From Maribacter algarum (ex Lu et al. 2025) (nom. illeg.) (GTDB taxonomy: Bacteria > Bacteroidota > Bacteroidia > Flavobacteriales > Flavobacteriaceae): a DNA stretch of 64,000 nucleotides. Positions 1 to 64,000 of the stretch are shown piece after piece (position 1 is the first letter of the stretch; the number at the start of each line of letters is the position of its first letter). The notes beneath the pieces are model-generated. The model did not search any database. It was given only the letters and a program-made list of their open reading frames with translations, and was not told the origin of the DNA. The translations under genes were made by a program, and so were the position numbers. The stretch covers positions 62,001 to 126,000 of the forward strand of contig CANMAW010000001.1 of the NCBI GenBank assembly GCA_947495915.1, in the 5' to 3' direction.

Positions 1-1765
1 GAAACTCCTCCATTACCGGTTTCACCGTACTTTCAGGTAAATCTGCAATCTTTATATACATAAGTCCATCAACAGAATTATTAAATAGCGGATCGACATT
101 AAATGCAATTACCTTAGCATTTTGTTTAATGTACTTTTTAATTAAAACTGGTAAGCGAAGACTTCCTGGTTCAACTTCATCAATTAAACGATCAAATTTG
201 TTCAAATCAGCTTGGGTTTCATCAAAAACAAATTCTTTATCTGCGTCATTGAGCTTTACCTTAAATTCTTTTTTAGGACGAACGTACTGCGCCACATAAG
301 GGTCCCAATAATTCGATTTCATAAATTCAATCATCAAAGATTTTGAAAAATTTGAAAACTGATTACTAATACTTACACCACCAATCAAGTATTTATGTTC
401 AGGGTGTCTTAAGGTGGTATGCACAATTCCTTTCCAAAGCAGAAACAAAGGCATTGGTTTTTGCTGGTACTCTTTTATGATATAGGCCCTTCCCATTTCA
501 ATAGACTTCTGCATCATGTTAAAAAGCTCGGGCTCAAAGCGAAATAAGTCTTGCAAATAGAATCCGTCAATACCATGGGCCGCAAATATCTCAGAACCTA
601 AGCCCATTCGATATGCGCCAGCAATTACTTTCGCTTTATTATCCCAAAGAAACATATGATGATAATATGCATCAAAATTGTCGATATCAATGGAGTTATT
701 CGTTCCTTCACCAATTTCACGAAAAGTAATTTCACGTTGCCTGCCTATTTCCTTTAAGATAAACGGCATTTCATTCGCAGGAGCTAAGAAAACTTCGTAA
801 TTCTTGCTTTTAAGCAAACGTCGATCTTTTTCTGTGAGTTTTTCTATTTCTCCCTCTATGACCTCAGTACGAACTGCAGTTACTATTTTTCTTGGTTGTT
901 TAGGTATTTTAAGTGAGGTTGGTATTTGATCAATTAAACGCTCTCTAGCATAGGCATTTGATAGTATATAGGTTTTCTTTCTAAGAAGATCACTAAAGTC
1001 ATCTAATGTTTCTTGTTCTTGTTGCGCTTTTACAGAAATAGGCTGTCCAATTCTTACTTTAATGGGTCTATTTCTCTGGGTATAAACTTCTGAAGGAATC
1101 TTAGCGGTACGAAATACATCACTTATTTTTGCTAGTCGATAAAACAATTTGCTATTTCGTGCATGAAAGTAAATGGGTACTACAGGTACTTCTGCTTTTC
1201 TAATCAATTTTAAAGCTGCTTCTTCCCAAGGTTTATCTACTATTAATTTACCTTCTTTGTGTGTAGACACTTCTCCTGCCGGAAATATTCCTAAAGGATG
1301 CCCTGCTTTTAAATGTTGTAATGCGCTTTTGAATCCGGCGATACTACTTTTAACATCTTTTCTATTTTCAAAAGGATTTACAGGTATAATATGAGGTTCA
1401 ATGGGCACCATTCTTTGTAATAAGAAGTTGGTCATAACCTTATAATCAGAGCGTTGACCTAACAACAACTTAAACAAAATAATGCCATCAATAGCCCCCA
1501 AAGGATGATTTGATATCGTTATATATGGTCCCTCTTTTGGAAGTCGCTTAAAGTCTTCTTGCGGAATTTCGTAATCAATCTCATAATGCTCAAGAATAGC
1601 CTGGGCATATTCTTGAGCATCTAAATGCTTTACACTATCATAAAAGGTATTGATACTTGAAATTCTAGTGACTTTCATTAGAAACCAACCAATAAAGGTT
1701 CCAAAAAAGCCATACTTATCAAGGTTAATGGCTTTTGCCAATTCTTTCGCGGTCACTAAACCCAT
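1..1765 (-). CDS. Bifunctional PlsC-like / GNAT-like acyltransferase (OlsF-type aminolipid synthase), partial
   Basis: The gene runs off the left edge, so its C-terminus is missing; about 588 codons are open. Translating the minus strand from the ATG at 1765 gives an N-terminal lysophospholipid acyltransferase domain with the NHx5D-type motif (N86-H87, D93) and a second motif FPAGE at 161-165. From roughly residue 290 on it looks like the N-acyltransferase (hemolysin-like GNAT) domain found in ornithine- and glycine-lipid synthesis. Fused proteins of this type (OlsF, known from Serratia and Flavobacterium johnsoniae) N-acylate ornithine and then O-acylate the product, making phosphorus-free membrane aminolipids; the site of action is the inner face of the inner membrane. 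The domain order is seen; the amino-acid substrate (ornithine, glycine or other) is inferred from family and cannot be read here. Confidence 0.8.
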   Translation of the reverse strand, partial: MGLVTAKELAKAINLDKYGFFGTFIGWFLMKVTRISSINTFYDSVKHLDAQEYAQAILEHYEIDYEIPQEDFKRLPKEGPYITISNHPLGAIDGIILFKLLLGQRSDYKVMTNFLLQRMVPIEPHIIPVNPFENRKDVKSSIAGFKSALQHLKAGHPLGIFPAGEVSTHKEGKLIVDKPWEEAALKLIRKAEVPVVPIYFHARNSKLFYRLAKISDVFRTAKIPSEVYTQRNRPIKVRIGQPISVKAQQEQETLDDFSDLLRKKTYILSNAYARERLIDQIPTSLKIPKQPRKIVTAVRTEVIEGEIEKLTEKDRRLLKSKNYEVFLAPANEMPFILKEIGRQREITFREIGEGTNNSIDIDNFDAYYHHMFLWDNKAKVIAGAYRMGLGSEIFAAHGIDGFYLQDLFRFEPELFNMMQKSIEMGRAYIIKEYQQKPMPLFLLWKGIVHTTLRHPEHKYLIGGVSISNQFSNFSKSLMIEFMKSNYWDPYVAQYVRPKKEFKVKLNDADKEFVFDETQADLNKFDRLIDEVEPGSLRLPVLIKKYIKQNAKVIAFNVDPLFNNSVDGLMYIKIADLPESTVKPVMEEF

Positions 1766-1878
1766 TCACAATTAATTATTAGGAAGAAGTAAATATAATA
1801 AAATACCTAGTTGGGCGTGCAATTTAACACTTTCAATGACAACCTAAAATCAGATGTGTTGCATAGTACAAATTGATT

Positions 1879-3129
1879 CTATTTGATGACGAACTGTACG
1901 GTTTCAGTTCCTCTTTGCTCTAATAAAACTTCATGACCGTTCAATAACTTATTTATTGCCTCACTATTAAAATGGCGAATCGTATACAGCGAAACATCTT
2001 CTTGGCATTTTACCTTAAAACGGCTCTTAAGATTACTAAGAAGTTCGTCAAGTCTACCAAATTTATTATCGACACAAACAGAAAAACTAATTGCTGAGTT
2101 TTGTATTAAATCAACCTTCATTTTATACTCATGAAACATTTTGAATAGTTCACTAATACTATCTTCGACTATAAATGAAAAATCTAAGGAAGATAACTTC
2201 ATTAAAACTTGATTCTTTTTCACAATGAAACATGGCACCTTGGGTTCAATACCTACACCTTTACCAACTGTAGTACCTTTATCGAGCGGATTAACAAAAG
2301 ATTTTACATGCAGAGGGATTTCTTTACGTTGTAGCGGCTGCAAAGTTTTAGGGTGAATTACGGAAGCCCCATAAAAAGCAAGTTCAATTGCCTCACGATA
2401 TGAAATATTATTTAAAAGTTGGGTTTCCTTAAAATAACGAGGGTCAGCATTCAATACCCCTGGAACATCTTTCCAAATCGTAACCGAAGTTGCATTTACA
2501 CAATAGGCCAAAATTGCAGCAGTATAATCAGATCCTTCTCGACCTAAAGTGGTGGTGAAATTATTATTATCGCTTCCTAAAAACCCTTGTGTGATATTTA
2601 AGACCTTACGATCAATAGTTTCAGTAACTTTTTCCTGTGTTTTTTCCCAATCAACAGTGGTATCTCGGTAACTATCATCTGTTTTGATAAGCTCTCGTAC
2701 ATCCACCCAGTTATTTTTTAATCCAACTTCATTCAAGTAGGCACTAACAATTGTAGTTGAAACTAACTCTCCGTAACCCACTACTTGATCGTAAACAAAA
2801 TTATAGTGTGGTGATTTGTTCCACACCAAAAAGCCCTGAACCTCATCGAAAAGAGTTTTAACTTTAGTATGAATCTCATGGTTCTTGTTTTCAAATAAAT
2901 CAGCTAAAATATTATTATGAAAACTGATTACCTCTTGAATAACTGTTGCTACAGAAGTTTTATCTTCAAAATAAGCATTCACCACAGCCTCCATTGCATT
3001 TGTGGTTTTTCCCATGGCAGAAATAACCACTAGGGTTTTCTCATGACCGACTTGTTGCAAAACTTTATAAACGTTCTTTACTGCATCAGCATCTTTAACA
3101 GATGCTCCTCCGAACTTAAATACTCTCAT
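1879..3129 (-). CDS. Aspartate kinase (monofunctional)
   Basis: Phosphorylates aspartate to aspartyl-4-phosphate, the first step towards lysine/diaminopimelate, threonine and methionine. The N-terminal kinase signature KFGGAS is at residues 5-10; the central segments GREGSDYTAA, the WKDVPGV stretch and the ASVIHPKT stretch are typical of the aspartokinase catalytic core. The last 130 residues form the ACT-type regulatory region, so feedback inhibition by an end-product amino acid is likely. At 416 residues it is a stand-alone kinase, not fused to homoserine dehydrogenase. It lies 48 bases downstream of the GNAT gene on the same strand and probably shares its transcript. Which end product inhibits it cannot be told from sequence. 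Confidence 0.92.
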   Translation of the reverse strand: MRVFKFGGASVKDADAVKNVYKVLQQVGHEKTLVVISAMGKTTNAMEAVVNAYFEDKTSVATVIQEVISFHNNILADLFENKNHEIHTKVKTLFDEVQGFLVWNKSPHYNFVYDQVVGYGELVSTTIVSAYLNEVGLKNNWVDVRELIKTDDSYRDTTVDWEKTQEKVTETIDRKVLNITQGFLGSDNNNFTTTLGREGSDYTAAILAYCVNATSVTIWKDVPGVLNADPRYFKETQLLNNISYREAIELAFYGASVIHPKTLQPLQRKEIPLHVKSFVNPLDKGTTVGKGVGIEPKVPCFIVKKNQVLMKLSSLDFSFIVEDSISELFKMFHEYKMKVDLIQNSAISFSVCVDNKFGRLDELLSNLKSRFKVKCQEDVSLYTIRHFNSEAINKLLNGHEVLLEQRGTETVQFVIK

Positions 3130-3177
3130 AAGTAAAATGTAATTTTAAACGGTATTTCTAAGCATTAGAAATGATTA

Positions 3178-3657
3178 CTAAATATTTTCTAGAAATGCTG
3201 ACATTCCTTTTTCATCCAATTGAACTACATCCCAGTCACGCATGACTCGTGCCCCTTTTTTTTCATAGAAGGCAATTGCAGGTTCATTCCAATCAATGAC
3301 TTCCCAACTTATTCTTTTAACACCAAGTTGACTGCCATATTTTACGACTTCAGTTAACAAGGCCGAACCCAAACCAGTACCTCTCATTTTTTCAGTCACG
3401 ATTAGGTCTTCAAGGTGAATTACGGGTCCTTTCCAAGTAGAATATCTAGGATACACCAAAGCCATACCACCGATGCCATCTTCGGTATCGGCAACGAAAC
3501 AATGAAATAACTTTTCTTTTCCAAAACCATCTCTTTGTAAATCAGCTATAGTTACCTCAACAGCATCTTCTTCTTTTTCAAAAACGGCAAGTTCATGTAT
3601 GAGTTGCAATACTTCACTCATATCTTCCGTTTGTGCATTGCGTATATTAAAATTCAT
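3178..3657 (-). CDS. GNAT N-acetyltransferase (SSAT/thialysine acetyltransferase-like)
   Basis: A single-domain GNAT of 159 residues. The acetyl-CoA loop is visible as RGTGLGSAL (about 92-100), preceded by the conserved beta-strand with HLEDLIV, and followed by the C-terminal WNEPAIAFYEKKGA segment in which the Tyr is the usual general acid. The length, the HLEDL stretch and the WNxxAIxFYxxxGA end are the pattern of the spermidine/spermine acetyltransferase-like group, which acetylates small polyamines or amino acids in the cytoplasm. It is transcribed with the aspartate kinase and is divergent from fbp. The exact substrate is unknown. Confidence 0.8.
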   Translation of the reverse strand: MNFNIRNAQTEDMSEVLQLIHELAVFEKEEDAVEVTIADLQRDGFGKEKLFHCFVADTEDGIGGMALVYPRYSTWKGPVIHLEDLIVTEKMRGTGLGSALLTEVVKYGSQLGVKRISWEVIDWNEPAIAFYEKKGARVMRDWDVVQLDEKGMSAFLENI

Positions 3658-3769
3658 TGTGTTATAAATAAAACACGAAGTTATAAATTTAAAAGTATAA
3701 ATTTTTGCGAAAACGTTATAGCATCACAAAATATCGGATATTTGTACTCAAATCACACAACCTTAAACA

Positions 3770-4777
3770 ATGACTAAAAAAAATCAAACCTTAGGGGAGT
3801 TCATCATTGAAAATCAATCTTCTTTTCAATATTCATCTGGCGAACTTTCAAAATTAATTAATGCAATTCGATTAGCCGCTAAAGTGGTCAATCATGAAGT
3901 CAATAAGGCTGGCTTAGTAGATGTAATTGGAGCTGTTGGCGATACAAATATTCAGGGTGAAGATCAGCAAAAATTAGATGTTTTAGCTAATGACAAATTT
4001 ATTCAGACTTTGACAAATAGAGAAATTGTTTGTGGTATTGCTTCAGAGGAAGAAGATGATTTTATTAGTATTAATAGTCTTGATGAGAACCATCAAAACA
4101 AATACATTGTGCTAATTGACCCATTAGACGGTTCTTCAAATATAGATGTAAACGTTTCCGTAGGCACCATTTTTTCGATCTACAGACGAGTAACTCCTGT
4201 AGGAACACCGGTAACTTTAGAAGATTTTCTACAACCAGGTCACCAGCAGGTAGCCGCAGGCTATGTGGTTTATGGTACATCAACTATGCTTGTTTACACC
4301 ACAGGTGATGGCGTCAATGGTTTTACTTTGAACCCGGCGATTGGCACATTTTATTTATCGCATCCGAATATGCAGTTTCCGGAAGACGGAAAAATTTATT
4401 CTGTTAATGAAGGTAATTATGTTCATTTTCACCAAGGGGTTAAAGATTATATCAAATACTGTCAAGAAGAAGAAGGAGACCGCCCTTACACCTCAAGATA
4501 TATTGGTTCATTGGTTTCTGATTTTCATAGAAACATGATCAAAGGTGGAATTTATATGTACCCAAAAAGTAGTGTAACACAAAATGGCAAATTGCGTTTA
4601 CTATATGAATGTAACCCAATTGCATTTCTTGCAGAACAAGCAAACGGAATAGCTATTGGCGGTAAAAGTCGCATTTTAGATATTAAACCAACAGAGCTAC
4701 ATCAACGAGTACCGTTCTTCTGTGGTAGTCGAAAAATGGTTGAAAAACTCCAAGAGTTCTTAGCAAAATATCATTAA
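3770..4777 (+). CDS. fbp: Fructose-1,6-bisphosphatase, class I
   Basis: Hydrolyses fructose 1,6-bisphosphate to fructose 6-phosphate in gluconeogenesis. The metal-binding signature DPLDGSS is at residues 117-123, the acidic EEED that helps bind Mg2+ at 93-96, and the substrate-binding region with GGIYMYP and LLYECNP lies near residues 262-286. The length of 335 residues is normal for class I enzymes. The gene is monocistronic: it is divergent from the GNAT/aspartokinase pair across a 112-base gap and ends directly in a strong intrinsic terminator. The ATG at 3770 gives the expected N-terminus. Confidence 0.95.
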
Positions 4778-4809
4778 AAAAAAGGGAGCTAAATAGCTCC
4801 CTTTTTTTT
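4776..4809. terminator. Bidirectional intrinsic terminator between fbp and the TerB-like gene
   Basis: A 10-bp perfect stem (4781-4790 with 4795-4804) closes a four-base loop. An A-run precedes it and a T-run follows it, so it can end transcription of fbp on the plus strand and of the convergent TerB-like gene on the minus strand. It overlaps the fbp stop codon. Confidence 0.9.
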
Positions 4810-4818
4810 CGCCGAATC

Positions 4819-5250
4819 TTAACGATTCATGTTTTTTATTTCATCAATAAAATTATCTTCATCAACACCTGCATGAACTAATTTCAAAGCTTTGTCAACC
4901 ACATAATTTACATTTGCAGTTGAGAAGCCTAAACCTACACACAAACGTTCAAGCATAGCCACTTGACGTTCACCCAATTCATGATCAGCATATACCATAC
5001 GTGCCAAATCATAAAGTCGTTCTAAACGTCGATCATAACTACTTGGCGGATTCACTGGATGAGTCTGATAATCCTTTAAAATCTCTTTATAATCACCTTC
5101 CGAAATATCTAGTTTTCTAGCCAAACGGTCTAAAAACGCTTTTTCGTCATCAGTAATAACACCATCGCTCATTGCTACTCGAACAATAGCTGCAAAATGG
5201 TCTTGATTTCTCTTTTGAAATCCACTATCAAAAAAATCTGCAATTGACAT
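4819..5250 (-). CDS. TerB-like (tellurite-resistance B fold) protein
   Basis: A 143-residue, mostly helical cytoplasmic protein. The stretch VRVAMSDGVITDDEKAFLDR (about residues 23-42) is the acidic, metal-binding helix-turn typical of TerB/DjlA-like domains, in which a DG followed by E marks the cation site. Members are linked to membrane stress and envelope sensing, but the partner of this one is unknown; tellurite resistance itself is not implied. It converges on fbp with the shared terminator between them and stands alone. A second small protein with a similar pattern lies at 15551-15868. Confidence 0.75.
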   Translation of the reverse strand: MSIADFFDSGFQKRNQDHFAAIVRVAMSDGVITDDEKAFLDRLARKLDISEGDYKEILKDYQTHPVNPPSSYDRRLERLYDLARMVYADHELGERQVAMLERLCVGLGFSTANVNYVVDKALKLVHAGVDEDNFIDEIKNMNR

Positions 5251-5349
5251 ATCTTTAATTTTAACAAAGCAAATATAATTTTTTTAAAGGTGAATTTTTA
5301 TATAACCATCAACTTTGTTTTACCTTCAAATTTGTAACTTCACGGGGCT

Positions 5350-6375
5350 ATGAAAAAACCTTTACTCGAATTTACGAAGAAGGGTATCTATTGTGAACAA
5401 GCAAAGGTATACCTAGACCCTTGGAAACCAGTTGACAAAGCAATTATTAGCCACGGCCATGCTGATCATAGCAGGTATGGACATCAACAATACATTACCC
5501 ATCGAAAAAATGTACCTATAATTTCACATCGCCTTGGTGCTATTAATGTTACCGGAAAAGAATGGGGAGAAACTTTTGTCATCAACAATGTAAAATTCTC
5601 ATTACATCCTGCTGGTCATATTATTGGATCATCACAAATTCGCGTGGAACACAACGGTGAAGTTTGGGTTTTTTCTGGAGATTATAAAACAGAAGATGAC
5701 GGAGTATCCATGCCATATGAAGCCCTAAAATGCAACACCTTTATCTCCGAATGCACCTTTGGATTACCGGCTTTTAAATGGACACCTCAGCAGGAAGTAT
5801 TTGCAGATATCAATCAATGGTGGCTTGAAAACAAACAAGAAGGAAAAACCTCTATTCTCTTCGGATATTCTTTAGGGAAAGCACAACGATTATTAAAACA
5901 TATCAATCCTGAAATTGGAAAAATATACACTCACGGCGCTATTGAAAATATAACAGAGGTATTGCGGCCTATGGTCGACTTTCCTGAAACCAATAGAATC
6001 ACAAAAGACACCAAAAAAGAAGAACTTCTAGGAAATATTGTGTTGGCACCGCCAAACGCACACGGCAGTAATTGGATTCGCAAAATGGTACCCTATGTTA
6101 CCGCTTCTGCTAGTGGTTGGATGACTTTTCGAGGTGCTCGCCGAAGAAGAGCTATAGACAAAGGTTTTGTGTTAAGTGATCACTGCGATTGGCAGGGCCT
6201 TTTAGAAAGCATTGAAGCTTCTAACGCTGAAAAAGTGATTTGTACACACGGTTATACCGAAATTTTTTCGCGCTACCTCAGAGAACAAGGCTATGATGCT
6301 CGTACAGAAGAAACACAATACGGCGATGAAATTCTTGAAACTGCTGAAGCCGATGAGATCAAAGCTGTTTCATAA
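5350..6375 (+). CDS. Ligase-associated DNA exonuclease (MBL fold)
   Basis: First gene of a four-gene DNA-repair operon. The metallo-beta-lactamase/beta-CASP-like metal motifs are intact: SHGHADH at 34-40, PAGHIIGSSQ at 87-96, FSGDYK at 108-113 and a late SDHCDW (about residue 277). The family is known as the exonuclease encoded beside an ATP-dependent ligase and an Lhr-type helicase; it is thought to trim DNA ends before ligation. The 341-residue length is typical. Thirty-eight bases separate it from the ligase. No signal peptide is present, as expected for a cytoplasmic nuclease. Polarity and damage specificity are not readable from sequence. Confidence 0.9.
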   Translation: MKKPLLEFTKKGIYCEQAKVYLDPWKPVDKAIISHGHADHSRYGHQQYITHRKNVPIISHRLGAINVTGKEWGETFVINNVKFSLHPAGHIIGSSQIRVEHNGEVWVFSGDYKTEDDGVSMPYEALKCNTFISECTFGLPAFKWTPQQEVFADINQWWLENKQEGKTSILFGYSLGKAQRLLKHINPEIGKIYTHGAIENITEVLRPMVDFPETNRITKDTKKEELLGNIVLAPPNAHGSNWIRKMVPYVTASASGWMTFRGARRRRAIDKGFVLSDHCDWQGLLESIEASNAEKVICTHGYTEIFSRYLREQGYDARTEETQYGDEILETAEADEIKAVS

Positions 6376-6413
6376 AATCAAAAAAATGCAATTGGCTAAT
6401 TGCTGAAAAAAAC

Positions 6414-8024
6414 ATGAAAGATTTTGCCTTATTAATAAAAACATTAGACAGCACGAATAAAACAACGCTGAAAGTAAAAGCCCTTACCGAATATTTTGAA
6501 AATGCCTCTGATGAAGATAAAGTATGGACCATTGCCATTCTCTCGCATCGCAGACCACCAAGACCCGTTAACACCACCTTGCTTCGTGAGTGGGCCTCCG
6601 AGCTCTCTAATATACCCCTGTGGCTATTTGAAGAGAGTTACCATATCGTGGGTGATTTGGCAGAAACCATTGCACTGGTAATTCCCTCAAGTACCGCTTC
6701 AACGGAAAAAAGCTTAACCCAGTTTCTCAAAGAAATGATCGCCTTAAAGAAGCAAGAGGAAGCTGATAAAAAGGCGTATCTCTATGAGAACTGGAAAACA
6801 CTAAGCTATTACGAACGCTTTGTTTTTACCAAACTAATCACCGGTGGTTTTCGCATTGGAGTAAGTCAAAAATTAATGACTCGTGCCTTAGCAAAAGCTA
6901 CCGAAATCGATGAAGATATTCTTGCCTATAAACTTATGGGCAACTGGAACCCTGATACAGTTACCTTTCAGGAATTAATTTTAGAAGAAAATGAAAATGA
7001 CTACCTCTCCAAACCTTACCCATTTTACTTAGCTTATGCAGTTGAAAATGAAGTTGAAGATTTAGGTGAAATTCGCCATTGGTCTACCGAACACAAATGG
7101 GATGGTATTCGCGCACAGGTCATTTTACGAAATGATGAGATTTTCGTGTGGAGTCGTGGCGAAGAATTGGTGACTGATAAATATCCAGAGTTTCAATCAT
7201 TTATTAGAAAAATACCGAACGGTTCAGTAATCGATGGAGAAATTTTACCTTTTCCAGAGGATGGCATAGGCACTTTTAACGATTTACAAACTCGTATTGG
7301 CAGAAAAACGGTATCAAAGGCATTACTAAAAAAGGTACCGGTAATTTTAATGGCGTATGATCTTTTAGAATGGGATGGTGTCGACATTCGTAAACTGCCT
7401 TTTCAAGACCGAAGAAATAAGCTACATTCGCTCTTCGAATTGGCTTCAAAATCTGACCTCTACCCTACCCTACAGTTATCGCAAACCATGTATTTTGATT
7501 CTTGGGAAGAAGTTTCTTCAGAACGCACAAGGGCACGCGAAATGCACAGCGAAGGTTTGATGTTAAAACGAAAAGATTCTCCGTATTTGGTTGGCCGAAA
7601 AAAAGGAGATTGGTGGAAATGGAAATTAGACCCATTGACCATTGACGCCGTGTTAACCTATGCCATGCGAGGTCACGGTCGGCGAAGTAATTTATTTACT
7701 GATTATACTTTTGCTTTATGGAACGAAACCGAAAGCGGTGAAAAAGAACTGGTCACTTTTGCCAAGGCCTATTCGGGACTTACCGATGCTGAATTTAGAA
7801 AAGTGGACGCCTGGATTAAAAAAAATACTTTAGAGCGGTTCGGTCCTGTTCGATCTGTTACCCCCCACCATGTTTTTGAAATTGCCTTTGAAGGCATTGC
7901 CTTATCCAAAAGACATAAGAGCGGAATTGCCACGCGTTTTCCAAGAATTCTACGATGGCGACAAGACAAAAACATACATGAAGCCAATACGCTTAAAGAT
8001 CTCAAAAAGATGATAGTTTCATGA
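6414..8024 (+). CDS. ATP-dependent DNA ligase (damage-response type)
   Basis: Seals nicks using ATP. The adenylated lysine is K228 in the motif KWDGIR (228-233); later nucleotidyltransferase motifs are also seen, including DGEILPF (about 273), EGLMLKRKDSPY and WWKWKLDP, followed by an OB-fold C-terminal part. The N-terminal 200 residues form the DNA-binding domain of LigB-like archaeal/bacterial ligases. With 536 residues and this neighbourhood it belongs to the group often called 'cisplatin damage response' ligase. The last four bases overlap the helicase start (ATGA), indicating translational coupling. It supplements the NAD-dependent housekeeping ligase, which is not in this window. Confidence 0.92.
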   Translation: MKDFALLIKTLDSTNKTTLKVKALTEYFENASDEDKVWTIAILSHRRPPRPVNTTLLREWASELSNIPLWLFEESYHIVGDLAETIALVIPSSTASTEKSLTQFLKEMIALKKQEEADKKAYLYENWKTLSYYERFVFTKLITGGFRIGVSQKLMTRALAKATEIDEDILAYKLMGNWNPDTVTFQELILEENENDYLSKPYPFYLAYAVENEVEDLGEIRHWSTEHKWDGIRAQVILRNDEIFVWSRGEELVTDKYPEFQSFIRKIPNGSVIDGEILPFPEDGIGTFNDLQTRIGRKTVSKALLKKVPVILMAYDLLEWDGVDIRKLPFQDRRNKLHSLFELASKSDLYPTLQLSQTMYFDSWEEVSSERTRAREMHSEGLMLKRKDSPYLVGRKKGDWWKWKLDPLTIDAVLTYAMRGHGRRSNLFTDYTFALWNETESGEKELVTFAKAYSGLTDAEFRKVDAWIKKNTLERFGPVRSVTPHHVFEIAFEGIALSKRHKSGIATRFPRILRWRQDKNIHEANTLKDLKKMIVS

Positions 8025-10489
8025 CAAGAGATGAACGGTATCATATAGCCGAACACTGGTTTTCTGAACAAAACTGGAAACCTTTCGCATTTCAAAAACA
8101 GACATGGAAAGCGTTTTTACAAGGAAAACATGGGCTTTTAAATGCGCCTACCGGAAGCGGAAAAACCTATGCCTTGTGGTTTCCTATTGTCTTAGATTTT
8201 ATTCACAAAAATCCGGAGTATAAAACCAGACATAAGAAAGGTCTTAAAGCCATTTGGATTACTCCACTTCGTGCCTTGTCACAAGAAATTAAGCAATCGG
8301 CTGAACGCGTAGCTTCAGACTTAGGCACGCACATGACGGTTGGCATTCGAACTGGTGACACCTCTACCAAAGAGCGTGCGCAGCAAAAAAGGCAGATGCC
8401 AGATCTATTGATCACGACACCCGAAAGCTTGCAATTGCTATTGGCCACCAAAGGCTATCCAAAACTATTTAAAGACTGTTCTGCCATTGTTGTTGATGAA
8501 TGGCATGAATTATTAGGCACCAAACGTGGTGTACAAATGGAACTTGGCCTTTCGCGACTACGAGCCATTTCGGATAACATCAGAATATGGGGCATTTCAG
8601 CAACCATTGGCAATCTTGATCAAGCGCGGCAAGTTTTACTTGGCCCAAATTCAGAGGCTCTTGAAAAATCAGTTTTGATTAAGGCCAACTTGAAAAAAAA
8701 GATTACCGTCAAAAGTATTATTCCGAAGGAAATGGAAACCTTTCCGTGGCGCGGTCATTTAGGATTACGACTACTTGAAGACGTTATTCCGATTATTAAC
8801 AACAGCAAAACCACCTTACTTTTTACCAATACACGTAGTCAATGTGAAATATGGTTTCAAAAAATATTAGAAAAACACCCAGAATATGCAGGTGAAATTG
8901 CCATGCATCATGGCAGCATCAATAAAGAAACTAGAGTCTGGGTAGAAAATGCTATTCGCAATGAAAACTTGAAAGCGGTAGTCTGCACCTCAAGTCTAGA
9001 TTTAGGTGTCGATTTTGCACCTGTCGAAACGGTGGTACAAATTGGGGGTCCTAAGGGCATTGCTCGATTTTTACAACGAGCAGGTCGTAGTGGGCATCGA
9101 CCAGGCAAAGAAAGTGTCATCTATTTTTTACCCACCCACGCGATTGAATTAGTAGAAGCTTCCGCCTTACAGCAAGCCGTTAAACAAAAAGCGGTAGAAG
9201 ATCGCATGCCTTACCTCAATAGCTATGACGTACTTCTACAGTATTTAACAACACTCGCCCTTTCAGACGGTTTTTATCCACAGGAAATTTATCAAGAAAT
9301 ACTACAGACCTTTTGCTATCAGGCACTTTCAGAAGACCAATGGCAATGGCTTTTGAACTTTTTAGTGAAAGGGAGTCAAAGCTTGCAATCTTATGATGAA
9401 TATAAAAAAGTGGAAGTTGAAGAAGATGGTAAATTTAAAGTAAATAATAGGGGTGTTGCCATGCGGCATCGCTTTCAAATAGGCACCATAGTTGGTGATG
9501 CTAATTTAACGGTTCGTTATCAAAAAGGAGGCTACATTGGTACTATTGAAGAGTACTTCATTTCAAAACTTAGTCCCGGAGACGTCTTTACTTTTGCTGG
9601 TCGCAATTTGGAGTTTATTCGAATAAAAGAGATGCAAGTGCATGTGCGCAATTCTAGCAAAAAAACCAAAAAAGTACCCGCTTGGGGTGGTGGTCGTATG
9701 ACCTTATCGGCCCAAATGTCAAAATTACTTCGAGAAGAGTTGTACAAAGTAAGCCTTGAAAGAAAAGAACAATCACGTGAATTAAAATCACTTGCACATA
9801 TTTTCAAACAACAACGGTTAGAAAGTTTGGTGCCAAAGCCAGATGAATTTCTAATTGAAACATTTAAAACTAGAGATGGGTATCATCATCTGTTTTACCC
9901 GTTTGAAGGGCGTTTTGTTCATGAGGCTATGGGCAGTTTGTTGGGGTATCGTATAAGCTTGCTTTCACCGATTACTTTTTCATTGGCTTTTAATGACTAC
10001 GGATTTGAAATTCTATCTGACCAAGAAATAGATATTGAAGCAATAATAGACAACAATTTATTCACCACTGATTACATGTTAAGTGATTTAGAGAAAAGTC
10101 TAAATTCAACTGAAATGGCACGACGTAAATTTAGAGACATTGCAGTAATCAGCGGCATGGTCTTTACCGGATACCCTAACAAAGGGGTGAAAATGAAACA
10201 TTTGCAAAGTAGTTCACAATTATTATTTGACGTTTTCCGAGATTTTGAAGATGATAATCTTTTATACCAACAAGCCTTTACAGAAACTTTTGAGCATCAA
10301 TTGGAAGAAGGCCGATTGCGTACTGCCTTAGAACGTATTGCCACGCAACAAATTATATGGAAATCTTGCACAAAACCGACTCCGTTTTCTTTTCCTTTAA
10401 TTACTGATCGTATGAGTCGCGAAAAATTATCAAGTGAAAAACTTGCCGATAGAATTAAACGAATGGCGGCCATTCTCACAAAAAAATAA
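8021..10489 (+). CDS. Ligase-associated DEXH-box helicase (Lhr-like)
   Basis: A superfamily 2 helicase of 822 residues. Walker A is APTGSGKT (42-49), the Walker B box is DEWH (159-162), motif III is the SAT in GISATIG (about 191-197), and motif VI is QRAGRSGHR (352-360). After the two RecA domains comes a winged-helix and a long C-terminal region as in Lhr-core proteins. The family unwinds DNA with 3'-5' polarity and is induced by or protects against DNA damage in characterised relatives. Start overlaps the ligase stop by four bases, so the two are probably made in fixed ratio. Twenty-five bases separate it from the phosphoesterase gene. Confidence 0.92.
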   Translation: MTRDERYHIAEHWFSEQNWKPFAFQKQTWKAFLQGKHGLLNAPTGSGKTYALWFPIVLDFIHKNPEYKTRHKKGLKAIWITPLRALSQEIKQSAERVASDLGTHMTVGIRTGDTSTKERAQQKRQMPDLLITTPESLQLLLATKGYPKLFKDCSAIVVDEWHELLGTKRGVQMELGLSRLRAISDNIRIWGISATIGNLDQARQVLLGPNSEALEKSVLIKANLKKKITVKSIIPKEMETFPWRGHLGLRLLEDVIPIINNSKTTLLFTNTRSQCEIWFQKILEKHPEYAGEIAMHHGSINKETRVWVENAIRNENLKAVVCTSSLDLGVDFAPVETVVQIGGPKGIARFLQRAGRSGHRPGKESVIYFLPTHAIELVEASALQQAVKQKAVEDRMPYLNSYDVLLQYLTTLALSDGFYPQEIYQEILQTFCYQALSEDQWQWLLNFLVKGSQSLQSYDEYKKVEVEEDGKFKVNNRGVAMRHRFQIGTIVGDANLTVRYQKGGYIGTIEEYFISKLSPGDVFTFAGRNLEFIRIKEMQVHVRNSSKKTKKVPAWGGGRMTLSAQMSKLLREELYKVSLERKEQSRELKSLAHIFKQQRLESLVPKPDEFLIETFKTRDGYHHLFYPFEGRFVHEAMGSLLGYRISLLSPITFSLAFNDYGFEILSDQEIDIEAIIDNNLFTTDYMLSDLEKSLNSTEMARRKFRDIAVISGMVFTGYPNKGVKMKHLQSSSQLLFDVFRDFEDDNLLYQQAFTETFEHQLEEGRLRTALERIATQQIIWKSCTKPTPFSFPLITDRMSREKLSSEKLADRIKRMAAILTKK

Positions 10490-10514
10490 ACATTGCATTT
10501 ACTAATTTTGCAAC

Positions 10515-11147
10515 ATGACCCAGCATATTGAAATTAAAAACAATACCTTCATTTTACACCCCTTGAGTGTGGTTTTTTGGAAGCAAAAAAGCATCTTGAT
10601 TATTAGCGATGTGCATTTGGGTAAGGTGTCACACTTTCGAAAATTTGGTGCAGCAGTTCCACAAAAAGCGATTCAAATGAATTTCGATTTGATGACGGAA
10701 GCCGTACAACAGTTTTCGCCAAAAACAATTTGCTTTTTGGGAGATTTATTTCACTCTTCAATCAATAGTGAATGGCATCTATTTGAAACCTGGATTGCCC
10801 AACAAGATGCCGAAGTGGTTTTAGTGGAAGGAAATCATGATATTATTTCACCATTGAAGTATGAAAAGATAGGGGTTACTGTGGTTGCTGAAATACAAGC
10901 TGATGGATTTCTATTAACACATCATCCTGAAGAACGCGAAGGTTTTTTTAATTTTTCAGGACACATACACCCTGCTGTTCGATTGCGTGGCGCTGGCAGA
11001 CAAACCTTAAGATTGCCTTGTTTTTATAAAAGCAACACCCAGATGATTGTACCTGCATTTGGTCAGTTTACCGGGCATTTTACTATTTCTCCTAAGAAAA
11101 CAGATAAAGTTTTCGCGGTAACTAAAGAAGCTGTTTTTGAAGTCTAA
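10515..11147 (+). CDS. pdeM: Ligase-associated metallophosphoesterase PdeM
   Basis: Last gene of the repair operon. Calcineurin-like phosphoesterase motifs are complete: D32-V-H34, GDLFH (76-80), GNHD (106-109), THHP (135-138) and GHIHP (149-153), which together bind two metal ions. In this operon type the protein is annotated as a DNA damage-response endonuclease or phosphoesterase. It is cytoplasmic and 210 residues long, usual for the family. A TAATTTTG box (10503-10510) lies just upstream, but it would give an almost leaderless message and has no matching -33 box, so read-through from the helicase is more likely. Confidence 0.88.
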   Translation: MTQHIEIKNNTFILHPLSVVFWKQKSILIISDVHLGKVSHFRKFGAAVPQKAIQMNFDLMTEAVQQFSPKTICFLGDLFHSSINSEWHLFETWIAQQDAEVVLVEGNHDIISPLKYEKIGVTVVAEIQADGFLLTHHPEEREGFFNFSGHIHPAVRLRGAGRQTLRLPCFYKSNTQMIVPAFGQFTGHFTISPKKTDKVFAVTKEAVFEV

Positions 11148-11228
11148 CCAACATAATCCAAAAACGTATATTGTTTGTGGCAAAATGTAACGTAAGATGC
11201 CTTTGAAACCGATCATAAAACTTAAATC

Positions 11229-12020
11229 ATGCAAAAACGCTTATCTATTTTAAATTTATTATCCGTTATATTAGTTATTCTAATCAATTATGCCTCTCAG
11301 TCCTTACGATTCAATGAAACAACTATCGGAGAGGTAAGTAACTCTTATTTTAATCTGTTTACCCCTGCCGGTTATGCTTTCGCCATTTGGGGACTCATAT
11401 TTATTACACTTTTAGCTTACGGTATTTTTCAAGTTCGAAGGGCATACAATAGTAAAAATCAGAGTTTTTTAATAGAGCAGACTTCTTTTTGGTTTGTCAC
11501 TGCTAATCTTCTCAATTGCATGTGGGTTTTTGCCTTTTCATTTGAGTATACCGGCTTATCGGTACTAATTATGTTAGGAATTTTAAGCTGTCTGCTACAA
11601 ATTATTCTAAAAACAAATATGAATCAAGAACGCACAACGCGTTCAATTGCACTTTTCGGTTGGCTTCCTATTGGTATGTATAGCGGGTGGATTTCGGTAG
11701 CAACCATTGCCAATGTTGCGGCATATTTCAGCAAATTGAATTGGAATGGAGCTCCGTTTTCGGAAATACAATGGACAATCATTATGATAGTCATTGCAAC
11801 GTTTGTCAATGTTTACATGGTTTGGAAGCGCCATATTTATGTATTTGGTTTAGTTGGTGTTTGGGCGCTTTTTGCTATTTATGTAAGACATTCAACAGAA
11901 ATCACCCTTATTGCAACTACGGCTTTGATATGTGCAACTACTTTAGCAATATTAACGTTAATCTTGTTTATAAGGCAGCGAAAAATTAATCCGGTTTTAT
12001 ATCCTAGAAATGACAACTAA
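11229..12020 (+). CDS. TspO/MBR-like tryptophan-rich membrane protein
   Basis: A 263-residue polytopic inner-membrane protein with about seven to eight hydrophobic segments. The stretch FTPAGYAFAIWGLIFI (about residues 43-58) matches the Pro-Ala-Gly/Trp-Gly pattern seen in TspO-like sequences, and WKRHIYVFGLVGVWALF lies in a late segment. The protein is longer than a classic five-helix TspO (about 160 residues), so it belongs to a longer related group common in Bacteroidota. Ligand and role are unknown. It sits alone between the repair operon and mfd. Confidence 0.65.
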   Translation: MQKRLSILNLLSVILVILINYASQSLRFNETTIGEVSNSYFNLFTPAGYAFAIWGLIFITLLAYGIFQVRRAYNSKNQSFLIEQTSFWFVTANLLNCMWVFAFSFEYTGLSVLIMLGILSCLLQIILKTNMNQERTTRSIALFGWLPIGMYSGWISVATIANVAAYFSKLNWNGAPFSEIQWTIIMIVIATFVNVYMVWKRHIYVFGLVGVWALFAIYVRHSTEITLIATTALICATTLAILTLILFIRQRKINPVLYPRNDN

Positions 12021-12034
12021 ATCGACTACATCTT

Positions 12035-12066
12035 TTTGATTGTATGAGCAATGCATAGTATCTTTG
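12035..12066 (+). promoter_or_regulatory. Candidate Bacteroidota-type promoter of mfd
   Basis: A TTTG box at 12035-12038 is followed after 20 bases by TATCTTTG at 12059-12066. This fits the primary sigma-factor consensus of Flavobacterium/Bacteroides (TTG, about 19-21 bases, TAnnTTTG) without mismatch. The start point would be near 12073, leaving a leader of under ten bases before the TTG start codon of mfd. Confidence 0.6.
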
Positions 12067-12080
12067 CAAAAAATTGAAGG

Positions 12081-15000
12081 TTGATTAAAACCCCGATTAC
12101 CGAACTTTTTTCACAGTCTCCGCAATTGCAGAAACTGCAAATTGCTATTGCCCAAAGTGAAAATACCGCCGACACTACAAAAGATGAAATTAATTTAAAA
12201 GGGCTCTCGGGTTCTTCAGTTTCTTTCGTGATTTCCGAATTATTTAAAAAAGGAAATAGGCCACAATTATTAATTTTCGATGATAAAGAAGAAGCGGCTT
12301 ATCATCTTAATGATTTGGAGCATCTTATTGGCAAAACTGATGTACTATTCTATCCAGGAAGCTATAGAAGGCCCTACCAAATTGAAGAAACAGATAACGC
12401 CAATGTTCTATTACGTGCTGAAGTTTTAAACCGCATAAATTCGCGCAAAAAGCCAGCAGTAATTGTCACCTACCCTGCTGCACTATTTGAAAAAGTAGTT
12501 ACCCGCAGAGAACTAGAAAAAAACACCCTCAAAATAAAACTAGATGATAATCTCTCTTTAGATTTTTTTAATGAGGTATTGTTCGAGTATGAGTTTAAAA
12601 GGGTAGATTTTGTAACAGAACCAGGTGAATTTTCAGTTCGTGGAGGTATTGTTGATGTATTTTCATTTTCACACAATGAACCCTATCGAATCGAATTTTT
12701 TGGCGATGAAGTAGATAGTATTCGAACCTTTGACGTGGAAACGCAATTATCTACAGAAAAGATCAATAAAATAACCATTATACCCAATGTTGCGAACAAG
12801 TTTCTTGAAGAAAAAAGACAAAATTTTCTGAACTATATTTCATCAGAAACACTGGTCATTGCCAAAAACACTCAATTGATTTTTGATCGTTTAGATGACT
12901 ATTTTGTTAAAGCTCAGAAGGCTTTTACTAAGCTTTCCGAAGACATAAATCATGCGAAGCCCGAAGAATTATTCTTAAATTCTAAGCAGTTCAAACTACA
13001 ACTTAAAAATTTTCAAGTTGTTACCATTGGCCCATCAAAATTGAACTCAAATCAAGAATTCATTTTTAACACAAAACCACAGCCATCATTCAATAAGAAA
13101 TTTGAACTTTTAATTCAAAACCTAAATGCCAACCATAAAGCTGGCTACAAGAATTACATCTGTTGTGCTACAGAACAACAAGCCAAACGTTTTCATGATA
13201 TTTTTGAAGAATCTAAAAATCAGGTGCATTATAAGACCATAGTATTTTCATTGCACCAAGGTTTTATAGATGATGATTTAAAAATGGTTTGCTATACTGA
13301 CCATCAGATTTTTGAACGTTATCATAAGTTTCAACTGAAAAACGGCTATGCCAAAAAGCAAGCAATAACACTAAAGGAGTTAAATAAACTTGAAATTGGT
13401 GATTATGTAACCCACATTGACCACGGAATAGGAAAATTTGGAGGACTTCAAAAAATTGACGTCGAAGGCAAGAAACAAGAAGCCATCAAACTAATGTATG
13501 GCGAACGTGATATTCTATATGTTAGCATTCACTCATTGCATAAAATTTCTAAATTCAATGGTAAAGATGGATCTGTTCCAAAAATCTACAAACTAGGCTC
13601 AGCTGCCTGGAAAAAAATCAAGCAAAAAACAAAATCAAGAGTTAAAAAAATCGCTTTTGATTTGATAAAAGTGTACGCGAAACGCAGATCGCAAAAAGGG
13701 TTTCAATATGACCCCGATGGATATCTTCAACATGAACTAGAAGCTTCATTTATTTATGAAGATACTCCTGATCAAGGCAAAGCTACAGAAGACATCAAGC
13801 GAGACATGGAGAGTGAACGCCCTATGGATCGTTTAATTTGCGGTGATGTAGGTTTCGGAAAGACAGAAGTAGCTATTAGAGCTGCTTTTAAAGCTGTCGC
13901 CAATGGCAAACAGGTTGCTGTGCTCGTTCCTACAACAATTCTGGCTTTTCAACACAACAAAACCTTTTCTGAACGCCTAAAAGATATGCCTGTAAATGTT
14001 GATTACCTCAACAGGTTCAGAACCGCCAAAGAGCGACGACAAACTTTAGAAAATTTAGAAGCTGGAAAAGTAGATATCATTATTGGCACTCATCAACTAG
14101 TTAATAAAAATGTGAATTTTAAAGACTTAGGTCTGCTAATTGTTGACGAAGAACAAAAGTTTGGTGTATCGGTAAAGGATAAATTAAAATCAATTAAAGA
14201 AAATGTTGATGTTTTAACCTTAACGGCAACACCTATACCGAGAACATTACAGTTTAGCTTGATGGTCGCACGTGATTTGTCAGTAATTAACACTCCTCCA
14301 CCGAACCGATATCCCATAGAAAGTCAAGTGATTCGATTTGCTGAAGAAACAATTCGAGATGCAGTTACCTACGAAATACAAAGAGGAGGGCAGGTATTCT
14401 TCATTCATAATAGAATTGAAAATATAAAAGAAGTTGCTGGAATGATTCAGCGCTTAGTACCTGATGCCAAAATTGGTATTGGTCATGGGCAAATGGAAGG
14501 TAAAAAACTAGAAAGCCTTATGCTTGGCTTTATGAATGGAGAATTTGATGTACTTGTTTCAACAACCATTGTAGAGAGTGGACTTGATGTGACCAACGCC
14601 AATACCATTTTTATAAATAATGCCAATAATTTTGGCCTAAGCGATCTTCATCAAATGCGAGGGAGAGTTGGTAGAAGTAATAAAAAAGCATTTTGTTATT
14701 TCATAACGCCACCCTACGATGTGATGACCGTAGATGCACGAAAGCGCATTCAAGCTTTAGAACAATTTACAGAGCTCGGAAGCGGATTTAATATTGCGAT
14801 GAAAGACCTTGAAATAAGAGGCGCTGGCGACATTTTAGGAGGTGAGCAAAGCGGATTTATAAACGAAATCGGATTTGACGCCTATCAAAAGATTCTTTCA
14901 GAAGCTATTGACGAACTTAAAGAAAATGAGTTCAAGGATCTTTATGATGAAGTAGAAGGCCATCAAGAAAAGGTGTATCTAAAAGAAACACAACTCGACA

Positions 15001-15467
15001 GTGATTTTCAATTACTTTTCCCTGATGACTACATTAATAATGTTACCGAAAGGCTGAATTTATACACTGCATTGAATCAAATAAAAGATGAAGAAGGCTT
15101 AACAAAGTTTGAAGCAGAATTAGTGGACCGATTTGGAGAATTACCATCACAGGCAGAAGACTTATTAAATTCGGTTAGAATAAAATGGGTAGCAACCAGT
15201 ATTGGTATTGAAAAAGTAGTAATGAAGAAAGGAAAACTGATTGGTTACTTTATCGCTGATCAGCAATCAAAATTCTACCAAAGTGCTCAATTTACTAAAG
15301 TGCTACAATTTGTTCAACATAATGCTCATTTATGCAAAATGAAAGAAAAGCAAACCAGAAATGGCTTAAGGCTTCTATTAGTTTTTGAAGGTATCAAAAC
15401 AGTTAATAATGCGTTAAAAGCACTATCACCACTTATTACTCAACAAAAATCAACGGAATTTTCGTAA
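12081..15467 (+). CDS. mfd: Transcription-repair coupling factor Mfd
   Basis: Removes RNA polymerase stalled at DNA lesions and recruits UvrA. Domains in order: a UvrB-like N-terminal part with the GGIVDVFS stretch (about 192), the CarD-like RNA-polymerase-interacting domain beginning near residue 435 (EIGDYVTHIDHGIGKF), the helicase with Walker A GDVGFGKT (about 588-596) and DEEQ (about 688), the motif VI QMRGRVGRS region, and the C-terminal autoinhibitory D7 domain. The 1128-residue length is normal. The start is TTG at 12081, preceded by GAAGG; no ATG occurs for hundreds of codons in frame, so the rare start seems real. Confidence 0.95.
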   Translation: MIKTPITELFSQSPQLQKLQIAIAQSENTADTTKDEINLKGLSGSSVSFVISELFKKGNRPQLLIFDDKEEAAYHLNDLEHLIGKTDVLFYPGSYRRPYQIEETDNANVLLRAEVLNRINSRKKPAVIVTYPAALFEKVVTRRELEKNTLKIKLDDNLSLDFFNEVLFEYEFKRVDFVTEPGEFSVRGGIVDVFSFSHNEPYRIEFFGDEVDSIRTFDVETQLSTEKINKITIIPNVANKFLEEKRQNFLNYISSETLVIAKNTQLIFDRLDDYFVKAQKAFTKLSEDINHAKPEELFLNSKQFKLQLKNFQVVTIGPSKLNSNQEFIFNTKPQPSFNKKFELLIQNLNANHKAGYKNYICCATEQQAKRFHDIFEESKNQVHYKTIVFSLHQGFIDDDLKMVCYTDHQIFERYHKFQLKNGYAKKQAITLKELNKLEIGDYVTHIDHGIGKFGGLQKIDVEGKKQEAIKLMYGERDILYVSIHSLHKISKFNGKDGSVPKIYKLGSAAWKKIKQKTKSRVKKIAFDLIKVYAKRRSQKGFQYDPDGYLQHELEASFIYEDTPDQGKATEDIKRDMESERPMDRLICGDVGFGKTEVAIRAAFKAVANGKQVAVLVPTTILAFQHNKTFSERLKDMPVNVDYLNRFRTAKERRQTLENLEAGKVDIIIGTHQLVNKNVNFKDLGLLIVDEEQKFGVSVKDKLKSIKENVDVLTLTATPIPRTLQFSLMVARDLSVINTPPPNRYPIESQVIRFAEETIRDAVTYEIQRGGQVFFIHNRIENIKEVAGMIQRLVPDAKIGIGHGQMEGKKLESLMLGFMNGEFDVLVSTTIVESGLDVTNANTIFINNANNFGLSDLHQMRGRVGRSNKKAFCYFITPPYDVMTVDARKRIQALEQFTELGSGFNIAMKDLEIRGAGDILGGEQSGFINEIGFDAYQKILSEAIDELKENEFKDLYDEVEGHQEKVYLKETQLDSDFQLLFPDDYINNVTERLNLYTALNQIKDEEGLTKFEAELVDRFGELPSQAEDLLNSVRIKWVATSIGIEKVVMKKGKLIGYFIADQQSKFYQSAQFTKVLQFVQHNAHLCKMKEKQTRNGLRLLLVFEGIKTVNNALKALSPLITQQKSTEFS

Positions 15468-15550
15468 TAATAATAATTAGTCGGTCCAGACGTTTTAAAT
15501 TAAACCAAAATATGTAACTTACCTTTTTTCTAACCCCACAATTAGAATAA

Positions 15551-15868
15551 ATGAACATTACCCCAACGAGCTTCTCACTAGCCGAAAAACTAGCTATTGT
15601 TAATACTTTAGACGCCCTTATCGTTGTTGACGGTACAGTACATGAAGGCGAAATTAATGTATTGACCAAATTGATGAAAACCTTAGATTTTGACAGCAAT
15701 TTTATTGTTCAAGCTAGAAATATTGCAACCTCGCAATGCTCGCTTATTTTGAACGAGATGCCTCAAGGGAAGAAACAAACCTTATCTAAAATCTTAGAAG
15801 AGGTTGCCATATCTGACGGTTTCTGTCATGAAAAAGAAACATCATTAATTGAAAATATTTTCAGTTAG
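15551..15868 (+). CDS. Small TerB-like protein, function unknown
   Basis: A 105-residue soluble, helical protein. Two stretches, VDGTVHEGEINVLTKL (about 27-42) and SDGFCHEKETSLIENI (about 88-103), have the D-G-x-x-x-x-E pattern of TerB-like domains, as an internal repeat of the cation-binding helix pair. It lies 83 bases after mfd and may be co-transcribed, though no functional link to repair is evident. I recognise the fold pattern but not a specific function. Confidence 0.55.
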   Translation: MNITPTSFSLAEKLAIVNTLDALIVVDGTVHEGEINVLTKLMKTLDFDSNFIVQARNIATSQCSLILNEMPQGKKQTLSKILEEVAISDGFCHEKETSLIENIFS

Positions 15869-15934
15869 ATTTTTTAATATTCCCTCCATGCTATTTTCTA
15901 GTTTTTAAAAAATGTAGAACTATCGTTTACTGCA

Positions 15935-15965
15935 TTTAAGAGCGAAGATAAAATCGGTAACTTTG
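15935..15965 (+). promoter_or_regulatory. Candidate promoter of the TlpA-like gene
   Basis: TAACTTTG at 15958-15965 matches the TAnnTTTG -7 consensus, with an imperfect TTTA in place of TTG 20 bases upstream. It lies 25 bases before the ATG at 15991. The -33 mismatch makes this a weak call. Confidence 0.35.
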
Positions 15966-15990
15966 GACTGATTTTTGAACTATAGCTATC

Positions 15991-17313
15991 ATGATTAAAT
16001 TTATTACTGTTCTTCTAATTGCTTGTATAACTTCTCTACAAGCTCAGCATACTATTTCCGGAAACTTTTCACCTGCTGATGACTACTCTTATTTAATCGC
16101 CTATCACTTAAAACCTAGCGGACAAGCTTATATAGCCGACACCAGTATTCAAGATGGCTCATTTCAATTGAACATGCCTGAAAATGCCCCTAAAGGAACA
16201 TACCGAATGGTATACGCGGTGCCTCAAGATGAATTTTACTTTGACATTTTGTACGGTGGCAATGAAGACATAAACTTCAACTTTAATATTGACCAAGGCG
16301 TAATATTTACAACGTCTAAAGAAAATATACTGTTCAGTACATACTTTAACGAAATTCATGATATTGAACAGGAAATTATAAGGCAATATTCTCTTCAAAA
16401 AGAAAATAAATCTCAATTATCAAAAACCTTTAAAAAATACCATTCAGTACAAGAAATGTACGAAAGTAAATCTGAAAATAATATGGCTGGTCATTTTATT
16501 AAGGCAAACAAATCTTATGTTCCAGACGCCTATATACCAGTATTAGACTTTATTAAAAAAAGACAAGAATTATACTTCAAACATCTTGATTTATCCAATC
16601 CGGTGCTACAATCTTCTGGCTTTTTAACTAATAAAATTTCCAATTATGTGTTGACTGCATTACCCTTAAAAAAGCTAAGTAAAACTGAAACTGAGGCTAT
16701 TCTACAATCTAATATAGATGTAGTAGCGAACCATCTTGATTCAACTTCTGATGTTTTTTCCTTTAATATATTTCAAGATTTATGGAAAAGCATTTCAAAA
16801 CAGCAGTATTATGAAACAGCAACCTATCTTCTAAATACCTATATAAAAAACCTACCTGTTGCTGTCAATCATCAAGAGACTATCAAACAAATGGAAACCG
16901 AATTGCGATTAAGATTAGGAGCTACAGCTCCAGAAATAACGTGGAAAAAGGAAGATAAACTTAAAAAACTAAGTGAATTAGCTAGCAGTAAATATTATGT
17001 TCTCGTTTTTTGGAGCAGCACCTGTGGTCATTGTCTAAAAGAAGTACCAGCGCTTCACAAAGAAATTGGTCAAAACCCTAATATCAAAGTTATAGCCATT
17101 GGATTAGAAAGTGATGACGAGATTTGGAAAATGGAATCTGCCAAACTTTCAAATTTTGAACATGTCATTGCATTAGGAAAATGGGAAAGCAAATATGCCA
17201 AACTATATGACATACACCAAACACCTACCTATTATATCCTAGACAGTGATAAAAAAATCGTCGCTAAACCAGAATCTGATCTCGAAGTCGTCGAATTTTT
17301 AAAAGGTCAATAA
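15991..17313 (+). CDS. Secreted TlpA-like thioredoxin-fold protein
   Basis: Begins with a signal peptide (hydrophobic segment about 4-17, ending LQAQ), then about 300 residues of the N-terminal beta-rich and helical region seen in many Bacteroidota TlpA relatives, and a C-terminal thioredoxin domain. The redox site is W341-S-S-T-C345-G-H-C348; the cis-Pro loop is QTPTYYI near residue 411. It probably reduces or rearranges disulfides in the periplasm. The substrate is unknown; CGHC is unusual compared with CxPC of cytochrome-maturation proteins, but it is common in this family. Monocistronic, convergent with the ACT-domain gene. Confidence 0.85.
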   Translation: MIKFITVLLIACITSLQAQHTISGNFSPADDYSYLIAYHLKPSGQAYIADTSIQDGSFQLNMPENAPKGTYRMVYAVPQDEFYFDILYGGNEDINFNFNIDQGVIFTTSKENILFSTYFNEIHDIEQEIIRQYSLQKENKSQLSKTFKKYHSVQEMYESKSENNMAGHFIKANKSYVPDAYIPVLDFIKKRQELYFKHLDLSNPVLQSSGFLTNKISNYVLTALPLKKLSKTETEAILQSNIDVVANHLDSTSDVFSFNIFQDLWKSISKQQYYETATYLLNTYIKNLPVAVNHQETIKQMETELRLRLGATAPEITWKKEDKLKKLSELASSKYYVLVFWSSTCGHCLKEVPALHKEIGQNPNIKVIAIGLESDDEIWKMESAKLSNFEHVIALGKWESKYAKLYDIHQTPTYYILDSDKKIVAKPESDLEVVEFLKGQ

Positions 17314-17330
17314 CTAATTGAGGCCTGGTA

Positions 17331-17990
17331 TTACAATGTCTTTAAGTCTTTGATTGTTTTAAAAGCGATATCAACTTGATCGTCATTTACCAAAATGGTA
17401 AATTCATTGGTTGTAGAAATCACTTCATATAGCACAATACCCTCCCAGGCTAAACGCTGAAAAATAAAATAGTAAATTCCGGGTACTGATACATTCTCCG
17501 CAGGTAACTTCACGGTTATTGAAGATAGTTCTTCGGCCTTCTGGGTACATTTTTCTGCCCGAAATAAATCTTCGACGGTTTGATCCATCAAATTGCTTAT
17601 AACAATGTTGATTTCATTCACCCCTCTTGAAGAAGTATAAAACACATCTTGATTGTGGTTTATCGCTTCTAGTAATTTAGCCTGCTGCACTAAAATCGTA
17701 TCTGAAGCTAGAAAAGTATAATCAGTTAAAGAAGAACGTACAGTTATTTCACCAATATTTTTTAATACTTTAATGATCTTATGCGTAGCTCTAAATTCTA
17801 AATCATCTGACAAACGCTTCAAGGCCATAACAATGGCTCCATTACGAATATCTTTTCCTAGTTCTTCCTCTATCTCTGGTTTTACAATTCTTGAAAGTGA
17901 TGTTAGGTTGATTATTCCTTGAGCCAAAGCGCTCTGTAGAAAGGGCTTTTTCTTAATATATTGCTCTACGACTGATGATATTGTTTTCAT
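17331..17990 (-). CDS. ACT-domain protein, aspartokinase-regulatory-like
   Basis: A 219-residue cytoplasmic protein. The C-terminal 60 residues (VPGIYYFIF ... EFTILVNDDQVDIAFKTI) have the strand-helix order and spacing of the ACT domains at the end of aspartate kinases. The N-terminal 100 residues are helical with no kinase motif. In Bacteroidota such proteins are sometimes annotated as 'aspartate kinase', which is not justified here because no ATP-binding signature exists. It may be a stand-alone amino-acid sensor; the ligand is unknown. Its promoter region, about 50 bases, separates it from yraN. Confidence 0.6.
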   Translation of the reverse strand: MKTISSVVEQYIKKKPFLQSALAQGIINLTSLSRIVKPEIEEELGKDIRNGAIVMALKRLSDDLEFRATHKIIKVLKNIGEITVRSSLTDYTFLASDTILVQQAKLLEAINHNQDVFYTSSRGVNEINIVISNLMDQTVEDLFRAEKCTQKAEELSSITVKLPAENVSVPGIYYFIFQRLAWEGIVLYEVISTTNEFTILVNDDQVDIAFKTIKDLKTL

Positions 17991-18044
17991 TTTTGATGTT
18001 GTTTGAGAACAAAAATAACATATTGTTACAAATAAAACAAATTG

Positions 18045-18404
18045 TCAGAAATGATAAAATGCACTTTCAAGATGTTCTATCTTAAAATGATACTTATTTT
18101 TTAGAATTGTAATAACATCAAAACGCACCTCAACATCTAACTTTTTTTCCGTTACATAGTGATTTGCACCTTGTACTAACAACTTAATCTTTTTCTTGGT
18201 TATGGTATCCGCAATAGGTATTATAATATCATTACTACGAGCACGAACTTCTACTATCGCCAATATATCTTCTTTTTGTGCGATTATATCAATTTCTGAA
18301 TTTAAATAACGAAAATTTTGATATTGGATTTGGTACCCGTTTTCGATTAAAAAATCAGCAGCTATACGCTCGCCTTCTTTTCCAAATTCATTGTGTTTTC
18401 CCAT
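18045..18404 (-). CDS. YraN family (UPF0102) putative endonuclease
   Basis: About 119 residues from the ATG at 18404, which gives the family-typical beginning MGKHNEFGKEGE. An upstream in-frame ATG at 18458 adds 18 residues that do not resemble the family, so the shorter start is preferred. The restriction-endonuclease-like core is seen as EIDIIA, followed by VEVRAR (family: E-x-D and V-E-V-K), with the basic segment TITKKKIKLL. The fold suggests binding of branched or damaged DNA; biological role is not established. It is cytoplasmic and shares the strand of the ACT-domain gene. Confidence 0.85.
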   Translation of the reverse strand: MGKHNEFGKEGERIAADFLIENGYQIQYQNFRYLNSEIDIIAQKEDILAIVEVRARSNDIIIPIADTITKKKIKLLVQGANHYVTEKKLDVEVRFDVITILKNKYHFKIEHLESAFYHF

Positions 18405-18620
18405 TGCATTGTAGAAAATTAGTTCAAAAACATGCATTTCATCGAAAATATACGCCATTAAACGTCTTAATTGAAAATAAGATACGTATTTAGTTCTGTA
18501 GTTTAACGAAAAGATAAAGATTTTGATACTATACTCTTTGTGTAAACGTTACAGTTACACCCCCAATTAAATAGTAGCCCCAAGCACTATTAAAAGAACT
18601 TACTAACGCCCAAATTGACT

Positions 18621-20129
18621 ATGGATTATTTCATTAATTGTAATACTTCTCCATTGAGTCCTCATACTGGTACATTGACCCAGCAACAGGTAGCTCATTT
18701 GTACAGAAGATTAGGATTTAGTGCTTCTGTTGACACGATCAACGCCGGAGCAACACTCACAGCAGATATTTTGGTTGACAATTTAATTAACCAAGCATTA
18801 GCAACGCCTGCACTACCCGCTCCAGTTTGGGCGAATTGGAATGATAGTAATTATCCAGCAGACGAAGAAGCCGCACGACAAGTTCGACGAGCCCAACTAG
18901 ATGAGTGGAAACTTGCCTACGCAAATGCCTTATTAAACAATAACTTAAAAGATCGTTTAAGCTTTTTTTGGAGCAATCACTTTGTAACTGAGCTTAACAT
19001 TTATGACTGTAATGCGTTCTTATACGGTTACACTGATTGTTTACAAAGAAATGCTATTGGTAATTTTAGAACCTTTGTTAGTGAAATAGGATTAACAAAC
19101 GCCATGCTTTACTATTTAGATGGGGTTTATAACAATGGTAATAATCCCAACGAAAATTACGCACGAGAGCTATACGAATTATTCGCTTTAGGTGATGGAA
19201 ATGGTTATACCGAAGAAGACATTATTGAAACCGCCAAAGCCCTAACAGGGTATGTTGAACGTGGCGAACTTGGCTGTGAAGCGGTGCAATTCAACCCTGA
19301 ACGTCATGATGCAGGAATAAAAACCATTTTTGGTCAAACCGGTAATTGGAAATATGATGATGTTATCAATATTCTATTTTCAGAAAGACCTAATGAAATA
19401 GCTGAATTTATATGTAGAAAATTCTACGAGTTTTTCGTTCACCCAGATTCTAAAGATGCGGCGGGCAATGCACAAACAATAATATCTGGTTTAGCAACAA
19501 CATTTGTAAGTTCAAACTTTGAAATTGCTCCGGTATTATCTCAACTCTTTAAAAGTGAACATTTCTTCGATGAAGATGCTATTGGGGTAATAATTAAAAG
19601 TCCTTATGATGTATATTTTAATTTCATAAAGGAAACAAACTTTACGTATACCGATACTACCATTGCATCAATGGTTAACTATAGTGGTCTTTTAAGCCAA
19701 AACTTATTCGACCCAATTGATGTAGCTGGTTGGCAACGCGATCGTTCTTGGATCAACACCAATTTTATGATTGGTAGATGGTTAACTCTAGAAACTATAC
19801 TAGAAGAGTTTTATCAAAACAATGATGAAGAGTTCCGTGATTTCGCAGTAGCTGCGGTAGGCCCTGCAAATAGCAACACCAGTAATCCTGAGATTGTAGT
19901 TCGAGCCATTGTTGACAAGATTACCCCAAAGGGCTTACTCACCCAACAAGACTTTGACAATGCATTATCTGCCTTTAAAGTAGAAGATGTACCTGAAATA
20001 TATTATAGCCCAGATCACACCACCGGTGGAACTTCTCAATGGATGCTCAGTATTAGTCCTCAAGTTCCAAATCAGGTTTACTTACTTCTAGTACACCTTT
20101 CAAGACAACCAGAATTTCAATTAAAATAA
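18621..20129 (+). CDS. DUF1800 family protein
   Basis: About 502 residues. Family marks include the early LTQQQVAHLYRRLGF stretch, the central FFWSNHFVT segment, the NENYARELYELFALG segment and the late DVAGWQRDRSWI stretch. The function is unknown, but genes of this family are nearly always followed by a DUF1501 gene, as here (gap of nine bases), and the products may work as a pair on the cell surface or in the periplasm. No obvious signal peptide is seen at the N-terminus. ATG at 18621 is chosen over a TTG two codons upstream. Confidence 0.88.
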   Translation: MDYFINCNTSPLSPHTGTLTQQQVAHLYRRLGFSASVDTINAGATLTADILVDNLINQALATPALPAPVWANWNDSNYPADEEAARQVRRAQLDEWKLAYANALLNNNLKDRLSFFWSNHFVTELNIYDCNAFLYGYTDCLQRNAIGNFRTFVSEIGLTNAMLYYLDGVYNNGNNPNENYARELYELFALGDGNGYTEEDIIETAKALTGYVERGELGCEAVQFNPERHDAGIKTIFGQTGNWKYDDVINILFSERPNEIAEFICRKFYEFFVHPDSKDAAGNAQTIISGLATTFVSSNFEIAPVLSQLFKSEHFFDEDAIGVIIKSPYDVYFNFIKETNFTYTDTTIASMVNYSGLLSQNLFDPIDVAGWQRDRSWINTNFMIGRWLTLETILEEFYQNNDEEFRDFAVAAVGPANSNTSNPEIVVRAIVDKITPKGLLTQQDFDNALSAFKVEDVPEIYYSPDHTTGGTSQWMLSISPQVPNQVYLLLVHLSRQPEFQLK

Positions 20130-20138
20130 CCTACAATT

Positions 20139-21860
20139 ATGTGCGATACTCACGACAAACATACATCACCTCACAAAGGGCTTGAACATGAAGGCCATGA
20201 TACTGAACATAAGCAATGGAGCCGTCGATCATTTTTGCAGGCCTTAGGAATCGCTGGTTCTGGCTCAATGATGTTAGGTACAAATATGCTTACAGCCTCT
20301 GCTCCTTCAGCATTAACCTCAGCAATTGCTGATGCCGAAACCGATAATATTTTAATCCTAATTCGACTTTCTGGTGGCAATGACGGTTTGAGTACTGTTA
20401 TTCCTATTGAACAATATGATTCTTATGCGAATGCCCGCCCCAACATCTACATTCCTGAAAGTAAAGTTCTTAAACTAACTGATGAATTTGGTGTTCCTTC
20501 TTACATGAGTTCATTGCAGCCTATGTGGGCTGAAGGTCAATTCAAGGCCGTTCATGGTGTAGGTTATGAAGGCCAAAGTTTATCACATTTCACCGGATCA
20601 GATATTTTCGCAAATACAGATTTGACAACGAATGGTTTTGGTGGACTAAATACCGGTTGGTTAGGTAGACATTTTGAACACTGTTTTCCTGATTATTTAT
20701 CTGATTTTCCCGGAAGTAGACCTGAAGGACCAGCTGCGGTTCAAATAGGTCAATTCGGAAGTTTAGTATTTGAAGGGGAAGAAACCAACTATGCATTTGT
20801 AACGAATAATGTTGATCAATTAGAACAAATAGCAGAAACAGGCTTACAGTATTCAGTTGATCAAACCTTATTTGACGACTGTATGTACGGTGATCAATTG
20901 CGATATTTAAGAGGTGTTTCTAATGTAACAAATGAGTACGCTGGTACTATTCATGAAGCATGGTTACGTGGTCAAAACCAAGTTGAATATCAAGATAATA
21001 ATTTTGCACGTCAGTTAGCACTTCTAGCGAGACTTATTAAAGGAAATTTAGGAACCAAAGTATACATGATTTCAATGGGAGGTTTTGACACCCACGGAAA
21101 TCAGCCTTTAGCACACGAACGATTAATGACTAATCTTTCTGTGGCTATCGATAATTTTTATGATGATTTAGGATTCACAGAACAAGATGACAAAGTACTA
21201 AGTATGACCTTTTCTGAATTCGGAAGAAGAATTTTTGAAAACGGATCTAACGGTACCGATCACGGTAAAGCAGCACCTACCCTGTTCTTCGGATCAGGAT
21301 TAAACGGTAGTGCTTTTGTTGGAGAACATCCCACACTTGATGATCCTGACGGTAGAGGTAATTTAGAATACACCATGGATTTTAGAGATCTATATGCTAC
21401 TGTTTTGGCAGAATGGTTGTGTGTTGATATACCTATTGTTGAACAACATTTATTAGATCACTCATATACCCCCGTCAACTTAGGATTTAATTGTAGTGGC
21501 ACTGATTTTCCAGATATCGCGTATAGCGATGAAGATTTTACCCCTCCAACAGGAGAAGAGCCTACTGAACCGACACCGTACGATCCGAGTTTGTTAGATG
21601 CTGTAGTACATAAGCCATTTTATCCAACCGATGAAGCACCTCACATTTATTTAGAAATGCCATTTAGTGCTCACGTTGATATTCAATTATACAATATTTT
21701 GGGTCAGAAAGTTGGCACAATATACAATGAAATGATGATGGAGGGTTCTGTAGAAATAAATATACGCGAACGTATGCCAATGCATTTGTCAGCAGGAAAG
21801 TACATTTATCGAATAGATGTTCAAAATCAAAAAATGGCTAAATCAGTAATGGTTGCTTAA
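20139..21860 (+). CDS. DUF1501 family protein with Tat-type signal and T9SS-type C-terminus
   Basis: A 573-residue exported protein. A twin-arginine motif, SRRSFLQ (28-34), precedes a hydrophobic stretch. The DUF1501 core follows with LIRLSGGNDGLSTVIP, the alkaline-phosphatase-like SMGGFDTHGNQ and the late TDHGKAAPTLFFG. The last 75 residues, with YNILGQKVG and LSAGKYIYRID, form a Por/T9SS type A sorting domain. So export over the inner membrane appears to use Tat and passage through the outer membrane type IX secretion. Co-transcribed with the DUF1800 gene. Substrate unknown; sulfatase/phosphatase-like chemistry is only a suggestion of the fold. Confidence 0.88.
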   Translation: MCDTHDKHTSPHKGLEHEGHDTEHKQWSRRSFLQALGIAGSGSMMLGTNMLTASAPSALTSAIADAETDNILILIRLSGGNDGLSTVIPIEQYDSYANARPNIYIPESKVLKLTDEFGVPSYMSSLQPMWAEGQFKAVHGVGYEGQSLSHFTGSDIFANTDLTTNGFGGLNTGWLGRHFEHCFPDYLSDFPGSRPEGPAAVQIGQFGSLVFEGEETNYAFVTNNVDQLEQIAETGLQYSVDQTLFDDCMYGDQLRYLRGVSNVTNEYAGTIHEAWLRGQNQVEYQDNNFARQLALLARLIKGNLGTKVYMISMGGFDTHGNQPLAHERLMTNLSVAIDNFYDDLGFTEQDDKVLSMTFSEFGRRIFENGSNGTDHGKAAPTLFFGSGLNGSAFVGEHPTLDDPDGRGNLEYTMDFRDLYATVLAEWLCVDIPIVEQHLLDHSYTPVNLGFNCSGTDFPDIAYSDEDFTPPTGEEPTEPTPYDPSLLDAVVHKPFYPTDEAPHIYLEMPFSAHVDIQLYNILGQKVGTIYNEMMMEGSVEINIRERMPMHLSAGKYIYRIDVQNQKMAKSVMVA

Positions 21861-22019
21861 CAATGTACATTGAATTAAAATATATTCTTTAAATAATTAG
21901 AAAATTTTTCGTCCCAAAAACGAACCGCTTTATTGCAAAGCCTCTGAACGTATTTCCCACAGATATGCTTTGGAGGTTTTCTTTTTGAGCCAACTGTAGA
22001 CCACGCGCATAAAAATCTT

Positions 22020-22027
22020 TATTTTTG
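22020..22027 (+). promoter_or_regulatory. Candidate -7 box of metG
   Basis: TATTTTTG fits TAnnTTTG and lies 18 bases before the metG ATG. The best -33 candidate is CTG at 21994-21996, one mismatch and slightly long spacing (23 bases). Weak support. Confidence 0.35.
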
Positions 22028-22045
22028 AAGCCAAATTAATTTCTC

Positions 22046-24124
22046 ATGGCTAAAAATGCTAGCGCACCAGCACGGTATACTATTACTGCTGCTTTACCTT
22101 ATACCAACGGACCTATTCATATTGGCCACTTAGCGGGCGTATACGTTCCAGCAGATATTTATGCTCGTTTTCTTAGATTAACAGGAAATGATGTTGCTTT
22201 TGTTTGCGGAAGTGATGAACATGGTGTCGCCATTTCAATGAAAGCAAAAAAAGAAGGCATTACTCCACAAGAAGTTATTGATAAATATGACGGCATTATT
22301 CGTAAATCGTTTCAAGACTTCGGAATTACATTTGATAATTATTCGCGTACCTCTCGAGAAATTCATCATAAAACAGCCGGTGATTTTTTCAAGAAATTAT
22401 ATGATCAAGGTGATTTCATTGAAGAAACTACCGCTCAATTATATGATGCTGAAGCTGATCAATTTTTAGCTGACCGTTTTGTAACGGGTACGTGTCCTAA
22501 TTGCGGTTATGAAGAGGCCTATGGTGATCAATGTGAAAACTGCGGTTCTACCTTAAATGCGACTGATTTAATCAATCCTAAATCAACGGTTACAGGAGCC
22601 ATACCCACATTAAAAGAAACCAAGCACTGGTTTTTACCATTAGATCGATATGAAGACTTTTTAACAAAATGGATTTTAGAAGGGCATAAAAACGATTGGA
22701 AACCCAATGTTTATGGCCAATGTAAGTCATGGATAGATGGCGGATTGGCACCTAGGGCTGTTACCCGTGATTTGGACTGGGGAATTCCCGTGCCTGTTGA
22801 AGGTGGTGAAGGCAAAGTATTGTATGTGTGGTTTGATGCACCAATAGGCTATATTTCATCTACCAAAGAATGGGCAAAAAGAGAAGGTAAAGATTGGGAA
22901 CCTTATTGGAAATCTGACGACACTAAATTGGTTCATTTTATAGGAAAGGATAATATTGTTTTCCACTGTATCATCTTTCCTGCAATACTAAAAGCACATG
23001 GAGATTATATACTTCCAGAAAATGTTCCTGCAAACGAATTCTTGAATTTAGAAGGAAACAAATTATCCACTTCTAAAAACTGGGCTGTTTGGCTACATGA
23101 GTATTTACAGGAATTCCCAGATATGCAAGATGTGTTGCGGTACACCTTAACGGCCAATGCCCCTGAAACGAAAGACAACGATTTCACGTGGAAAGACTTT
23201 CAAGCTAGAAACAATAGCGAGCTAGTAGCTATCTTCGGCAATTTTGTGAACCGAGTGGTGGTATTGACTAATAAATACTACGAAGGCGTAGTACCAAGTC
23301 CTGCTAAATTTTCTCAAGTCGATTTAGAAACTTTAAAAGCACTGAAAGAATTTCCGGGAACGATTGAAAGCTCTATTGAACGTTACCGTTTTAGGAAAGC
23401 AGGTCAAGAGCTAATGAATTTAGCCCGTTTAGGTAATAAATACCTAGCTGATGAAGAACCTTGGAAAGTAATTAAACAAGATGAAGAGCGCACAAAAACA
23501 ATCATGTTCGTCGCCATACAAATCGCAACTGCTTTAGCAGTTTTAAGTGAACCCTTTTTACCATTTACTTCTATAAAGCTAAAAAATATTTTAGCTATCG
23601 CTTCAGGCGAAATTGAAAATGCATGGAATGAGATTGCAACAAAAGAAACTTTACTTCCATCTACGCACCAAATCAATAAAGGAGAACTCCTCTTCAGAAA
23701 AATTGAAGACAAAGAAATTCAAGCTCAGCTTGATAAATTAGAAGCCACAAAAAAGGCAAATGAAAATGCTAATAAAGAACTTATGCCACAGAAAGACACG
23801 ATTACTTTTGATGATTTTACAAAATTAGATATGCGCGTAGGAACCATAGTTGAAGCCGAAAAAATGGCTAAAGCGAAAAAACTACTCGTTCTAAAAGTCG
23901 ACACAGGTCTTGACACACGTACAATTGTTTCTGGCATTGCAGAAAGTTTTACACCAGAAGAAATAGTAGGTAAAAAAGTGACTGTTTTAATTAACCTTGC
24001 ACCTCGTGCATTACGTGGCGTAGATAGTGAAGGCATGATTTTAATGACCGAAAACGCAGAAGGAAAATTGGTTTTTGTAAACCCAGATGAAGAGGGTGTT
24101 GGTAATGGAGAAGGAATTAGTTAA
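22046..24124 (+). CDS. metG: Methionyl-tRNA synthetase
   Basis: Charges tRNA-Met. The class I signature HIGH is at residues 25-28 and the KMSKS-type loop is KLSTS in the [12 protein letters not shown] stretch (about 335-346). A zinc knuckle with four cysteines (CPNCGY ... CENCGS, about 152-167) lies between them. The C-terminal 110 residues form the tRNA-binding EMAP/Trbp111-like domain ([12 protein letters not shown]), giving the 692-residue long form usual in Bacteroidota and enterobacteria. Start ATG at 22046. Twenty bases separate it from tex, so the two may be co-transcribed. Confidence 0.96.
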
Positions 24125-24144
24125 TTAGTTCCGTACAATTTGTT

Positions 24145-26271
24145 ATGAATTTGATCACTTACATTACCAAACTTACCCAACTTTCAGAAAAGGGTATTAA
24201 AAACACTATTGAATTATTAGACCAAGACTGTACTTTACCATTTATTTCTCGATATAGAAAAGAAGTTACTGGTGGTTTGGATGAAGTTCAAATAGGTTCT
24301 ATTGTTCAATTTAAAACACAATTTGAAAGTTTAGAAAAACGAAAAATAGCAGTCTTAAAAGCTATTGAAGAGCAAGGTGCACTGACTAATGAACTTCGCT
24401 CTAAAATTGAACAAGTTAACGATCTGGTTACACTTGAAGACCTCTATTTACCTTTCAAGAAAAAACGAAAAACCAAAGCGGAGACGGCAAGAAAAAACGG
24501 ATTAGAACCACTTGCGAAAATCATCATGGCTCAAAACAATGACAACATTGACTATACGGCCTCTGAATATTTAAATAATGATGTTAAAAATGAAGATGAT
24601 GCGCTAGAAGGAGCACGCCATATTATTGCGGAATGGTTGAATGAACGAATATCTATTCGAAATCAAATTCGTAATCAATTAGAACGTGCAGCTATGCTAA
24701 CTACAAAGGTAATAAGCACAAAAAAAGATGACGAGAAAGCCCAGAAATTTAGAGATTATTTTGATTGGAGCGAAGCCTTAAGACGTTGTCCATCACATCG
24801 TTTTTTAGCTATCCTTAGGGCTGAAAAAGAAGGTTTCATTCGTGTGAAAATTGAAATTGATGACGAATACATTCTTTCAAAAATTAGTGATCGCATAATA
24901 AAATCAAACAATTCTTGCACACCGCAAGTACAATTAGCACTTGAAGATTCATACAAAAGACTACTATTTCCATCCTTATCGAATGAAATATTAAAACTCG
25001 CCAAAGAGAAAGCAGATGATGAAGCGATTAGCGTATTCTCAAAAAATTTAAAGCAGCTGCTATTAGGGGCTCCATTAGGAGAAAAAAGAATTTTAGCCAT
25101 AGACCCTGGTTTTAGAACTGGCTGTAAAGTAGTTTGTTTAGATGCGCAAGGCGGACTTAAACACAATGAAACTATTTATCCTCATGCACCACAAAATAAA
25201 AGCACTGAAGCTATCAAGAAAATTAGTTCTTTATGTGATGCTTATAAAATTGAAGCTATTGCTATAGGAAATGGTACCGCATCGCGAGAGACCGAGCATT
25301 TAGTAAAGCGTATTCATTTTAAAAATCCACCTGAAGTCTTTGTGGTTAGTGAAGCTGGTGCCTCAATTTACTCCGCCTCTAAAATTGCACGAGAAGAATT
25401 CCCAAATTATGATGTTACCGTTCGTGGTTCGGTCTCCATCGGGCGTCGACTGGCAGACCCTTTAGCAGAATTAGTAAAAATTGATGCAAAATCAATAGGG
25501 GTTGGTCAATACCAACACGATGTTGATCAAACGAAATTGCAAACTACACTAGATGGCGTTGTAGAAAGTTGTGTAAACTCCGTAGGTGTGAATATAAATA
25601 CGGCAAGTATTCCTTTATTAAGTTATGTATCAGGCATTGGAATTAAGCTTGCCGAAAACATTGTTTCATATCGAAATGAAAACGGGGCATTTAGAAGTCG
25701 ATCTGAAATAAAAAAAGTGGCCCGCTTGGGTGAAAAAGCTTTTGAACAAGGTGCTGCTTTTCTTCGTATTAAAGATGCGAAGAATCCCCTAGATGATTCC
25801 GCTGTTCATCCGGAGAGTTATAGCGTTGTAAAGCAAATGGCTAAGGATAATGGAGTAGCCCTTTTTGATTTAATCGGAAATAAAACTCAGTTGCAAAAAA
25901 TCGATTTAAAAAAATATTGCACTGAAACTATAGGCTTACCTACTCTTGAAGACATTATTGAAGAGCTTGAAAAACCAGGACTTGATCGCAGAGAAAAAGC
26001 GAAGATGTTCACTTTTGATCAGAACGTGCGAAGTATGTCAGATTTACGCGAGGGCCAGCTGCTTCCAGGCATCGTAAATAATATTACTAATTTCGGTTGC
26101 TTTGTAGATATAGGAATCAAAGAAAGTGGTTTGATTCATGTTTCAAATCTTTCTGACTCCTTTGTGAAAGATGTAAATGAACATGTGCACTTGCACCAAC
26201 AAATCATTGTTAAAGTCCTTTCTGTTGATATTCCGCGAAAACGTATTCAATTAGCATTGCACAAAAAATAA
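24145..26271 (+). CDS. Tex-family RNA-binding transcription accessory protein
   Basis: A 708-residue cytoplasmic protein with the Tex order: N-terminal helical domain, YqgF/RNase H-like domain starting at ILAIDPGFRTGCKVV (about 316-330), helix-hairpin-helix region (NINTASIPLLSYVSGIG), and a C-terminal S1 domain (LRGQLLPG-like DLREGQLLPGIVNNITNFGC). Tex binds RNA and is connected with transcription and virulence-gene expression in other bacteria. It follows metG closely and precedes the deacetylase-like gene by nine bases. Confidence 0.93.
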   Translation: MNLITYITKLTQLSEKGIKNTIELLDQDCTLPFISRYRKEVTGGLDEVQIGSIVQFKTQFESLEKRKIAVLKAIEEQGALTNELRSKIEQVNDLVTLEDLYLPFKKKRKTKAETARKNGLEPLAKIIMAQNNDNIDYTASEYLNNDVKNEDDALEGARHIIAEWLNERISIRNQIRNQLERAAMLTTKVISTKKDDEKAQKFRDYFDWSEALRRCPSHRFLAILRAEKEGFIRVKIEIDDEYILSKISDRIIKSNNSCTPQVQLALEDSYKRLLFPSLSNEILKLAKEKADDEAISVFSKNLKQLLLGAPLGEKRILAIDPGFRTGCKVVCLDAQGGLKHNETIYPHAPQNKSTEAIKKISSLCDAYKIEAIAIGNGTASRETEHLVKRIHFKNPPEVFVVSEAGASIYSASKIAREEFPNYDVTVRGSVSIGRRLADPLAELVKIDAKSIGVGQYQHDVDQTKLQTTLDGVVESCVNSVGVNINTASIPLLSYVSGIGIKLAENIVSYRNENGAFRSRSEIKKVARLGEKAFEQGAAFLRIKDAKNPLDDSAVHPESYSVVKQMAKDNGVALFDLIGNKTQLQKIDLKKYCTETIGLPTLEDIIEELEKPGLDRREKAKMFTFDQNVRSMSDLREGQLLPGIVNNITNFGCFVDIGIKESGLIHVSNLSDSFVKDVNEHVHLHQQIIVKVLSVDIPRKRIQLALHKK

Positions 26272-26280
26272 GGTCATGTT

Positions 26281-27183
26281 ATGCTAAAAATAGCCTATCA
26301 TCCTATTTACAATCACCCTTTACCTGAAAGGCATCGATTTCCAATGTTGAAATACGAACTTTTGCCTGAACAATTATTACTTGAAGGCACTTGTACAACC
26401 GCTAATTTTTTTGAGCCAGAAATTCCTAACGACAAATACATCGTAGCCGTTCATGACCCTGAGTATTTTTATGATTTATTAAATATTAAAATTCCCCCAA
26501 GGGAAGCTCGAAAAATCGGCTTTCCGCTATCAGAGTCTTTGATAGAACGTGAGCGCATTATCGCCGATGGCACAATGAAAGCAAGTGACTTTGCTTTAGT
26601 GTATGGCGTTGCTATGAATATTGCAGGAGGCACACACCATGCGTATTCTAATAGAGGTGAAGCTTTTTGCATGCTAAATGATCAAGCTATTAGTGCACGC
26701 TATTTACAATCACAGGGTTCAGCAAAAAAAATACTCATTGTAGATTTAGATGTTCATCAGGGCAACGGAACTGCAGAAATATTTCAAAACGATGCTTCTG
26801 TTTTTACATTTTCAATGCACGGTGCATCCAATTATCCCTTTAAAAAAGAGAAATCAGATCTTGATATTTCACTTGAAAAAGGCACAGATGATAACCGCTA
26901 TTTATCCATTTTACAAGAGATGTTACCAAAGATTATTCATAACCATAAACCTGACTTCATTTTTTATCTTTGTGGGGTTGATGTTATTTCAACAGACAAG
27001 TTGGGTACCTTAGGATTAAGTATTCAGGGATGTAAACAACGTGATGAATTCGTTTTAGAAACTTGTCATCAGCTACAAATACCACTACAATGCAGTATGG
27101 GAGGCGGGTACTCGCCAGACATTAAAACTATTGTTGAGGCCCATGCAAATACCTACAGAACAGCAAAAAACATATTTTTCTGA
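26281..27183 (+). CDS. Histone deacetylase-like (class II HDAC/acetoin-utilisation superfamily) hydrolase
   Basis: A 300-residue zinc hydrolase. Active-site marks are GGTHHAY (about 117-123, the paired histidines), LDVHQGNGT (Asp and His zinc ligands, about 158-166) and CGVDV followed by DKLG (the third ligand Asp). Bacterial members deacetylate acetyl-lysine, polyamines or other acetylated amines; the substrate here is unknown. It is nine bases downstream of tex and so probably co-transcribed. Normal length. Confidence 0.88.
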   Translation: MLKIAYHPIYNHPLPERHRFPMLKYELLPEQLLLEGTCTTANFFEPEIPNDKYIVAVHDPEYFYDLLNIKIPPREARKIGFPLSESLIERERIIADGTMKASDFALVYGVAMNIAGGTHHAYSNRGEAFCMLNDQAISARYLQSQGSAKKILIVDLDVHQGNGTAEIFQNDASVFTFSMHGASNYPFKKEKSDLDISLEKGTDDNRYLSILQEMLPKIIHNHKPDFIFYLCGVDVISTDKLGTLGLSIQGCKQRDEFVLETCHQLQIPLQCSMGGGYSPDIKTIVEAHANTYRTAKNIFF

Positions 27184-27251
27184 AAATTGAATACTTATAA
27201 TATCATTTAAAAATCAGCATTTATTACTAAGATTTATTAACTTCTAACCTT

Positions 27252-28085
27252 ATGAGAATATTTCTTGTCTTTTCAATGTTATTTATTTGCCTTGGTCTTC
27301 ATGGTCAAAGTAAGTTAACTGACAGTACGCAAACGCGCTGGCAAATGTTCAAATATGATGCTGGCAATATTTTTAAGGGTGTTGGCCATTCATATGTTCG
27401 CCCTTTTCAATGGAAAGGAAATCAATGGTCCCAATTTGGAGGAGTTATGCTAGGCACTGGTGCTATTTATTTAGCAGATGATGAGACTTCTAAATTTATT
27501 AGAGCTAACAGAGAAAGTGTACCTACTGCAATTCGTGATTATGGTGAATTTTATGGGGCGCCAGAAAACAACTATTTGGTGACTTCAGGGGTTTATTTGG
27601 TTGGTTTATTTACAAAGAATGAAAAATTAAGAAGAACTGGGGTTTTGCTTATTGCTTCGGCAACTTCATCAGGACTTTTACAACAAGTAGTGAAGTCTGC
27701 AGTCGGACGTGCTAGACCGGTGGCTGAATTAGGCAAAGACACCTTCGACCCATTTAACAGTAATCGAAATTTTCATTCATTTCCGTCTGGTCATGCCATG
27801 ATGGCTTTTACAAACGCTTACGCCATCGGAAAGCAATTCAAAAACCCATGGATTAAAGCTGGTATTTACACGCTTGGCGCAGTACCAGGGGTATCAAGAA
27901 TTTGGGATGGTCAACATTGGTTAAGCGATGTCGTATTGTCTTGGGCTATAAGTATAGCCACTGTAGAGTGTATTGATCGCTACTTAGATAAAAAGTATGA
28001 TCAAAAATACAATGATCAATCAAAAAAGGTGTCCTGGAATTTAAATGTTGGACCGGGGACCATGGGAGTTTCCATGAATTTTTGA
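27252..28085 (+). CDS. PAP2-superfamily phosphatase, exported
   Basis: Begins with a signal peptide (hydrophobic 4-16, cut near GLHGQS). The phosphatase triad of motifs is complete: KSAVGRARP (K-x6-RP), SFPSGHAM (PSGH) and SRIWDGQHWLSDV (SR-x5-H-x3-D). The family dephosphorylates lipid phosphates such as undecaprenyl pyrophosphate or phosphatidic acid on the periplasmic side. It has 277 residues and ends convergent with the sugar acetyltransferase gene, with no clear terminator between. Confidence 0.88.
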   Translation: MRIFLVFSMLFICLGLHGQSKLTDSTQTRWQMFKYDAGNIFKGVGHSYVRPFQWKGNQWSQFGGVMLGTGAIYLADDETSKFIRANRESVPTAIRDYGEFYGAPENNYLVTSGVYLVGLFTKNEKLRRTGVLLIASATSSGLLQQVVKSAVGRARPVAELGKDTFDPFNSNRNFHSFPSGHAMMAFTNAYAIGKQFKNPWIKAGIYTLGAVPGVSRIWDGQHWLSDVVLSWAISIATVECIDRYLDKKYDQKYNDQSKKVSWNLNVGPGTMGVSMNF

Positions 28086-28112
28086 CACTAATTATTACAA
28101 TACTACCTTTTC

Positions 28113-28670
28113 TTAATTTTCAATTTCGCGTATTACGCAACACGGGTTTCCTGCTGCGACCACATTTTCAGGAATATCTTTAGTAACCACACTACCCGAA
28201 CCAATAACACTATTGTTACCTATAGTCACCCCAGGATTGATAATAGCACCACCACCAATCCAAACATTATCACCAATTCGTATTTCTTTTGCATATTCAA
28301 TTCCTGAATTACGAGCTTCATATTCCACAGGATGCGTAGCCGTAAATATTTTCACAGCCGGTGCTAACATTACATTTTTACCAATATATACGGGTGCTGC
28401 ATCTAAAATAATACATCCAAAATTAGCATATGCGTTTTCACCCCAATATATGTTACTTCCATAATCACAGATAAAAGGGTTTTCAATAAAAAACTTGGAA
28501 CCCGTTTCAGCAAACAGCTCCTTAAAAAAATGCTTTCGCTGGCGTTCTTTATCATCAGGAATAACTGCGATTTTTCGCATAATTTCTCTTGCCTTAGCAC
28601 GACCTTTTCGAAGTTCCTTATCATAGGGGTCATATGGCAAACCCTGAATCATTTTTTCTTTTTCAGTCAT
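28113..28670 (-). CDS. Sugar O-acetyltransferase (maltose/galactoside acetyltransferase-like)
   Basis: A 185-residue left-handed beta-helix acetyltransferase. It opens with the helical Mac domain (MIQGLPYDPYDKELRKGR), has hexapeptide repeats from about residue 65, the catalytic His in FTATHPVE (about 113-120), and ends with NSVIGSGSVVTKDIP and AGNPC. It transfers acetyl from CoA to the 6-OH of sugars, often to dispose of non-metabolised sugars. It is the last gene of the minus-strand carbohydrate locus, ten bases after the GH36 gene, which suggests a joint role in galactoside metabolism. Confidence 0.9.
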   Translation of the reverse strand: MTEKEKMIQGLPYDPYDKELRKGRAKAREIMRKIAVIPDDKERQRKHFFKELFAETGSKFFIENPFICDYGSNIYWGENAYANFGCIILDAAPVYIGKNVMLAPAVKIFTATHPVEYEARNSGIEYAKEIRIGDNVWIGGGAIINPGVTIGNNSVIGSGSVVTKDIPENVVAAGNPCCVIREIEN

Positions 28671-28680
28671 AGACTATTGC

Positions 28681-30447
28681 TTAAGCTTTTTCCGCTATTA
28701 AAATACCACAAGGTGGCACCGCTATTTCCAAAAGTCCTTTGTCAAAGGAAATCATAGTATTCAAAATAATTTCTCCTTTGCAATTGTATACAGTACAGGC
28801 ATATTCACCAAAATCTTCTTTATTTCGAATTACCAGCGTCTCAGAAATTTGGCCGTTATGAATATGAATTGAACTATTAACTGCATCTATATTGGTAACT
28901 AAATCCTCATATACTCCAATAATAATCGCATCATTTTTAACAACCCGTTGCGTGGGATAATTTGCCAAAGGTTTAGATGGAACAAAATATCCGTTCATTA
29001 AAGTGTCTGAATTTTCATTCCAATATTTCGTGTAAAAAGCAATCATCGCCTTATGTTCTTCAGAAGTTTCTTGTAGCATTACTGATAATTGCGGAACACC
29101 AAACAGCGTATTTATTAATTGTAAGGCGGCAACTTCTACTTTTTCATCAGCATGCCATGTTACCATATCAGAATGAACAGCGGTGTTACCGCATAACATT
29201 CTAATGTCAGCAATTCGAACACGGTTCATCACTCCATCACCTGGGCAATCGAACGCACGAAACATGTTACCATATTTACGCATTGCAGGACCAGTATATT
29301 TTTGACGAAATTCAACAAACACATCAGGCTTAATAGCTCTCAACTTTATAATGACATCTGTTAATAATTGATCAACAGCTTCGTTAATAGAACCAAAATC
29401 ACGCCCATTTTCAGCACCCAAAGGTGTTTCTGCATAAAAATGAAAATCATCAATAAAATCAAGTTTAAACCCGTCTAAATTCCATTCTTTTAAGGCCTTA
29501 ACATATAAACTTATGAGATGCTCTCTTACCTCGGGATATCTTGGGTCAAAAACAGGCGCCCAACGATGATTTTCAGTTAAAAATTTCCCCTTAAACTTGT
29601 GATAGGCTTTCGATTTTTCACCACAAAATGGCACCGAATACCATAAGGCAGCTTTCATACCTGTGTCTTGAATATTTTTAATTAAATCAGCCATTTCAGG
29701 AAATCGGTCTGGCTGCCAGTCACCTGTATAGTCATAACCTCGATTGGTGTCTTTAGTTTGCCAGCCATCATCAATGATTATTGCTTCGTAACCAATATCA
29801 CTAGCAAGTTTACATTCACTAATTAATTCTTGTTCATCTAAATTTTGGTGAAATTGATACCAAGTAGAATACACTGGTTTTTTTGCAATAGATGGTACTG
29901 GTGTTGGCTTTAATTCATCAAATGTTTCCCACCATTTTGAAACCTCTTGTAAGGAATTTGAAAAAGGCAAGGTTCTAAAATCAAATCGAAGTTGCGATTT
30001 AAAATTTTGTATCGCTCTTTCTTGTTCAGAAAAGAACGTTACATGGCAATAAAAGTGATTATCTTCTTCTCTAAGACGCGCATTCAGTTCAAGGGTATTG
30101 ATTGCATTTGAACATGCAAAAGTCATCATATTGGTATCGTCATTTGCAAAAAGTGTAATTACCGGTGCATCAATAGATATTCTACTTTCCATATGATCAA
30201 GCTCCCAATCTGCCTGAATTCGTTTAGCAAAATCAGTGGTTGGTTTCCATACTCCCTTAACATTTAGGCCTGGTATTTTCCATCGCAAGGTTACCGGTTT
30301 CGGAAATATTGCCTCCTCTGAATTGATCTCTATATCATATAAGTAAATTCCATTACTAGCTGAAGATTCAATAATAGAAACATCTAAATGTTGATCATCT
30401 TTATCAACCTGTATTTGTACTGCTGGAAATGTTGATGTACTATTCAT
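28681..30447 (-). CDS. Alpha-galactosidase-like glycoside hydrolase (GH36/GH27 clan)
   Basis: A 588-residue enzyme with no signal peptide. The clan GH-D catalytic region is clear: IIDDGWQ (225-230) opens the barrel, FKLDF (327-331) contains the nucleophile Asp330, and the FDCPGDGVMNRVRIADIR segment near residue 405 holds the likely acid/base Asp. An N-terminal beta-sandwich and a C-terminal beta-domain flank it. The expected reaction is release of terminal alpha-linked galactose, in the cytoplasm or, if exported otherwise, the periplasm. Operon partners are SusC/SusD and a sugar acetyltransferase. Exact specificity cannot be read; some GH36 subgroups are raffinose synthases or N-acetylgalactosaminidases. 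Confidence 0.82.
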   Translation of the reverse strand: MNSTSTFPAVQIQVDKDDQHLDVSIIESSASNGIYLYDIEINSEEAIFPKPVTLRWKIPGLNVKGVWKPTTDFAKRIQADWELDHMESRISIDAPVITLFANDDTNMMTFACSNAINTLELNARLREEDNHFYCHVTFFSEQERAIQNFKSQLRFDFRTLPFSNSLQEVSKWWETFDELKPTPVPSIAKKPVYSTWYQFHQNLDEQELISECKLASDIGYEAIIIDDGWQTKDTNRGYDYTGDWQPDRFPEMADLIKNIQDTGMKAALWYSVPFCGEKSKAYHKFKGKFLTENHRWAPVFDPRYPEVREHLISLYVKALKEWNLDGFKLDFIDDFHFYAETPLGAENGRDFGSINEAVDQLLTDVIIKLRAIKPDVFVEFRQKYTGPAMRKYGNMFRAFDCPGDGVMNRVRIADIRMLCGNTAVHSDMVTWHADEKVEVAALQLINTLFGVPQLSVMLQETSEEHKAMIAFYTKYWNENSDTLMNGYFVPSKPLANYPTQRVVKNDAIIIGVYEDLVTNIDAVNSSIHIHNGQISETLVIRNKEDFGEYACTVYNCKGEIILNTMISFDKGLLEIAVPPCGILIAEKA

Positions 30448-30517
30448 AATTTTATTAATTAAACCAATATAAATTCAAACCAAATACAATTTTTCATGAT
30501 TTTAAGAGCATTGAAAA

Positions 30518-32209
30518 TTAATGTGTTGTTCGAGTTTCTTTCTTTTTTAAAAAGTAAACACCTGCAAGTATTGCAAGCCCTATTAATACAAACCACCACC
30601 AAGATTTACTTTCATGAGGTGTTTCAATTTCAGTAATCATTATTAACTGATTAGCTGGTATATCTTTTACCAATTGTTTTTTGCCCCCAACCCAAGTTAC
30701 TTCGATTTCATCAACTTTTTCAATGGTACCTAATCCGAAATGCGCCACAGTTGAATTTTGCGACAAATGACTTGAGCCTCCCCCATCTATTTCCCGAATC
30801 ATTACCTTTTCATTAGATTTTAAGGTTACCCGAGCTCCTATTCCATTTTTATCTGAATCGACTCCGTTTAACTTGACCTTAAGCCAATTACCCGTAGTGC
30901 TATCGTTTCGGTATAATCGTGTGAAAGAAGGCACCGGATATTTAAAAATTGGTTTTTGATTTACTATCAATAAATCTAAATCACCATCATTATCATAATC
31001 AAAAGTTACTGAACCCCTACTTACGCCATAATCATCTATACCCATATCACGGGCTTTTTCTGTAAAACTAGCATTTACATTTTCATAATAGAACCCTGGC
31101 ATTGGGGTACAATTAGGATTTAAATCACCATTAGCTACAAACAAGTCTAAGTCACCGTCATGATCAAAATCAGCGAAATTGGCACCCCAACTGATAGCAA
31201 AATTATAAGTGTTTAATTCTTTAGAGCGATCTGAAAAAGACTTTTCACTTCCGTGATTTTGCATAAACCAATTGAATTTAATATTGGTTACGAAATAGTC
31301 CATGAATCCGTTATTATCATAATCTCCAACGGCAGCTCCCATAGCATTAATCTTTAAATCCATGCCCGTCTCCTTACTTACATCTTTAAATTTAGCCTTT
31401 GGATACAAGTTCTCATACAAAAAATTGGGCACTGCCTTATAACCAAAATCTTGGTTTACAAGAAGATCTTGATCGCCATCATTATCATAATCAGTAAACA
31501 CGGCTCCGAAACCAAAACCTTTATGGCCTAAACCATAGGCTTCATATTCATTTTCAAAATATTCACCCCCGTGATTGATAAGCAAATAACTTTTGGCTGT
31601 TTGATTTGCGCTAACAATTGTTGCATCTTTAAGTACACCCAACTTACCTTGAAACTCTTGAAAATAATTTCCAATAAACAAATCAGGATAACCATCTGCG
31701 TTCACATCGCCGAAACTCGGCCCTGTACTAAAAGAATTTAGGTCATCTAATTTAAATGCTTTGGTAGCATCATGAAAAGTGGCATCTCCGTTATTTATAA
31801 AAAGTAAATTTTTTGCCCTAGGAATTATTTGCGAACCGTCTGTAGTATTTATTGTAGTAATAAAAAGGTCACGAAAACCATCACGATTCACGTCGGCACT
31901 GACCACACCCTGCGTTACATATTCGTTTGCAATTTCTAGACCAGATTGCTCAAAAATATTCGTAAAAGTGCCATCACCATTATTCAAATACAATACATCT
32001 GCAACTGTACCACTAGTGATATAAATATCTTGATGACCATCATTATTCAAGTCAAAAACAGTTGCACCGCCACCAAAAGTACCCTCGTAAACCATGAATT
32101 GGTGATCTATACCTGCATTCTCGGTGACATCTACAAACGTGGTTTGGCCGATTAGAAAAAATCCAAAACAGTTTAAAACCAACAACATCGTATAATCAGT
32201 TCTACTCAT
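30518..32209 (-). CDS. CRTAC1-like FG-GAP/VCBS repeat protein with UnbV domain
   Basis: A 563-residue exported protein: signal peptide (hydrophobic about 8-22), then many FG-GAP repeats with calcium-binding DxNxDG/DxDxDG loops (e.g. DLNNDGHQD, DYDNDGDQD, DFDHDGDLD), then an ASPIC/UnbV domain (NGIGARVTLKS ... FGLGTIEKVDEIEVTW, about 455-525) and a C-terminal membrane helix preceded by WWW. Predicted as a beta-propeller anchored to the membrane. It is six bases from the haloperoxidase-fold gene and has a relative at 33565-36894. Biochemical function unknown. Confidence 0.85.
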   Translation of the reverse strand: MSRTDYTMLLVLNCFGFFLIGQTTFVDVTENAGIDHQFMVYEGTFGGGATVFDLNNDGHQDIYITSGTVADVLYLNNGDGTFTNIFEQSGLEIANEYVTQGVVSADVNRDGFRDLFITTINTTDGSQIIPRAKNLLFINNGDATFHDATKAFKLDDLNSFSTGPSFGDVNADGYPDLFIGNYFQEFQGKLGVLKDATIVSANQTAKSYLLINHGGEYFENEYEAYGLGHKGFGFGAVFTDYDNDGDQDLLVNQDFGYKAVPNFLYENLYPKAKFKDVSKETGMDLKINAMGAAVGDYDNNGFMDYFVTNIKFNWFMQNHGSEKSFSDRSKELNTYNFAISWGANFADFDHDGDLDLFVANGDLNPNCTPMPGFYYENVNASFTEKARDMGIDDYGVSRGSVTFDYDNDGDLDLLIVNQKPIFKYPVPSFTRLYRNDSTTGNWLKVKLNGVDSDKNGIGARVTLKSNEKVMIREIDGGGSSHLSQNSTVAHFGLGTIEKVDEIEVTWVGGKKQLVKDIPANQLIMITEIETPHESKSWWWFVLIGLAILAGVYFLKKKETRTTH

Positions 32210-32215
32210 TTTATC

Positions 32216-33559
32216 TTATTTCTTCCATCTTAGGTTATTGACATTTCTTGCAATTTTAACGCCTTCTTCTAACCCTACTTGATTATCTTGGTTGGTATGA
32301 ATACCACCATAAAACCTTGAATCAGCAGTTTCTTGAGCAGCCTGCCAAAATGAATCAAAAGATCGTATAACAAAATCGGTATCTTTCAGTTCATCTCGTT
32401 CGCGACCTTCATGTGCTCTATCAGTAAATTCGAATTCTTTACCAAAAGAGTTTTCCAAAACTGTAGCCGCAGATGCAGCCTGAATCGCATGACCAGAAGG
32501 AAAGGAAGGAAAAGGAGGGTCAGGCCAAAATGATTCCCATTCTTGGTCTATATATTTTGGAATAAACGTATTTGGTCGTTCTGAGAAAAAATGATACTTG
32601 TATTTCCAACAATTGATAAACGCATCGGCAACAGCTAAACCCATTTTTGCAAAAACTTCAGCGCTCTCCACTAAAGATTTTTTTTGCTTTTCTAATGCAA
32701 TAACCGCAAAATAGTACGAATGCCCGGGTGGTGTGAATGTAACATCAGGATCATCTCCCCACCATATTGCTGCTTCTTTTTCTTCTTTAGTTAAGATCAG
32801 ATCTTTTTCATATACCTTTTGAAATTCTTGATAATAGGGAGAACCTGGTAGGGAATCATAAGGAATAAATTCTGGCAAAGGCATATTACTATTATTAACA
32901 ACAAATGTTCGATTCTTTCCCCAATGTGGATGCAGGGGATGATGACTAAAAGACTGAGCAAAAAGTGGCGGTTTCCACGATCCAGGTCTTTCCGGGTATA
33001 CCATTGTCTTATCAAAATTTTTCAAATATCCACGGTGCCCACCATCTGTTTTAGACCATTCAAAAATTGCATTTGCCACTGACTTACCGTAATTCACTGA
33101 TCTTAAGACAACGTCGTTTTCAAGATTTCTAGCATATTGATTATGAATGGCCTGCTCCATAGAATCAATCCTGATTTTATTCTCATCAGAAGTTTGCATA
33201 TAAATATTCTTCAAGATGGCAGATTGAGCAGCATTTAATGATAAAACCCAGTTAATCGTAAGTGATGTGTCAGGTTTTGGTAAATGATCTAAACCATTCA
33301 ATTGCCCTTGCATTGATACATGTGACGGATAACCATTTACTACAGACTCATACATGGTTAACCCTAAATACGCAAAACCTCTAGAAGCGAAAGTAGGAGA
33401 ATTTGATGGGGTATTTTTCGTAATATCTAAACTCATTTTCGCCCATTCAAGGGCCACATCTTGTTCCGACATTTTCTGGTATTCGGAATCATTACAACCA
33501 AACAAAACGACAGAAAGCACTACAATTAAGGCTATATGCAGTTGTTTTAATCTATACAT
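32216..33559 (-). CDS. Vanadium-haloperoxidase-fold / acid phosphatase-like lipoprotein
   Basis: A 447-residue lipoprotein with lipobox ending at C22 (LFGC). All residues of the vanadate/phosphate pocket are present: K321 with R328-P329, S355-G356-H357, and R415 ... H421 in the SRFYGGIHTNQD stretch, with D425. Relatives are vanadium-dependent haloperoxidases or phosphatases of the PAP2 clan, and sequence alone cannot decide between them. It sits between two FG-GAP/UnbV proteins with gaps of only five and six bases, a gene order that seems to be a fixed unit here. Site of action is the periplasm or the cell surface. Confidence 0.85.
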   Translation of the reverse strand: MYRLKQLHIALIVVLSVVLFGCNDSEYQKMSEQDVALEWAKMSLDITKNTPSNSPTFASRGFAYLGLTMYESVVNGYPSHVSMQGQLNGLDHLPKPDTSLTINWVLSLNAAQSAILKNIYMQTSDENKIRIDSMEQAIHNQYARNLENDVVLRSVNYGKSVANAIFEWSKTDGGHRGYLKNFDKTMVYPERPGSWKPPLFAQSFSHHPLHPHWGKNRTFVVNNSNMPLPEFIPYDSLPGSPYYQEFQKVYEKDLILTKEEKEAAIWWGDDPDVTFTPPGHSYYFAVIALEKQKKSLVESAEVFAKMGLAVADAFINCWKYKYHFFSERPNTFIPKYIDQEWESFWPDPPFPSFPSGHAIQAASAATVLENSFGKEFEFTDRAHEGRERDELKDTDFVIRSFDSFWQAAQETADSRFYGGIHTNQDNQVGLEEGVKIARNVNNLRWKK

Positions 33560-33564
33560 AATTA

Positions 33565-36500
33565 TTAATTTGAAATTTTATAAGTTAATACAGGGTTTCC
33601 TTTTCCGGTAGCATATAAAATATCATTCAACATAATAGCACTTGATATATCGCCTTTGACTTTAAGGCCCGATTCTAATTGATTAACATATTTAAAGCCT
33701 CCCTTACCATCACCAACTAGCATGGTTCCGTAATTGGCATCAAACTTTCCTAGACGGAGTTTGAAATGATCATTATTTCCAAATAATACCATATCAAGAT
33801 TTCCATCTTTATTAAAATCTTCTGGAACAATAGCATATACAGGTGCATATTGACTTTGAACGGGTAATGTAGCAATTTCATACTGCCGCTGACCACTCAA
33901 AAACAACGTAGTTTTCATATAGTTCGCTCGAAACTTTTGAGCATTTTTCAATTCTGTTTCTGTAAAAATATCACTTATGGTTTCGTTTGAATAGCTTGCA
34001 TAGCTTGTATATTTTGATCGCAAATGAGCTAATTGACCCAGTAGTTCGTCTCGCGTCACATATGGATAACTCTTACCCTTAATATAGAAAGTGAAAACTG
34101 GATCAATTGAGCCATTGTTATCAAAATCGGCCGCATATAATTCGGCAGGTTCCTCATCTGAAACCTGAAACTGGGTATTCACGCCCATATTTCCTGCCAC
34201 AATATCGGGCTGACCATCACCATTAAAATCTGAAACTTCAATCGTATTCCACCAGCCTACATAGTTATCTTGAAAATAGTCTTCTGTCTTATTTTCTAGT
34301 TTACCATTGATATTTAAATAAACAGATATAGGCATCCATTCACCAACAATAACAAGATCTTTAATACTATCTTTGTTCATATCTACCCAAATGGCGTCAG
34401 TAACCATTCCAATATTTGCGATACTAGGTGCATATGAATTCGTTTCATCGGCAAAACCTCCTTTGCCATCATTTATCAAAATATAGCTTTTAGGAGTTTC
34501 TGGGTAGCGCCCAGGGGTCAACCTACCTCCTACAAATAAATCTAAATACCCATCACCATTAATATCACTTACAACTGCGCACGAGGTGCTAGAAGTTATG
34601 GTCGGAAGTGAGTTTTTGCTTTTCTTAAAACCGCCTTTTCCATCACCAAAATAAAATCGATTTTGTAGCAAGCTATCTTGAGCTTCAAATAGATGATACC
34701 CACCACTAGAAACATAAACATCTAGGTTACCATCATTATTTGCATCAAAAAAAACAGCATCGGCATCATGACTTTCGTTATCAATATCAAAATCAGAATT
34801 TATTACTTTACTTAATGTACCATTCTTCTTCTGTAAGTAAATCACTGCAGATTGGCCACTAACCCCACCAATAAAAATATCTTCTAGTCCGTCGTTATTA
34901 ATATCTCCTTTCACAATTTTTGAACCAGCATGTGACAATTGAGAAATTAATAAGGACTGTCTTTTAAAGTCATTTATATTTAAAGGCTGCGACTTGTGAT
35001 TTAAAGAATTCGGAATTTTAGTTACTAAGGCGTCATTATAACTTTTTTCATTTGGCAAAAATGAGGCATTCTTTTCCTCTAAATGCAAGCGTTGATTTGC
35101 TCTTACCTCTTTAATTAATTGTTGTTTTCCACTATTCCATCGTATATGCAACGAATCAACTTTATTTTCTTGTCCAAGTCCGAAATTAAGAATGGGAGAG
35201 ACTGTAGATAGATACCCTCTTGAAGGTGACTGCTCTACTACCTGAACTTGACCTTGATTATAAATTTTAATTTTAGCTCCAATCCCATTTGTGTTCTGAG
35301 CTTCACCTTTCAAACTTACCTGCAGAAAGGAAGCTTTCTCTTTTTTTGTTTCATTTCGATAAATAAAAGCAGGTTTATTGATATTATTTACAACCAAATC
35401 TAAATCACCATCATTATCTAAATCAGCATAAGCAGCGCCATTACTATTTGCAGGCTGATTCAAGCCAAGCGTGTTGGTTTGATTTGTAAACTTCGCTCCT
35501 TCTTGATTTAAAAACATGTAATTGGTAAGATTCGAAGAAGGCATCTGTTTTATTATTTCTAAAACATCTTCTCGTTGCAATCTGCCTTTTGATTGCACAT
35601 AATTTTCCATGTAATTTATAAAATCGAGGTTCGTATAATCTCGATAATAGCCATTGGTTACATATAAATCTTTCCATCCATCATTATCATAATCGGCTAA
35701 TAGGGCAGACCAGCTCCAATCGGTATTTGAAATCCCTGCTAATTGTCCGATTTCACTAAAAGAACCATCACCATTATTCAATTGAAGCATATTTCTCATA
35801 TACTGATAATGAAATCCGCTACGTAAGTTTAGGTCAAATTTATCGTAATTATCAGGGGCTAACAGTAGTTTTTGCCGCTCATTGTCTTCAGGAAGCATAT
35901 CAAGAGTAAATATATCAGCATAACCATCATTATTAATATCAGCTATATCATTTCCCATTGAAAATTGGCTTGTATGACCTATGCTTTCTACTAGCTTATT
36001 TGTAAAACCTTTCCCTTTATTATTGATATAAAGAAAATCAGGAATAGTGTAATCATTTGATATATAAAAATCTAACCAACCATCATTATTGAGATCACTA
36101 ATTCCTAATCCTAAACCGTATGTTAAAGCTGAACCACTTATTCCTGCTTTTACTGTAATATCTTTAAAAACTCCGTTTTTTTGTTCAAAGAGACGTACAC
36201 CTTGTAAAGGGTCATCTTTTTTTAAAAATTCTTTGGTACTTGCCTCATTTAATACTGGTAACGATTTCGGATTATGATTTAATAAAACCATATCTAAATC
36301 ACCATCTTGGTCATAGTCGAAAAAATAACCTTGATTACTAAAGGCTGAACTATCTAATCCAAATTTTTCTGCTTTCTCTTCAAAAATGGGAATACCATTA
36401 GCATCATTACCCATATTTATGAAAAGTTCATTTTTACGCTTTTCAGGGGGTAATGCCCCTGAATAACATAAATACAAATCTATCATACCATCACCATTAA

Positions 36501-36894
36501 CATCAGCAGCTGTAACACCTGTTTTCCATGGCCCCTTTCTACCAGTTATATTAGCCTTATTGGTTGCGTCTTGAAATTTCATATCGCCTTTGTTGATATA
36601 AAATTTGTTCTCCCCCATATTTGAAGTGAAATATAGGTCGATTAAACCATCATTATTAAAATCTGCCGTTGCAACACCACCACCGTTGTACAAATACTCA
36701 TAGATTAATACATTAGCATTTAGACTTTCAGTTAACTTATTTTGAAAGCCTACATTGGTTTCTGCTGATGAGAGTAAAGTAAATAATGATTCTTGCTTAA
36801 CCTCATTTTCTTTAGGGTTCAACTGCTCCTTTTGATTACACCCATAAAAGAGCAAAAGACAAACTAAAAATTGGTATAATATAGTGCGATTCAT
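33565..36894 (-). CDS. Large FG-GAP/VCBS repeat lipoprotein with UnbV domain
   Basis: An 1109-residue lipoprotein (lipobox ends at C19). Two blocks of FG-GAP repeats with DxNxDG-type calcium loops (e.g. DFNNDGLID, DVNGDGMID, DLDNDGDLD; later DINNDGLED, DANNDGNLD) flank a UnbV domain at about 530-610 (NGIGAKIKIYN ... FGLGQENKVDSLHIRW). It should fold into one or two beta-propellers on the cell surface or in the periplasm. It follows susD after a strong hairpin and begins the unit with the haloperoxidase-fold protein. Function unknown; ligand or carbohydrate binding is likely only by analogy. Confidence 0.85.
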   Translation of the reverse strand: MNRTILYQFLVCLLLFYGCNQKEQLNPKENEVKQESLFTLLSSAETNVGFQNKLTESLNANVLIYEYLYNGGGVATADFNNDGLIDLYFTSNMGENKFYINKGDMKFQDATNKANITGRKGPWKTGVTAADVNGDGMIDLYLCYSGALPPEKRKNELFINMGNDANGIPIFEEKAEKFGLDSSAFSNQGYFFDYDQDGDLDMVLLNHNPKSLPVLNEASTKEFLKKDDPLQGVRLFEQKNGVFKDITVKAGISGSALTYGLGLGISDLNNDGWLDFYISNDYTIPDFLYINNKGKGFTNKLVESIGHTSQFSMGNDIADINNDGYADIFTLDMLPEDNERQKLLLAPDNYDKFDLNLRSGFHYQYMRNMLQLNNGDGSFSEIGQLAGISNTDWSWSALLADYDNDGWKDLYVTNGYYRDYTNLDFINYMENYVQSKGRLQREDVLEIIKQMPSSNLTNYMFLNQEGAKFTNQTNTLGLNQPANSNGAAYADLDNDGDLDLVVNNINKPAFIYRNETKKEKASFLQVSLKGEAQNTNGIGAKIKIYNQGQVQVVEQSPSRGYLSTVSPILNFGLGQENKVDSLHIRWNSGKQQLIKEVRANQRLHLEEKNASFLPNEKSYNDALVTKIPNSLNHKSQPLNINDFKRQSLLISQLSHAGSKIVKGDINNDGLEDIFIGGVSGQSAVIYLQKKNGTLSKVINSDFDIDNESHDADAVFFDANNDGNLDVYVSSGGYHLFEAQDSLLQNRFYFGDGKGGFKKSKNSLPTITSSTSCAVVSDINGDGYLDLFVGGRLTPGRYPETPKSYILINDGKGGFADETNSYAPSIANIGMVTDAIWVDMNKDSIKDLVIVGEWMPISVYLNINGKLENKTEDYFQDNYVGWWNTIEVSDFNGDGQPDIVAGNMGVNTQFQVSDEEPAELYAADFDNNGSIDPVFTFYIKGKSYPYVTRDELLGQLAHLRSKYTSYASYSNETISDIFTETELKNAQKFRANYMKTTLFLSGQRQYEIATLPVQSQYAPVYAIVPEDFNKDGNLDMVLFGNNDHFKLRLGKFDANYGTMLVGDGKGGFKYVNQLESGLKVKGDISSAIMLNDILYATGKGNPVLTYKISN

Positions 36895-36907
36895 ATGGCG
36901 TAAAAAT

Positions 36908-36941
36908 AAAAAATCTATCCCTGCTAAGGGATAGATTTTTT
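36908..36941 (-). terminator. Strong hairpin between susD and the FG-GAP gene (intra-operon terminator or attenuator)
   Basis: A perfect 15-bp stem (36908-36922 with 36927-36941) with the four-base loop gcta. Read on the minus strand the stem starts with A-residues and ends in a run of U, so it looks like an intrinsic terminator 20 bases after the susD stop. The next gene starts only 13 bases further, so partial read-through is probably needed. Confidence 0.8.
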
Positions 36942-36960
36942 AATCAACAAGGTTAAAAAA

Positions 36961-38838
36961 TTAATATCCTGGATTCTGAACTAAAAGTTCGTTTCGATTG
37001 ATTTCGTCTCTACTTATTGGTAAGTAGTACATCTTATCATCCCAAGATCTTGTTTCATTATCATTATTATCAACCACATTATATGAATAATCATAAACAT
37101 CTTTATCATGGCGATATGGCGAATGAGGAGACATACCTGGTTTAAGGGTTGCAGTAACTTTCATTACTTTTATTCCACGCCCTAAAGTTTCATCAGGTAT
37201 CATCCATCTACGAGCATCATGATAACGATGTTCTTCATAAGCCAATTCAACTCGTCTTTCATTACGATAGATATCTACAAGTTCTGCACCTGAAGCCGTA
37301 ATAGCCGGCAAACCTGCTCTGAATCTAATTTTATTTAACCATGCAATAGCTTCGCCTTCATCTCCGGTTTCTAAAGAAGCCTCTACATAATTAAGAACCA
37401 TTTCTGTGTATCTTAAAAATGGCCATGGAACTACCTGAGCACTAGATTGGTTATCAACAACACCAGGATCAGCATCAATAAACTTTCTTACATAATATGC
37501 CGTTCTAGTACCATTCCAGTTTTCAACAGGAGAATCTCTAGTATCAATTCCGGCAACTATACCACCTGCACCATCGTCATAAGAACCTGTTTGAATTTGA
37601 TCAAAAGGATCCATACCAGCAACGTCACTTGGGCGTGGCTTCCAATCTGCACCATCATATAATATGGTAGCATACATTCTTGGATCTCTATTTGCGTAAG
37701 GGTCAGCCGCATGATCAGGATTCGACCAATCAAACTCAGATCCATCCATCATTACATAGTCATCAACCAATTGTTGAATAGGAGTATTACCTGCCCAGTT
37801 ATGATAACCATTTGGGCCGTTGTTAATACCTTGGTGAATACCACCCAATGGCCAGTTACTTTCTTGAGTGAAAAGTGGAGAATGTGTGCGTTCAAAAAGC
37901 AATTCACTTTTAGCAGCAGGATCACCAATTGCACTACCACCACCCATTGCAATGGAAACATACGTTTCGGTTGCTTCTTCAGCCGAAGCAGGTGCAGATA
38001 AATCTAATTTGTAACCCGATGTAGCATCAAGAACTTCTTTAGCAGCGGCTTTTGCTGCACTCCAACGTGCCATTTGATCACCAGAAGTATAGGCAATTAA
38101 CCCTATATCTCCATAACCACTTAAAGCCGATGAATTTGCACTTGCTGTTGCAGCATCTCTTAAATCACTTGCAGCATACAATAAAACTCTTGATTTTAAC
38201 GCCAATGCACTTAAATCTGTTGCTCTACCAGCATTTACTGATTTACCAGCTAACATTGTTGAAGCTTTATCTAAATCAGCCAATACAAAATCAACATTTT
38301 CAGCATAGGTATTTCTAGCAGCCGAATAATCTTCATTTAACTCATAAGGGCGATCAATTAAAGGCACACTACCATAAAAGCGCTGTAGTTCATGATAATA
38401 ATACGCTCTTAAAAAATGAGCCTCACCAAGTAACCTTTCTTTTGCTTCAGCATCATCAAAAGTTGCCTCAGGCAATTCTTGAATAGCAATATTCGCCTGT
38501 CGAATAGCTAAAAACAAATCATTCCATTGTGGAATTACACGATTATTTCCAGTTGTGGCGGCAGACAACGTACCTTCGGTTATTACATTAATTCCTCTAC
38601 CTGAATGCGTAAACATTGCCTCATCAGTAATGGAAGCTAAACTTTCTTCTTCAAAACCACCATATCCTAAATAAGAATATACATTGAAAACGAAAGCTTC
38701 AGAAAGGGCAACATCACCCCAAGTGGCATCCGCAGATATTTTATCTAGCGGTTGAGTGTCTAAAAAATCTTTGTTACAGGAAAGTGGCAGCATAGCAACT
38801 GCGAGCATCCCTAAAATTAATAATCTTCTTTTTTTCAT
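36961..38838 (-). CDS. SusD/RagB family nutrient-binding outer membrane lipoprotein
   Basis: A 625-residue lipoprotein; the lipobox ends at C21 (PLSCNKDFLD, the common SusD start). The N-terminal helical TPR part (LAIRQANIAIQEL, EAHFLRAYYYHEL) and the late YRNERRVELAYEEHRYHDARRW are family marks. It forms the lid of the SusC channel and binds the glycan outside the cell. It follows susC by nine bases. The bound sugar is not readable; the GH36 gene downstream suggests a galactoside. Confidence 0.93.
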   Translation of the reverse strand: MKKRRLLILGMLAVAMLPLSCNKDFLDTQPLDKISADATWGDVALSEAFVFNVYSYLGYGGFEEESLASITDEAMFTHSGRGINVITEGTLSAATTGNNRVIPQWNDLFLAIRQANIAIQELPEATFDDAEAKERLLGEAHFLRAYYYHELQRFYGSVPLIDRPYELNEDYSAARNTYAENVDFVLADLDKASTMLAGKSVNAGRATDLSALALKSRVLLYAASDLRDAATASANSSALSGYGDIGLIAYTSGDQMARWSAAKAAAKEVLDATSGYKLDLSAPASAEEATETYVSIAMGGGSAIGDPAAKSELLFERTHSPLFTQESNWPLGGIHQGINNGPNGYHNWAGNTPIQQLVDDYVMMDGSEFDWSNPDHAADPYANRDPRMYATILYDGADWKPRPSDVAGMDPFDQIQTGSYDDGAGGIVAGIDTRDSPVENWNGTRTAYYVRKFIDADPGVVDNQSSAQVVPWPFLRYTEMVLNYVEASLETGDEGEAIAWLNKIRFRAGLPAITASGAELVDIYRNERRVELAYEEHRYHDARRWMIPDETLGRGIKVMKVTATLKPGMSPHSPYRHDKDVYDYSYNVVDNNDNETRSWDDKMYYLPISRDEINRNELLVQNPGY

Positions 38839-38847
38839 AACGCTTTA

Positions 38848-41800
38848 TTAAAAAGTTAAACTAAACCCTGTGTTGATAATTGTTTGTTGCGGATAAAATT
38901 GTCCGTTTTGAGAAGTCGACTCAGGATCATAGATATCTTGTGCAGCCCAAGTAATCAAATTCAAACCGCTAACATATATTTTGAACTTTGACAATCCGAA
39001 AGGCTCTAACATCTTGTTTGAAAAGTTATATGCCAATTGAACGTTTTTAAGTCTTACATAATCTTTACTATAAAGATTATACGTATTGTTACCATAAGCA
39101 CCACCACTGTAATAAGTATCACCTCTACTTGCTAATCTTGGGTGTTCACTACTTGGATTATCAATACTCCATCTATTATCGAAACTATACTTCAAGTAGT
39201 TACCAATATCACCAGATTCTGTTTGAATTGGCAATTTAGCCCCCGTTGCACCTTGAAACAAAATTGCAAGATCAAAATTCTTATAAGAAGCATTGAAAGT
39301 TGCCCCAAAGTTAAAGTTAGGAGTGATACTTTGATCTAAGCGAACTTGATCTCTATCATCAATTGCTCCATCACCGTTAACATCTCTAAATTTCATATCA
39401 CCAGGTTGTAATTGAGGTGTTACATTACTATAATCTATAGTATTTGCAGCAATAGCAGCTTCATCTCTGAATACACCATCTGACTCATATACGAGATATG
39501 CACCAATTGGTTTGCCTTCTTGCAATTGATATTCGGGTGCACCGGGAATTTCATCTAAAAACACCACTTCATTTTTAGAGAATCCTCCATTAAATCCGAA
39601 GTCATACTTAAAACCATCAGCATCACCACCAAAATAATTAAAAGCAAATTCAAAACCTTTGTTATCAACTTTACCAGCATTAACAGGCGGTAAAAGTGTA
39701 GATATACCTGAAGAGCCAGGAGTAGAACCCGTTTCTTGAATTAGAATTTGATCTCTTTTATTCAAGAAGTATTCTAAGGTAAAGCTTAATTTACCATCAA
39801 GTACAATACCATCAAGACCAACGTTGAAGTTATTAGCTCTTTCCCAAGTAAAGCTTGGATTAGCCAATACAGCCTCTTGTAAGGTATTTACAACCTGACC
39901 GTCAATTGGGAATTGACCGAATTCGTAATTCGATAAAAAGGCATACTCTTGTAATTCGCCATTATCTATTTGACCGTTTCCATTAGAATCAAAGGCAACT
40001 TGATCATTACCCATTTGGCCATAAGAAGCTCTAAGTTTTAAATAATCAATTCCTTTTACATTGAACCAATCTTCCTTATTAATATTCCATCCTACTAAGA
40101 AACCAGGAAAGAAACCAAAGCGATCATCTGCTGGAAAAATATAAGAACCATCATATCTCCAAATAAACTCTGCTAGATATTTTTCTTGAAAATCATATTG
40201 AACTCTACCGTAGTACCCTAATCTTGTTCTATTGAAAGCACTTCCGTTTGTTTCTTGTCCGTCTGTTCCACCGGCAAACAACTGATCTACTGCCGGAGAA
40301 ATAAAGTTTCTTTTAAATGCTGAAAAAAACTCACCTTGAAAACGCTCACTCGTTACACCAGCCATTAAACCAAGTGTATGATCACCAAATGTTTTATCAT
40401 AACTCAATAAACCAGTTAGGTTCACATTAAGGTTATTCGCCGAAGACTGCGTTAATCTTGGATCAGTAAAGTTAGATCGAATCGCACCCTCTGTTACAGG
40501 TACACCTGTAGCTATGTAATTTTCTCTATCTAAGAAAAATAGCTCCCATGGAGTATCCCATCGCTTTTGTCTTTGTTGACTTTGATCTACACCTGTAAGT
40601 AATGTTAGCTTTAATCCGTCAACCCAAGGGTTTCTAATTTCAATAGAACCTGTTAACTGAAGAAAATCAGTTGGCTGTCTATCATAACCCGTTGCATTTG
40701 TTGTTACAACTACCGGTTGCTGACCGTTTTCAATATCAGGACCTGGTTGACCATTAGGCCAAACAGCAGCTTCATTTGGTCGCCCTCTCATTAACATTCT
40801 AAAAATAGCTCCTGCTCCTTCTGTTGGAAATCTTCTATCTTCTTTTCTATATCCAAACCCGAATTTTGCATCAACATAATCATTAACCTTTATATCGGTA
40901 TTTATTCTAAAATTATATTGTTGGTAACGGTTAGCAGAATTCTTATAGATTGCATCTTGGTCTGTATATCCTACAGAAGTATAATAGTTTATATTTTCAC
41001 TACCTCCACTTATTGAAAGATTATGGCGACTTTGTTCTGCCCAATCTTTAAAGGTAGCTCCAAACCAATCACTATCTGGGAACAACCACGGGTCTAACCC
41101 ATTGGTATGACCTGCCACAGTTTCTGGACTAAATGCTGCATTTACCACTTCACCAGAACCAGAAATAGTATAGTTTCCAGCAGACCTAAAGCTATCTTGA
41201 GCAGCTCCCCATTCAGACACAGGAATATTACTATTAAAAATCGCCAACTCATTCATAATCTGAAGGTATTCAGCAGCATTTGACATTTCTGGAGTTCGCG
41301 TTGGACGCGTAAGTCCGAAATCAGCACGATAAGTAACCTGTGTTTTTCCAGGCTTACCTGATTTAGTAGTCACAATAATAGCCCCATTTGCAGCTCTTGC
41401 ACCATAAATAGCAGCAGAAGCATCTTTCAATACCGAAATATTGGCAATATCATCAGGATTGATTCGCCCAATACCACCATCACGATCAGGAATACCATCA
41501 ATAACTATAAGAGGTTCATTATTTCCAAGGGTATTTTGACCTCTAATACTAATATTAGATTCGTCATTACCCGGCTCACCACTTGTTTGTATAATTACCA
41601 CACCCGGCAATCGCCCAGCTAATGAATTAGAAACACTAACTGCAGGGGAGTTTTCCAAAACAGGCCCTTGAATCGCGGTTACCGCGCCGGTTACTGTAGC
41701 TTTCTTTTGTGTGCCGTAACCCACAACAACTACCTCTTCAAGATTTGCAACATCTTCATCCATTGCAAGATTCAAGGTTGATTGATTGTTAACAGGCAAC

Positions 41801-42084
41801 ACCACTGTCTTAAAGCCGATGTAACTAAACTGTAAACTAGTGGCACCATCATCAACTGTAATAGAATAGTTACCGTCAAAATCAGAAGTAACACCATTGG
41901 TTCCATCATTCATATCAATCACCGTCACCCCAGGCAATGGAAGCCCATCAGCACTTGAAGTAACAGATCCAGAAACAGTAGTTTGCGCCTGTAACGACAT
42001 CATTAAAAAGCCATTAAAAACTAAAAAAAGTAGAAGCCGCATTTTGTTAAAATGCAACTTTCGAAAAATAGGTCGGTTGTTCAT
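38848..42084 (-). CDS. SusC/RagA family TonB-dependent outer membrane transporter
   Basis: A 1078-residue protein with signal peptide (hydrophobic about 14-30, cut near LQAQ), an N-terminal carboxypeptidase-regulatory-like domain (about 36-110, GLPLPGVTVID), a TonB-box-like EEVVVVGYG (116-124), the plug domain (ISIRGQNTLGNNEPLIVIDG) and a beta-barrel ending in aromatic residue (GFSLTF). Imports oligosaccharides with SusD using TonB energy. First structural gene of the carbohydrate locus, preceded by a 321-base region with a hairpin. Confidence 0.95.
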   Translation of the reverse strand: MNNRPIFRKLHFNKMRLLLFLVFNGFLMMSLQAQTTVSGSVTSSADGLPLPGVTVIDMNDGTNGVTSDFDGNYSITVDDGATSLQFSYIGFKTVVLPVNNQSTLNLAMDEDVANLEEVVVVGYGTQKKATVTGAVTAIQGPVLENSPAVSVSNSLAGRLPGVVIIQTSGEPGNDESNISIRGQNTLGNNEPLIVIDGIPDRDGGIGRINPDDIANISVLKDASAAIYGARAANGAIIVTTKSGKPGKTQVTYRADFGLTRPTRTPEMSNAAEYLQIMNELAIFNSNIPVSEWGAAQDSFRSAGNYTISGSGEVVNAAFSPETVAGHTNGLDPWLFPDSDWFGATFKDWAEQSRHNLSISGGSENINYYTSVGYTDQDAIYKNSANRYQQYNFRINTDIKVNDYVDAKFGFGYRKEDRRFPTEGAGAIFRMLMRGRPNEAAVWPNGQPGPDIENGQQPVVVTTNATGYDRQPTDFLQLTGSIEIRNPWVDGLKLTLLTGVDQSQQRQKRWDTPWELFFLDRENYIATGVPVTEGAIRSNFTDPRLTQSSANNLNVNLTGLLSYDKTFGDHTLGLMAGVTSERFQGEFFSAFKRNFISPAVDQLFAGGTDGQETNGSAFNRTRLGYYGRVQYDFQEKYLAEFIWRYDGSYIFPADDRFGFFPGFLVGWNINKEDWFNVKGIDYLKLRASYGQMGNDQVAFDSNGNGQIDNGELQEYAFLSNYEFGQFPIDGQVVNTLQEAVLANPSFTWERANNFNVGLDGIVLDGKLSFTLEYFLNKRDQILIQETGSTPGSSGISTLLPPVNAGKVDNKGFEFAFNYFGGDADGFKYDFGFNGGFSKNEVVFLDEIPGAPEYQLQEGKPIGAYLVYESDGVFRDEAAIAANTIDYSNVTPQLQPGDMKFRDVNGDGAIDDRDQVRLDQSITPNFNFGATFNASYKNFDLAILFQGATGAKLPIQTESGDIGNYLKYSFDNRWSIDNPSSEHPRLASRGDTYYSGGAYGNNTYNLYSKDYVRLKNVQLAYNFSNKMLEPFGLSKFKIYVSGLNLITWAAQDIYDPESTSQNGQFYPQQTIINTGFSLTF

Positions 42085-42405
42085 AAAATCTCGATTTTTG
42101 ATTATTTCAAAATAAATTTACACATTTTATAAGTAATTCTGTAATTAAAGCAACGTATTTTCTTAATATCACAAATACGCCCAAAAGTGATAAATTAAAA
42201 AACTGAAAATGAAAGCCAAGAAACAACAGTATTTGCTTGGCTTTGACATTTTTCAATATGTTAAACTAAACTCAACAAAGAATTTCAAACTATGATATTC
42301 TATGCTACCGGATAAAAATAAATAAAATATTGCATTCTCTCAATTTAAATTGAAGAAAAAAACAAATTTTTCAAAAAAATATGATGATTTCTACCGATAA
42401 CCCAT
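42085..42405. other. Non-coding region upstream of susC
   Basis: A 321-base AT-rich gap between the regulator stop and the susC start. The only structured element seen is the inverted repeat at 42212-42244. It should hold the susC promoter, but no perfect minus-strand TAnnTTTG box was found. No open reading frame of note and no tRNA. Confidence 0.6.
42212..42244 (-). promoter_or_regulatory. Inverted repeat upstream of susC
   Basis: A perfect 9-bp inverted repeat (AAAGCCAAG at 42212-42220, CTTGGCTTT at 42236-42244) with a 15-base loop lies about 130 bases before the susC start. The spacing of half-site centres is about 24 bases. It could be the operator of the GntR-type regulator or a leader hairpin; no T-run typical of a terminator follows on the minus strand. 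Confidence 0.45.
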
Positions 42406-43419
42406 TTAAAGCGAATTACGCTTCATAAGGCTTAGGGGCACTATTTCTTGGGTTAACTCGTAATTTTTAACATATTTAGCTGCTTTTCGCGCCATATCTT
42501 TAAAATCACATGAAATTGTTGTAATTCCCCCAAAAACTATTTCTTTAACCAAGTGATCATTATGAGAAAGTATACCTACATCTTTGCCTACCACATATTC
42601 ATAATTTCTACAATCACGTAATACCTCCCACAAATACATGTCGTTTATAAAAAAGTATAGCCTACCCTTTTTAACCGTGCCATCTTTATAATTTACTTTA
42701 ACCTTACCTGTAATATTATGATCTGAGATGAATCTTTCAAATCCATTTACGGTATCAATAGGATGATCTTTAGCATGAGGCAGATAGATTATAAATTCTT
42801 TATACTTTTTTATTAATGGAAGTAGTTCTAATAAATTATTATACGTAGATTCTTCAAACTCTTGTGCTATATAAGAATAGTTATTAGGCATTGGCAAATA
42901 CCGATCAATTATTAATAACTTTTTAGGATCTATTCTCGTTAATAATGGCCGAATGGATTCATCGGGTATTGGAGCAATTACATACATGCCGTATTTACCT
43001 ATAATATTATTCACAATGGTCTCAAAAACCGTTGGATTATGATGGTGAAAAAAAACATCAATTTGATACCTTTTCCCCAGTTCTTTTCGAAATGTATTAT
43101 AAAACTCCTCTTGAAATCTTTTAAATGAAAACATTAAAAGCGCAACCTTTAATGTCACTTTGGTTTCTTGACTAATGATATAGTAACCCTTTAATCTTTT
43201 AGACTCTACTAAACCACGATGTTTTAACTCCTCATAAGCCTTTACAATTGTTTTTCTAGCGAAACCTATATCAGCTACCATTTGATTAATTGAAGGCAGC
43301 TGATCACCAACAACCAAAATTTCAGAATCTATAGATTCAATAACACCTTGTACTAATTGCTCGTGCTTTGAAAGAGTATTAATATCTCCAAGGCTTTTTA
43401 TCTTATCTAATAAAGACAT
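42406..43419 (-). CDS. GntR-family transcriptional regulator with LacI-like effector domain
   Basis: A 337-residue regulator. The N-terminal winged helix (about 20-80) has GDQLPSINQMVADIGFARKTIVKAYEEL, the GntR helix-turn-helix pattern. The rest resembles a periplasmic-binding-protein/LacI-type sugar-sensing domain, not the aminotransferase or UTRA types. It is on the same strand just upstream of susC and is the likely local regulator of the carbohydrate locus, instead of the hybrid two-component, SusR or ECF-sigma systems usual for such loci. Whether it represses or activates, and which sugar it senses, is unknown. Confidence 0.85.
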   Translation of the reverse strand: MSLLDKIKSLGDINTLSKHEQLVQGVIESIDSEILVVGDQLPSINQMVADIGFARKTIVKAYEELKHRGLVESKRLKGYYIISQETKVTLKVALLMFSFKRFQEEFYNTFRKELGKRYQIDVFFHHHNPTVFETIVNNIIGKYGMYVIAPIPDESIRPLLTRIDPKKLLIIDRYLPMPNNYSYIAQEFEESTYNNLLELLPLIKKYKEFIIYLPHAKDHPIDTVNGFERFISDHNITGKVKVNYKDGTVKKGRLYFFINDMYLWEVLRDCRNYEYVVGKDVGILSHNDHLVKEIVFGGITTISCDFKDMARKAAKYVKNYELTQEIVPLSLMKRNSL

Positions 43420-43644
43420 AAAATAATAAAAAAAGGATTTTGGTTAATCATGAAGTTGTGCGGCGTGAATTTACAAAATTAACAGAAAACAAAAAGTAGT
43501 TTGTAAGAAGACTGCCAATTGAATCAATTATTTACTACTTTTAATGTTGATAATGCTTCCCCGAAGGTATAGAAATACCGCGAAATCAATACACTAATAA
43601 TTAAACATTAAACTACCACGAATTACAAGGTTAAATTGAACACT

Positions 43645-44250
43645 ATGAAAAAACCAATCACATTAGTATGTCTATTTATTATTGTTGGCGTTTCTGCTCA
43701 GAAAATGAAAATTAAGACTGGCAATTTTGACTTTTTAAAAGGGCAGCCAGAAATAAACGTTGAGTTTCAGTACGGAAACATGAAATTGTTGAAAAAGAAT
43801 TTACCTGAAGAACAGTACATAAAAGAGCACGCTGCCGAACTTGAAGAGAAAACTAAAGGCAAAGGTGAAACTTGGAAAAAACAATGGGCAGCGGCTCCAG
43901 AATTAATTTGGCAACCAAAATTTTTAGAACTAATGAATCGCTACTTCTTTAAAGATCATAACATGAATTTTGCCGAAGGCCTTTCTGAAGCAAAATATAC
44001 TTTAATAGTAGAAACAGTATGGTTGTATCCGGGATGGGATGCTGGGGTCATGAAACAGCCTGCGAAAGTAACCACACTTTTAAAATTTGTTGAAACAGCA
44101 AATAGAGATAAAGTATTAACAGAAATTACTAGTGAAAATGCGCCTGGCGATCAGTGGGGTAGCAGTTTCAGCAACGAAGATCGGTTAGGAGAAGGATATG
44201 CAAAAACCGGTAAATCATTTGCAAAATTAATTCTTAAAAAAGCTTTTTGA
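43645..44250 (+). CDS. Secreted protein of unknown function, paralogue of the next gene
   Basis: About 201 residues from ATG at 43645 (an in-frame TTG lies nine bases earlier). A signal peptide is clear (KKPITLVCLFIIVGVSAQ). The mature part is soluble, with a KTGNFDFLKGQ start, a central GETWKKQWAAAP and PKFLELMNRYF, and a late YTLIVETVW. These line up with the gene at 44315 in order and spacing, so the two arose by tandem duplication. I recognise no enzyme motif. They sit between the carbohydrate regulator and the pigment cluster. Confidence 0.7.
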   Translation: MKKPITLVCLFIIVGVSAQKMKIKTGNFDFLKGQPEINVEFQYGNMKLLKKNLPEEQYIKEHAAELEEKTKGKGETWKKQWAAAPELIWQPKFLELMNRYFFKDHNMNFAEGLSEAKYTLIVETVWLYPGWDAGVMKQPAKVTTLLKFVETANRDKVLTEITSENAPGDQWGSSFSNEDRLGEGYAKTGKSFAKLILKKAF

Positions 44251-44314
44251 GCAAACCGCAATCACTTAAATTACCAGTATTATACTATAAACACACCTTT
44301 GCCGTTTTTAAAAC

Positions 44315-44932
44315 ATGCCACTGAAATCCAATTTAAACCCATTTATAGTTTTACTGTTTTTTACTGTTTTTTCTGTGAATAGTCAAGTCTTCAAAACTGC
44401 TAACGGCAGTCTTGAAGCGCTTTCAGGTGTGCAACGTTATCAAGTGAAATTTGAATATGCTCAAGACTTAGAAATTCCGAAATATGAATCAGAAGCAACT
44501 TTTTTAGAAATACATTCACAAAAGAAAGAAAAAAAAGAAGCAGGCTCTGGTGAAGCTTTTAAAAACGAGTGGTTTTCAAGGCGAAGTGAACAGTATGAGC
44601 CAAAATTTATTCAAGAGTTTAATTTCTTTAATCTTAAAGAAAAACAAGTTACTGTTGCAAGAAATATTTCAGATTCTGAATACAAAATGGTTATTTACAC
44701 TTCACTAATAGACCCCGGAAACAGCAACTTTTTTTTTAAAAAAGATGCTCGCCTTGAAGTCGTAATTCGCATCTATAATGCTAACAATTCTGATACAGTG
44801 ATCTATGAAACCCAAGTTGTTGATGTACACAGCAAAGGCGCAAGCTTAGAAGATTATGACCGCATCATGTCGGCATATGCTGAATTAGGACGGGGATTAT
44901 CAAAACATTTATCGCGAAAGACCTTGAATTAA
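44315..44932 (+). CDS. Secreted protein of unknown function, tandem paralogue
   Basis: A 205-residue protein with signal peptide (hydrophobic about 9-23, ending VNSQ). Alignment by eye with the preceding product: FKTANGSLEALSG with IKTGNFDFLKGQ, VKFEYAQD with VEFQYGNM, GEAFKNEWFS with GETWKKQWAA, PKFIQEFNFF with PKFLELMNRYF, YKMVIYTSLIDPG with YTLIVETVWLYPG, and YAELGRGLSKHL with YAKTGKSFAKLI. Function unknown, no catalytic motif. The stop overlaps by four bases with that of the convergent halogenase-like gene. Confidence 0.7.
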   Translation: MPLKSNLNPFIVLLFFTVFSVNSQVFKTANGSLEALSGVQRYQVKFEYAQDLEIPKYESEATFLEIHSQKKEKKEAGSGEAFKNEWFSRRSEQYEPKFIQEFNFFNLKEKQVTVARNISDSEYKMVIYTSLIDPGNSNFFFKKDARLEVVIRIYNANNSDTVIYETQVVDVHSKGASLEDYDRIMSAYAELGRGLSKHLSRKTLN

Positions 44933-46170
44933 TTCATTGTTTCTTTTTCCATACCTGCAATGTGAGCTACGGCCTTCACCAATCGGTGGTGATTTTTAAC
45001 AAACGGATTGGTTTCATCCCACACATAACCAGCCAAAACTGCACAAATTTGCCTTTTAATTTCAGGGTTTCCTTTCTCATGAAAGAAAATAGTTTGTAAA
45101 TTACCCGTATACCATTCTTTGACATAAGTAGAAAATACATCTACACCACTTTTAATATATTTCGAATACTCTTCCTCCCAATCTACTTGTTCATTTTTCA
45201 ATTCACGAGCGATTAACTTTGCAGCGGTAATAGCAGATTCGGTAGCGAAGGTAACCCCTGACGAAAATACCGGATCTAAAAACTCGGCACTATTACCGGT
45301 TAATGCATAGCCATTACCATACATTTGTTTTACTGATTTGGCAATATTTTTAATCATTCTGGGTTCAAATTCATAGTCCAATCCGTCAAAACGATCAAAA
45401 TAATATTTCGACAGCTTCATCATTTGCTGCAACTTTTGTGTAGTATCTCCTTCAAATGATTCTAAATATTCAGTCGGGCCAACATAACCAATACTGGTAT
45501 ATCCATTAGAAAAAGGTATAACCCACAACCACGTATCTAAACTAACAATATCAAAAGTGATAATGGTACCTTCATGGCCTGCAGGTCGTTTTGTTTCTTT
45601 TACATGAGTAAAAATGGAAGAATGTTTCGGAATTTCAGAGGGTTTGTCCAAATCTAACAATCGAGGTAAAACCCTACCAAAACCACTAGAATCAATAATA
45701 AACTTTGCCATAATGGTTGACAATTTTCCATCTACATCTTTTATGGTAGTTGTCGAAATATTACCATTAAACTCTACCCCAATAACTTCTTTTTCAAAAG
45801 CAATATCTACCCCTCTTTCTTCTAAGGCATCAGTCATAGTTTTATCAAAATCAGCCCGGGGTACTTGCCAGGTCCAATCCCAACCCTCAGTATGTTTTTT
45901 ACTAAAATCAAAATTACAAATTTGACCATCACGCATAAATCTCGCACCTGATTTCACTTCAAAATTTTTAGCATTTAAACTATCAAATAAGCCAACTTCT
46001 TCAAAGTGATGCATACACCGAGGCAGCAGGCTTTCACCTATAACAAAACGCGGGAATTTATTTTTTTCAACAACTTTTATTCGATATCCTTGCTGCTGTA
46101 AATACCCTGCAGCAACACTTCCTGAAGGGCCTGCCCCAATTATCAATACATCTACTTCTTCATTTTGCAT
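44929..46170 (-). CDS. FAD-dependent halogenase-like monooxygenase
   Basis: A 413-residue flavoprotein of the tryptophan-halogenase/geranylgeranyl-reductase superfamily. The FAD-binding GAGPSG is at 12-17, GES at 45-47, and the halogenase signature WLWVIP (WxWxIP) at 214-219. K73 in the FEVKSGARF stretch lies where flavin-dependent phenol halogenases carry the catalytic lysine. These support a ring-chlorinating enzyme; chlorinated flexirubins are known from related bacteria. A hydroxylase or reductase role is still possible because members of the superfamily often keep parts of these motifs. It is divergent from the ammonia-lyase across 178 bases. Confidence 0.78.
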   Translation of the reverse strand: MQNEEVDVLIIGAGPSGSVAAGYLQQQGYRIKVVEKNKFPRFVIGESLLPRCMHHFEEVGLFDSLNAKNFEVKSGARFMRDGQICNFDFSKKHTEGWDWTWQVPRADFDKTMTDALEERGVDIAFEKEVIGVEFNGNISTTTIKDVDGKLSTIMAKFIIDSSGFGRVLPRLLDLDKPSEIPKHSSIFTHVKETKRPAGHEGTIITFDIVSLDTWLWVIPFSNGYTSIGYVGPTEYLESFEGDTTQKLQQMMKLSKYYFDRFDGLDYEFEPRMIKNIAKSVKQMYGNGYALTGNSAEFLDPVFSSGVTFATESAITAAKLIARELKNEQVDWEEEYSKYIKSGVDVFSTYVKEWYTGNLQTIFFHEKGNPEIKRQICAVLAGYVWDETNPFVKNHHRLVKAVAHIAGMEKETMN

Positions 46171-46255
46171 AGCACTAATAAAATGATTCTAACAACTATT
46201 GAATTAACTCTCAGATTTAAAAACTTCTCTTTTTACAAGGAATACCGCAGTACAC

Positions 46256-46287
46256 CTGAGTGCATTTCATTAATTATTATAAATTTG
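46256..46287 (+). promoter_or_regulatory. Candidate promoter of the ammonia-lyase operon
   Basis: TAAATTTG at 46280-46287 fits the TAnnTTTG -7 consensus; 21 bases upstream lies CTG (46256-46258), one mismatch from TTG. The start point would be near 46294, about 55 bases before the ATG at 46349. Confidence 0.45.
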
Positions 46288-46348
46288 CATACCAAATTAA
46301 CTATTTTTATTCACTAATAGTACGCATTCCCCATATAACCAACAGTAA

Positions 46349-47878
46349 ATGCCAGATATCAAAGGAAAGTTAGGAATTGAAGAATTCTATAACGTTATTT
46401 TTAAAGAAGAAACCGTAACCGTAGCCGATGAAGTATTTCAAACGGTAGAGCAGAGTTTTGAATTTCTCAAGAATTTTTCAAAGAACAAAGTGATATATGG
46501 AGTGAATACGGGTTTTGGCCCCATGGCTCAATATAAAATTAAAGATTCGGAAGGAAAAAAACTTCAGTACAACCTGATAAGAAGTCACGCTTCAGGTTCT
46601 GGAAACCCTATAGCACCCAAATATGTAAAAGCAGCAATGCTTGCTCGTTTGAATACCTTAAGTTTAGGTAATTCGGGTGTTCATCGATCAGTAATTGAAG
46701 TGATGGCCACTTTGATAAATAAAAATATAATTCCGTTAATTTATGAACATGGCGGTGTAGGTGCCAGTGGTGATTTAGTACAACTAGCGCATCTCGCTTT
46801 GGTATTAATTGGCGAAGGAGAAGTTTTTTACAACGGAAAACGAACTGCAACCAAAGAAGTTTTTAAAAAGGAAGGCATCACACCTATTTCTGTAGAAATA
46901 CGTGAAGGCTTGGCTTTAATAAATGGCACATCAGTTATGACTGGTATCGGTATTGTAAACACCATTTATACCCGTCGCCTTTTAGAATGGATGATTGCCT
47001 GTTCATCTGCCATTAATGAAATTGTTGAAGCCTATGACGATCACCTATCATTTGAACTCAATCTCACCAAAAAACACCAAGGGCAACGCGAAATTGCGCG
47101 TTCAATGCGAAGCCATTTACGAGATAGCACACTAACACGAAAAAGAGAGCATCATTTATATACCAATAAAAGCGAAGTCAAGATTTTCGAAGAAAAAGTT
47201 CAAGAATACTATTCTATTCGTTGTGTACCCCAAATTTTAGGTCCAATTTTAGATACACTCGACACGGTAGAACGTGTAATGATTGAAGAAGTTAATTCTG
47301 CCAACGACAATCCTATTATAGACCTTAAGAAACAACATGTTTATCATGGCGGCAATTTTCATGGTGATTATGTCTCATTAGAAATGGATAAGCTTAAAAT
47401 AGTGGTTGCCAAAATGAGCATGTTGGCAGAGCGGCAATTGAATTATTTAATGAATTCAAAGCTCAACGACATTTTACCCCCGTTTGTAAATTTGGGTGAA
47501 TTAGGTTTAAATTTCGGAATGCAAGGTGTACAATTTACAGCCACCTCAACTACTGCTGAAAATCAAATGCTATCTAACCCTATGTACGTGCATAGTATTC
47601 CCAACAACAATGACAATCAAGATATTGTAAGTATGGGTACTAATGCTGCATTGATAACTAAAAAAGTTATTGAAAATGCTTTTGAAGTAATGGCCATCGA
47701 AATGATTACTATCGTTCAGGCCATTGAGTATCTTAAAGTTCAAGATAAAGTATCATCAAAAACAAAAAGTATGTATGATGCTGTTCGCAATATAGTTCCC
47801 CCATTCAAAGAAGATTTGGTAATGTATCCTTTTGTGAATGAAGTTAAAAACTATATTATAAATCATGAAAACAAGTAA
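46349..47878 (+). CDS. Aromatic amino acid ammonia-lyase, probably tyrosine ammonia-lyase
   Basis: Deaminates tyrosine to p-coumarate, the aryl starter of the polyene. The MIO cofactor forms from A139-S140-G141 in the GGVGASGDLVQ stretch; the catalytic Tyr loop is IYGVNTGFG (49-57). The selectivity pair is S79-H80 in LIRSHASG. From memory, the well-studied F. johnsoniae tyrosine ammonia-lyase has the same LIRSH stretch and very similar sequence throughout (NPMYVHSIPNNNDNQD, HVYHGGNFHGDY), so TAL is favoured over histidine ammonia-lyase; no hut genes are adjacent. The length of 509 residues is normal. Confidence 0.88.
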   Translation: MPDIKGKLGIEEFYNVIFKEETVTVADEVFQTVEQSFEFLKNFSKNKVIYGVNTGFGPMAQYKIKDSEGKKLQYNLIRSHASGSGNPIAPKYVKAAMLARLNTLSLGNSGVHRSVIEVMATLINKNIIPLIYEHGGVGASGDLVQLAHLALVLIGEGEVFYNGKRTATKEVFKKEGITPISVEIREGLALINGTSVMTGIGIVNTIYTRRLLEWMIACSSAINEIVEAYDDHLSFELNLTKKHQGQREIARSMRSHLRDSTLTRKREHHLYTNKSEVKIFEEKVQEYYSIRCVPQILGPILDTLDTVERVMIEEVNSANDNPIIDLKKQHVYHGGNFHGDYVSLEMDKLKIVVAKMSMLAERQLNYLMNSKLNDILPPFVNLGELGLNFGMQGVQFTATSTTAENQMLSNPMYVHSIPNNNDNQDIVSMGTNAALITKKVIENAFEVMAIEMITIVQAIEYLKVQDKVSSKTKSMYDAVRNIVPPFKEDLVMYPFVNEVKNYIINHENK

Positions 47879-47882
47879 AATT

Positions 47883-49010
47883 ATGTACTCAAAATTAACC
47901 GTAGTTTTAAGTCTATTTTTAGTTTCCTTTTTATCATTTAGTCAAGAATTAGCGCTAGTAAAAGAAGGCGGAAAAGCTGGCTATATTGACAAATCGGGCA
48001 ACTATGTAATAGAGGCTCAATTTGACAATGCAAAAAGCTTTTCAGATGGTTTGGCAGCTATTGAAAAAGACAAAAAATGGGGTTTTATAAACCCCTCTGG
48101 TGAGATAGTTATTCCTGTTGAGTATGACAAGGTTAAATACTTCAATTCAGGGCTAGCTGTAGTATTGAAAGATGATGTATGGCAATATATAAATAAATCA
48201 GGAACGAAAGTAGAAACCCCAACATCAGATAAGTATTTTGATTTCAATGATGGTGTTGCCTTTTACAAAGCAAATGATAAAATAGGCCTTATTGGGTCAG
48301 ATGGTAAGGTAATTCTAGAACCCACTTATGACAATATCAAAAAATTTCGAAATGGCTATGCCAAAGTAAAACAAGGCGATCTTTGGGGAATGATTGATAA
48401 AACTGGAAAATTAATTATTCCTGCCGAATATACGGCAATTGGTAACGAACATACCCCTGCAGGAGTTGATGCAAGAAAAGGAGAGGCATTTGGAATCATT
48501 TCTAACAACACTTTTCATGTTATCGAAGGTGCCGACAAAGTTTGGGGCTTTAAAGGTGATGCAAAATTAGCATACGCTAGAAAAGATAAAAAAATAGGTT
48601 TTGTTAATAGTAATGGAAAATGGGTTATTCAACCTTCTTTTGATAAAGCCCGTGCCTTTGTTGACGGCCTCGCACCCGTTGCTAAGGGCAAAACATGGGG
48701 TTATATTAATGATCAAGGTGAAATGACCATAGCCTCATCATACAGAGATGCTGAAATATTTTCAGAAGGAATGGCCCCGGTGAAAGAAAAAAAATGGGGT
48801 TTTATTGATAAAACTGGAAAACTAATTATTCCTATGGAATATGATATTACCGCAGGATTTGCTTTCTTGGCAGGAAAGGACACTAAAGGCTTTATAAATG
48901 GATTAGCACGAGTAAAATCTAAAAAAGGCTGGGGGTTTTTAGATACCTCAGGAAATTTATTAGGAAACAAGTGGTTCGAAAATGCCGAACCTTTTGTTAC
49001 CATAAAATAA
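47883..49010 (+). CDS. Secreted WG-repeat protein
   Basis: About 375 residues with a signal peptide (LTVVLSLFLVSFLSFSQ) and about eight WG repeats, each with a GYID/WGFI-x-x-x-G-x-x-V/I-I-x-P core (e.g. KWGFINPSGEIVIP, WGMIDKTGKLIIP, WGFIDKTGKLIIP). Such repeats form beta-rich surface or periplasmic proteins with unknown ligands. ATG at 47883 is four bases after the lyase stop; an alternative ATG at 47865 overlaps that gene by 14 bases. It sits inside the pigment operon although no biosynthetic role is known. Confidence 0.85.
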   Translation: MYSKLTVVLSLFLVSFLSFSQELALVKEGGKAGYIDKSGNYVIEAQFDNAKSFSDGLAAIEKDKKWGFINPSGEIVIPVEYDKVKYFNSGLAVVLKDDVWQYINKSGTKVETPTSDKYFDFNDGVAFYKANDKIGLIGSDGKVILEPTYDNIKKFRNGYAKVKQGDLWGMIDKTGKLIIPAEYTAIGNEHTPAGVDARKGEAFGIISNNTFHVIEGADKVWGFKGDAKLAYARKDKKIGFVNSNGKWVIQPSFDKARAFVDGLAPVAKGKTWGYINDQGEMTIASSYRDAEIFSEGMAPVKEKKWGFIDKTGKLIIPMEYDITAGFAFLAGKDTKGFINGLARVKSKKGWGFLDTSGNLLGNKWFENAEPFVTIK

Positions 49011-49027
49011 AGAGTTCATACCATTAT

Positions 49028-49780
49028 ATGACAGAGAAAAAAGAAAAGAAAAAGTGTGCTCTTATTACAGGAGGATCTCGTGGAATTGGAAGAGCAATCT
49101 GCATTCAACTTGCAAATGATTCTGACTACCATATTATTATTAATTACAACAACAATAAAGAAGCAGCGCTCGAAACCTTACAAGAAGTAAAAAATGCAGG
49201 TGCATCAGGAGAAATCATTCAATTCAATGTTGTAGATGAAGATGCTGTAAAATCTGCTTTAACAACTTGGGAGGAGGCCAACCCAAATACAATTATAGAA
49301 GCCGTTGTAAATAATGCAGGTATAACCAAAGACGGACTATTCATGTGGATGCCAAAAGAAGATTGGTCTTCTGTTATTAGCACCAGTCTCGATGGTTTCT
49401 TTAATGTTACCAACCATTTAATTCAAAAGCTACTGGTCAATAAATATGGCAGAATTGTAAATATGGTCTCCGTTTCCGGATTAAAAGGCACTCCAGGTCA
49501 AACCAACTATTCGGCAGCGAAAGGAGCTGTGATTGCCGCTACCAAAGCGCTTGCACAAGAGGTTGCCAAAAGAAACGTAACGGTAAATGCTGTCGCTCCT
49601 GGGTTTATTAGAACTGATATGACCAGTGAGCTTAATGAAAAGGAACTTAAATCGATGATACCTGCAAATCGATTTGGTGAAGCCGAAGAAGTGGCACATG
49701 CCGTTTCTTTTCTAATTTCAAAAAAAGCATCATATATTACAGGCGAAACCATAAATATCAATGGTGGTATTTATTCTTAA
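49028..49780 (+). CDS. fabG: 3-oxoacyl-ACP reductase (FabG-like SDR)
   Basis: Reduces the beta-keto group of ACP-bound polyene or fatty intermediates with NADPH. From the ATG at 49028 the protein has 250 residues; the cofactor loop is GGSRGIG (15-21), NNAG is near 95-98, the catalytic Ser is around 148-150, and Y161-SAA-K165 completes the active site. The open frame extends 19 codons upstream into the previous gene, but that part is not family-like. Followed after 21 bases by the first ketosynthase. Confidence 0.92.
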   Translation: MTEKKEKKKCALITGGSRGIGRAICIQLANDSDYHIIINYNNNKEAALETLQEVKNAGASGEIIQFNVVDEDAVKSALTTWEEANPNTIIEAVVNNAGITKDGLFMWMPKEDWSSVISTSLDGFFNVTNHLIQKLLVNKYGRIVNMVSVSGLKGTPGQTNYSAAKGAVIAATKALAQEVAKRNVTVNAVAPGFIRTDMTSELNEKELKSMIPANRFGEAEEVAHAVSFLISKKASYITGETININGGIYS

Positions 49781-49801
49781 AACTAACGATACGAAGGGCA
49801 A

Positions 49802-51022
49802 ATGAAAAGAGTCGTTATTACAGGTATGGGTATTTATTCTTGCATAGGAAAAAACCTAGCAGAAGTTAAAGACTCATTATATGAAGGTAAATCAGGAATC
49901 ATTTTTGATCAAGAACGATTAGATTTTGGTTACAGATCTCCGTTTACTGGCATGGTTGAAGAACCTAATTTAAAAGCACACCTATCGCGAAGACAAAGAT
50001 TAAGTTTAGGTGAAGAAGCTGCTTATGCTTTTGCGGCAACGCAAGAAGCCCTCGATAATGCCAAAATTGATCAATCCTTTTTAGATAAAAACGAAGTTGG
50101 TATTATTTATGGTAATGATAGTACTGCAAAATCGACTGTTGATTCAATTGATAAAATCAAAGAGAAAGGTGATACTACTTTAGTAGGCTCAGGCGCTGTA
50201 TTTAAAGCAATGAATTCAACAGTGACCATGAATTTGTCTACTATTTTCAAACTAAAAGGGGTTAATTTTACAATTAGTGCTGCTTGCGCTAGCGGTTCTC
50301 ACTCCATTGGCACAGCATATCATCTTATTAAAAGTGGCTTACAAGACTGCATAATAACCGGCGGTTCACAAGAAATTAACAAAGTAGCTATGGCTTCTTT
50401 TGATGGCTTAGGCGTTTTTGCAACCGGAAGCCTTGATGCCACTAAAGCTTCAAGACCTTTTGATCAAGACCGAAATGGATTAGTACCAAGCGGTGGTGCT
50501 GCGACGGTAATACTTGAAAGTTACGAGTCTGCTGTTAAACGAGGCGCCCCAATTTTAGGAGAGATTATTGGATATGGATTTTCTTCAAACGGCGAACATA
50601 TTTCTACTCCTAATGTTTCAGGGCCTTCAAGAGCTATGCTAAAAGCCTTAGAACAGGCACAAATAAAAGCATCAAAAATTGACTATGTCAATGCGCACGC
50701 CACTTCTACTCCGGTAGGAGATGCCAATGAAGCCAAAGCTATTTATGAAGTTTTTGGCGCATCAAATCCGCCAGTAAGTTCAACCAAATCAATGACCGGG
50801 CATGAGTGTTGGATGGCAGGAGCTAGTGAAATAGTTTATTCCATGTTGATGATGCAACATTCCTTTGTCGCACCTAACATTAACTTAGATAATCCTGATG
50901 AAGACTCAAAAAAGCTAAACTTAATTTCTCAGACATTAAATAAAAAAATTGATGTATTTTTGTCAAATTCTTTTGGATTTGGCGGCACCAATTCTGCCCT
51001 GATTATTAAAAGTGTTTCGTGA
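49802..51022 (+). CDS. Beta-ketoacyl-ACP synthase (KAS I/II type)
   Basis: Condensing enzyme of 406 residues with an intact Cys-His-His site: C162 in ISAACASGSHSIG, His near 299 in VNAHATSTPVGD, and His near 335 in SMTGHECWMAG. It resembles FabB/FabF-type synthases of aryl-polyene and dialkylresorcinol clusters. It overlaps or abuts the ACP gene (stop at 51022, ACP ATG at 51025). It may serve the dialkylresorcinol branch, given its position before darA/darB, or the polyene branch; sequence does not decide. Confidence 0.9.
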   Translation: MKRVVITGMGIYSCIGKNLAEVKDSLYEGKSGIIFDQERLDFGYRSPFTGMVEEPNLKAHLSRRQRLSLGEEAAYAFAATQEALDNAKIDQSFLDKNEVGIIYGNDSTAKSTVDSIDKIKEKGDTTLVGSGAVFKAMNSTVTMNLSTIFKLKGVNFTISAACASGSHSIGTAYHLIKSGLQDCIITGGSQEINKVAMASFDGLGVFATGSLDATKASRPFDQDRNGLVPSGGAATVILESYESAVKRGAPILGEIIGYGFSSNGEHISTPNVSGPSRAMLKALEQAQIKASKIDYVNAHATSTPVGDANEAKAIYEVFGASNPPVSSTKSMTGHECWMAGASEIVYSMLMMQHSFVAPNINLDNPDEDSKKLNLISQTLNKKIDVFLSNSFGFGGTNSALIIKSVS

Positions 51023-51024
51023 TA

Positions 51025-51267
51025 ATGACCAAACAAGATATTGTAGAAAAAATCAATGACTTTCTCATTGATGAATTTGAAGTTGAAGAAGATGATATTG
51101 CATCAGATGCAAACCTAAAAGAGACCCTTGGTCTTGATAGTTTAGATTTTGTTGATTTAGTCGTTGCTGTTGAAAGTAATTTCGGAGTAAAACTCGTGGG
51201 TGAAGACTTTGTCAATGTTCTAACACTTCAAAACTTTTATGACTTGATTGAAAAGAAAGTAGGTTAA
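51025..51267 (+). CDS. Acyl carrier protein 1
   Basis: An 80-residue acidic carrier protein. The phosphopantetheine site is S39 in the LGLDSLDFVDL stretch. ATG at 51025 is preferred over the GTG two codons upstream that overlaps the ketosynthase stop. It carries growing chains for cluster ketosynthases. A second, different ACP is at 61852. Confidence 0.93.
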   Translation: MTKQDIVEKINDFLIDEFEVEEDDIASDANLKETLGLDSLDFVDLVVAVESNFGVKLVGEDFVNVLTLQNFYDLIEKKVG

Positions 51268-51289
51268 TCCATTTTTTAAAAATAAAAAA

Positions 51290-52174
51290 ATGGCTGAATG
51301 GGAAGGCAAATCTAGAGGCACACTTTTAGGGTATAAAATTTATATCTTTTTTCTTCGAAATTTTGGCATTGGCACTTCTTATCTAGTGCTGCGATTCGTT
51401 ATTTTTTACTACGTTTTATTTTCACCACGTAGCAACAAAGACACTTATTATTATTTTAGAAAACGACACCAACTCTCTAGATATAAAAGCGTCATAAATA
51501 TCTATAAAAGCTATTATACTTTTGGTCAAACCCTTACCGATAAAATTGCAATATCAACAGGTCTAAAAGACAAATTCACCTACGCCCACAATGGCATCGA
51601 GCATATTGACAATCTACTTCAAAAAAATCAAGGTGGTATTCTCATAAGCGGTCATATTGGTAATTTTGAAATTTCACACTATTTTTTAGAAGATCGCTAC
51701 TCTATTTCTAAAATTAGTATGGTAACCACTATGGCTGAACATGCCAACATTCAAGAATATATGGAACGTATTTCTATGAAATCACATTTAAAGTTTATAG
51801 TGGTTCAAGAAGATATGTCACATATTTTTGAAATTCACAAAGCTATTGATGAAGGCGGATTAGTAGTTTTTACAGGAGATCGATATATGCCAGGAAGTAA
51901 AGTTTTAAATGAAATATTCCTAGGTAAAGCAGCTAGCTTTCCTGCAGGGCCATATGTACTTGCATCACGTTTAAAAATGCCAGTACTCTTTGTTTATTTT
52001 ATGAAAGGAAAAAACAGAAAGTATGACCTTTATGCAACTACCGCAGAATTTAAAGCACGTGACGCTCAAGGTCTTTTAAAGGAGTACACCAACAGTATGG
52101 AAGAAATTTTAAAAAAATATCCTCTGCAATGGTTTAATTATTACGACTTTTGGAAAGACAGAGCAAAGCAATGA
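51290..52174 (+). CDS. LpxL/HtrB-like acyltransferase
   Basis: A 294-residue membrane-associated acyltransferase. The H-x4-E catalytic motif is H122-IGNF-E127, the pattern of lipid A late acyltransferases; TGDRYMPGS near 206 is the second family motif. An N-terminal hydrophobic stretch (about 27-44) anchors it in the inner membrane. In aryl-polyene clusters such enzymes are thought to attach the polyene to a lipid or other acceptor. It is therefore one of two candidates, with the BtrH-like protein, for joining the polyene acid to the dialkylresorcinol. Its stop overlaps the darA start by four bases. Confidence 0.85.
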   Translation: MAEWEGKSRGTLLGYKIYIFFLRNFGIGTSYLVLRFVIFYYVLFSPRSNKDTYYYFRKRHQLSRYKSVINIYKSYYTFGQTLTDKIAISTGLKDKFTYAHNGIEHIDNLLQKNQGGILISGHIGNFEISHYFLEDRYSISKISMVTTMAEHANIQEYMERISMKSHLKFIVVQEDMSHIFEIHKAIDEGGLVVFTGDRYMPGSKVLNEIFLGKAASFPAGPYVLASRLKMPVLFVYFMKGKNRKYDLYATTAEFKARDAQGLLKEYTNSMEEILKKYPLQWFNYYDFWKDRAKQ

Positions 52175-53091
52175 AAGAAGTATTAGTTGTTTACTATTCT
52201 CAGACGGGGCAACTCTTTGATATTCTCAAAAATGTAGTTTCTACTATTGTTGACGAGAATACCAAAATCACTTATTTTGAAATAATTCCAGAAAAACCTT
52301 TTGATTTTCCGTGGAATAAGAATACGTTTTTTGACTGCTTTCCTGAATCATTCTTACAAATTCCAGCTCCATTTAAAGCTCCTTCCGAAGAAATTCTAAA
52401 TAAAAAATATGACTTGGTTCTTTTAGGTCATCAGGTGTGGTACCTCACCCCTTCCATTCCTTTAAACTCTTTTCTTAAATCAGAATACGCCAAAAAAATA
52501 CTGAAAAATACACCTGTAATTACAATAATAGGTGCAAGAAACATGTGGATTATGGCTCAAGAGAAAGTTAAAAAACTACTCGTGTCTTGCGAAGCAAAAC
52601 TAGTTGGCAATATTGCATTAGTTGACCGTCACATCAATCACATTAGTGTTATCACTATTGTTCATTGGATGATGAAAGGAAAAAAAGATAAATTATGGGG
52701 TATATTTCCAAAACCAGGTGTATCAGAAAAAGATATCAGAAATGCCTCTAAATTTGGTCACATTATTAAGCAAGATCTCGCTGTAGAAGATTTTTCTTCT
52801 CTTCAAGACAAACTTCTTAAAGCTAATGCTGTTGTCATAAAACCGTTTTTAGTGTTAGCAGACCAACGAGCCAACATTCTATTTTCAAAATGGGCAAATT
52901 TAATTATCAAAAAAGGACCTTCAGGAGATCAAAAACGTAAAAAATGGTTGGTACTTTTTAATTATTATTTGTTATTTGCTATTTGGGTCATCGCTCCCAT
53001 AGTTTTTATTGTATTTTTGATGACCTATATACCCATGTACAAGAAAGTGAATAGAGAGAAAAAGTATTATTCATCTGTTCATCTAAAGTAG
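52171..53091 (+). CDS. darA: DarA, dialkylresorcinol-forming enzyme
   Basis: About 306 residues. The N-terminus (VLVVYYSQTGQ) is flavodoxin-like, the middle has GHQVWYLTPSIPLN, and the C-terminus carries a transmembrane helix (about 270-294). Proteins of this type in flexirubin and dialkylresorcinol loci are called the dialkylresorcinol condensing enzyme; together with DarB they join two beta-keto acyl units and cyclise them. ATG at 52171 (ATGA overlap with the preceding stop) is chosen over the longer frame beginning at 52150. Confidence 0.85.
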   Translation: MKEVLVVYYSQTGQLFDILKNVVSTIVDENTKITYFEIIPEKPFDFPWNKNTFFDCFPESFLQIPAPFKAPSEEILNKKYDLVLLGHQVWYLTPSIPLNSFLKSEYAKKILKNTPVITIIGARNMWIMAQEKVKKLLVSCEAKLVGNIALVDRHINHISVITIVHWMMKGKKDKLWGIFPKPGVSEKDIRNASKFGHIIKQDLAVEDFSSLQDKLLKANAVVIKPFLVLADQRANILFSKWANLIIKKGPSGDQKRKKWLVLFNYYLLFAIWVIAPIVFIVFLMTYIPMYKKVNREKKYYSSVHLK

Positions 53092-53096
53092 AATTA

Positions 53097-54230
53097 ATGA
53101 AAGAAGTTTACATTACAAGAGTATCTAAATTTTTACCAAACGATGCTGTTGAAAATGATCAAATAGAAGAACGTTTAGGTCTTATTAACGGAAAACCGTC
53201 TAGGGCAAAGAACATTGTTCTACGTAGCAATAAAATCAAAAGCCGTTATTATGCAATTGGTAAAAATGGGGCTTTAACACATAACAATACTCAATTAACT
53301 TCTGAGGCCATTAAAGCACTTTGTGATAATGATTTTAAAGCAGACGACATTCAACTATTATCATGTGGAACCTCAACACCTGATCAATTATTACCAGCCC
53401 ATGCTTCTATGGTTCATGGTGAACTAAAAGGAGGAAATATGGAGGTAAATTCTGCTTCTGGTGTTTGTTGTGCTGGCATGAACGCTCTCAAGTATGGCTA
53501 CTTGTCGGTAATGACTGAACAAGTTTCAAATGCTGTTTGCTCAGGCTCTGAAAGAGTGTCTACTTGGATAAAATCTGACGCTTATGAAGATGAAATTGCC
53601 CATCTGTCAGATTTAGAAAATCATCCGATATTAGCATTTAACAAAGATTTTTTACGGTGGATGCTTTCTGATGGAGCTGGTGCCATGTTGCTTGAAAATG
53701 AACCTAAGGGAAAATTTCCGTTGAAAATTGAGTGGATGGAAGGCTTTTCATATGCCTACGAAATGGAAACTTGCATGTATGCAGGCGGTGAAAAAAGAAA
53801 AGATGGAAGCATGAAACCCTGGAGTGAATACTCACCAAGTGACTGGAGTAAAGAATCTGTTTTCGCCATTAAACAAGACACCAAACTTTTAGGAGATCAT
53901 ATTTTAACTAAAGGGGTAGATAGTCTTAAAAAAGCCATTTCTAAAAATGGGGTTAAACCAGAAAATATCACTTACTACCTTCCTCATATTTCATCTTACT
54001 TTTTTAAAGATGGATTATATGAAGAAATGAAGAAACAAGGTGTCAATATTCCTCTTGAAAATTGGTTTTTAAATCTTGATCGAGTTGGCAATATTGGCTC
54101 TGCATCAATTTATGTGATGCTAGAAGAATTAGTAAATTCAGGTCAACTTAAAAAAGGAGATCGTATTTTATTATCGGTACCTGAAAGTGCACGTTTTTCA
54201 TATACATACGCCTATTTAACGGTATGCTAA
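53097..54230 (+). CDS. darB: DarB, ketosynthase III-like dialkylresorcinol synthase
   Basis: A 377-residue thiolase-fold enzyme of the FabH group. The nucleophile is probably C125 in SASGVCCAGMNAL (C124 is adjacent); the late stretch YYLPHISSYF supplies His and LDRVGNIGSASIYV the Asn-Gly region. It condenses the acyl partners from which DarA forms the resorcinol ring. It starts five bases after darA and is followed without gap by the first dehydratase (TAA then ATG), indicating one transcript. Confidence 0.88.
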   Translation: MKEVYITRVSKFLPNDAVENDQIEERLGLINGKPSRAKNIVLRSNKIKSRYYAIGKNGALTHNNTQLTSEAIKALCDNDFKADDIQLLSCGTSTPDQLLPAHASMVHGELKGGNMEVNSASGVCCAGMNALKYGYLSVMTEQVSNAVCSGSERVSTWIKSDAYEDEIAHLSDLENHPILAFNKDFLRWMLSDGAGAMLLENEPKGKFPLKIEWMEGFSYAYEMETCMYAGGEKRKDGSMKPWSEYSPSDWSKESVFAIKQDTKLLGDHILTKGVDSLKKAISKNGVKPENITYYLPHISSYFFKDGLYEEMKKQGVNIPLENWFLNLDRVGNIGSASIYVMLEELVNSGQLKKGDRILLSVPESARFSYTYAYLTVC

Positions 54231-54668
54231 ATGAATTTATTGAAAAGTGAAATATCTGATTCTGGCTTTATAAGTACGCTTATACCACAGAAAAGACCAT
54301 TTGTAATGGTTGACAAACTGATTCATTTTTCTGAAAAAAAAATCATTTCTGAGTTTACCATTCCTGCTGGCAACATTTTCATTAAAGATGATAAATTTTG
54401 TGAACCTGGGCTCATTGAGAACATGGCACAAACTATAGCTTTACATACAGGCTATAAATACTTTTTAGAACAGAAACCTGCACCGACCGGTTATATTGGA
54501 GCAATTAAAAAAGCAGAAATTTTCAAACTACCAAATTACTCAGAAACGCTACAAACATCAGTAGAAATTTTACACGATATCATGGGCGTAACCTTAATTC
54601 AAGCAAAAGTCACCTGTAATGAATTATTAATTGCCCAAAGTGAAATGAAAACCGCCTTAGCTCAATAA
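54231..54668 (+). CDS. FabZ-like 3-hydroxyacyl-ACP dehydratase 1 (hotdog fold)
   Basis: A 145-residue hotdog protein: IPQKRPFVMVDKL corresponds to the FabZ start, and EPGLIENMAQTIALHTG to the central helix with the catalytic acid (E in LIEN). The segment where FabZ has GHFPG with the catalytic His reads DDKFCEPG, so that His is missing. It probably removes water during polyene chain extension, possibly as a partner of the next, similarly altered protein. Starts directly after the darB stop. Confidence 0.82.
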   Translation: MNLLKSEISDSGFISTLIPQKRPFVMVDKLIHFSEKKIISEFTIPAGNIFIKDDKFCEPGLIENMAQTIALHTGYKYFLEQKPAPTGYIGAIKKAEIFKLPNYSETLQTSVEILHDIMGVTLIQAKVTCNELLIAQSEMKTALAQ

Positions 54669-54669
54669 C

Positions 54670-55128
54670 ATGAGAAAGCCTCGTTATAATATTAATATTG
54701 AGAATTTTCTACCGCATCGTTACCCTATGTTAATGGAGTGCACTACCCCTTATTTAGATGCAAATTCTGTTGAAACTCATTTTAAGATAACCCAAAATTC
54801 GATATTTACCGACCGTAAAGGTAGGTTTACAGAACCCGGACTAATTGAAACCGCAGCCCAAGCTTGCTCAGCAATTACAGGTCAAGACTTTTTTGAAGAC
54901 GACGATTTAGCAGGAGAAGGCAATAAAGTTGTTGGTTACATTAGCGCAATCAAAAAACTAGAAATTAATTTCTTACCAGTAATTGGCGACATATTAATTA
55001 CCAAAGCTTCCTTAATTTCAAGGTTTGACACAGGTGAAATGACCATGTGCACCATTAAATCTTCTACTTTTAGAGGTAATGATTTAGTCATTAATTGTAC
55101 CTTTAATTTTCTAATTCATGAGGTATAG
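54670..55128 (+). CDS. FabZ-like 3-hydroxyacyl-ACP dehydratase 2 (hotdog fold)
   Basis: A 152-residue hotdog protein beginning with IENFLPHRYPMLME, close to the FabZ start, then KGRFTEPGLIETAAQACSAITG. As in the preceding paralogue, the acid in the helix is kept and the GHFPG His is absent; both share the order R/K-F-C/T-E-P-G-L-I-E. One base separates the genes, which points to a heteromeric dehydratase like the pairs in aryl-polyene clusters. Direct evidence for pairing is lacking. Confidence 0.82.
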   Translation: MRKPRYNINIENFLPHRYPMLMECTTPYLDANSVETHFKITQNSIFTDRKGRFTEPGLIETAAQACSAITGQDFFEDDDLAGEGNKVVGYISAIKKLEINFLPVIGDILITKASLISRFDTGEMTMCTIKSSTFRGNDLVINCTFNFLIHEV

Positions 55129-55130
55129 CC

Positions 55131-55529
55131 ATGAAGACCAATGAAGTACCACAAGACAAAAGTCATTTAGAGTCAGTAAGTAGAGAAGTTTATTATGCTG
55201 TTGATGAAAATGGTGAATATAAAAAAGCCCTTAGCTCAGGTTGGGATGTAAAAACTATTGCCCTTGAAAATGCACTTGAAGAAATTGAAAGGCGTGTTCA
55301 AGATGCTAAAACTCGTGTATTAGAAAATAAAACAAGTCCTATAGAATATTATATGGAACTCCATAAAATGGATCTTACGGTATTATCAAGTTATGTAGGC
55401 ATGTGGCAATGGCGCGTTAAACGACATTTTAAACCTTCTGTTTTTAAAAAACTATCTTCTAAAATCTTACAGAAATATGCTGATGTTTTTGAGATTTCTA
55501 TGGAAGAGTTACAACAAATCAAATCATGA
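55131..55529 (+). CDS. Small helical protein of unknown function in the pigment cluster
   Basis: A 132-residue, charged, mostly helical protein with no signal peptide or membrane helix. The central part (ALENALEEIERRVQDAKTRVLEN) may form a coiled coil; the end has WQWRVKRHFKP followed by a Lys-rich helix and the YADVFEISMEELQQIKS tail, which resembles a small helix-turn-helix or adaptor element. It overlaps the BtrH-like gene by four bases (ATGA), so the two are translationally coupled and may act together. No function is recognised. Confidence 0.75.
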   Translation: MKTNEVPQDKSHLESVSREVYYAVDENGEYKKALSSGWDVKTIALENALEEIERRVQDAKTRVLENKTSPIEYYMELHKMDLTVLSSYVGMWQWRVKRHFKPSVFKKLSSKILQKYADVFEISMEELQQIKS

Positions 55530-56521
55530 AAATAGATTTCACGCATCATCAATCTGCGCATTGTGAAAATGGCGTGGTATCTAATCTCATGAGCTACAAT
55601 GGTTTTAAAGTGAGCGAACCTATGGTATTTGGTATTGGCTCAGGTTTACTTTTTTGTTACATTCCATTTTTAATGGTTAATCATGCCCCAGCAATTACCT
55701 ACCGCGCCATGCCCGGTTTTATTTTTAAACGTTTTGCTAAACGTACAGGGATAAAAATTAAGCGTGAAAAATTCACCAATAAAACATCTGCTCAAACACG
55801 CTTAGATGAAAATTTAAACCGCAATAATCCTGTTGGTTTACAAGTTGGCGTATATGGTTTGGTTTATTTTCCTGATGAATATCGATTTCATTTCAATGCC
55901 CATAATTTAGTGGTTTACGGAAAAGAAGGTGACAACTATTTAATTAGTGACCCTGTTATGGAAAATGTCACCACATTAACCACGAAACAATTAGAAAAAG
56001 TGCGATTTGCTAAAGGTGCATTTGCTCCAAAAGGTCACATGTACTACCCTATTGCTTTTCCAGAAGAATTACAACTTGATAAAGCGATTGTAAAAGGCAT
56101 AAAGCACACCTGTAGAGATATGTTGGCACCGGTACCCTTTGTTGGTGCAAAAGGCATTCGAACTGTTGCCAAATTAATTCGAAAATGGCCAAAGAAAAAA
56201 GGCGTGAAGGTTGCCAATCATTATTTGGGTCAGGTGGTACGCATGCAAGAAGAAATCGGCACTGGCGGTGGCGGATTCAGGTATATTTATGCTGCATTTC
56301 TACAAGAGTCAAGTAAAATATTAAAAAACGAACGCCTTTCTGAACTTTCTAAAGAAATGACCGAAATTGGAGATTTATGGCGTGATTTTGCCCTAGATGC
56401 CTCTCGTATATACAAAAATAGAAGTGCTCAAGATGATGCCTATAATAAAGTTGCGGATCAATTGCTTATAATTGGAGACAAAGAGGAAGCCTTCTTTAAA
56501 AAACTGAAGAAAGCCATATAA
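55526..56521 (+). CDS. BtrH-like protein (butirosin BtrH N-terminal domain family), candidate acyltransferase
   Basis: A 331-residue protein. The N-terminal domain has C13 in SAHCENGVVSNL, H126 in HFNAHNLVVYG and D142 in LISDPVM, spaced as the Cys-His-Asp triad of papain/C39-like folds. The C-terminal half (about 185-331) is helical. In butirosin biosynthesis BtrH transfers an acyl group from an ACP to the aminoglycoside. In this setting, with two ACPs, darA/darB and a polyene pathway, an ACP-polyene to dialkylresorcinol acyl transfer is a reasonable but unproven inference. Followed after 32 bases by the ABC transporter. Confidence 0.78.
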   Translation: MKIDFTHHQSAHCENGVVSNLMSYNGFKVSEPMVFGIGSGLLFCYIPFLMVNHAPAITYRAMPGFIFKRFAKRTGIKIKREKFTNKTSAQTRLDENLNRNNPVGLQVGVYGLVYFPDEYRFHFNAHNLVVYGKEGDNYLISDPVMENVTTLTTKQLEKVRFAKGAFAPKGHMYYPIAFPEELQLDKAIVKGIKHTCRDMLAPVPFVGAKGIRTVAKLIRKWPKKKGVKVANHYLGQVVRMQEEIGTGGGGFRYIYAAFLQESSKILKNERLSELSKEMTEIGDLWRDFALDASRIYKNRSAQDDAYNKVADQLLIIGDKEEAFFKKLKKAI

Positions 56522-56553
56522 CAATTTCTTGTTTCGGATCAATTTAGAAACTC

Positions 56554-57297
56554 ATGATCAAAATTAACGAACTGAACAAAAAGTATAAAGGGGCTGAACA
56601 TTATTCAGTAGCTGCATTGACTTTGCACATTGAGGAACAAGAAATTTTTGGATTACTTGGTCCAAATGGTGCTGGTAAAACTACCTTGATTTCCATGTTA
56701 AGTTCTTTGATTAAGCCAACTTCAGGCTCTTTTTCAATTGATGGCCTCAATTTTCAAGAACATAGTAATGAACTTAAAAAAATAATTGGAATTGTTCCTC
56801 AAGAATATGCTTTATACCCATCTTTAACTGCATTCGAAAACTTATCTTATTTCGGTAGTACTTACGGCATTAAAGGCAATCAACTAAAAGATAAAATTAA
56901 CGAGCATCTTGAAACCCTAGGACTTTTAAACTTTGCTCATAAAAAAATTAGCACTTTTTCCGGAGGAATGAAAAGGCGCATCAACCTAATTGCTAGTATT
57001 TTACACGAACCCAAGGTCTTGTTTTTAGATGAGCCAACAGTAGGTGTTGACGTACAATCAAAAAATGTGATCATTGAACATTTGAAAAAATTAAACGCCA
57101 CTGGCACCACGATGATTTATACATCACATCACTTAAACGAGGCCGAAGATTTTTGCACTAGAGTTGCCATTATTGATGATGGAAAAATCATTACTAAAGG
57201 CAAACCCAATGCACTTGTTGCTGGTCACAGTAATGCCCGTAATCTAGAAGATGTTTTTTTAGCCATCACCGGAAAAGCCCTGCGTGATTATGCATAA
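56554..57297 (+). CDS. ABC transporter ATP-binding protein
   Basis: A 247-residue ATPase. Walker A is GPNGAGKT (36-43), the signature is FSGGMKRR (about 138), Walker B is LFLDEPTVGVD (about 160-170), and the switch His is in YTSHHLNE. It energises the permease encoded next, overlapping its start by eight bases. Given position, export of the pigment or a precursor across the inner membrane is likely; drug or lipid export cannot be excluded. Confidence 0.92.
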   Translation: MIKINELNKKYKGAEHYSVAALTLHIEEQEIFGLLGPNGAGKTTLISMLSSLIKPTSGSFSIDGLNFQEHSNELKKIIGIVPQEYALYPSLTAFENLSYFGSTYGIKGNQLKDKINEHLETLGLLNFAHKKISTFSGGMKRRINLIASILHEPKVLFLDEPTVGVDVQSKNVIIEHLKKLNATGTTMIYTSHHLNEAEDFCTRVAIIDDGKIITKGKPNALVAGHSNARNLEDVFLAITGKALRDYA

Positions 57298-58561
57298 GCT
57301 TTTCGCCTCAACATATAAGGAGTTTTTATTGCTTACCCGTGATATCGGTGGATTGGCAATTCTATTTTTGATGCCCATTTTGCTAGTGATTACCATTACT
57401 ACCATTCAAGACGGAACATTTAAAATAATAAAAGAAACTAAAATTCCGGTGTTATGGGTAGATGAAGATCAAGGTGAAATATCAAAATCGATTTTCGAAG
57501 GTTTTTCTAATTCTAAAACGCTTGAATTAATTACAGCATCATCTGAAGATGAAGCAAAATCTTCCGTTTTTAAAGGCGACTATCAACTTGCTATTGTAAT
57601 TCCTAAAAATCTGTCGACCGATTTAGCTGCAAAGGTTGACGAGAACGTTTCAGGAATTATGGCCAAGTTCGGACTTGAAGAAGACTCGGCTACGGTCGTC
57701 GATAAAACTCCTATAGCTCAAAAAGAAATTCGTCTGTACTTCGATCCTGCAACACAATATGCCTTTAAAAGTTCAATAAAAAATGGTATCAATCAAATGA
57801 TTGCCAAAGTCGAAACGCAAAGTATTTACAAGGCATTTCAAGAGCAATTGGAAGAAGACACATCAGAAGATTTTTTTGAAACCGAAAGCTTTATTTCCTT
57901 TAAAGAGATAGTGCCCAACGGCATGCAAGATGATGCGATTCCGAATGCTACGCAGCACAACATTCCCGCTTGGTCGTTATTTGCTATTTTCTTTATTATT
58001 CTTCCCCTATCCATTAATATGGTAAAAGAAAAAAACCAAGGTACTTTTGTTCGGTTGCGCACCAATCCCATTTCGTACGCCACGGTTCTAGGGGGAAAAA
58101 CGTTAGTGTTTTTAGCTGTAGCCTTACTTCAGTTTGGCATCATGTTGCTGATAGGGGTATTCCTTTTCCCCATCATTGGATTACCAAAATTGGAAATTTC
58201 AGGAAATGTGAGCATCTTATTTGTAGTTGCCTTTTTTGCTGGTTTAGCGGCGATCGGACTTGGACTATTACTAGGAACCATTGCAAAATCACAAGAACAG
58301 TCTGCTCCTTTTGGAGCTACCTTTGTGGTGATCTTAGCAGCTCTTGGAGGTGTATGGGTTCCTGTTTTTGCAATGCCAAGTTTCATGCAAAGCATATCAA
58401 GATTATCACCAATGAACTGGGGACTCAACGCTTTTTACGATGTTTTTTTAAGGAATGTTGACTTTCCTGAACTCATTCCTGAAATATCATTGTTATTTTT
58501 GTTTTTTATAGCCACCACGCTTATAGCAATTCTATATAACAAGCGACAAAACAGCGTATAA
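57290..58561 (+). CDS. ABC-2 type transporter permease
   Basis: About 423 residues. One N-terminal membrane helix (about 22-40) is followed by a long periplasmic domain of about 185 residues and five further helices from about residue 225, the layout of ABC-2 exporters of the drug/lipid group (YhhJ-like). ATG at 57290 is taken; the frame opens at 57284. It directly precedes the thioesterase gene, whose TTG start follows the TAA by one base. Confidence 0.88.
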   Translation: MHKLFASTYKEFLLLTRDIGGLAILFLMPILLVITITTIQDGTFKIIKETKIPVLWVDEDQGEISKSIFEGFSNSKTLELITASSEDEAKSSVFKGDYQLAIVIPKNLSTDLAAKVDENVSGIMAKFGLEEDSATVVDKTPIAQKEIRLYFDPATQYAFKSSIKNGINQMIAKVETQSIYKAFQEQLEEDTSEDFFETESFISFKEIVPNGMQDDAIPNATQHNIPAWSLFAIFFIILPLSINMVKEKNQGTFVRLRTNPISYATVLGGKTLVFLAVALLQFGIMLLIGVFLFPIIGLPKLEISGNVSILFVVAFFAGLAAIGLGLLLGTIAKSQEQSAPFGATFVVILAALGGVWVPVFAMPSFMQSISRLSPMNWGLNAFYDVFLRNVDFPELIPEISLLFLFFIATTLIAILYNKRQNSV

Positions 58562-58562
58562 A

Positions 58563-58988
58563 TTGAAGAAAGAAATTAGTTTTATTAGTGATGTTCGAGT
58601 TCGCTTTACAGAAACCGACCCTTTGGGTATTGTTTGGCATGGCAACTACATTCAATATTTTGAAGATGGTCGAGAAGCTTTTGGTCGCCATCACGGTATT
58701 TCTTATTTAGATCAGAAGAGACATAATTTCAGCACACCAATAGTTAAATCATCATGTGAGCATAAACTGCCATTGAAGTATGGTGATGTTGCTACTATTA
58801 AAACTACTTATGTTGATTCAAGAGCAGCTAAAATGATTTTCAAATATGAAATATTGAATCCAGAAGGTAAGGTGGTTTGCACCGGAGAAACGGTTCAGGT
58901 TTTTGTAGAACTAATGGGGGAAATGTCTTTGGAAATTCCTGATTTTTTCAGAGAATGGAAAGAAAAAGTTGGGCTATTAGATGCATAA
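58563..58988 (+). CDS. Acyl-CoA/acyl-ACP thioesterase (4HBT hotdog family)
   Basis: A 141-residue hotdog thioesterase with the signature TETDPLGIVWHGNYIQYFEDGRE (the Asp of TDPLG is the catalytic residue). It could release the polyene acid or edit mischarged ACPs. TTG start at 58563, one base after the permease stop; there is no earlier in-frame start. It overlaps the next ketosynthase by eight bases. Confidence 0.85.
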   Translation: MKKEISFISDVRVRFTETDPLGIVWHGNYIQYFEDGREAFGRHHGISYLDQKRHNFSTPIVKSSCEHKLPLKYGDVATIKTTYVDSRAAKMIFKYEILNPEGKVVCTGETVQVFVELMGEMSLEIPDFFREWKEKVGLLDA

Positions 58989-60123
58989 CACCTACCTCTC
59001 ACATAACAATATTGTTTCGGCATACGGTTTTGAAACTTCCACAGCCATCGATCAGATCTCAAATGAAGTTTCTGGATTGAAACTTGTAGATGACCACTCA
59101 ATTTTACCAAATCCGTTTTATTCCTCTTGCATTGATCACCATCTGTTAGAAGAACGGTATCAGCAGTTAAATCCACAAGAAAAGCATACCAGACTGGAAA
59201 AAATGTTTCTAGTTTCTTTGGCCGATACCATTTCCAAAGCCAACATTGCCATTACAGATCGTGTGGGTTTGATCATCTCTACCACAAAGGGAAATATCGA
59301 TATTTTAAATACAACCGAATTTTCAGAAGATCGCACTTATTTAAGTGAGCTAGGTAAAAAAATTGCATCCTTTTTCAGTTTTAAAAATGACACTATTGTA
59401 TTATCCAATGCCTGTGTATCTGGAGTTTTAGCTATTGCAGTTGCAAAAAGATTTATAAGTCAACAACTATATGACCATGTTTTTATCGTAGGAGGTGATT
59501 TGGTAAGTGAGTTTATTCTTTCTGGTTTCAACTCGTTTCAAGCTTTGAGCGCAGAACCATGCCGGCCTTACTGTAAAACACGTACAGGTATTAACATCGG
59601 TGAAGTAGCCACTAGTATTTTAGTTACCAATGACCAATCAAACCTAGCTAAAGAAGCTGTATCAGTTTTAGGCGAATCTTCTTGTAATGATGCTAATCAT
59701 ATTTCGGGTCCTTCACGAACTGGCGAAGGTTTGCATAGAAGTATTGAGATTGCTAAAAAACAAGCACATCTAACTGCCAAAGACATCGATTTTATATCAG
59801 CTCATGGTACCGCAACGCAGTTTAATGATGAAATGGAGGCTATTGCCTTCAATCGGTCTGGCTTAGAAAAAACACCTATAAATAGTTTGAAGGGCTATTT
59901 CGGACACACCTTGGGCGCCTCAGGATTATTAGAAACGATTATTGGCATGCATTCTCTACACCAAAATACGTTATTTAAATCACTGGGCTTTCAAGAATTG
60001 GGAGTTTCAAAGCCTTTAAACATAATCGAGAATACGCAAAAATTAGCAATCAAGACCTTTTTAAAAACCGCTTCAGGTTTTGGCGGCTGTAATACTGCGG
60101 CAATTTTTCAAAAAGTTGGTTAA
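58981..60123 (+). CDS. Beta-ketoacyl-ACP synthase 2
   Basis: A 380-residue condensing enzyme with an intact site: C145 in LSNACVSGVLAI, His in ISAHGTATQFND and His in GYFGHTLGASG. The N-terminus is unusual and short (MHNTYLSHNNIVSAYGF) compared with FabF. Its position next to the thioesterase and methyltransferase suggests work in polyene extension or starter condensation. It is followed by a 70-base gap that holds a possible promoter. Confidence 0.85.
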   Translation: MHNTYLSHNNIVSAYGFETSTAIDQISNEVSGLKLVDDHSILPNPFYSSCIDHHLLEERYQQLNPQEKHTRLEKMFLVSLADTISKANIAITDRVGLIISTTKGNIDILNTTEFSEDRTYLSELGKKIASFFSFKNDTIVLSNACVSGVLAIAVAKRFISQQLYDHVFIVGGDLVSEFILSGFNSFQALSAEPCRPYCKTRTGINIGEVATSILVTNDQSNLAKEAVSVLGESSCNDANHISGPSRTGEGLHRSIEIAKKQAHLTAKDIDFISAHGTATQFNDEMEAIAFNRSGLEKTPINSLKGYFGHTLGASGLLETIIGMHSLHQNTLFKSLGFQELGVSKPLNIIENTQKLAIKTFLKTASGFGGCNTAAIFQKVG

Positions 60124-60165
60124 ATCCTTTACAAAACCCCATTCAACTTCTTAAATTCGCAATTC

Positions 60166-60173
60166 TAATTTTG
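60166..60173 (+). promoter_or_regulatory. Candidate -7 box before the methyltransferase gene
   Basis: TAATTTTG matches TAnnTTTG, 20 bases before the ATG at 60194; no good TTG is seen at the -33 spacing. It would give internal expression of methyltransferase, KS-like protein and ACP. Confidence 0.3.
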
Positions 60174-60193
60174 TAGCTATTAAGACAATACCA

Positions 60194-61255
60194 ATGTCCA
60201 AAAAACCAATGAAAGCATTTGATGCTTTACAAGAAGCCCAAAAAATTGCATTCGCTCCTTTTGTATTTCAAACCACCGTATCATTAAGAAATTTAGGGAT
60301 CCTAGATTTTATTTTTGATCATGGATCAAAAGACGGAGTGACTATCACTGAAATTTCAAAAGCGACTAAAGTCAGCGAGTATGGTGTAGGCGTATTACTT
60401 GAAGTGGCCGAAAGTGCTGATATCGTCAGTAAAAATGAGGCCAAAAAGTTTGAACTTACCAAAATTGGGTACTTTTTGAATTATAATAAAATGACCGATG
60501 CCAATATCAATTTCACCCAAGATATTTGCTATCAAGGTTTATATCATTTACAAGATGCTATTGAAACTGGCACCCCTTCAGGACTTAAAGAATTGGGAGA
60601 TTGGCCCACCATTTACGAAGGACTTTCGAAATTAAAACCGAAGGAACAAAAATCTTGGTTTGCCTTTGACCACTATTATTCTGATGAAATTTTTGAAGAA
60701 GCTTTAGAGATCGTGTTTAAAAAGACTCCGAAGTTGCTTTATGATATCGGCGGAAATACAGGAAAGTTTGCCAACTTATGTTGTGCCTACAATGACGACG
60801 TAAACGTACATATTTTCGATTTACCTGGTCAATTGAATAAAGCTCTGGCCAATGCAAAAACACAAGGCAACGAAGATCGTATTTCAGGCACTGAAATCGA
60901 CTGGCTTTCTGACAATCCAACAATACCTTCAGGTGCAGACACCATTTGGATGAGTCAATTTTTAGATTGTTTTTCTAAAGAAGAAATTCTAAAAATCTTG
61001 AAAGTTGCCGTAAATGCGATGGATTCAGAAACTGAACTAATAATTATTGAAACCTATACAGACCGACAAAAATTTGGCAGTGCAAAGCTTACACTAGAAG
61101 CAACTTCTTTGTACTTTACTGCATTGGCCAATGGCAACAGTAAAATGTACGCGGCGGAAGAATTCAAAAGTTTGGTTGATGAAGCAGGCTTAGTATTAAA
61201 AGAAGACAACAAGGTGGGTGAATTTCATACCATGTTCGTCTGCAAAAAGAAGTAG
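60194..61255 (+). CDS. SAM-dependent methyltransferase (hydroxyneurosporene/acetylserotonin O-MT-like)
   Basis: A 353-residue methyltransferase. A winged-helix dimerisation domain (about 20-95) precedes the Rossmann domain with the SAM motif YDIGGNTGKF (183-192). Small-molecule methyltransferases with this layout act on phenols. The aryl ring of flexirubin carries a methyl group next to the hydroxyl, so ring methylation is the likely job; the sequence cannot distinguish C- from O-methylation. Seven bases before the KS-like gene. Confidence 0.85.
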   Translation: MSKKPMKAFDALQEAQKIAFAPFVFQTTVSLRNLGILDFIFDHGSKDGVTITEISKATKVSEYGVGVLLEVAESADIVSKNEAKKFELTKIGYFLNYNKMTDANINFTQDICYQGLYHLQDAIETGTPSGLKELGDWPTIYEGLSKLKPKEQKSWFAFDHYYSDEIFEEALEIVFKKTPKLLYDIGGNTGKFANLCCAYNDDVNVHIFDLPGQLNKALANAKTQGNEDRISGTEIDWLSDNPTIPSGADTIWMSQFLDCFSKEEILKILKVAVNAMDSETELIIIETYTDRQKFGSAKLTLEATSLYFTALANGNSKMYAAEEFKSLVDEAGLVLKEDNKVGEFHTMFVCKKK

Positions 61256-61261
61256 ACTTTA

Positions 61262-61855
61262 TTGAACAATACCTTTTACATACAACGATATGCGCATATT
61301 AGCGATCATGAAGTTTCTCTAAACGGAGAAACATTGTATGAGAATACAACTGATGACTTTTCGGAATTTATTAAAGGTGCTTACCAGCATTTACAGATCG
61401 ATTATTCCAAATTTTTTAAGATGGATAATCTAAGTAAACTAGCATTTATAGCTGCTGATGTTTTATTAGAAAACGAATCTGAAAACAATATTGGATTGGT
61501 TTTTTCAAATAAGGCATCGAGTCTCGATACTGATCGAAAACATCAAGAATCTTTACAAACCTATGCGAGTCCGGCTGTTTTTGTATACACACTTCCTAAT
61601 ATTTGTTTAGGTGAAATAAGCATTAAGCATAAATTGTATTCAGAGAATGGGTTTTTCATTTTCGATAAATTCAATGCACAGGCGCTACATACCTACGCGA
61701 ATAGTCTATTACAAGAAGATAAAGCAGAAAAAATGTTATGTGGTTGGGTTGATTTTGACAACGGAAATTATGATGCTTTTTTGTACGTTGTTGCTAAGAA
61801 AGGTACTTTTGTACATTCTACAACAGAAATAAACCGATTATACCAGATCAAATGA
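61262..61855 (+). CDS. Half-size ketosynthase-like protein without active-site residues
   Basis: A 197-residue protein from a TTG start. It looks like the N-terminal half of a ketosynthase: NIGLVFSNKASSL corresponds to the IGLI-S-T-x-G strand, LPNICLGEISIKHKL to the segment before the active site, and the following part reads FFIFDKFNAQAL where active synthases have the nucleophilic Cys. The C-terminal half with the two His is absent. It cannot condense by itself; a scaffold or ACP partner role is inferred from the four-base overlap with the ACP gene. It is not an obvious fragment: the frame is intact and tightly packed. Confidence 0.65.
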   Translation: MNNTFYIQRYAHISDHEVSLNGETLYENTTDDFSEFIKGAYQHLQIDYSKFFKMDNLSKLAFIAADVLLENESENNIGLVFSNKASSLDTDRKHQESLQTYASPAVFVYTLPNICLGEISIKHKLYSENGFFIFDKFNAQALHTYANSLLQEDKAEKMLCGWVDFDNGNYDAFLYVVAKKGTFVHSTTEINRLYQIK

Positions 61856-62109
61856 GTGAATTAAAATTAGAATTAAAGGAAAAAATAATTGAGCAATTGA
61901 ACCTTGAAGATATTGCTATCGAAGAAATTGCCGATACTGATCCGTTATTCGGAGAAGGATTAGGACTTGATTCTATTGATGCATTAGAACTGATTGTAAT
62001 GCTTGATAAAGATTATGGTATCAAATTGGCTGACCCTAAAGAGGGTCGTAAGATTTTCGAATCTATTGATACGATGGCCGGTTATATTGAAGAACACCGT
62101 AGCCGATAA
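61852..62109 (+). CDS. Acyl carrier protein 2
   Basis: An 85-residue ACP with the phosphopantetheine Ser41 in GLGLDSIDALEL. It differs from the first ACP and is closer to ACPs of aryl-polyene loci. Start overlaps the half-KS gene by four bases. A strong terminator follows six bases after the stop. Confidence 0.93.
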   Translation: MSELKLELKEKIIEQLNLEDIAIEEIADTDPLFGEGLGLDSIDALELIVMLDKDYGIKLADPKEGRKIFESIDTMAGYIEEHRSR

Positions 62110-62114
62110 ATTCT

Positions 62115-62148
62115 GCTACTTAAATTCTATAAGTAGCTTTTAATTTTT
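62115..62148 (+). terminator. Intrinsic terminator after ACP 2
   Basis: An 8-bp perfect stem (GCTACTTA at 62115-62122, TAAGTAGC at 62130-62137) with a 7-base loop, followed by TTTTAATTTTT. It lies between two parts of the pigment cluster and should end or attenuate the upstream transcript. Confidence 0.78.
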
Positions 62149-62150
62149 CC

Positions 62151-62181
62151 TTACAACTCATTTCTGATATTCGTATTTTTG
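62151..62181 (+). promoter_or_regulatory. Candidate promoter of the ketosynthase 3 unit
   Basis: TATTTTTG at 62174-62181 matches the -7 consensus, with TTA (one mismatch from TTG) 20 bases upstream at 62151-62153. The start point would be near 62188, about 24 bases before the ATG at 62212. It directly follows the terminator. Confidence 0.45.
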
Positions 62182-62211
62182 AGTTGAAAAACGAATCAGT
62201 TTCATCGTACA

Positions 62212-63414
62212 ATGAGCAAAGGCGTAGCAATTACAGGAATGGGAGTTATTTCAGCGATTGGCAACAATGCGCAGGAAAACTTTGAAGCTCTTATTTCTCG
62301 CAAATCAGGTATTTCTAAAATAAGCCATATCAACACCATTCATGCGGATGATATCATGGTGGGAGAAATAGCAACTACCAATAGTACTTTTGAAAAACAA
62401 CTCGGTCTTTCAGAAAATAGTTTTTCTCGCTCTCCAATATTAGGCATTATCGCCGCAAAGGAAGCACTTGCACAATCAGGCATTAGCGATGTAAATGATT
62501 ACAAAACCGGATTAATATCAAGTACCACTGTAGGTGGCATGGATAAATCTGAACAATACTTCTACGAATATTTCGAAAGCGATACGCATTGGAATCATAT
62601 CAACGGTCTTCATGCAGGTGATTCCACTAGAAAAATAGCGGAAGCAATTGGTTTGAAAGAAAGCTACGTAACGACCATAAGTACCGCTTGTTCTTCTGCT
62701 GCCAATGCCATAATGCTAGGAGCCCGAATGATAAAATCGGGCCGCTTAGATCGCGTGATTGTAGGAGGTACTGATGCCCTTTCAAAATTTACCATTAACG
62801 GATTCAAAACCTTAATGATACTTTCAGACACCTATAGTACGCCCTTTGATGAACATCGAAAAGGCTTAAATTTAGGAGAAGCAGCAGCTTTTTTAGTCTT
62901 AGAATCTGATGCTGTTGTTAAGAAAGAAAATAGAAAGGTGTTGGCGTACGTCAAAGGCTACGGAAATTCTAATGATGCTTTTCACCAAACCGCCTCTTCT
63001 GAGAATGGTGATGGAGCTGTTTTAGCCATGGAAAAAGCACTAAAAGTTGCAGGTTTAAAAGCCAAAGATATTGATTACATCAACGCTCATGGCACAGCCA
63101 CTCCGAATAATGACCTTTCGGAAGGACGTGCTTTACTGCGTATATTTGGAGAAGGTAAGGTTCCTGAATTTAGTTCTACAAAGGCATATACCGGGCACAC
63201 CTTAGCCGTTGCTGGCGGAGTGGAGGCAGTTTATGCGGTATTAGCTATTCAGAACAATCGGGTGTATCCAAATTTGAACTTTAAAACTCCCATGAAAGAG
63301 TTTGATTTGCAACCTGAAACAGCGGTTAAAGAAAAAGAAATTAAACATGTGCTTTCTAATTCCTTTGGGTTTGGAGGCAACTGTTCTACCATAATCATAT
63401 CGAAAGAAGCATGA
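62212..63414 (+). CDS. Beta-ketoacyl-ACP synthase 3 (aryl-polyene KS, ApeO-like)
   Basis: A 400-residue condensing enzyme with an intact Cys-His-His site: C160 in ISTACSSAANAI, His in INAHGTATPNND and His in AYTGHTLAVAGG. In aryl-polyene pathways the elongating ketosynthase (ApeO) works as a heterodimer with a Cys-less chain-length partner (ApeC); here the next gene, overlapping by four bases, is just such a protein. So this is the probable polyene-elongating enzyme. Confidence 0.88.
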   Translation: MSKGVAITGMGVISAIGNNAQENFEALISRKSGISKISHINTIHADDIMVGEIATTNSTFEKQLGLSENSFSRSPILGIIAAKEALAQSGISDVNDYKTGLISSTTVGGMDKSEQYFYEYFESDTHWNHINGLHAGDSTRKIAEAIGLKESYVTTISTACSSAANAIMLGARMIKSGRLDRVIVGGTDALSKFTINGFKTLMILSDTYSTPFDEHRKGLNLGEAAAFLVLESDAVVKKENRKVLAYVKGYGNSNDAFHQTASSENGDGAVLAMEKALKVAGLKAKDIDYINAHGTATPNNDLSEGRALLRIFGEGKVPEFSSTKAYTGHTLAVAGGVEAVYAVLAIQNNRVYPNLNFKTPMKEFDLQPETAVKEKEIKHVLSNSFGFGGNCSTIIISKEA

Positions 63415-64000
63415 TCAAACCGGTATATATCAATAGCGTAGGTTCTGTTTCGGTTCAGAAAACATTTGATAATTCTGAATTTTTAAATGAGACAACAGTC
63501 TATAATGATACCGTTGCAAAGGTCATTGCTCCTGATTACAAACAATATATTCCCGCAGCTCAAGCCAGACGCATGGCCAAGGGAATAAAAATGAGTACGG
63601 TAAGTTCTCAAACGGCCCTCAAGGAGGCTGGCAGAGAACAAGTTGATGCTATCATTGTGGGCACCGGACTAGGTTGTATCGGTGATTCTGAAAAGTTTGT
63701 GGGTGATATTATCGATAATGACGAACAGTTCTTAACTCCCACCCGTTTCATTCAATCTTCACACAATACCGTTGCAGGTCAAATCGCCTTAGGAATTGGC
63801 TGTCAAGGCTACAACTTTACTTATGTTCATGCGGCCATATCTTTTGAGTCGGCATTGATCGATGCAAAAATGCAACTTGAAAATAACGAGGCTGAACATA
63901 TTTTGGTTGGCGGTGTTGACGAGATGGTCAAACATCACGTAGATACCCATCGCCTTATTGGGCACATTAAATCAGAAGCCACAGAATCAAGCAAATTGCT
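63411..64000 (+). CDS. Ketosynthase-like chain-length factor (Cys-less), partial
   Basis: The gene starts at ATG 63411, overlapping ketosynthase 3 by four bases, and runs off the right edge after 196 codons. It has the KS thiolase fold marks (DAIIVGTGLGCIGD, SSHNTVAGQIAL, ILVGGVDEM). At the nucleophile position (aligned with C160 of the preceding protein) it reads H140-A141-A142, so Cys is replaced by Ala. This is the pattern of non-catalytic chain-length partners such as ApeC, which pair with an active KS and set product length. The C-terminal half, with the His positions, lies outside the window. Confidence 0.82.
   Translation, partial: MIKPVYINSVGSVSVQKTFDNSEFLNETTVYNDTVAKVIAPDYKQYIPAAQARRMAKGIKMSTVSSQTALKEAGREQVDAIIVGTGLGCIGDSEKFVGDIIDNDEQFLTPTRFIQSSHNTVAGQIALGIGCQGYNFTYVHAAISFESALIDAKMQLENNEAEHILVGGVDEMVKHHVDTHRLIGHIKSEATESSKL

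Follow-up and report, generated by a model that had tools for sequence, protein, structure and literature searches.

We propose that DarH, a 331-residue protein encoded at positions 55526 to 56521 (plus strand) of a 64,000-nucleotide stretch of DNA from the marine bacterium Maribacter algarum, hereafter the window, is probably a papain-like cysteine acyltransferase of the BtrH/CcbD type that links the two halves of the orange pigment flexirubin on the cytoplasmic side, with the small protein DarG as its partner. Flexirubins are classic marker pigments of Bacteroidota. An earlier note on this DNA knew of no proven enzyme for the joining step and put forward the BtrH-like protein as a candidate ester former; we likewise found no proven enzyme in the open-licence literature, and the candidate has gained support from its co-occurrence across genomes, from its dissociation from the LpxL-like gene of the cluster, from the way in which the DarG-DarH pair travels and from its fold match.

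In the proposed ping-pong mechanism, Cys13 of DarH, activated by His126 and Asp142, would take the finished aryl-polyene acyl chain from an ACP as a thioester, and a phenolic hydroxyl of the dialkylresorcinol (DAR) made by DarA and DarB would then attack the acyl-Cys13 and leave as an aryl ester. ACP1, ACP2 and a CoA ester are all possible acyl donors. DarG would be made in step with DarH and would most likely bind ACP or greasy substrates, and the product that contains DAR is probably cargo of the ABC exporter encoded next to the pair.

The DarG-DarH pair and its gene cluster

The overlapping pair that had been announced at 55131 to 56521 is indeed read there. DarG (132 amino acids; 55131 to 55529, plus strand) lies directly 5' of DarH, its open reading frame ends in TCATGA, and DarH starts at the same ATG, which gives the ATGA overlap. 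Such an overlap is frequent in relatives but does not occur in all of them: measured from the start of the DarH match and the DarG stop, the extremes are an overlap of 11 bases and a gap exceeding 200 bases. Both window proteins belong to families that NCBIfam had named before this analysis, since DarH matches NF053550 ("BtrH-related acyltransferase DarH") with 512 bits against a cut-off of 300, and DarG matches NF053545 with 202 bits (cut-off 170) and NF053536 with 198 bits (cut-off 70). The acyltransferase label of DarH was thus already known; it is a database label whose name states neither acceptor nor product, and no experimental assignment of DarG or DarH was found in the open-licence literature. 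What we contribute is the dissociation from the LpxL-like gene, the fold evidence and the travelling pair.

The pair had also been placed between the dialkylresorcinol genes and an exporter, and the layout agrees. Upstream lie DarA, the DAR aromatase of acceptor synthesis (52171 to 53091; named by position and from papers, with a weak flavodoxin-like Pfam match), and DarB, the DAR ketosynthase/cyclase (53097 to 54230; NCBIfam NF053539, 644 bits, cut-off 550); downstream lie an ABC transporter ATPase (56554 to 57297) and an ABC-2 permease (57284 to 58561), both of which are DAR-module genes, all four being on the plus strand. The ATPase gene is missing from the polyene-only stretches L130, L131 and L136. 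Two small dehydratase-like frames stand between DarB and the pair, the second of which (DH2, 54670 to 55128, plus strand) ends just before DarG; DH2 is not found between DarB and DarG in L125, L126 and L138 to L140. Directly before DarA, the plus strand encodes an LpxL-like acyltransferase (51290 to 52174), a polyene-module gene, and the same strand carries two possible donors of the polyene chain, ACP1 (51019 to 51267) and ACP2 (61852 to 62109; named from its ACP-like sequence), the latter having counterparts beside the DarG, DarH and ABC genes in several genomes with split clusters. The flexirubin cluster continues past the end of the window. NCBIfam recognises FlxA, FlxB, DarB, DarG and DarH as well as LolA2 and LolB2, and an FlxJ-family methyltransferase scores 444.5 bits, below its cut-off of 560.

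A search of public genomes returned 434 stretches that encode a DarH relative; each of the best 80 of the 434, which were examined, carries DarG, DarH and the two ABC genes. The order LpxL-DarA-DarB-DH1-DH2-DarG-DarH-ABC-ABC-TE-KS occurs in 76 of these best 80; the remaining four agree with it except that fewer genes precede DarH. Among the best 80 are Aequorivita capsosiphonis DSM 23843 (L026), for which a flexirubin-type pigment is described on the basis of the flexirubin test (PMC5932025), and Aquimarina muelleri DSM 19832 (L017), which is said in the same source to have been reported as positive in that test (PMC5932025).

Some other features of these clusters deserve mention. An eight-WG-repeat protein is encoded between FlxA and FlxB at 47865 to 49010 of the window and is found in 73 of the best 80 loci; in L130 and L131, the plasmid clusters with polyene genes only, it does not lie between FlxA and FlxB. 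Past the window, the cluster continues with an RND exporter that has a PlsC domain fused to it, an oxidase resembling carotenoid desaturases, a cupin/JmjC-like frame (by eye) and a C45 lipoprotein acyltransferase/hydrolase (L112:14164-17850, L112:17852-19399, L144:254-1126 and L113:327-1997).

In 131 of the 133 loci, which together comprise 126 distinct DarH sequences and include a few genomes twice, DarG adjoins DarH on its 5' side and is read from the same strand; at the loci of G425 and G500, no DarG was found near DarH or near DarB. The two genes adjoin even where DarA and DarB lie elsewhere. In the split genomes, the position of the pair varies: it has no other recognised gene beside it in G017, adjoins the polyene genes LpxL-ACP1-KS in G614 and an ACP-KS-KS trio in G579, follows DarA in G619 and accompanies the ABC pair in G400, G436, G531 and G558. 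The gene for an enzyme that links what two modules produce could lie with either of them. DarG is most likely a dedicated partner of DarH.

The description of DarG as a small, unknown, helical protein was correct as to size; "unknown" no longer applies, given the NCBIfam families, and the helical character holds in part, the model showing a beta hairpin plus helices at a poor confidence (pLDDT 53.6). With this poor model, Foldseek returned no match under E 0.7, and searches of Pfam, NCBIfam and, with a profile, the PDB found no DarG relatives outside its own family. A Cro/C1-type helix-turn-helix, which the C-terminal half suggested by eye, was discarded, as neither Pfam, the PDB profile search nor the model supported it.

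Two further gene groups recur in split genomes. The trio ACP2-KS_C-KS_D is frequent in split dar loci (L139, L140, L146 and L153), exists in G253 and G300 apart from the set that belongs to the polyene cluster, and may make DAR precursors. A gene for an FAD-binding, halogenase/geranylgeranyl-reductase-like protein of 557 to 588 amino acids recurs at DarG-DarH, either adjoining the pair (L147:10546-12219, L148:8532, L153:10618-12297 and L159:7167-8849) or near it (L149:13207-16840, L150:5622 and L151:5361), the calls in L148, L150 and L151 coming from weak similarity only.

Family, catalytic residues and fold of DarH

DarH belongs to the BtrH-type acyltransferases: the Pfam domains BtrH_N (171 bits, cut-off 29.7; residues 12 to 143) and DUF4872 (216 bits; residues 155 to 327) both match in full and above the gathering score, and together they span nearly the whole protein. 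The Cys-His-acid triad of this family is present as well, in the form that the earlier note had read from the BtrH N-terminal domain. In particular, the predicted nucleophile Cys13 (codon 55562 to 55564), the predicted base His126 (55901 to 55903) and the predicted third member Asp142 (55949 to 55951), all on the plus strand, are invariant in 112 of 112 distinct orthologues. Cys13 and His126 are also retained in seven of seven distant BtrH-like relatives, in which an Asp occupies the column of Asp142 in two cases and the preceding column in five. Common to DarH and all seven aligned relatives are, furthermore, His12-Cys13 and, in DUF4872, the motif Glu-(2)-Gly-Thr-Gly-Gly-(2)-Phe-Arg.

The AlphaFold2 model of DarH (pLDDT 82.5, pTM 0.84) was built on 48 close relatives, 78 to 90% identical to the query, and is unreliable at residues 44 to 54. 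Compared with the PDB by Foldseek, it displays the fold of carrier-dependent cysteine acyltransferases: the first 17 rows are chains of AziU3/U2, CtaG and CcbD (E 3.5e-9 to 4.9e-5), the matches to AziU3, CtaG and CcbD covering the whole length of DarH, and row 18 is a C39-like peptidase (E 2.3e-4, TM 0.38 by query length). A Lip_A_acyltrans domain is absent from DarH among Pfam families at E up to 1. PDB searches by sequence gave nothing convincing with DarH or DarG, the best match of the DarH profile being a designed coiled coil (E 0.00086). Several members of this fold transfer an acyl group from a carrier thioester to a small acceptor, which is the chemistry needed for DarH. Since CcbD, CtaG and BtrH acylate amines, O-acylation of a phenol by DarH would be an extrapolation.

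As far as can be seen by eye, neither DarG nor DarH has an evident N-terminal signal, which fits an ACP thioester as donor. A hydrophobic stretch at residues 33 to 51 (mean hydropathy 2.03) suggests that DarH may touch or enter the membrane, where greasy substrates lie.

BtrH-like proteins are also encoded on plasmids (62 records, with Acinetobacter, Streptomyces and haloarchaea among them); they are 23 to 28% identical to DarH where aligned, and their genes stand in other contexts in the three regions examined of the 62 records. A second BtrH-like family of Bacteroidota scores 152 to 187 bits with the DarH family model, below the cut-off of 300 (L119:6315-7322, L120:9933-10910, L121:9444-10424, L122:9568-10548, L160:8612, L161:8548, L162:8379 and L163:8159). 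The Cys and the His are retained in the four aligned members (L119 to L122), and these loci have no DarG and no recognised dar or polyene cluster nearby.

Co-occurrence across genomes and competing explanations

DarH was found over its cut-off in 33 of 392 Bacteroidota genomes and in 0 of 14 control genomes. Among the 392, stand-alone DarB (at least 498 bits) occurs in the same 33 genomes and in G238. We did not count DarB-like frames of 633 to 675 amino acids in G276 and G254 (380 to 405 bits) or an interrupted match in G219 (162 bits); the score that divides stand-alone DarB (at least 415 bits) from fused DarB-like frames was chosen with the results already known. A panel of 38 genomes comprised the 33 with DarH, G238, G276, G254, G219 and G158, which has a DarH-like match below the cut-off. 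Within this panel, DarA and DarG are each present in all 33 DarH genomes and in no others; the polyene ketosynthase reaches at least 356 bits in those 33 and in G238, and no more than 181.3 bits in the remaining four. LolB2, used as a second polyene marker, is over its cut-off in 30 of the 392 genomes (29 of the 33 with DarH, and G238); it is missing in G099, G269, G320 and G370, which carry other polyene genes. The control genome of Bacteroides ihuae has LolB2 over the cut-off, DarB-like matches below it and no DarH match.

A denser class sample of 296 genomes, which overlaps with the first one, was searched for DarH and DarB and contained 46 genomes with DarH, 48 with stand-alone DarB (one of them split over two contigs) and 46 with both. 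DarB without DarH thus remains in two cases, G238 and G511; the latter is fragmented (360 contigs, with DarB on a contig of 5.5 kb), and in it DarA and DarB are present and no DarH match was found. Fisher tests gave 3e-47 and 5e-52; they ignore shared ancestry, and the genomes being related, these values are not true probabilities. Both samples are centred on Bacteroidota, and the Pseudomonadota side rests on papers. Since no genome with DAR genes but without polyene genes was found in the 392-genome phylum sample, co-occurrence alone cannot tell ester formation apart from a different DAR-specific step, for instance export.

The frames set apart from DarB merit a separate remark. According to Pfam, a DarB-like ketosynthase is fused to a C-terminal haem-oxygenase-like iron enzyme domain in frames of 616 to 645 amino acids (L115:640-2538, L116:8214-10151 and L118:8419-10269, in G276, G254 and G182). 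G276 and G254 carry the fusion without DarA or DarH, and G182 has it as a second copy; DarB-like frames of 616 to 635 amino acids, judged by length, occur in six more genomes, and in Pseudoalteromonas THAF3 the ketosynthase and the iron-enzyme domain are encoded by neighbouring genes. The fused ketosynthase looks like part of a separate pathway. On plasmids of Bacteroides and Prevotella (L127:13425-15150 and L128:13361-15131), DarB is accompanied by a regulator gene, of TetR type in Prevotella, and no DarA or DarH was found in the stretch examined.

Work on DAR synthesis helps to narrow down what DarG and DarH do. In a heterologous host, DarA and DarB are enough to produce DAR (PMC3992019), and for P. 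chlororaphis PCL1606, which makes free DAR, the cluster is described as consisting of darABC and the two regulators darSR (PMC6403133). It follows that DarG and DarH are not needed for the ring. The DAR-specific tasks that remain are esterification and export, of which the ABC pair can serve export and the acyltransferase fold esterification.

It is conceivable, if unlikely, that DarH acts on DAR outside the polyene ester, by supplying or trimming acyl chains, by another acylation or by C39-peptidase-like work with the ABC exporter. DarG and DarH do track DarA and DarB and often adjoin the ABC pair, no genome with DAR but without polyene was found in the phylum sample to separate DAR-specific roles, and C39-like structures match DarH too, more weakly. 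However, DarA and DarB suffice for DAR, and DarG-DarH stands without an adjoining ABC pair in G017, G573, G444 and G579. As for the peptidase, Peptidase_C39 reaches 11.9 bits against a gathering score of 22, and it is AziU3, CtaG and CcbD that DarH matches over its whole length; we thus rejected DarH as a C39 peptidase.

The other acyltransferase genes of the cluster can be judged from genomes in which the modules are dissociated. G238 has a polyene cluster with the LpxL-like gene, C45, RND-PlsC, LolA2 and LolB2; it has no DarA, DarG or DarH match in the whole genome and no ABC pair in the stretch examined. Plasmids of Aureispira anguillae (L130) and Persicobacter psychrovividus (L131) show the same polyene order and keep the LpxL-like gene, and no DarA, DarB, DarG, DarH or ABC genes were found in the plasmid stretches examined. 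Conversely, DarA-DarB-DarG-DarH-ABC-ABC adjoin polyene genes in G099 and G370, where a genome-wide search found no LpxL-like match of the cluster type (the G370 locus ends at a contig end). The PF03279 genes of these two genomes, with 115 to 134 bits, are like ordinary lipid A enzymes, the cluster type scoring 47 to 70 bits in six other genomes. The LpxL-like gene therefore follows the polyene, and DarG and DarH follow the combination of polyene and DAR.

We consider it improbable that another enzyme of the cluster makes the ester, be it the C45 autoproteolytic lipoprotein, the PlsC domain of the RND exporter, both encoded shortly after the end of the window, or FlxW, a ligase-like protein suggested in 2014. 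C45 matches its family with 242 bits, has an AAT domain and scores above 500 bits in 31 of the 33 DarH genomes, and a PlsC-type domain is found at residues 883 to 996 of the exporter. However, both genes also occur in the polyene-only genome G238, on which ground we rejected them; in addition, G370 has no C45, and the match in G099 is marginal (38 bits). Moreover, C45 has a lipobox-like N terminus by eye, which would put its site of action beyond the cytoplasm and apart from ACP thioesters. FlxW was proposed for the joining step in Chitinophaga (PMC3992019); in the text of that source available to us, the proposal is a stated possibility and no test is given (PMC3992019).

Ester formation by the LpxL-like protein, with some other task for DarG and DarH, was the competing candidate of the earlier note and now appears very improbable: the protein belongs to the lipid A acyltransferase family (PF03279, 48 bits) with an HX4E motif, lies directly before DarA in the window and occurs in 31 of the 33 DarH genomes, but it is retained without DAR genes (G238, L130 and L131), has a relative in the aryl-polyene cluster L132 (3 of 34 matching plasmid records examined) and has no match in G099 and G370 despite their DarA, DarB, DarG, DarH, ABC and polyene genes, and we rejected it on this double dissociation. 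More likely, the LpxL-like protein attaches the polyene to a lipid; in Escherichia coli, lipid attachment has been proposed for ApeD and ApeJ, mutants of which accumulate late intermediates (PMC8253772).

Comparison with known systems

Among the characterized relatives by fold, the lincosamide condensing enzymes CcbD/LmbD resemble DarH in the whole-length fold of CcbD and in the Cys-His-acid triad. They differ in forming an amide on an amino sugar and in having Glu as the acid, and the identity in structural alignments is 11 to 13%. CcbD is described as carrier-protein dependent, with a Cys-His-Glu triad and a ping-pong mechanism, and it accepts fatty acyl groups (PMC12945683). CtaG of closthioamide biosynthesis, which matches the DarH fold with E 9.8e-9 at about 11% identity, is proposed to transfer hydroxybenzoyl from a carrier to a beta-alanine chain on another carrier (PMC6772006). 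The PDB titles of CtaG list variants at C11, H128 and D144, that is, compared by numbering, the same residues in the same order and at nearly the same positions as C13, H126 and D142 of DarH.

AziU3 and AziU2 act in aziridine formation in azinomycin biosynthesis. AziU3 is the best fold match of DarH (E 3.5e-9), and its crystal structure is that of a complex with a second protein; a PDB search with the DarG profile gave three matches up to E 5, none of them an AziU2 chain. BtrH forms an amide. It is described as an ACP:aminoglycoside acyltransferase whose domain is close to C39 and C70 peptidases (PMC10318531).

In a wider form of the proposal, towards which we lean with some reserve, DarG-DarH would be a two-protein, ACP-dependent O-acyltransferase of the BtrH/CcbD/CtaG cysteine-acyltransferase fold, with DarG as its dedicated small subunit, that forms an aryl ester on a resorcinol hydroxyl in place of an amide and serves bacteria as a general device for fusing aryl polyenes with DARs, as in flexirubin and arcuflavin. 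If DarG-DarH is the joining enzyme of flexirubin, the step could be tested in vitro with two small proteins, a fold seen in amide formation would gain phenol esterification as a new chemistry, and a simple gene test would be available for aryl-polyene producers that make resorcinol hybrids.

The closest parallel in gene arrangement comes from Azoarcus sp. BH72, whose pigment is a proposed polyene-DAR ester and whose dar cluster includes a BtrH-like gene, darE (PMC3949708). As with DarG-DarH, its darD-darE consists of a gene for a conserved hypothetical protein followed by the BtrH-like gene, between darB and an ABC ATPase gene (PMC3949708); darE is annotated there as a BtrH-like peptidase, and we liken it to DarH from this description (PMC3949708).
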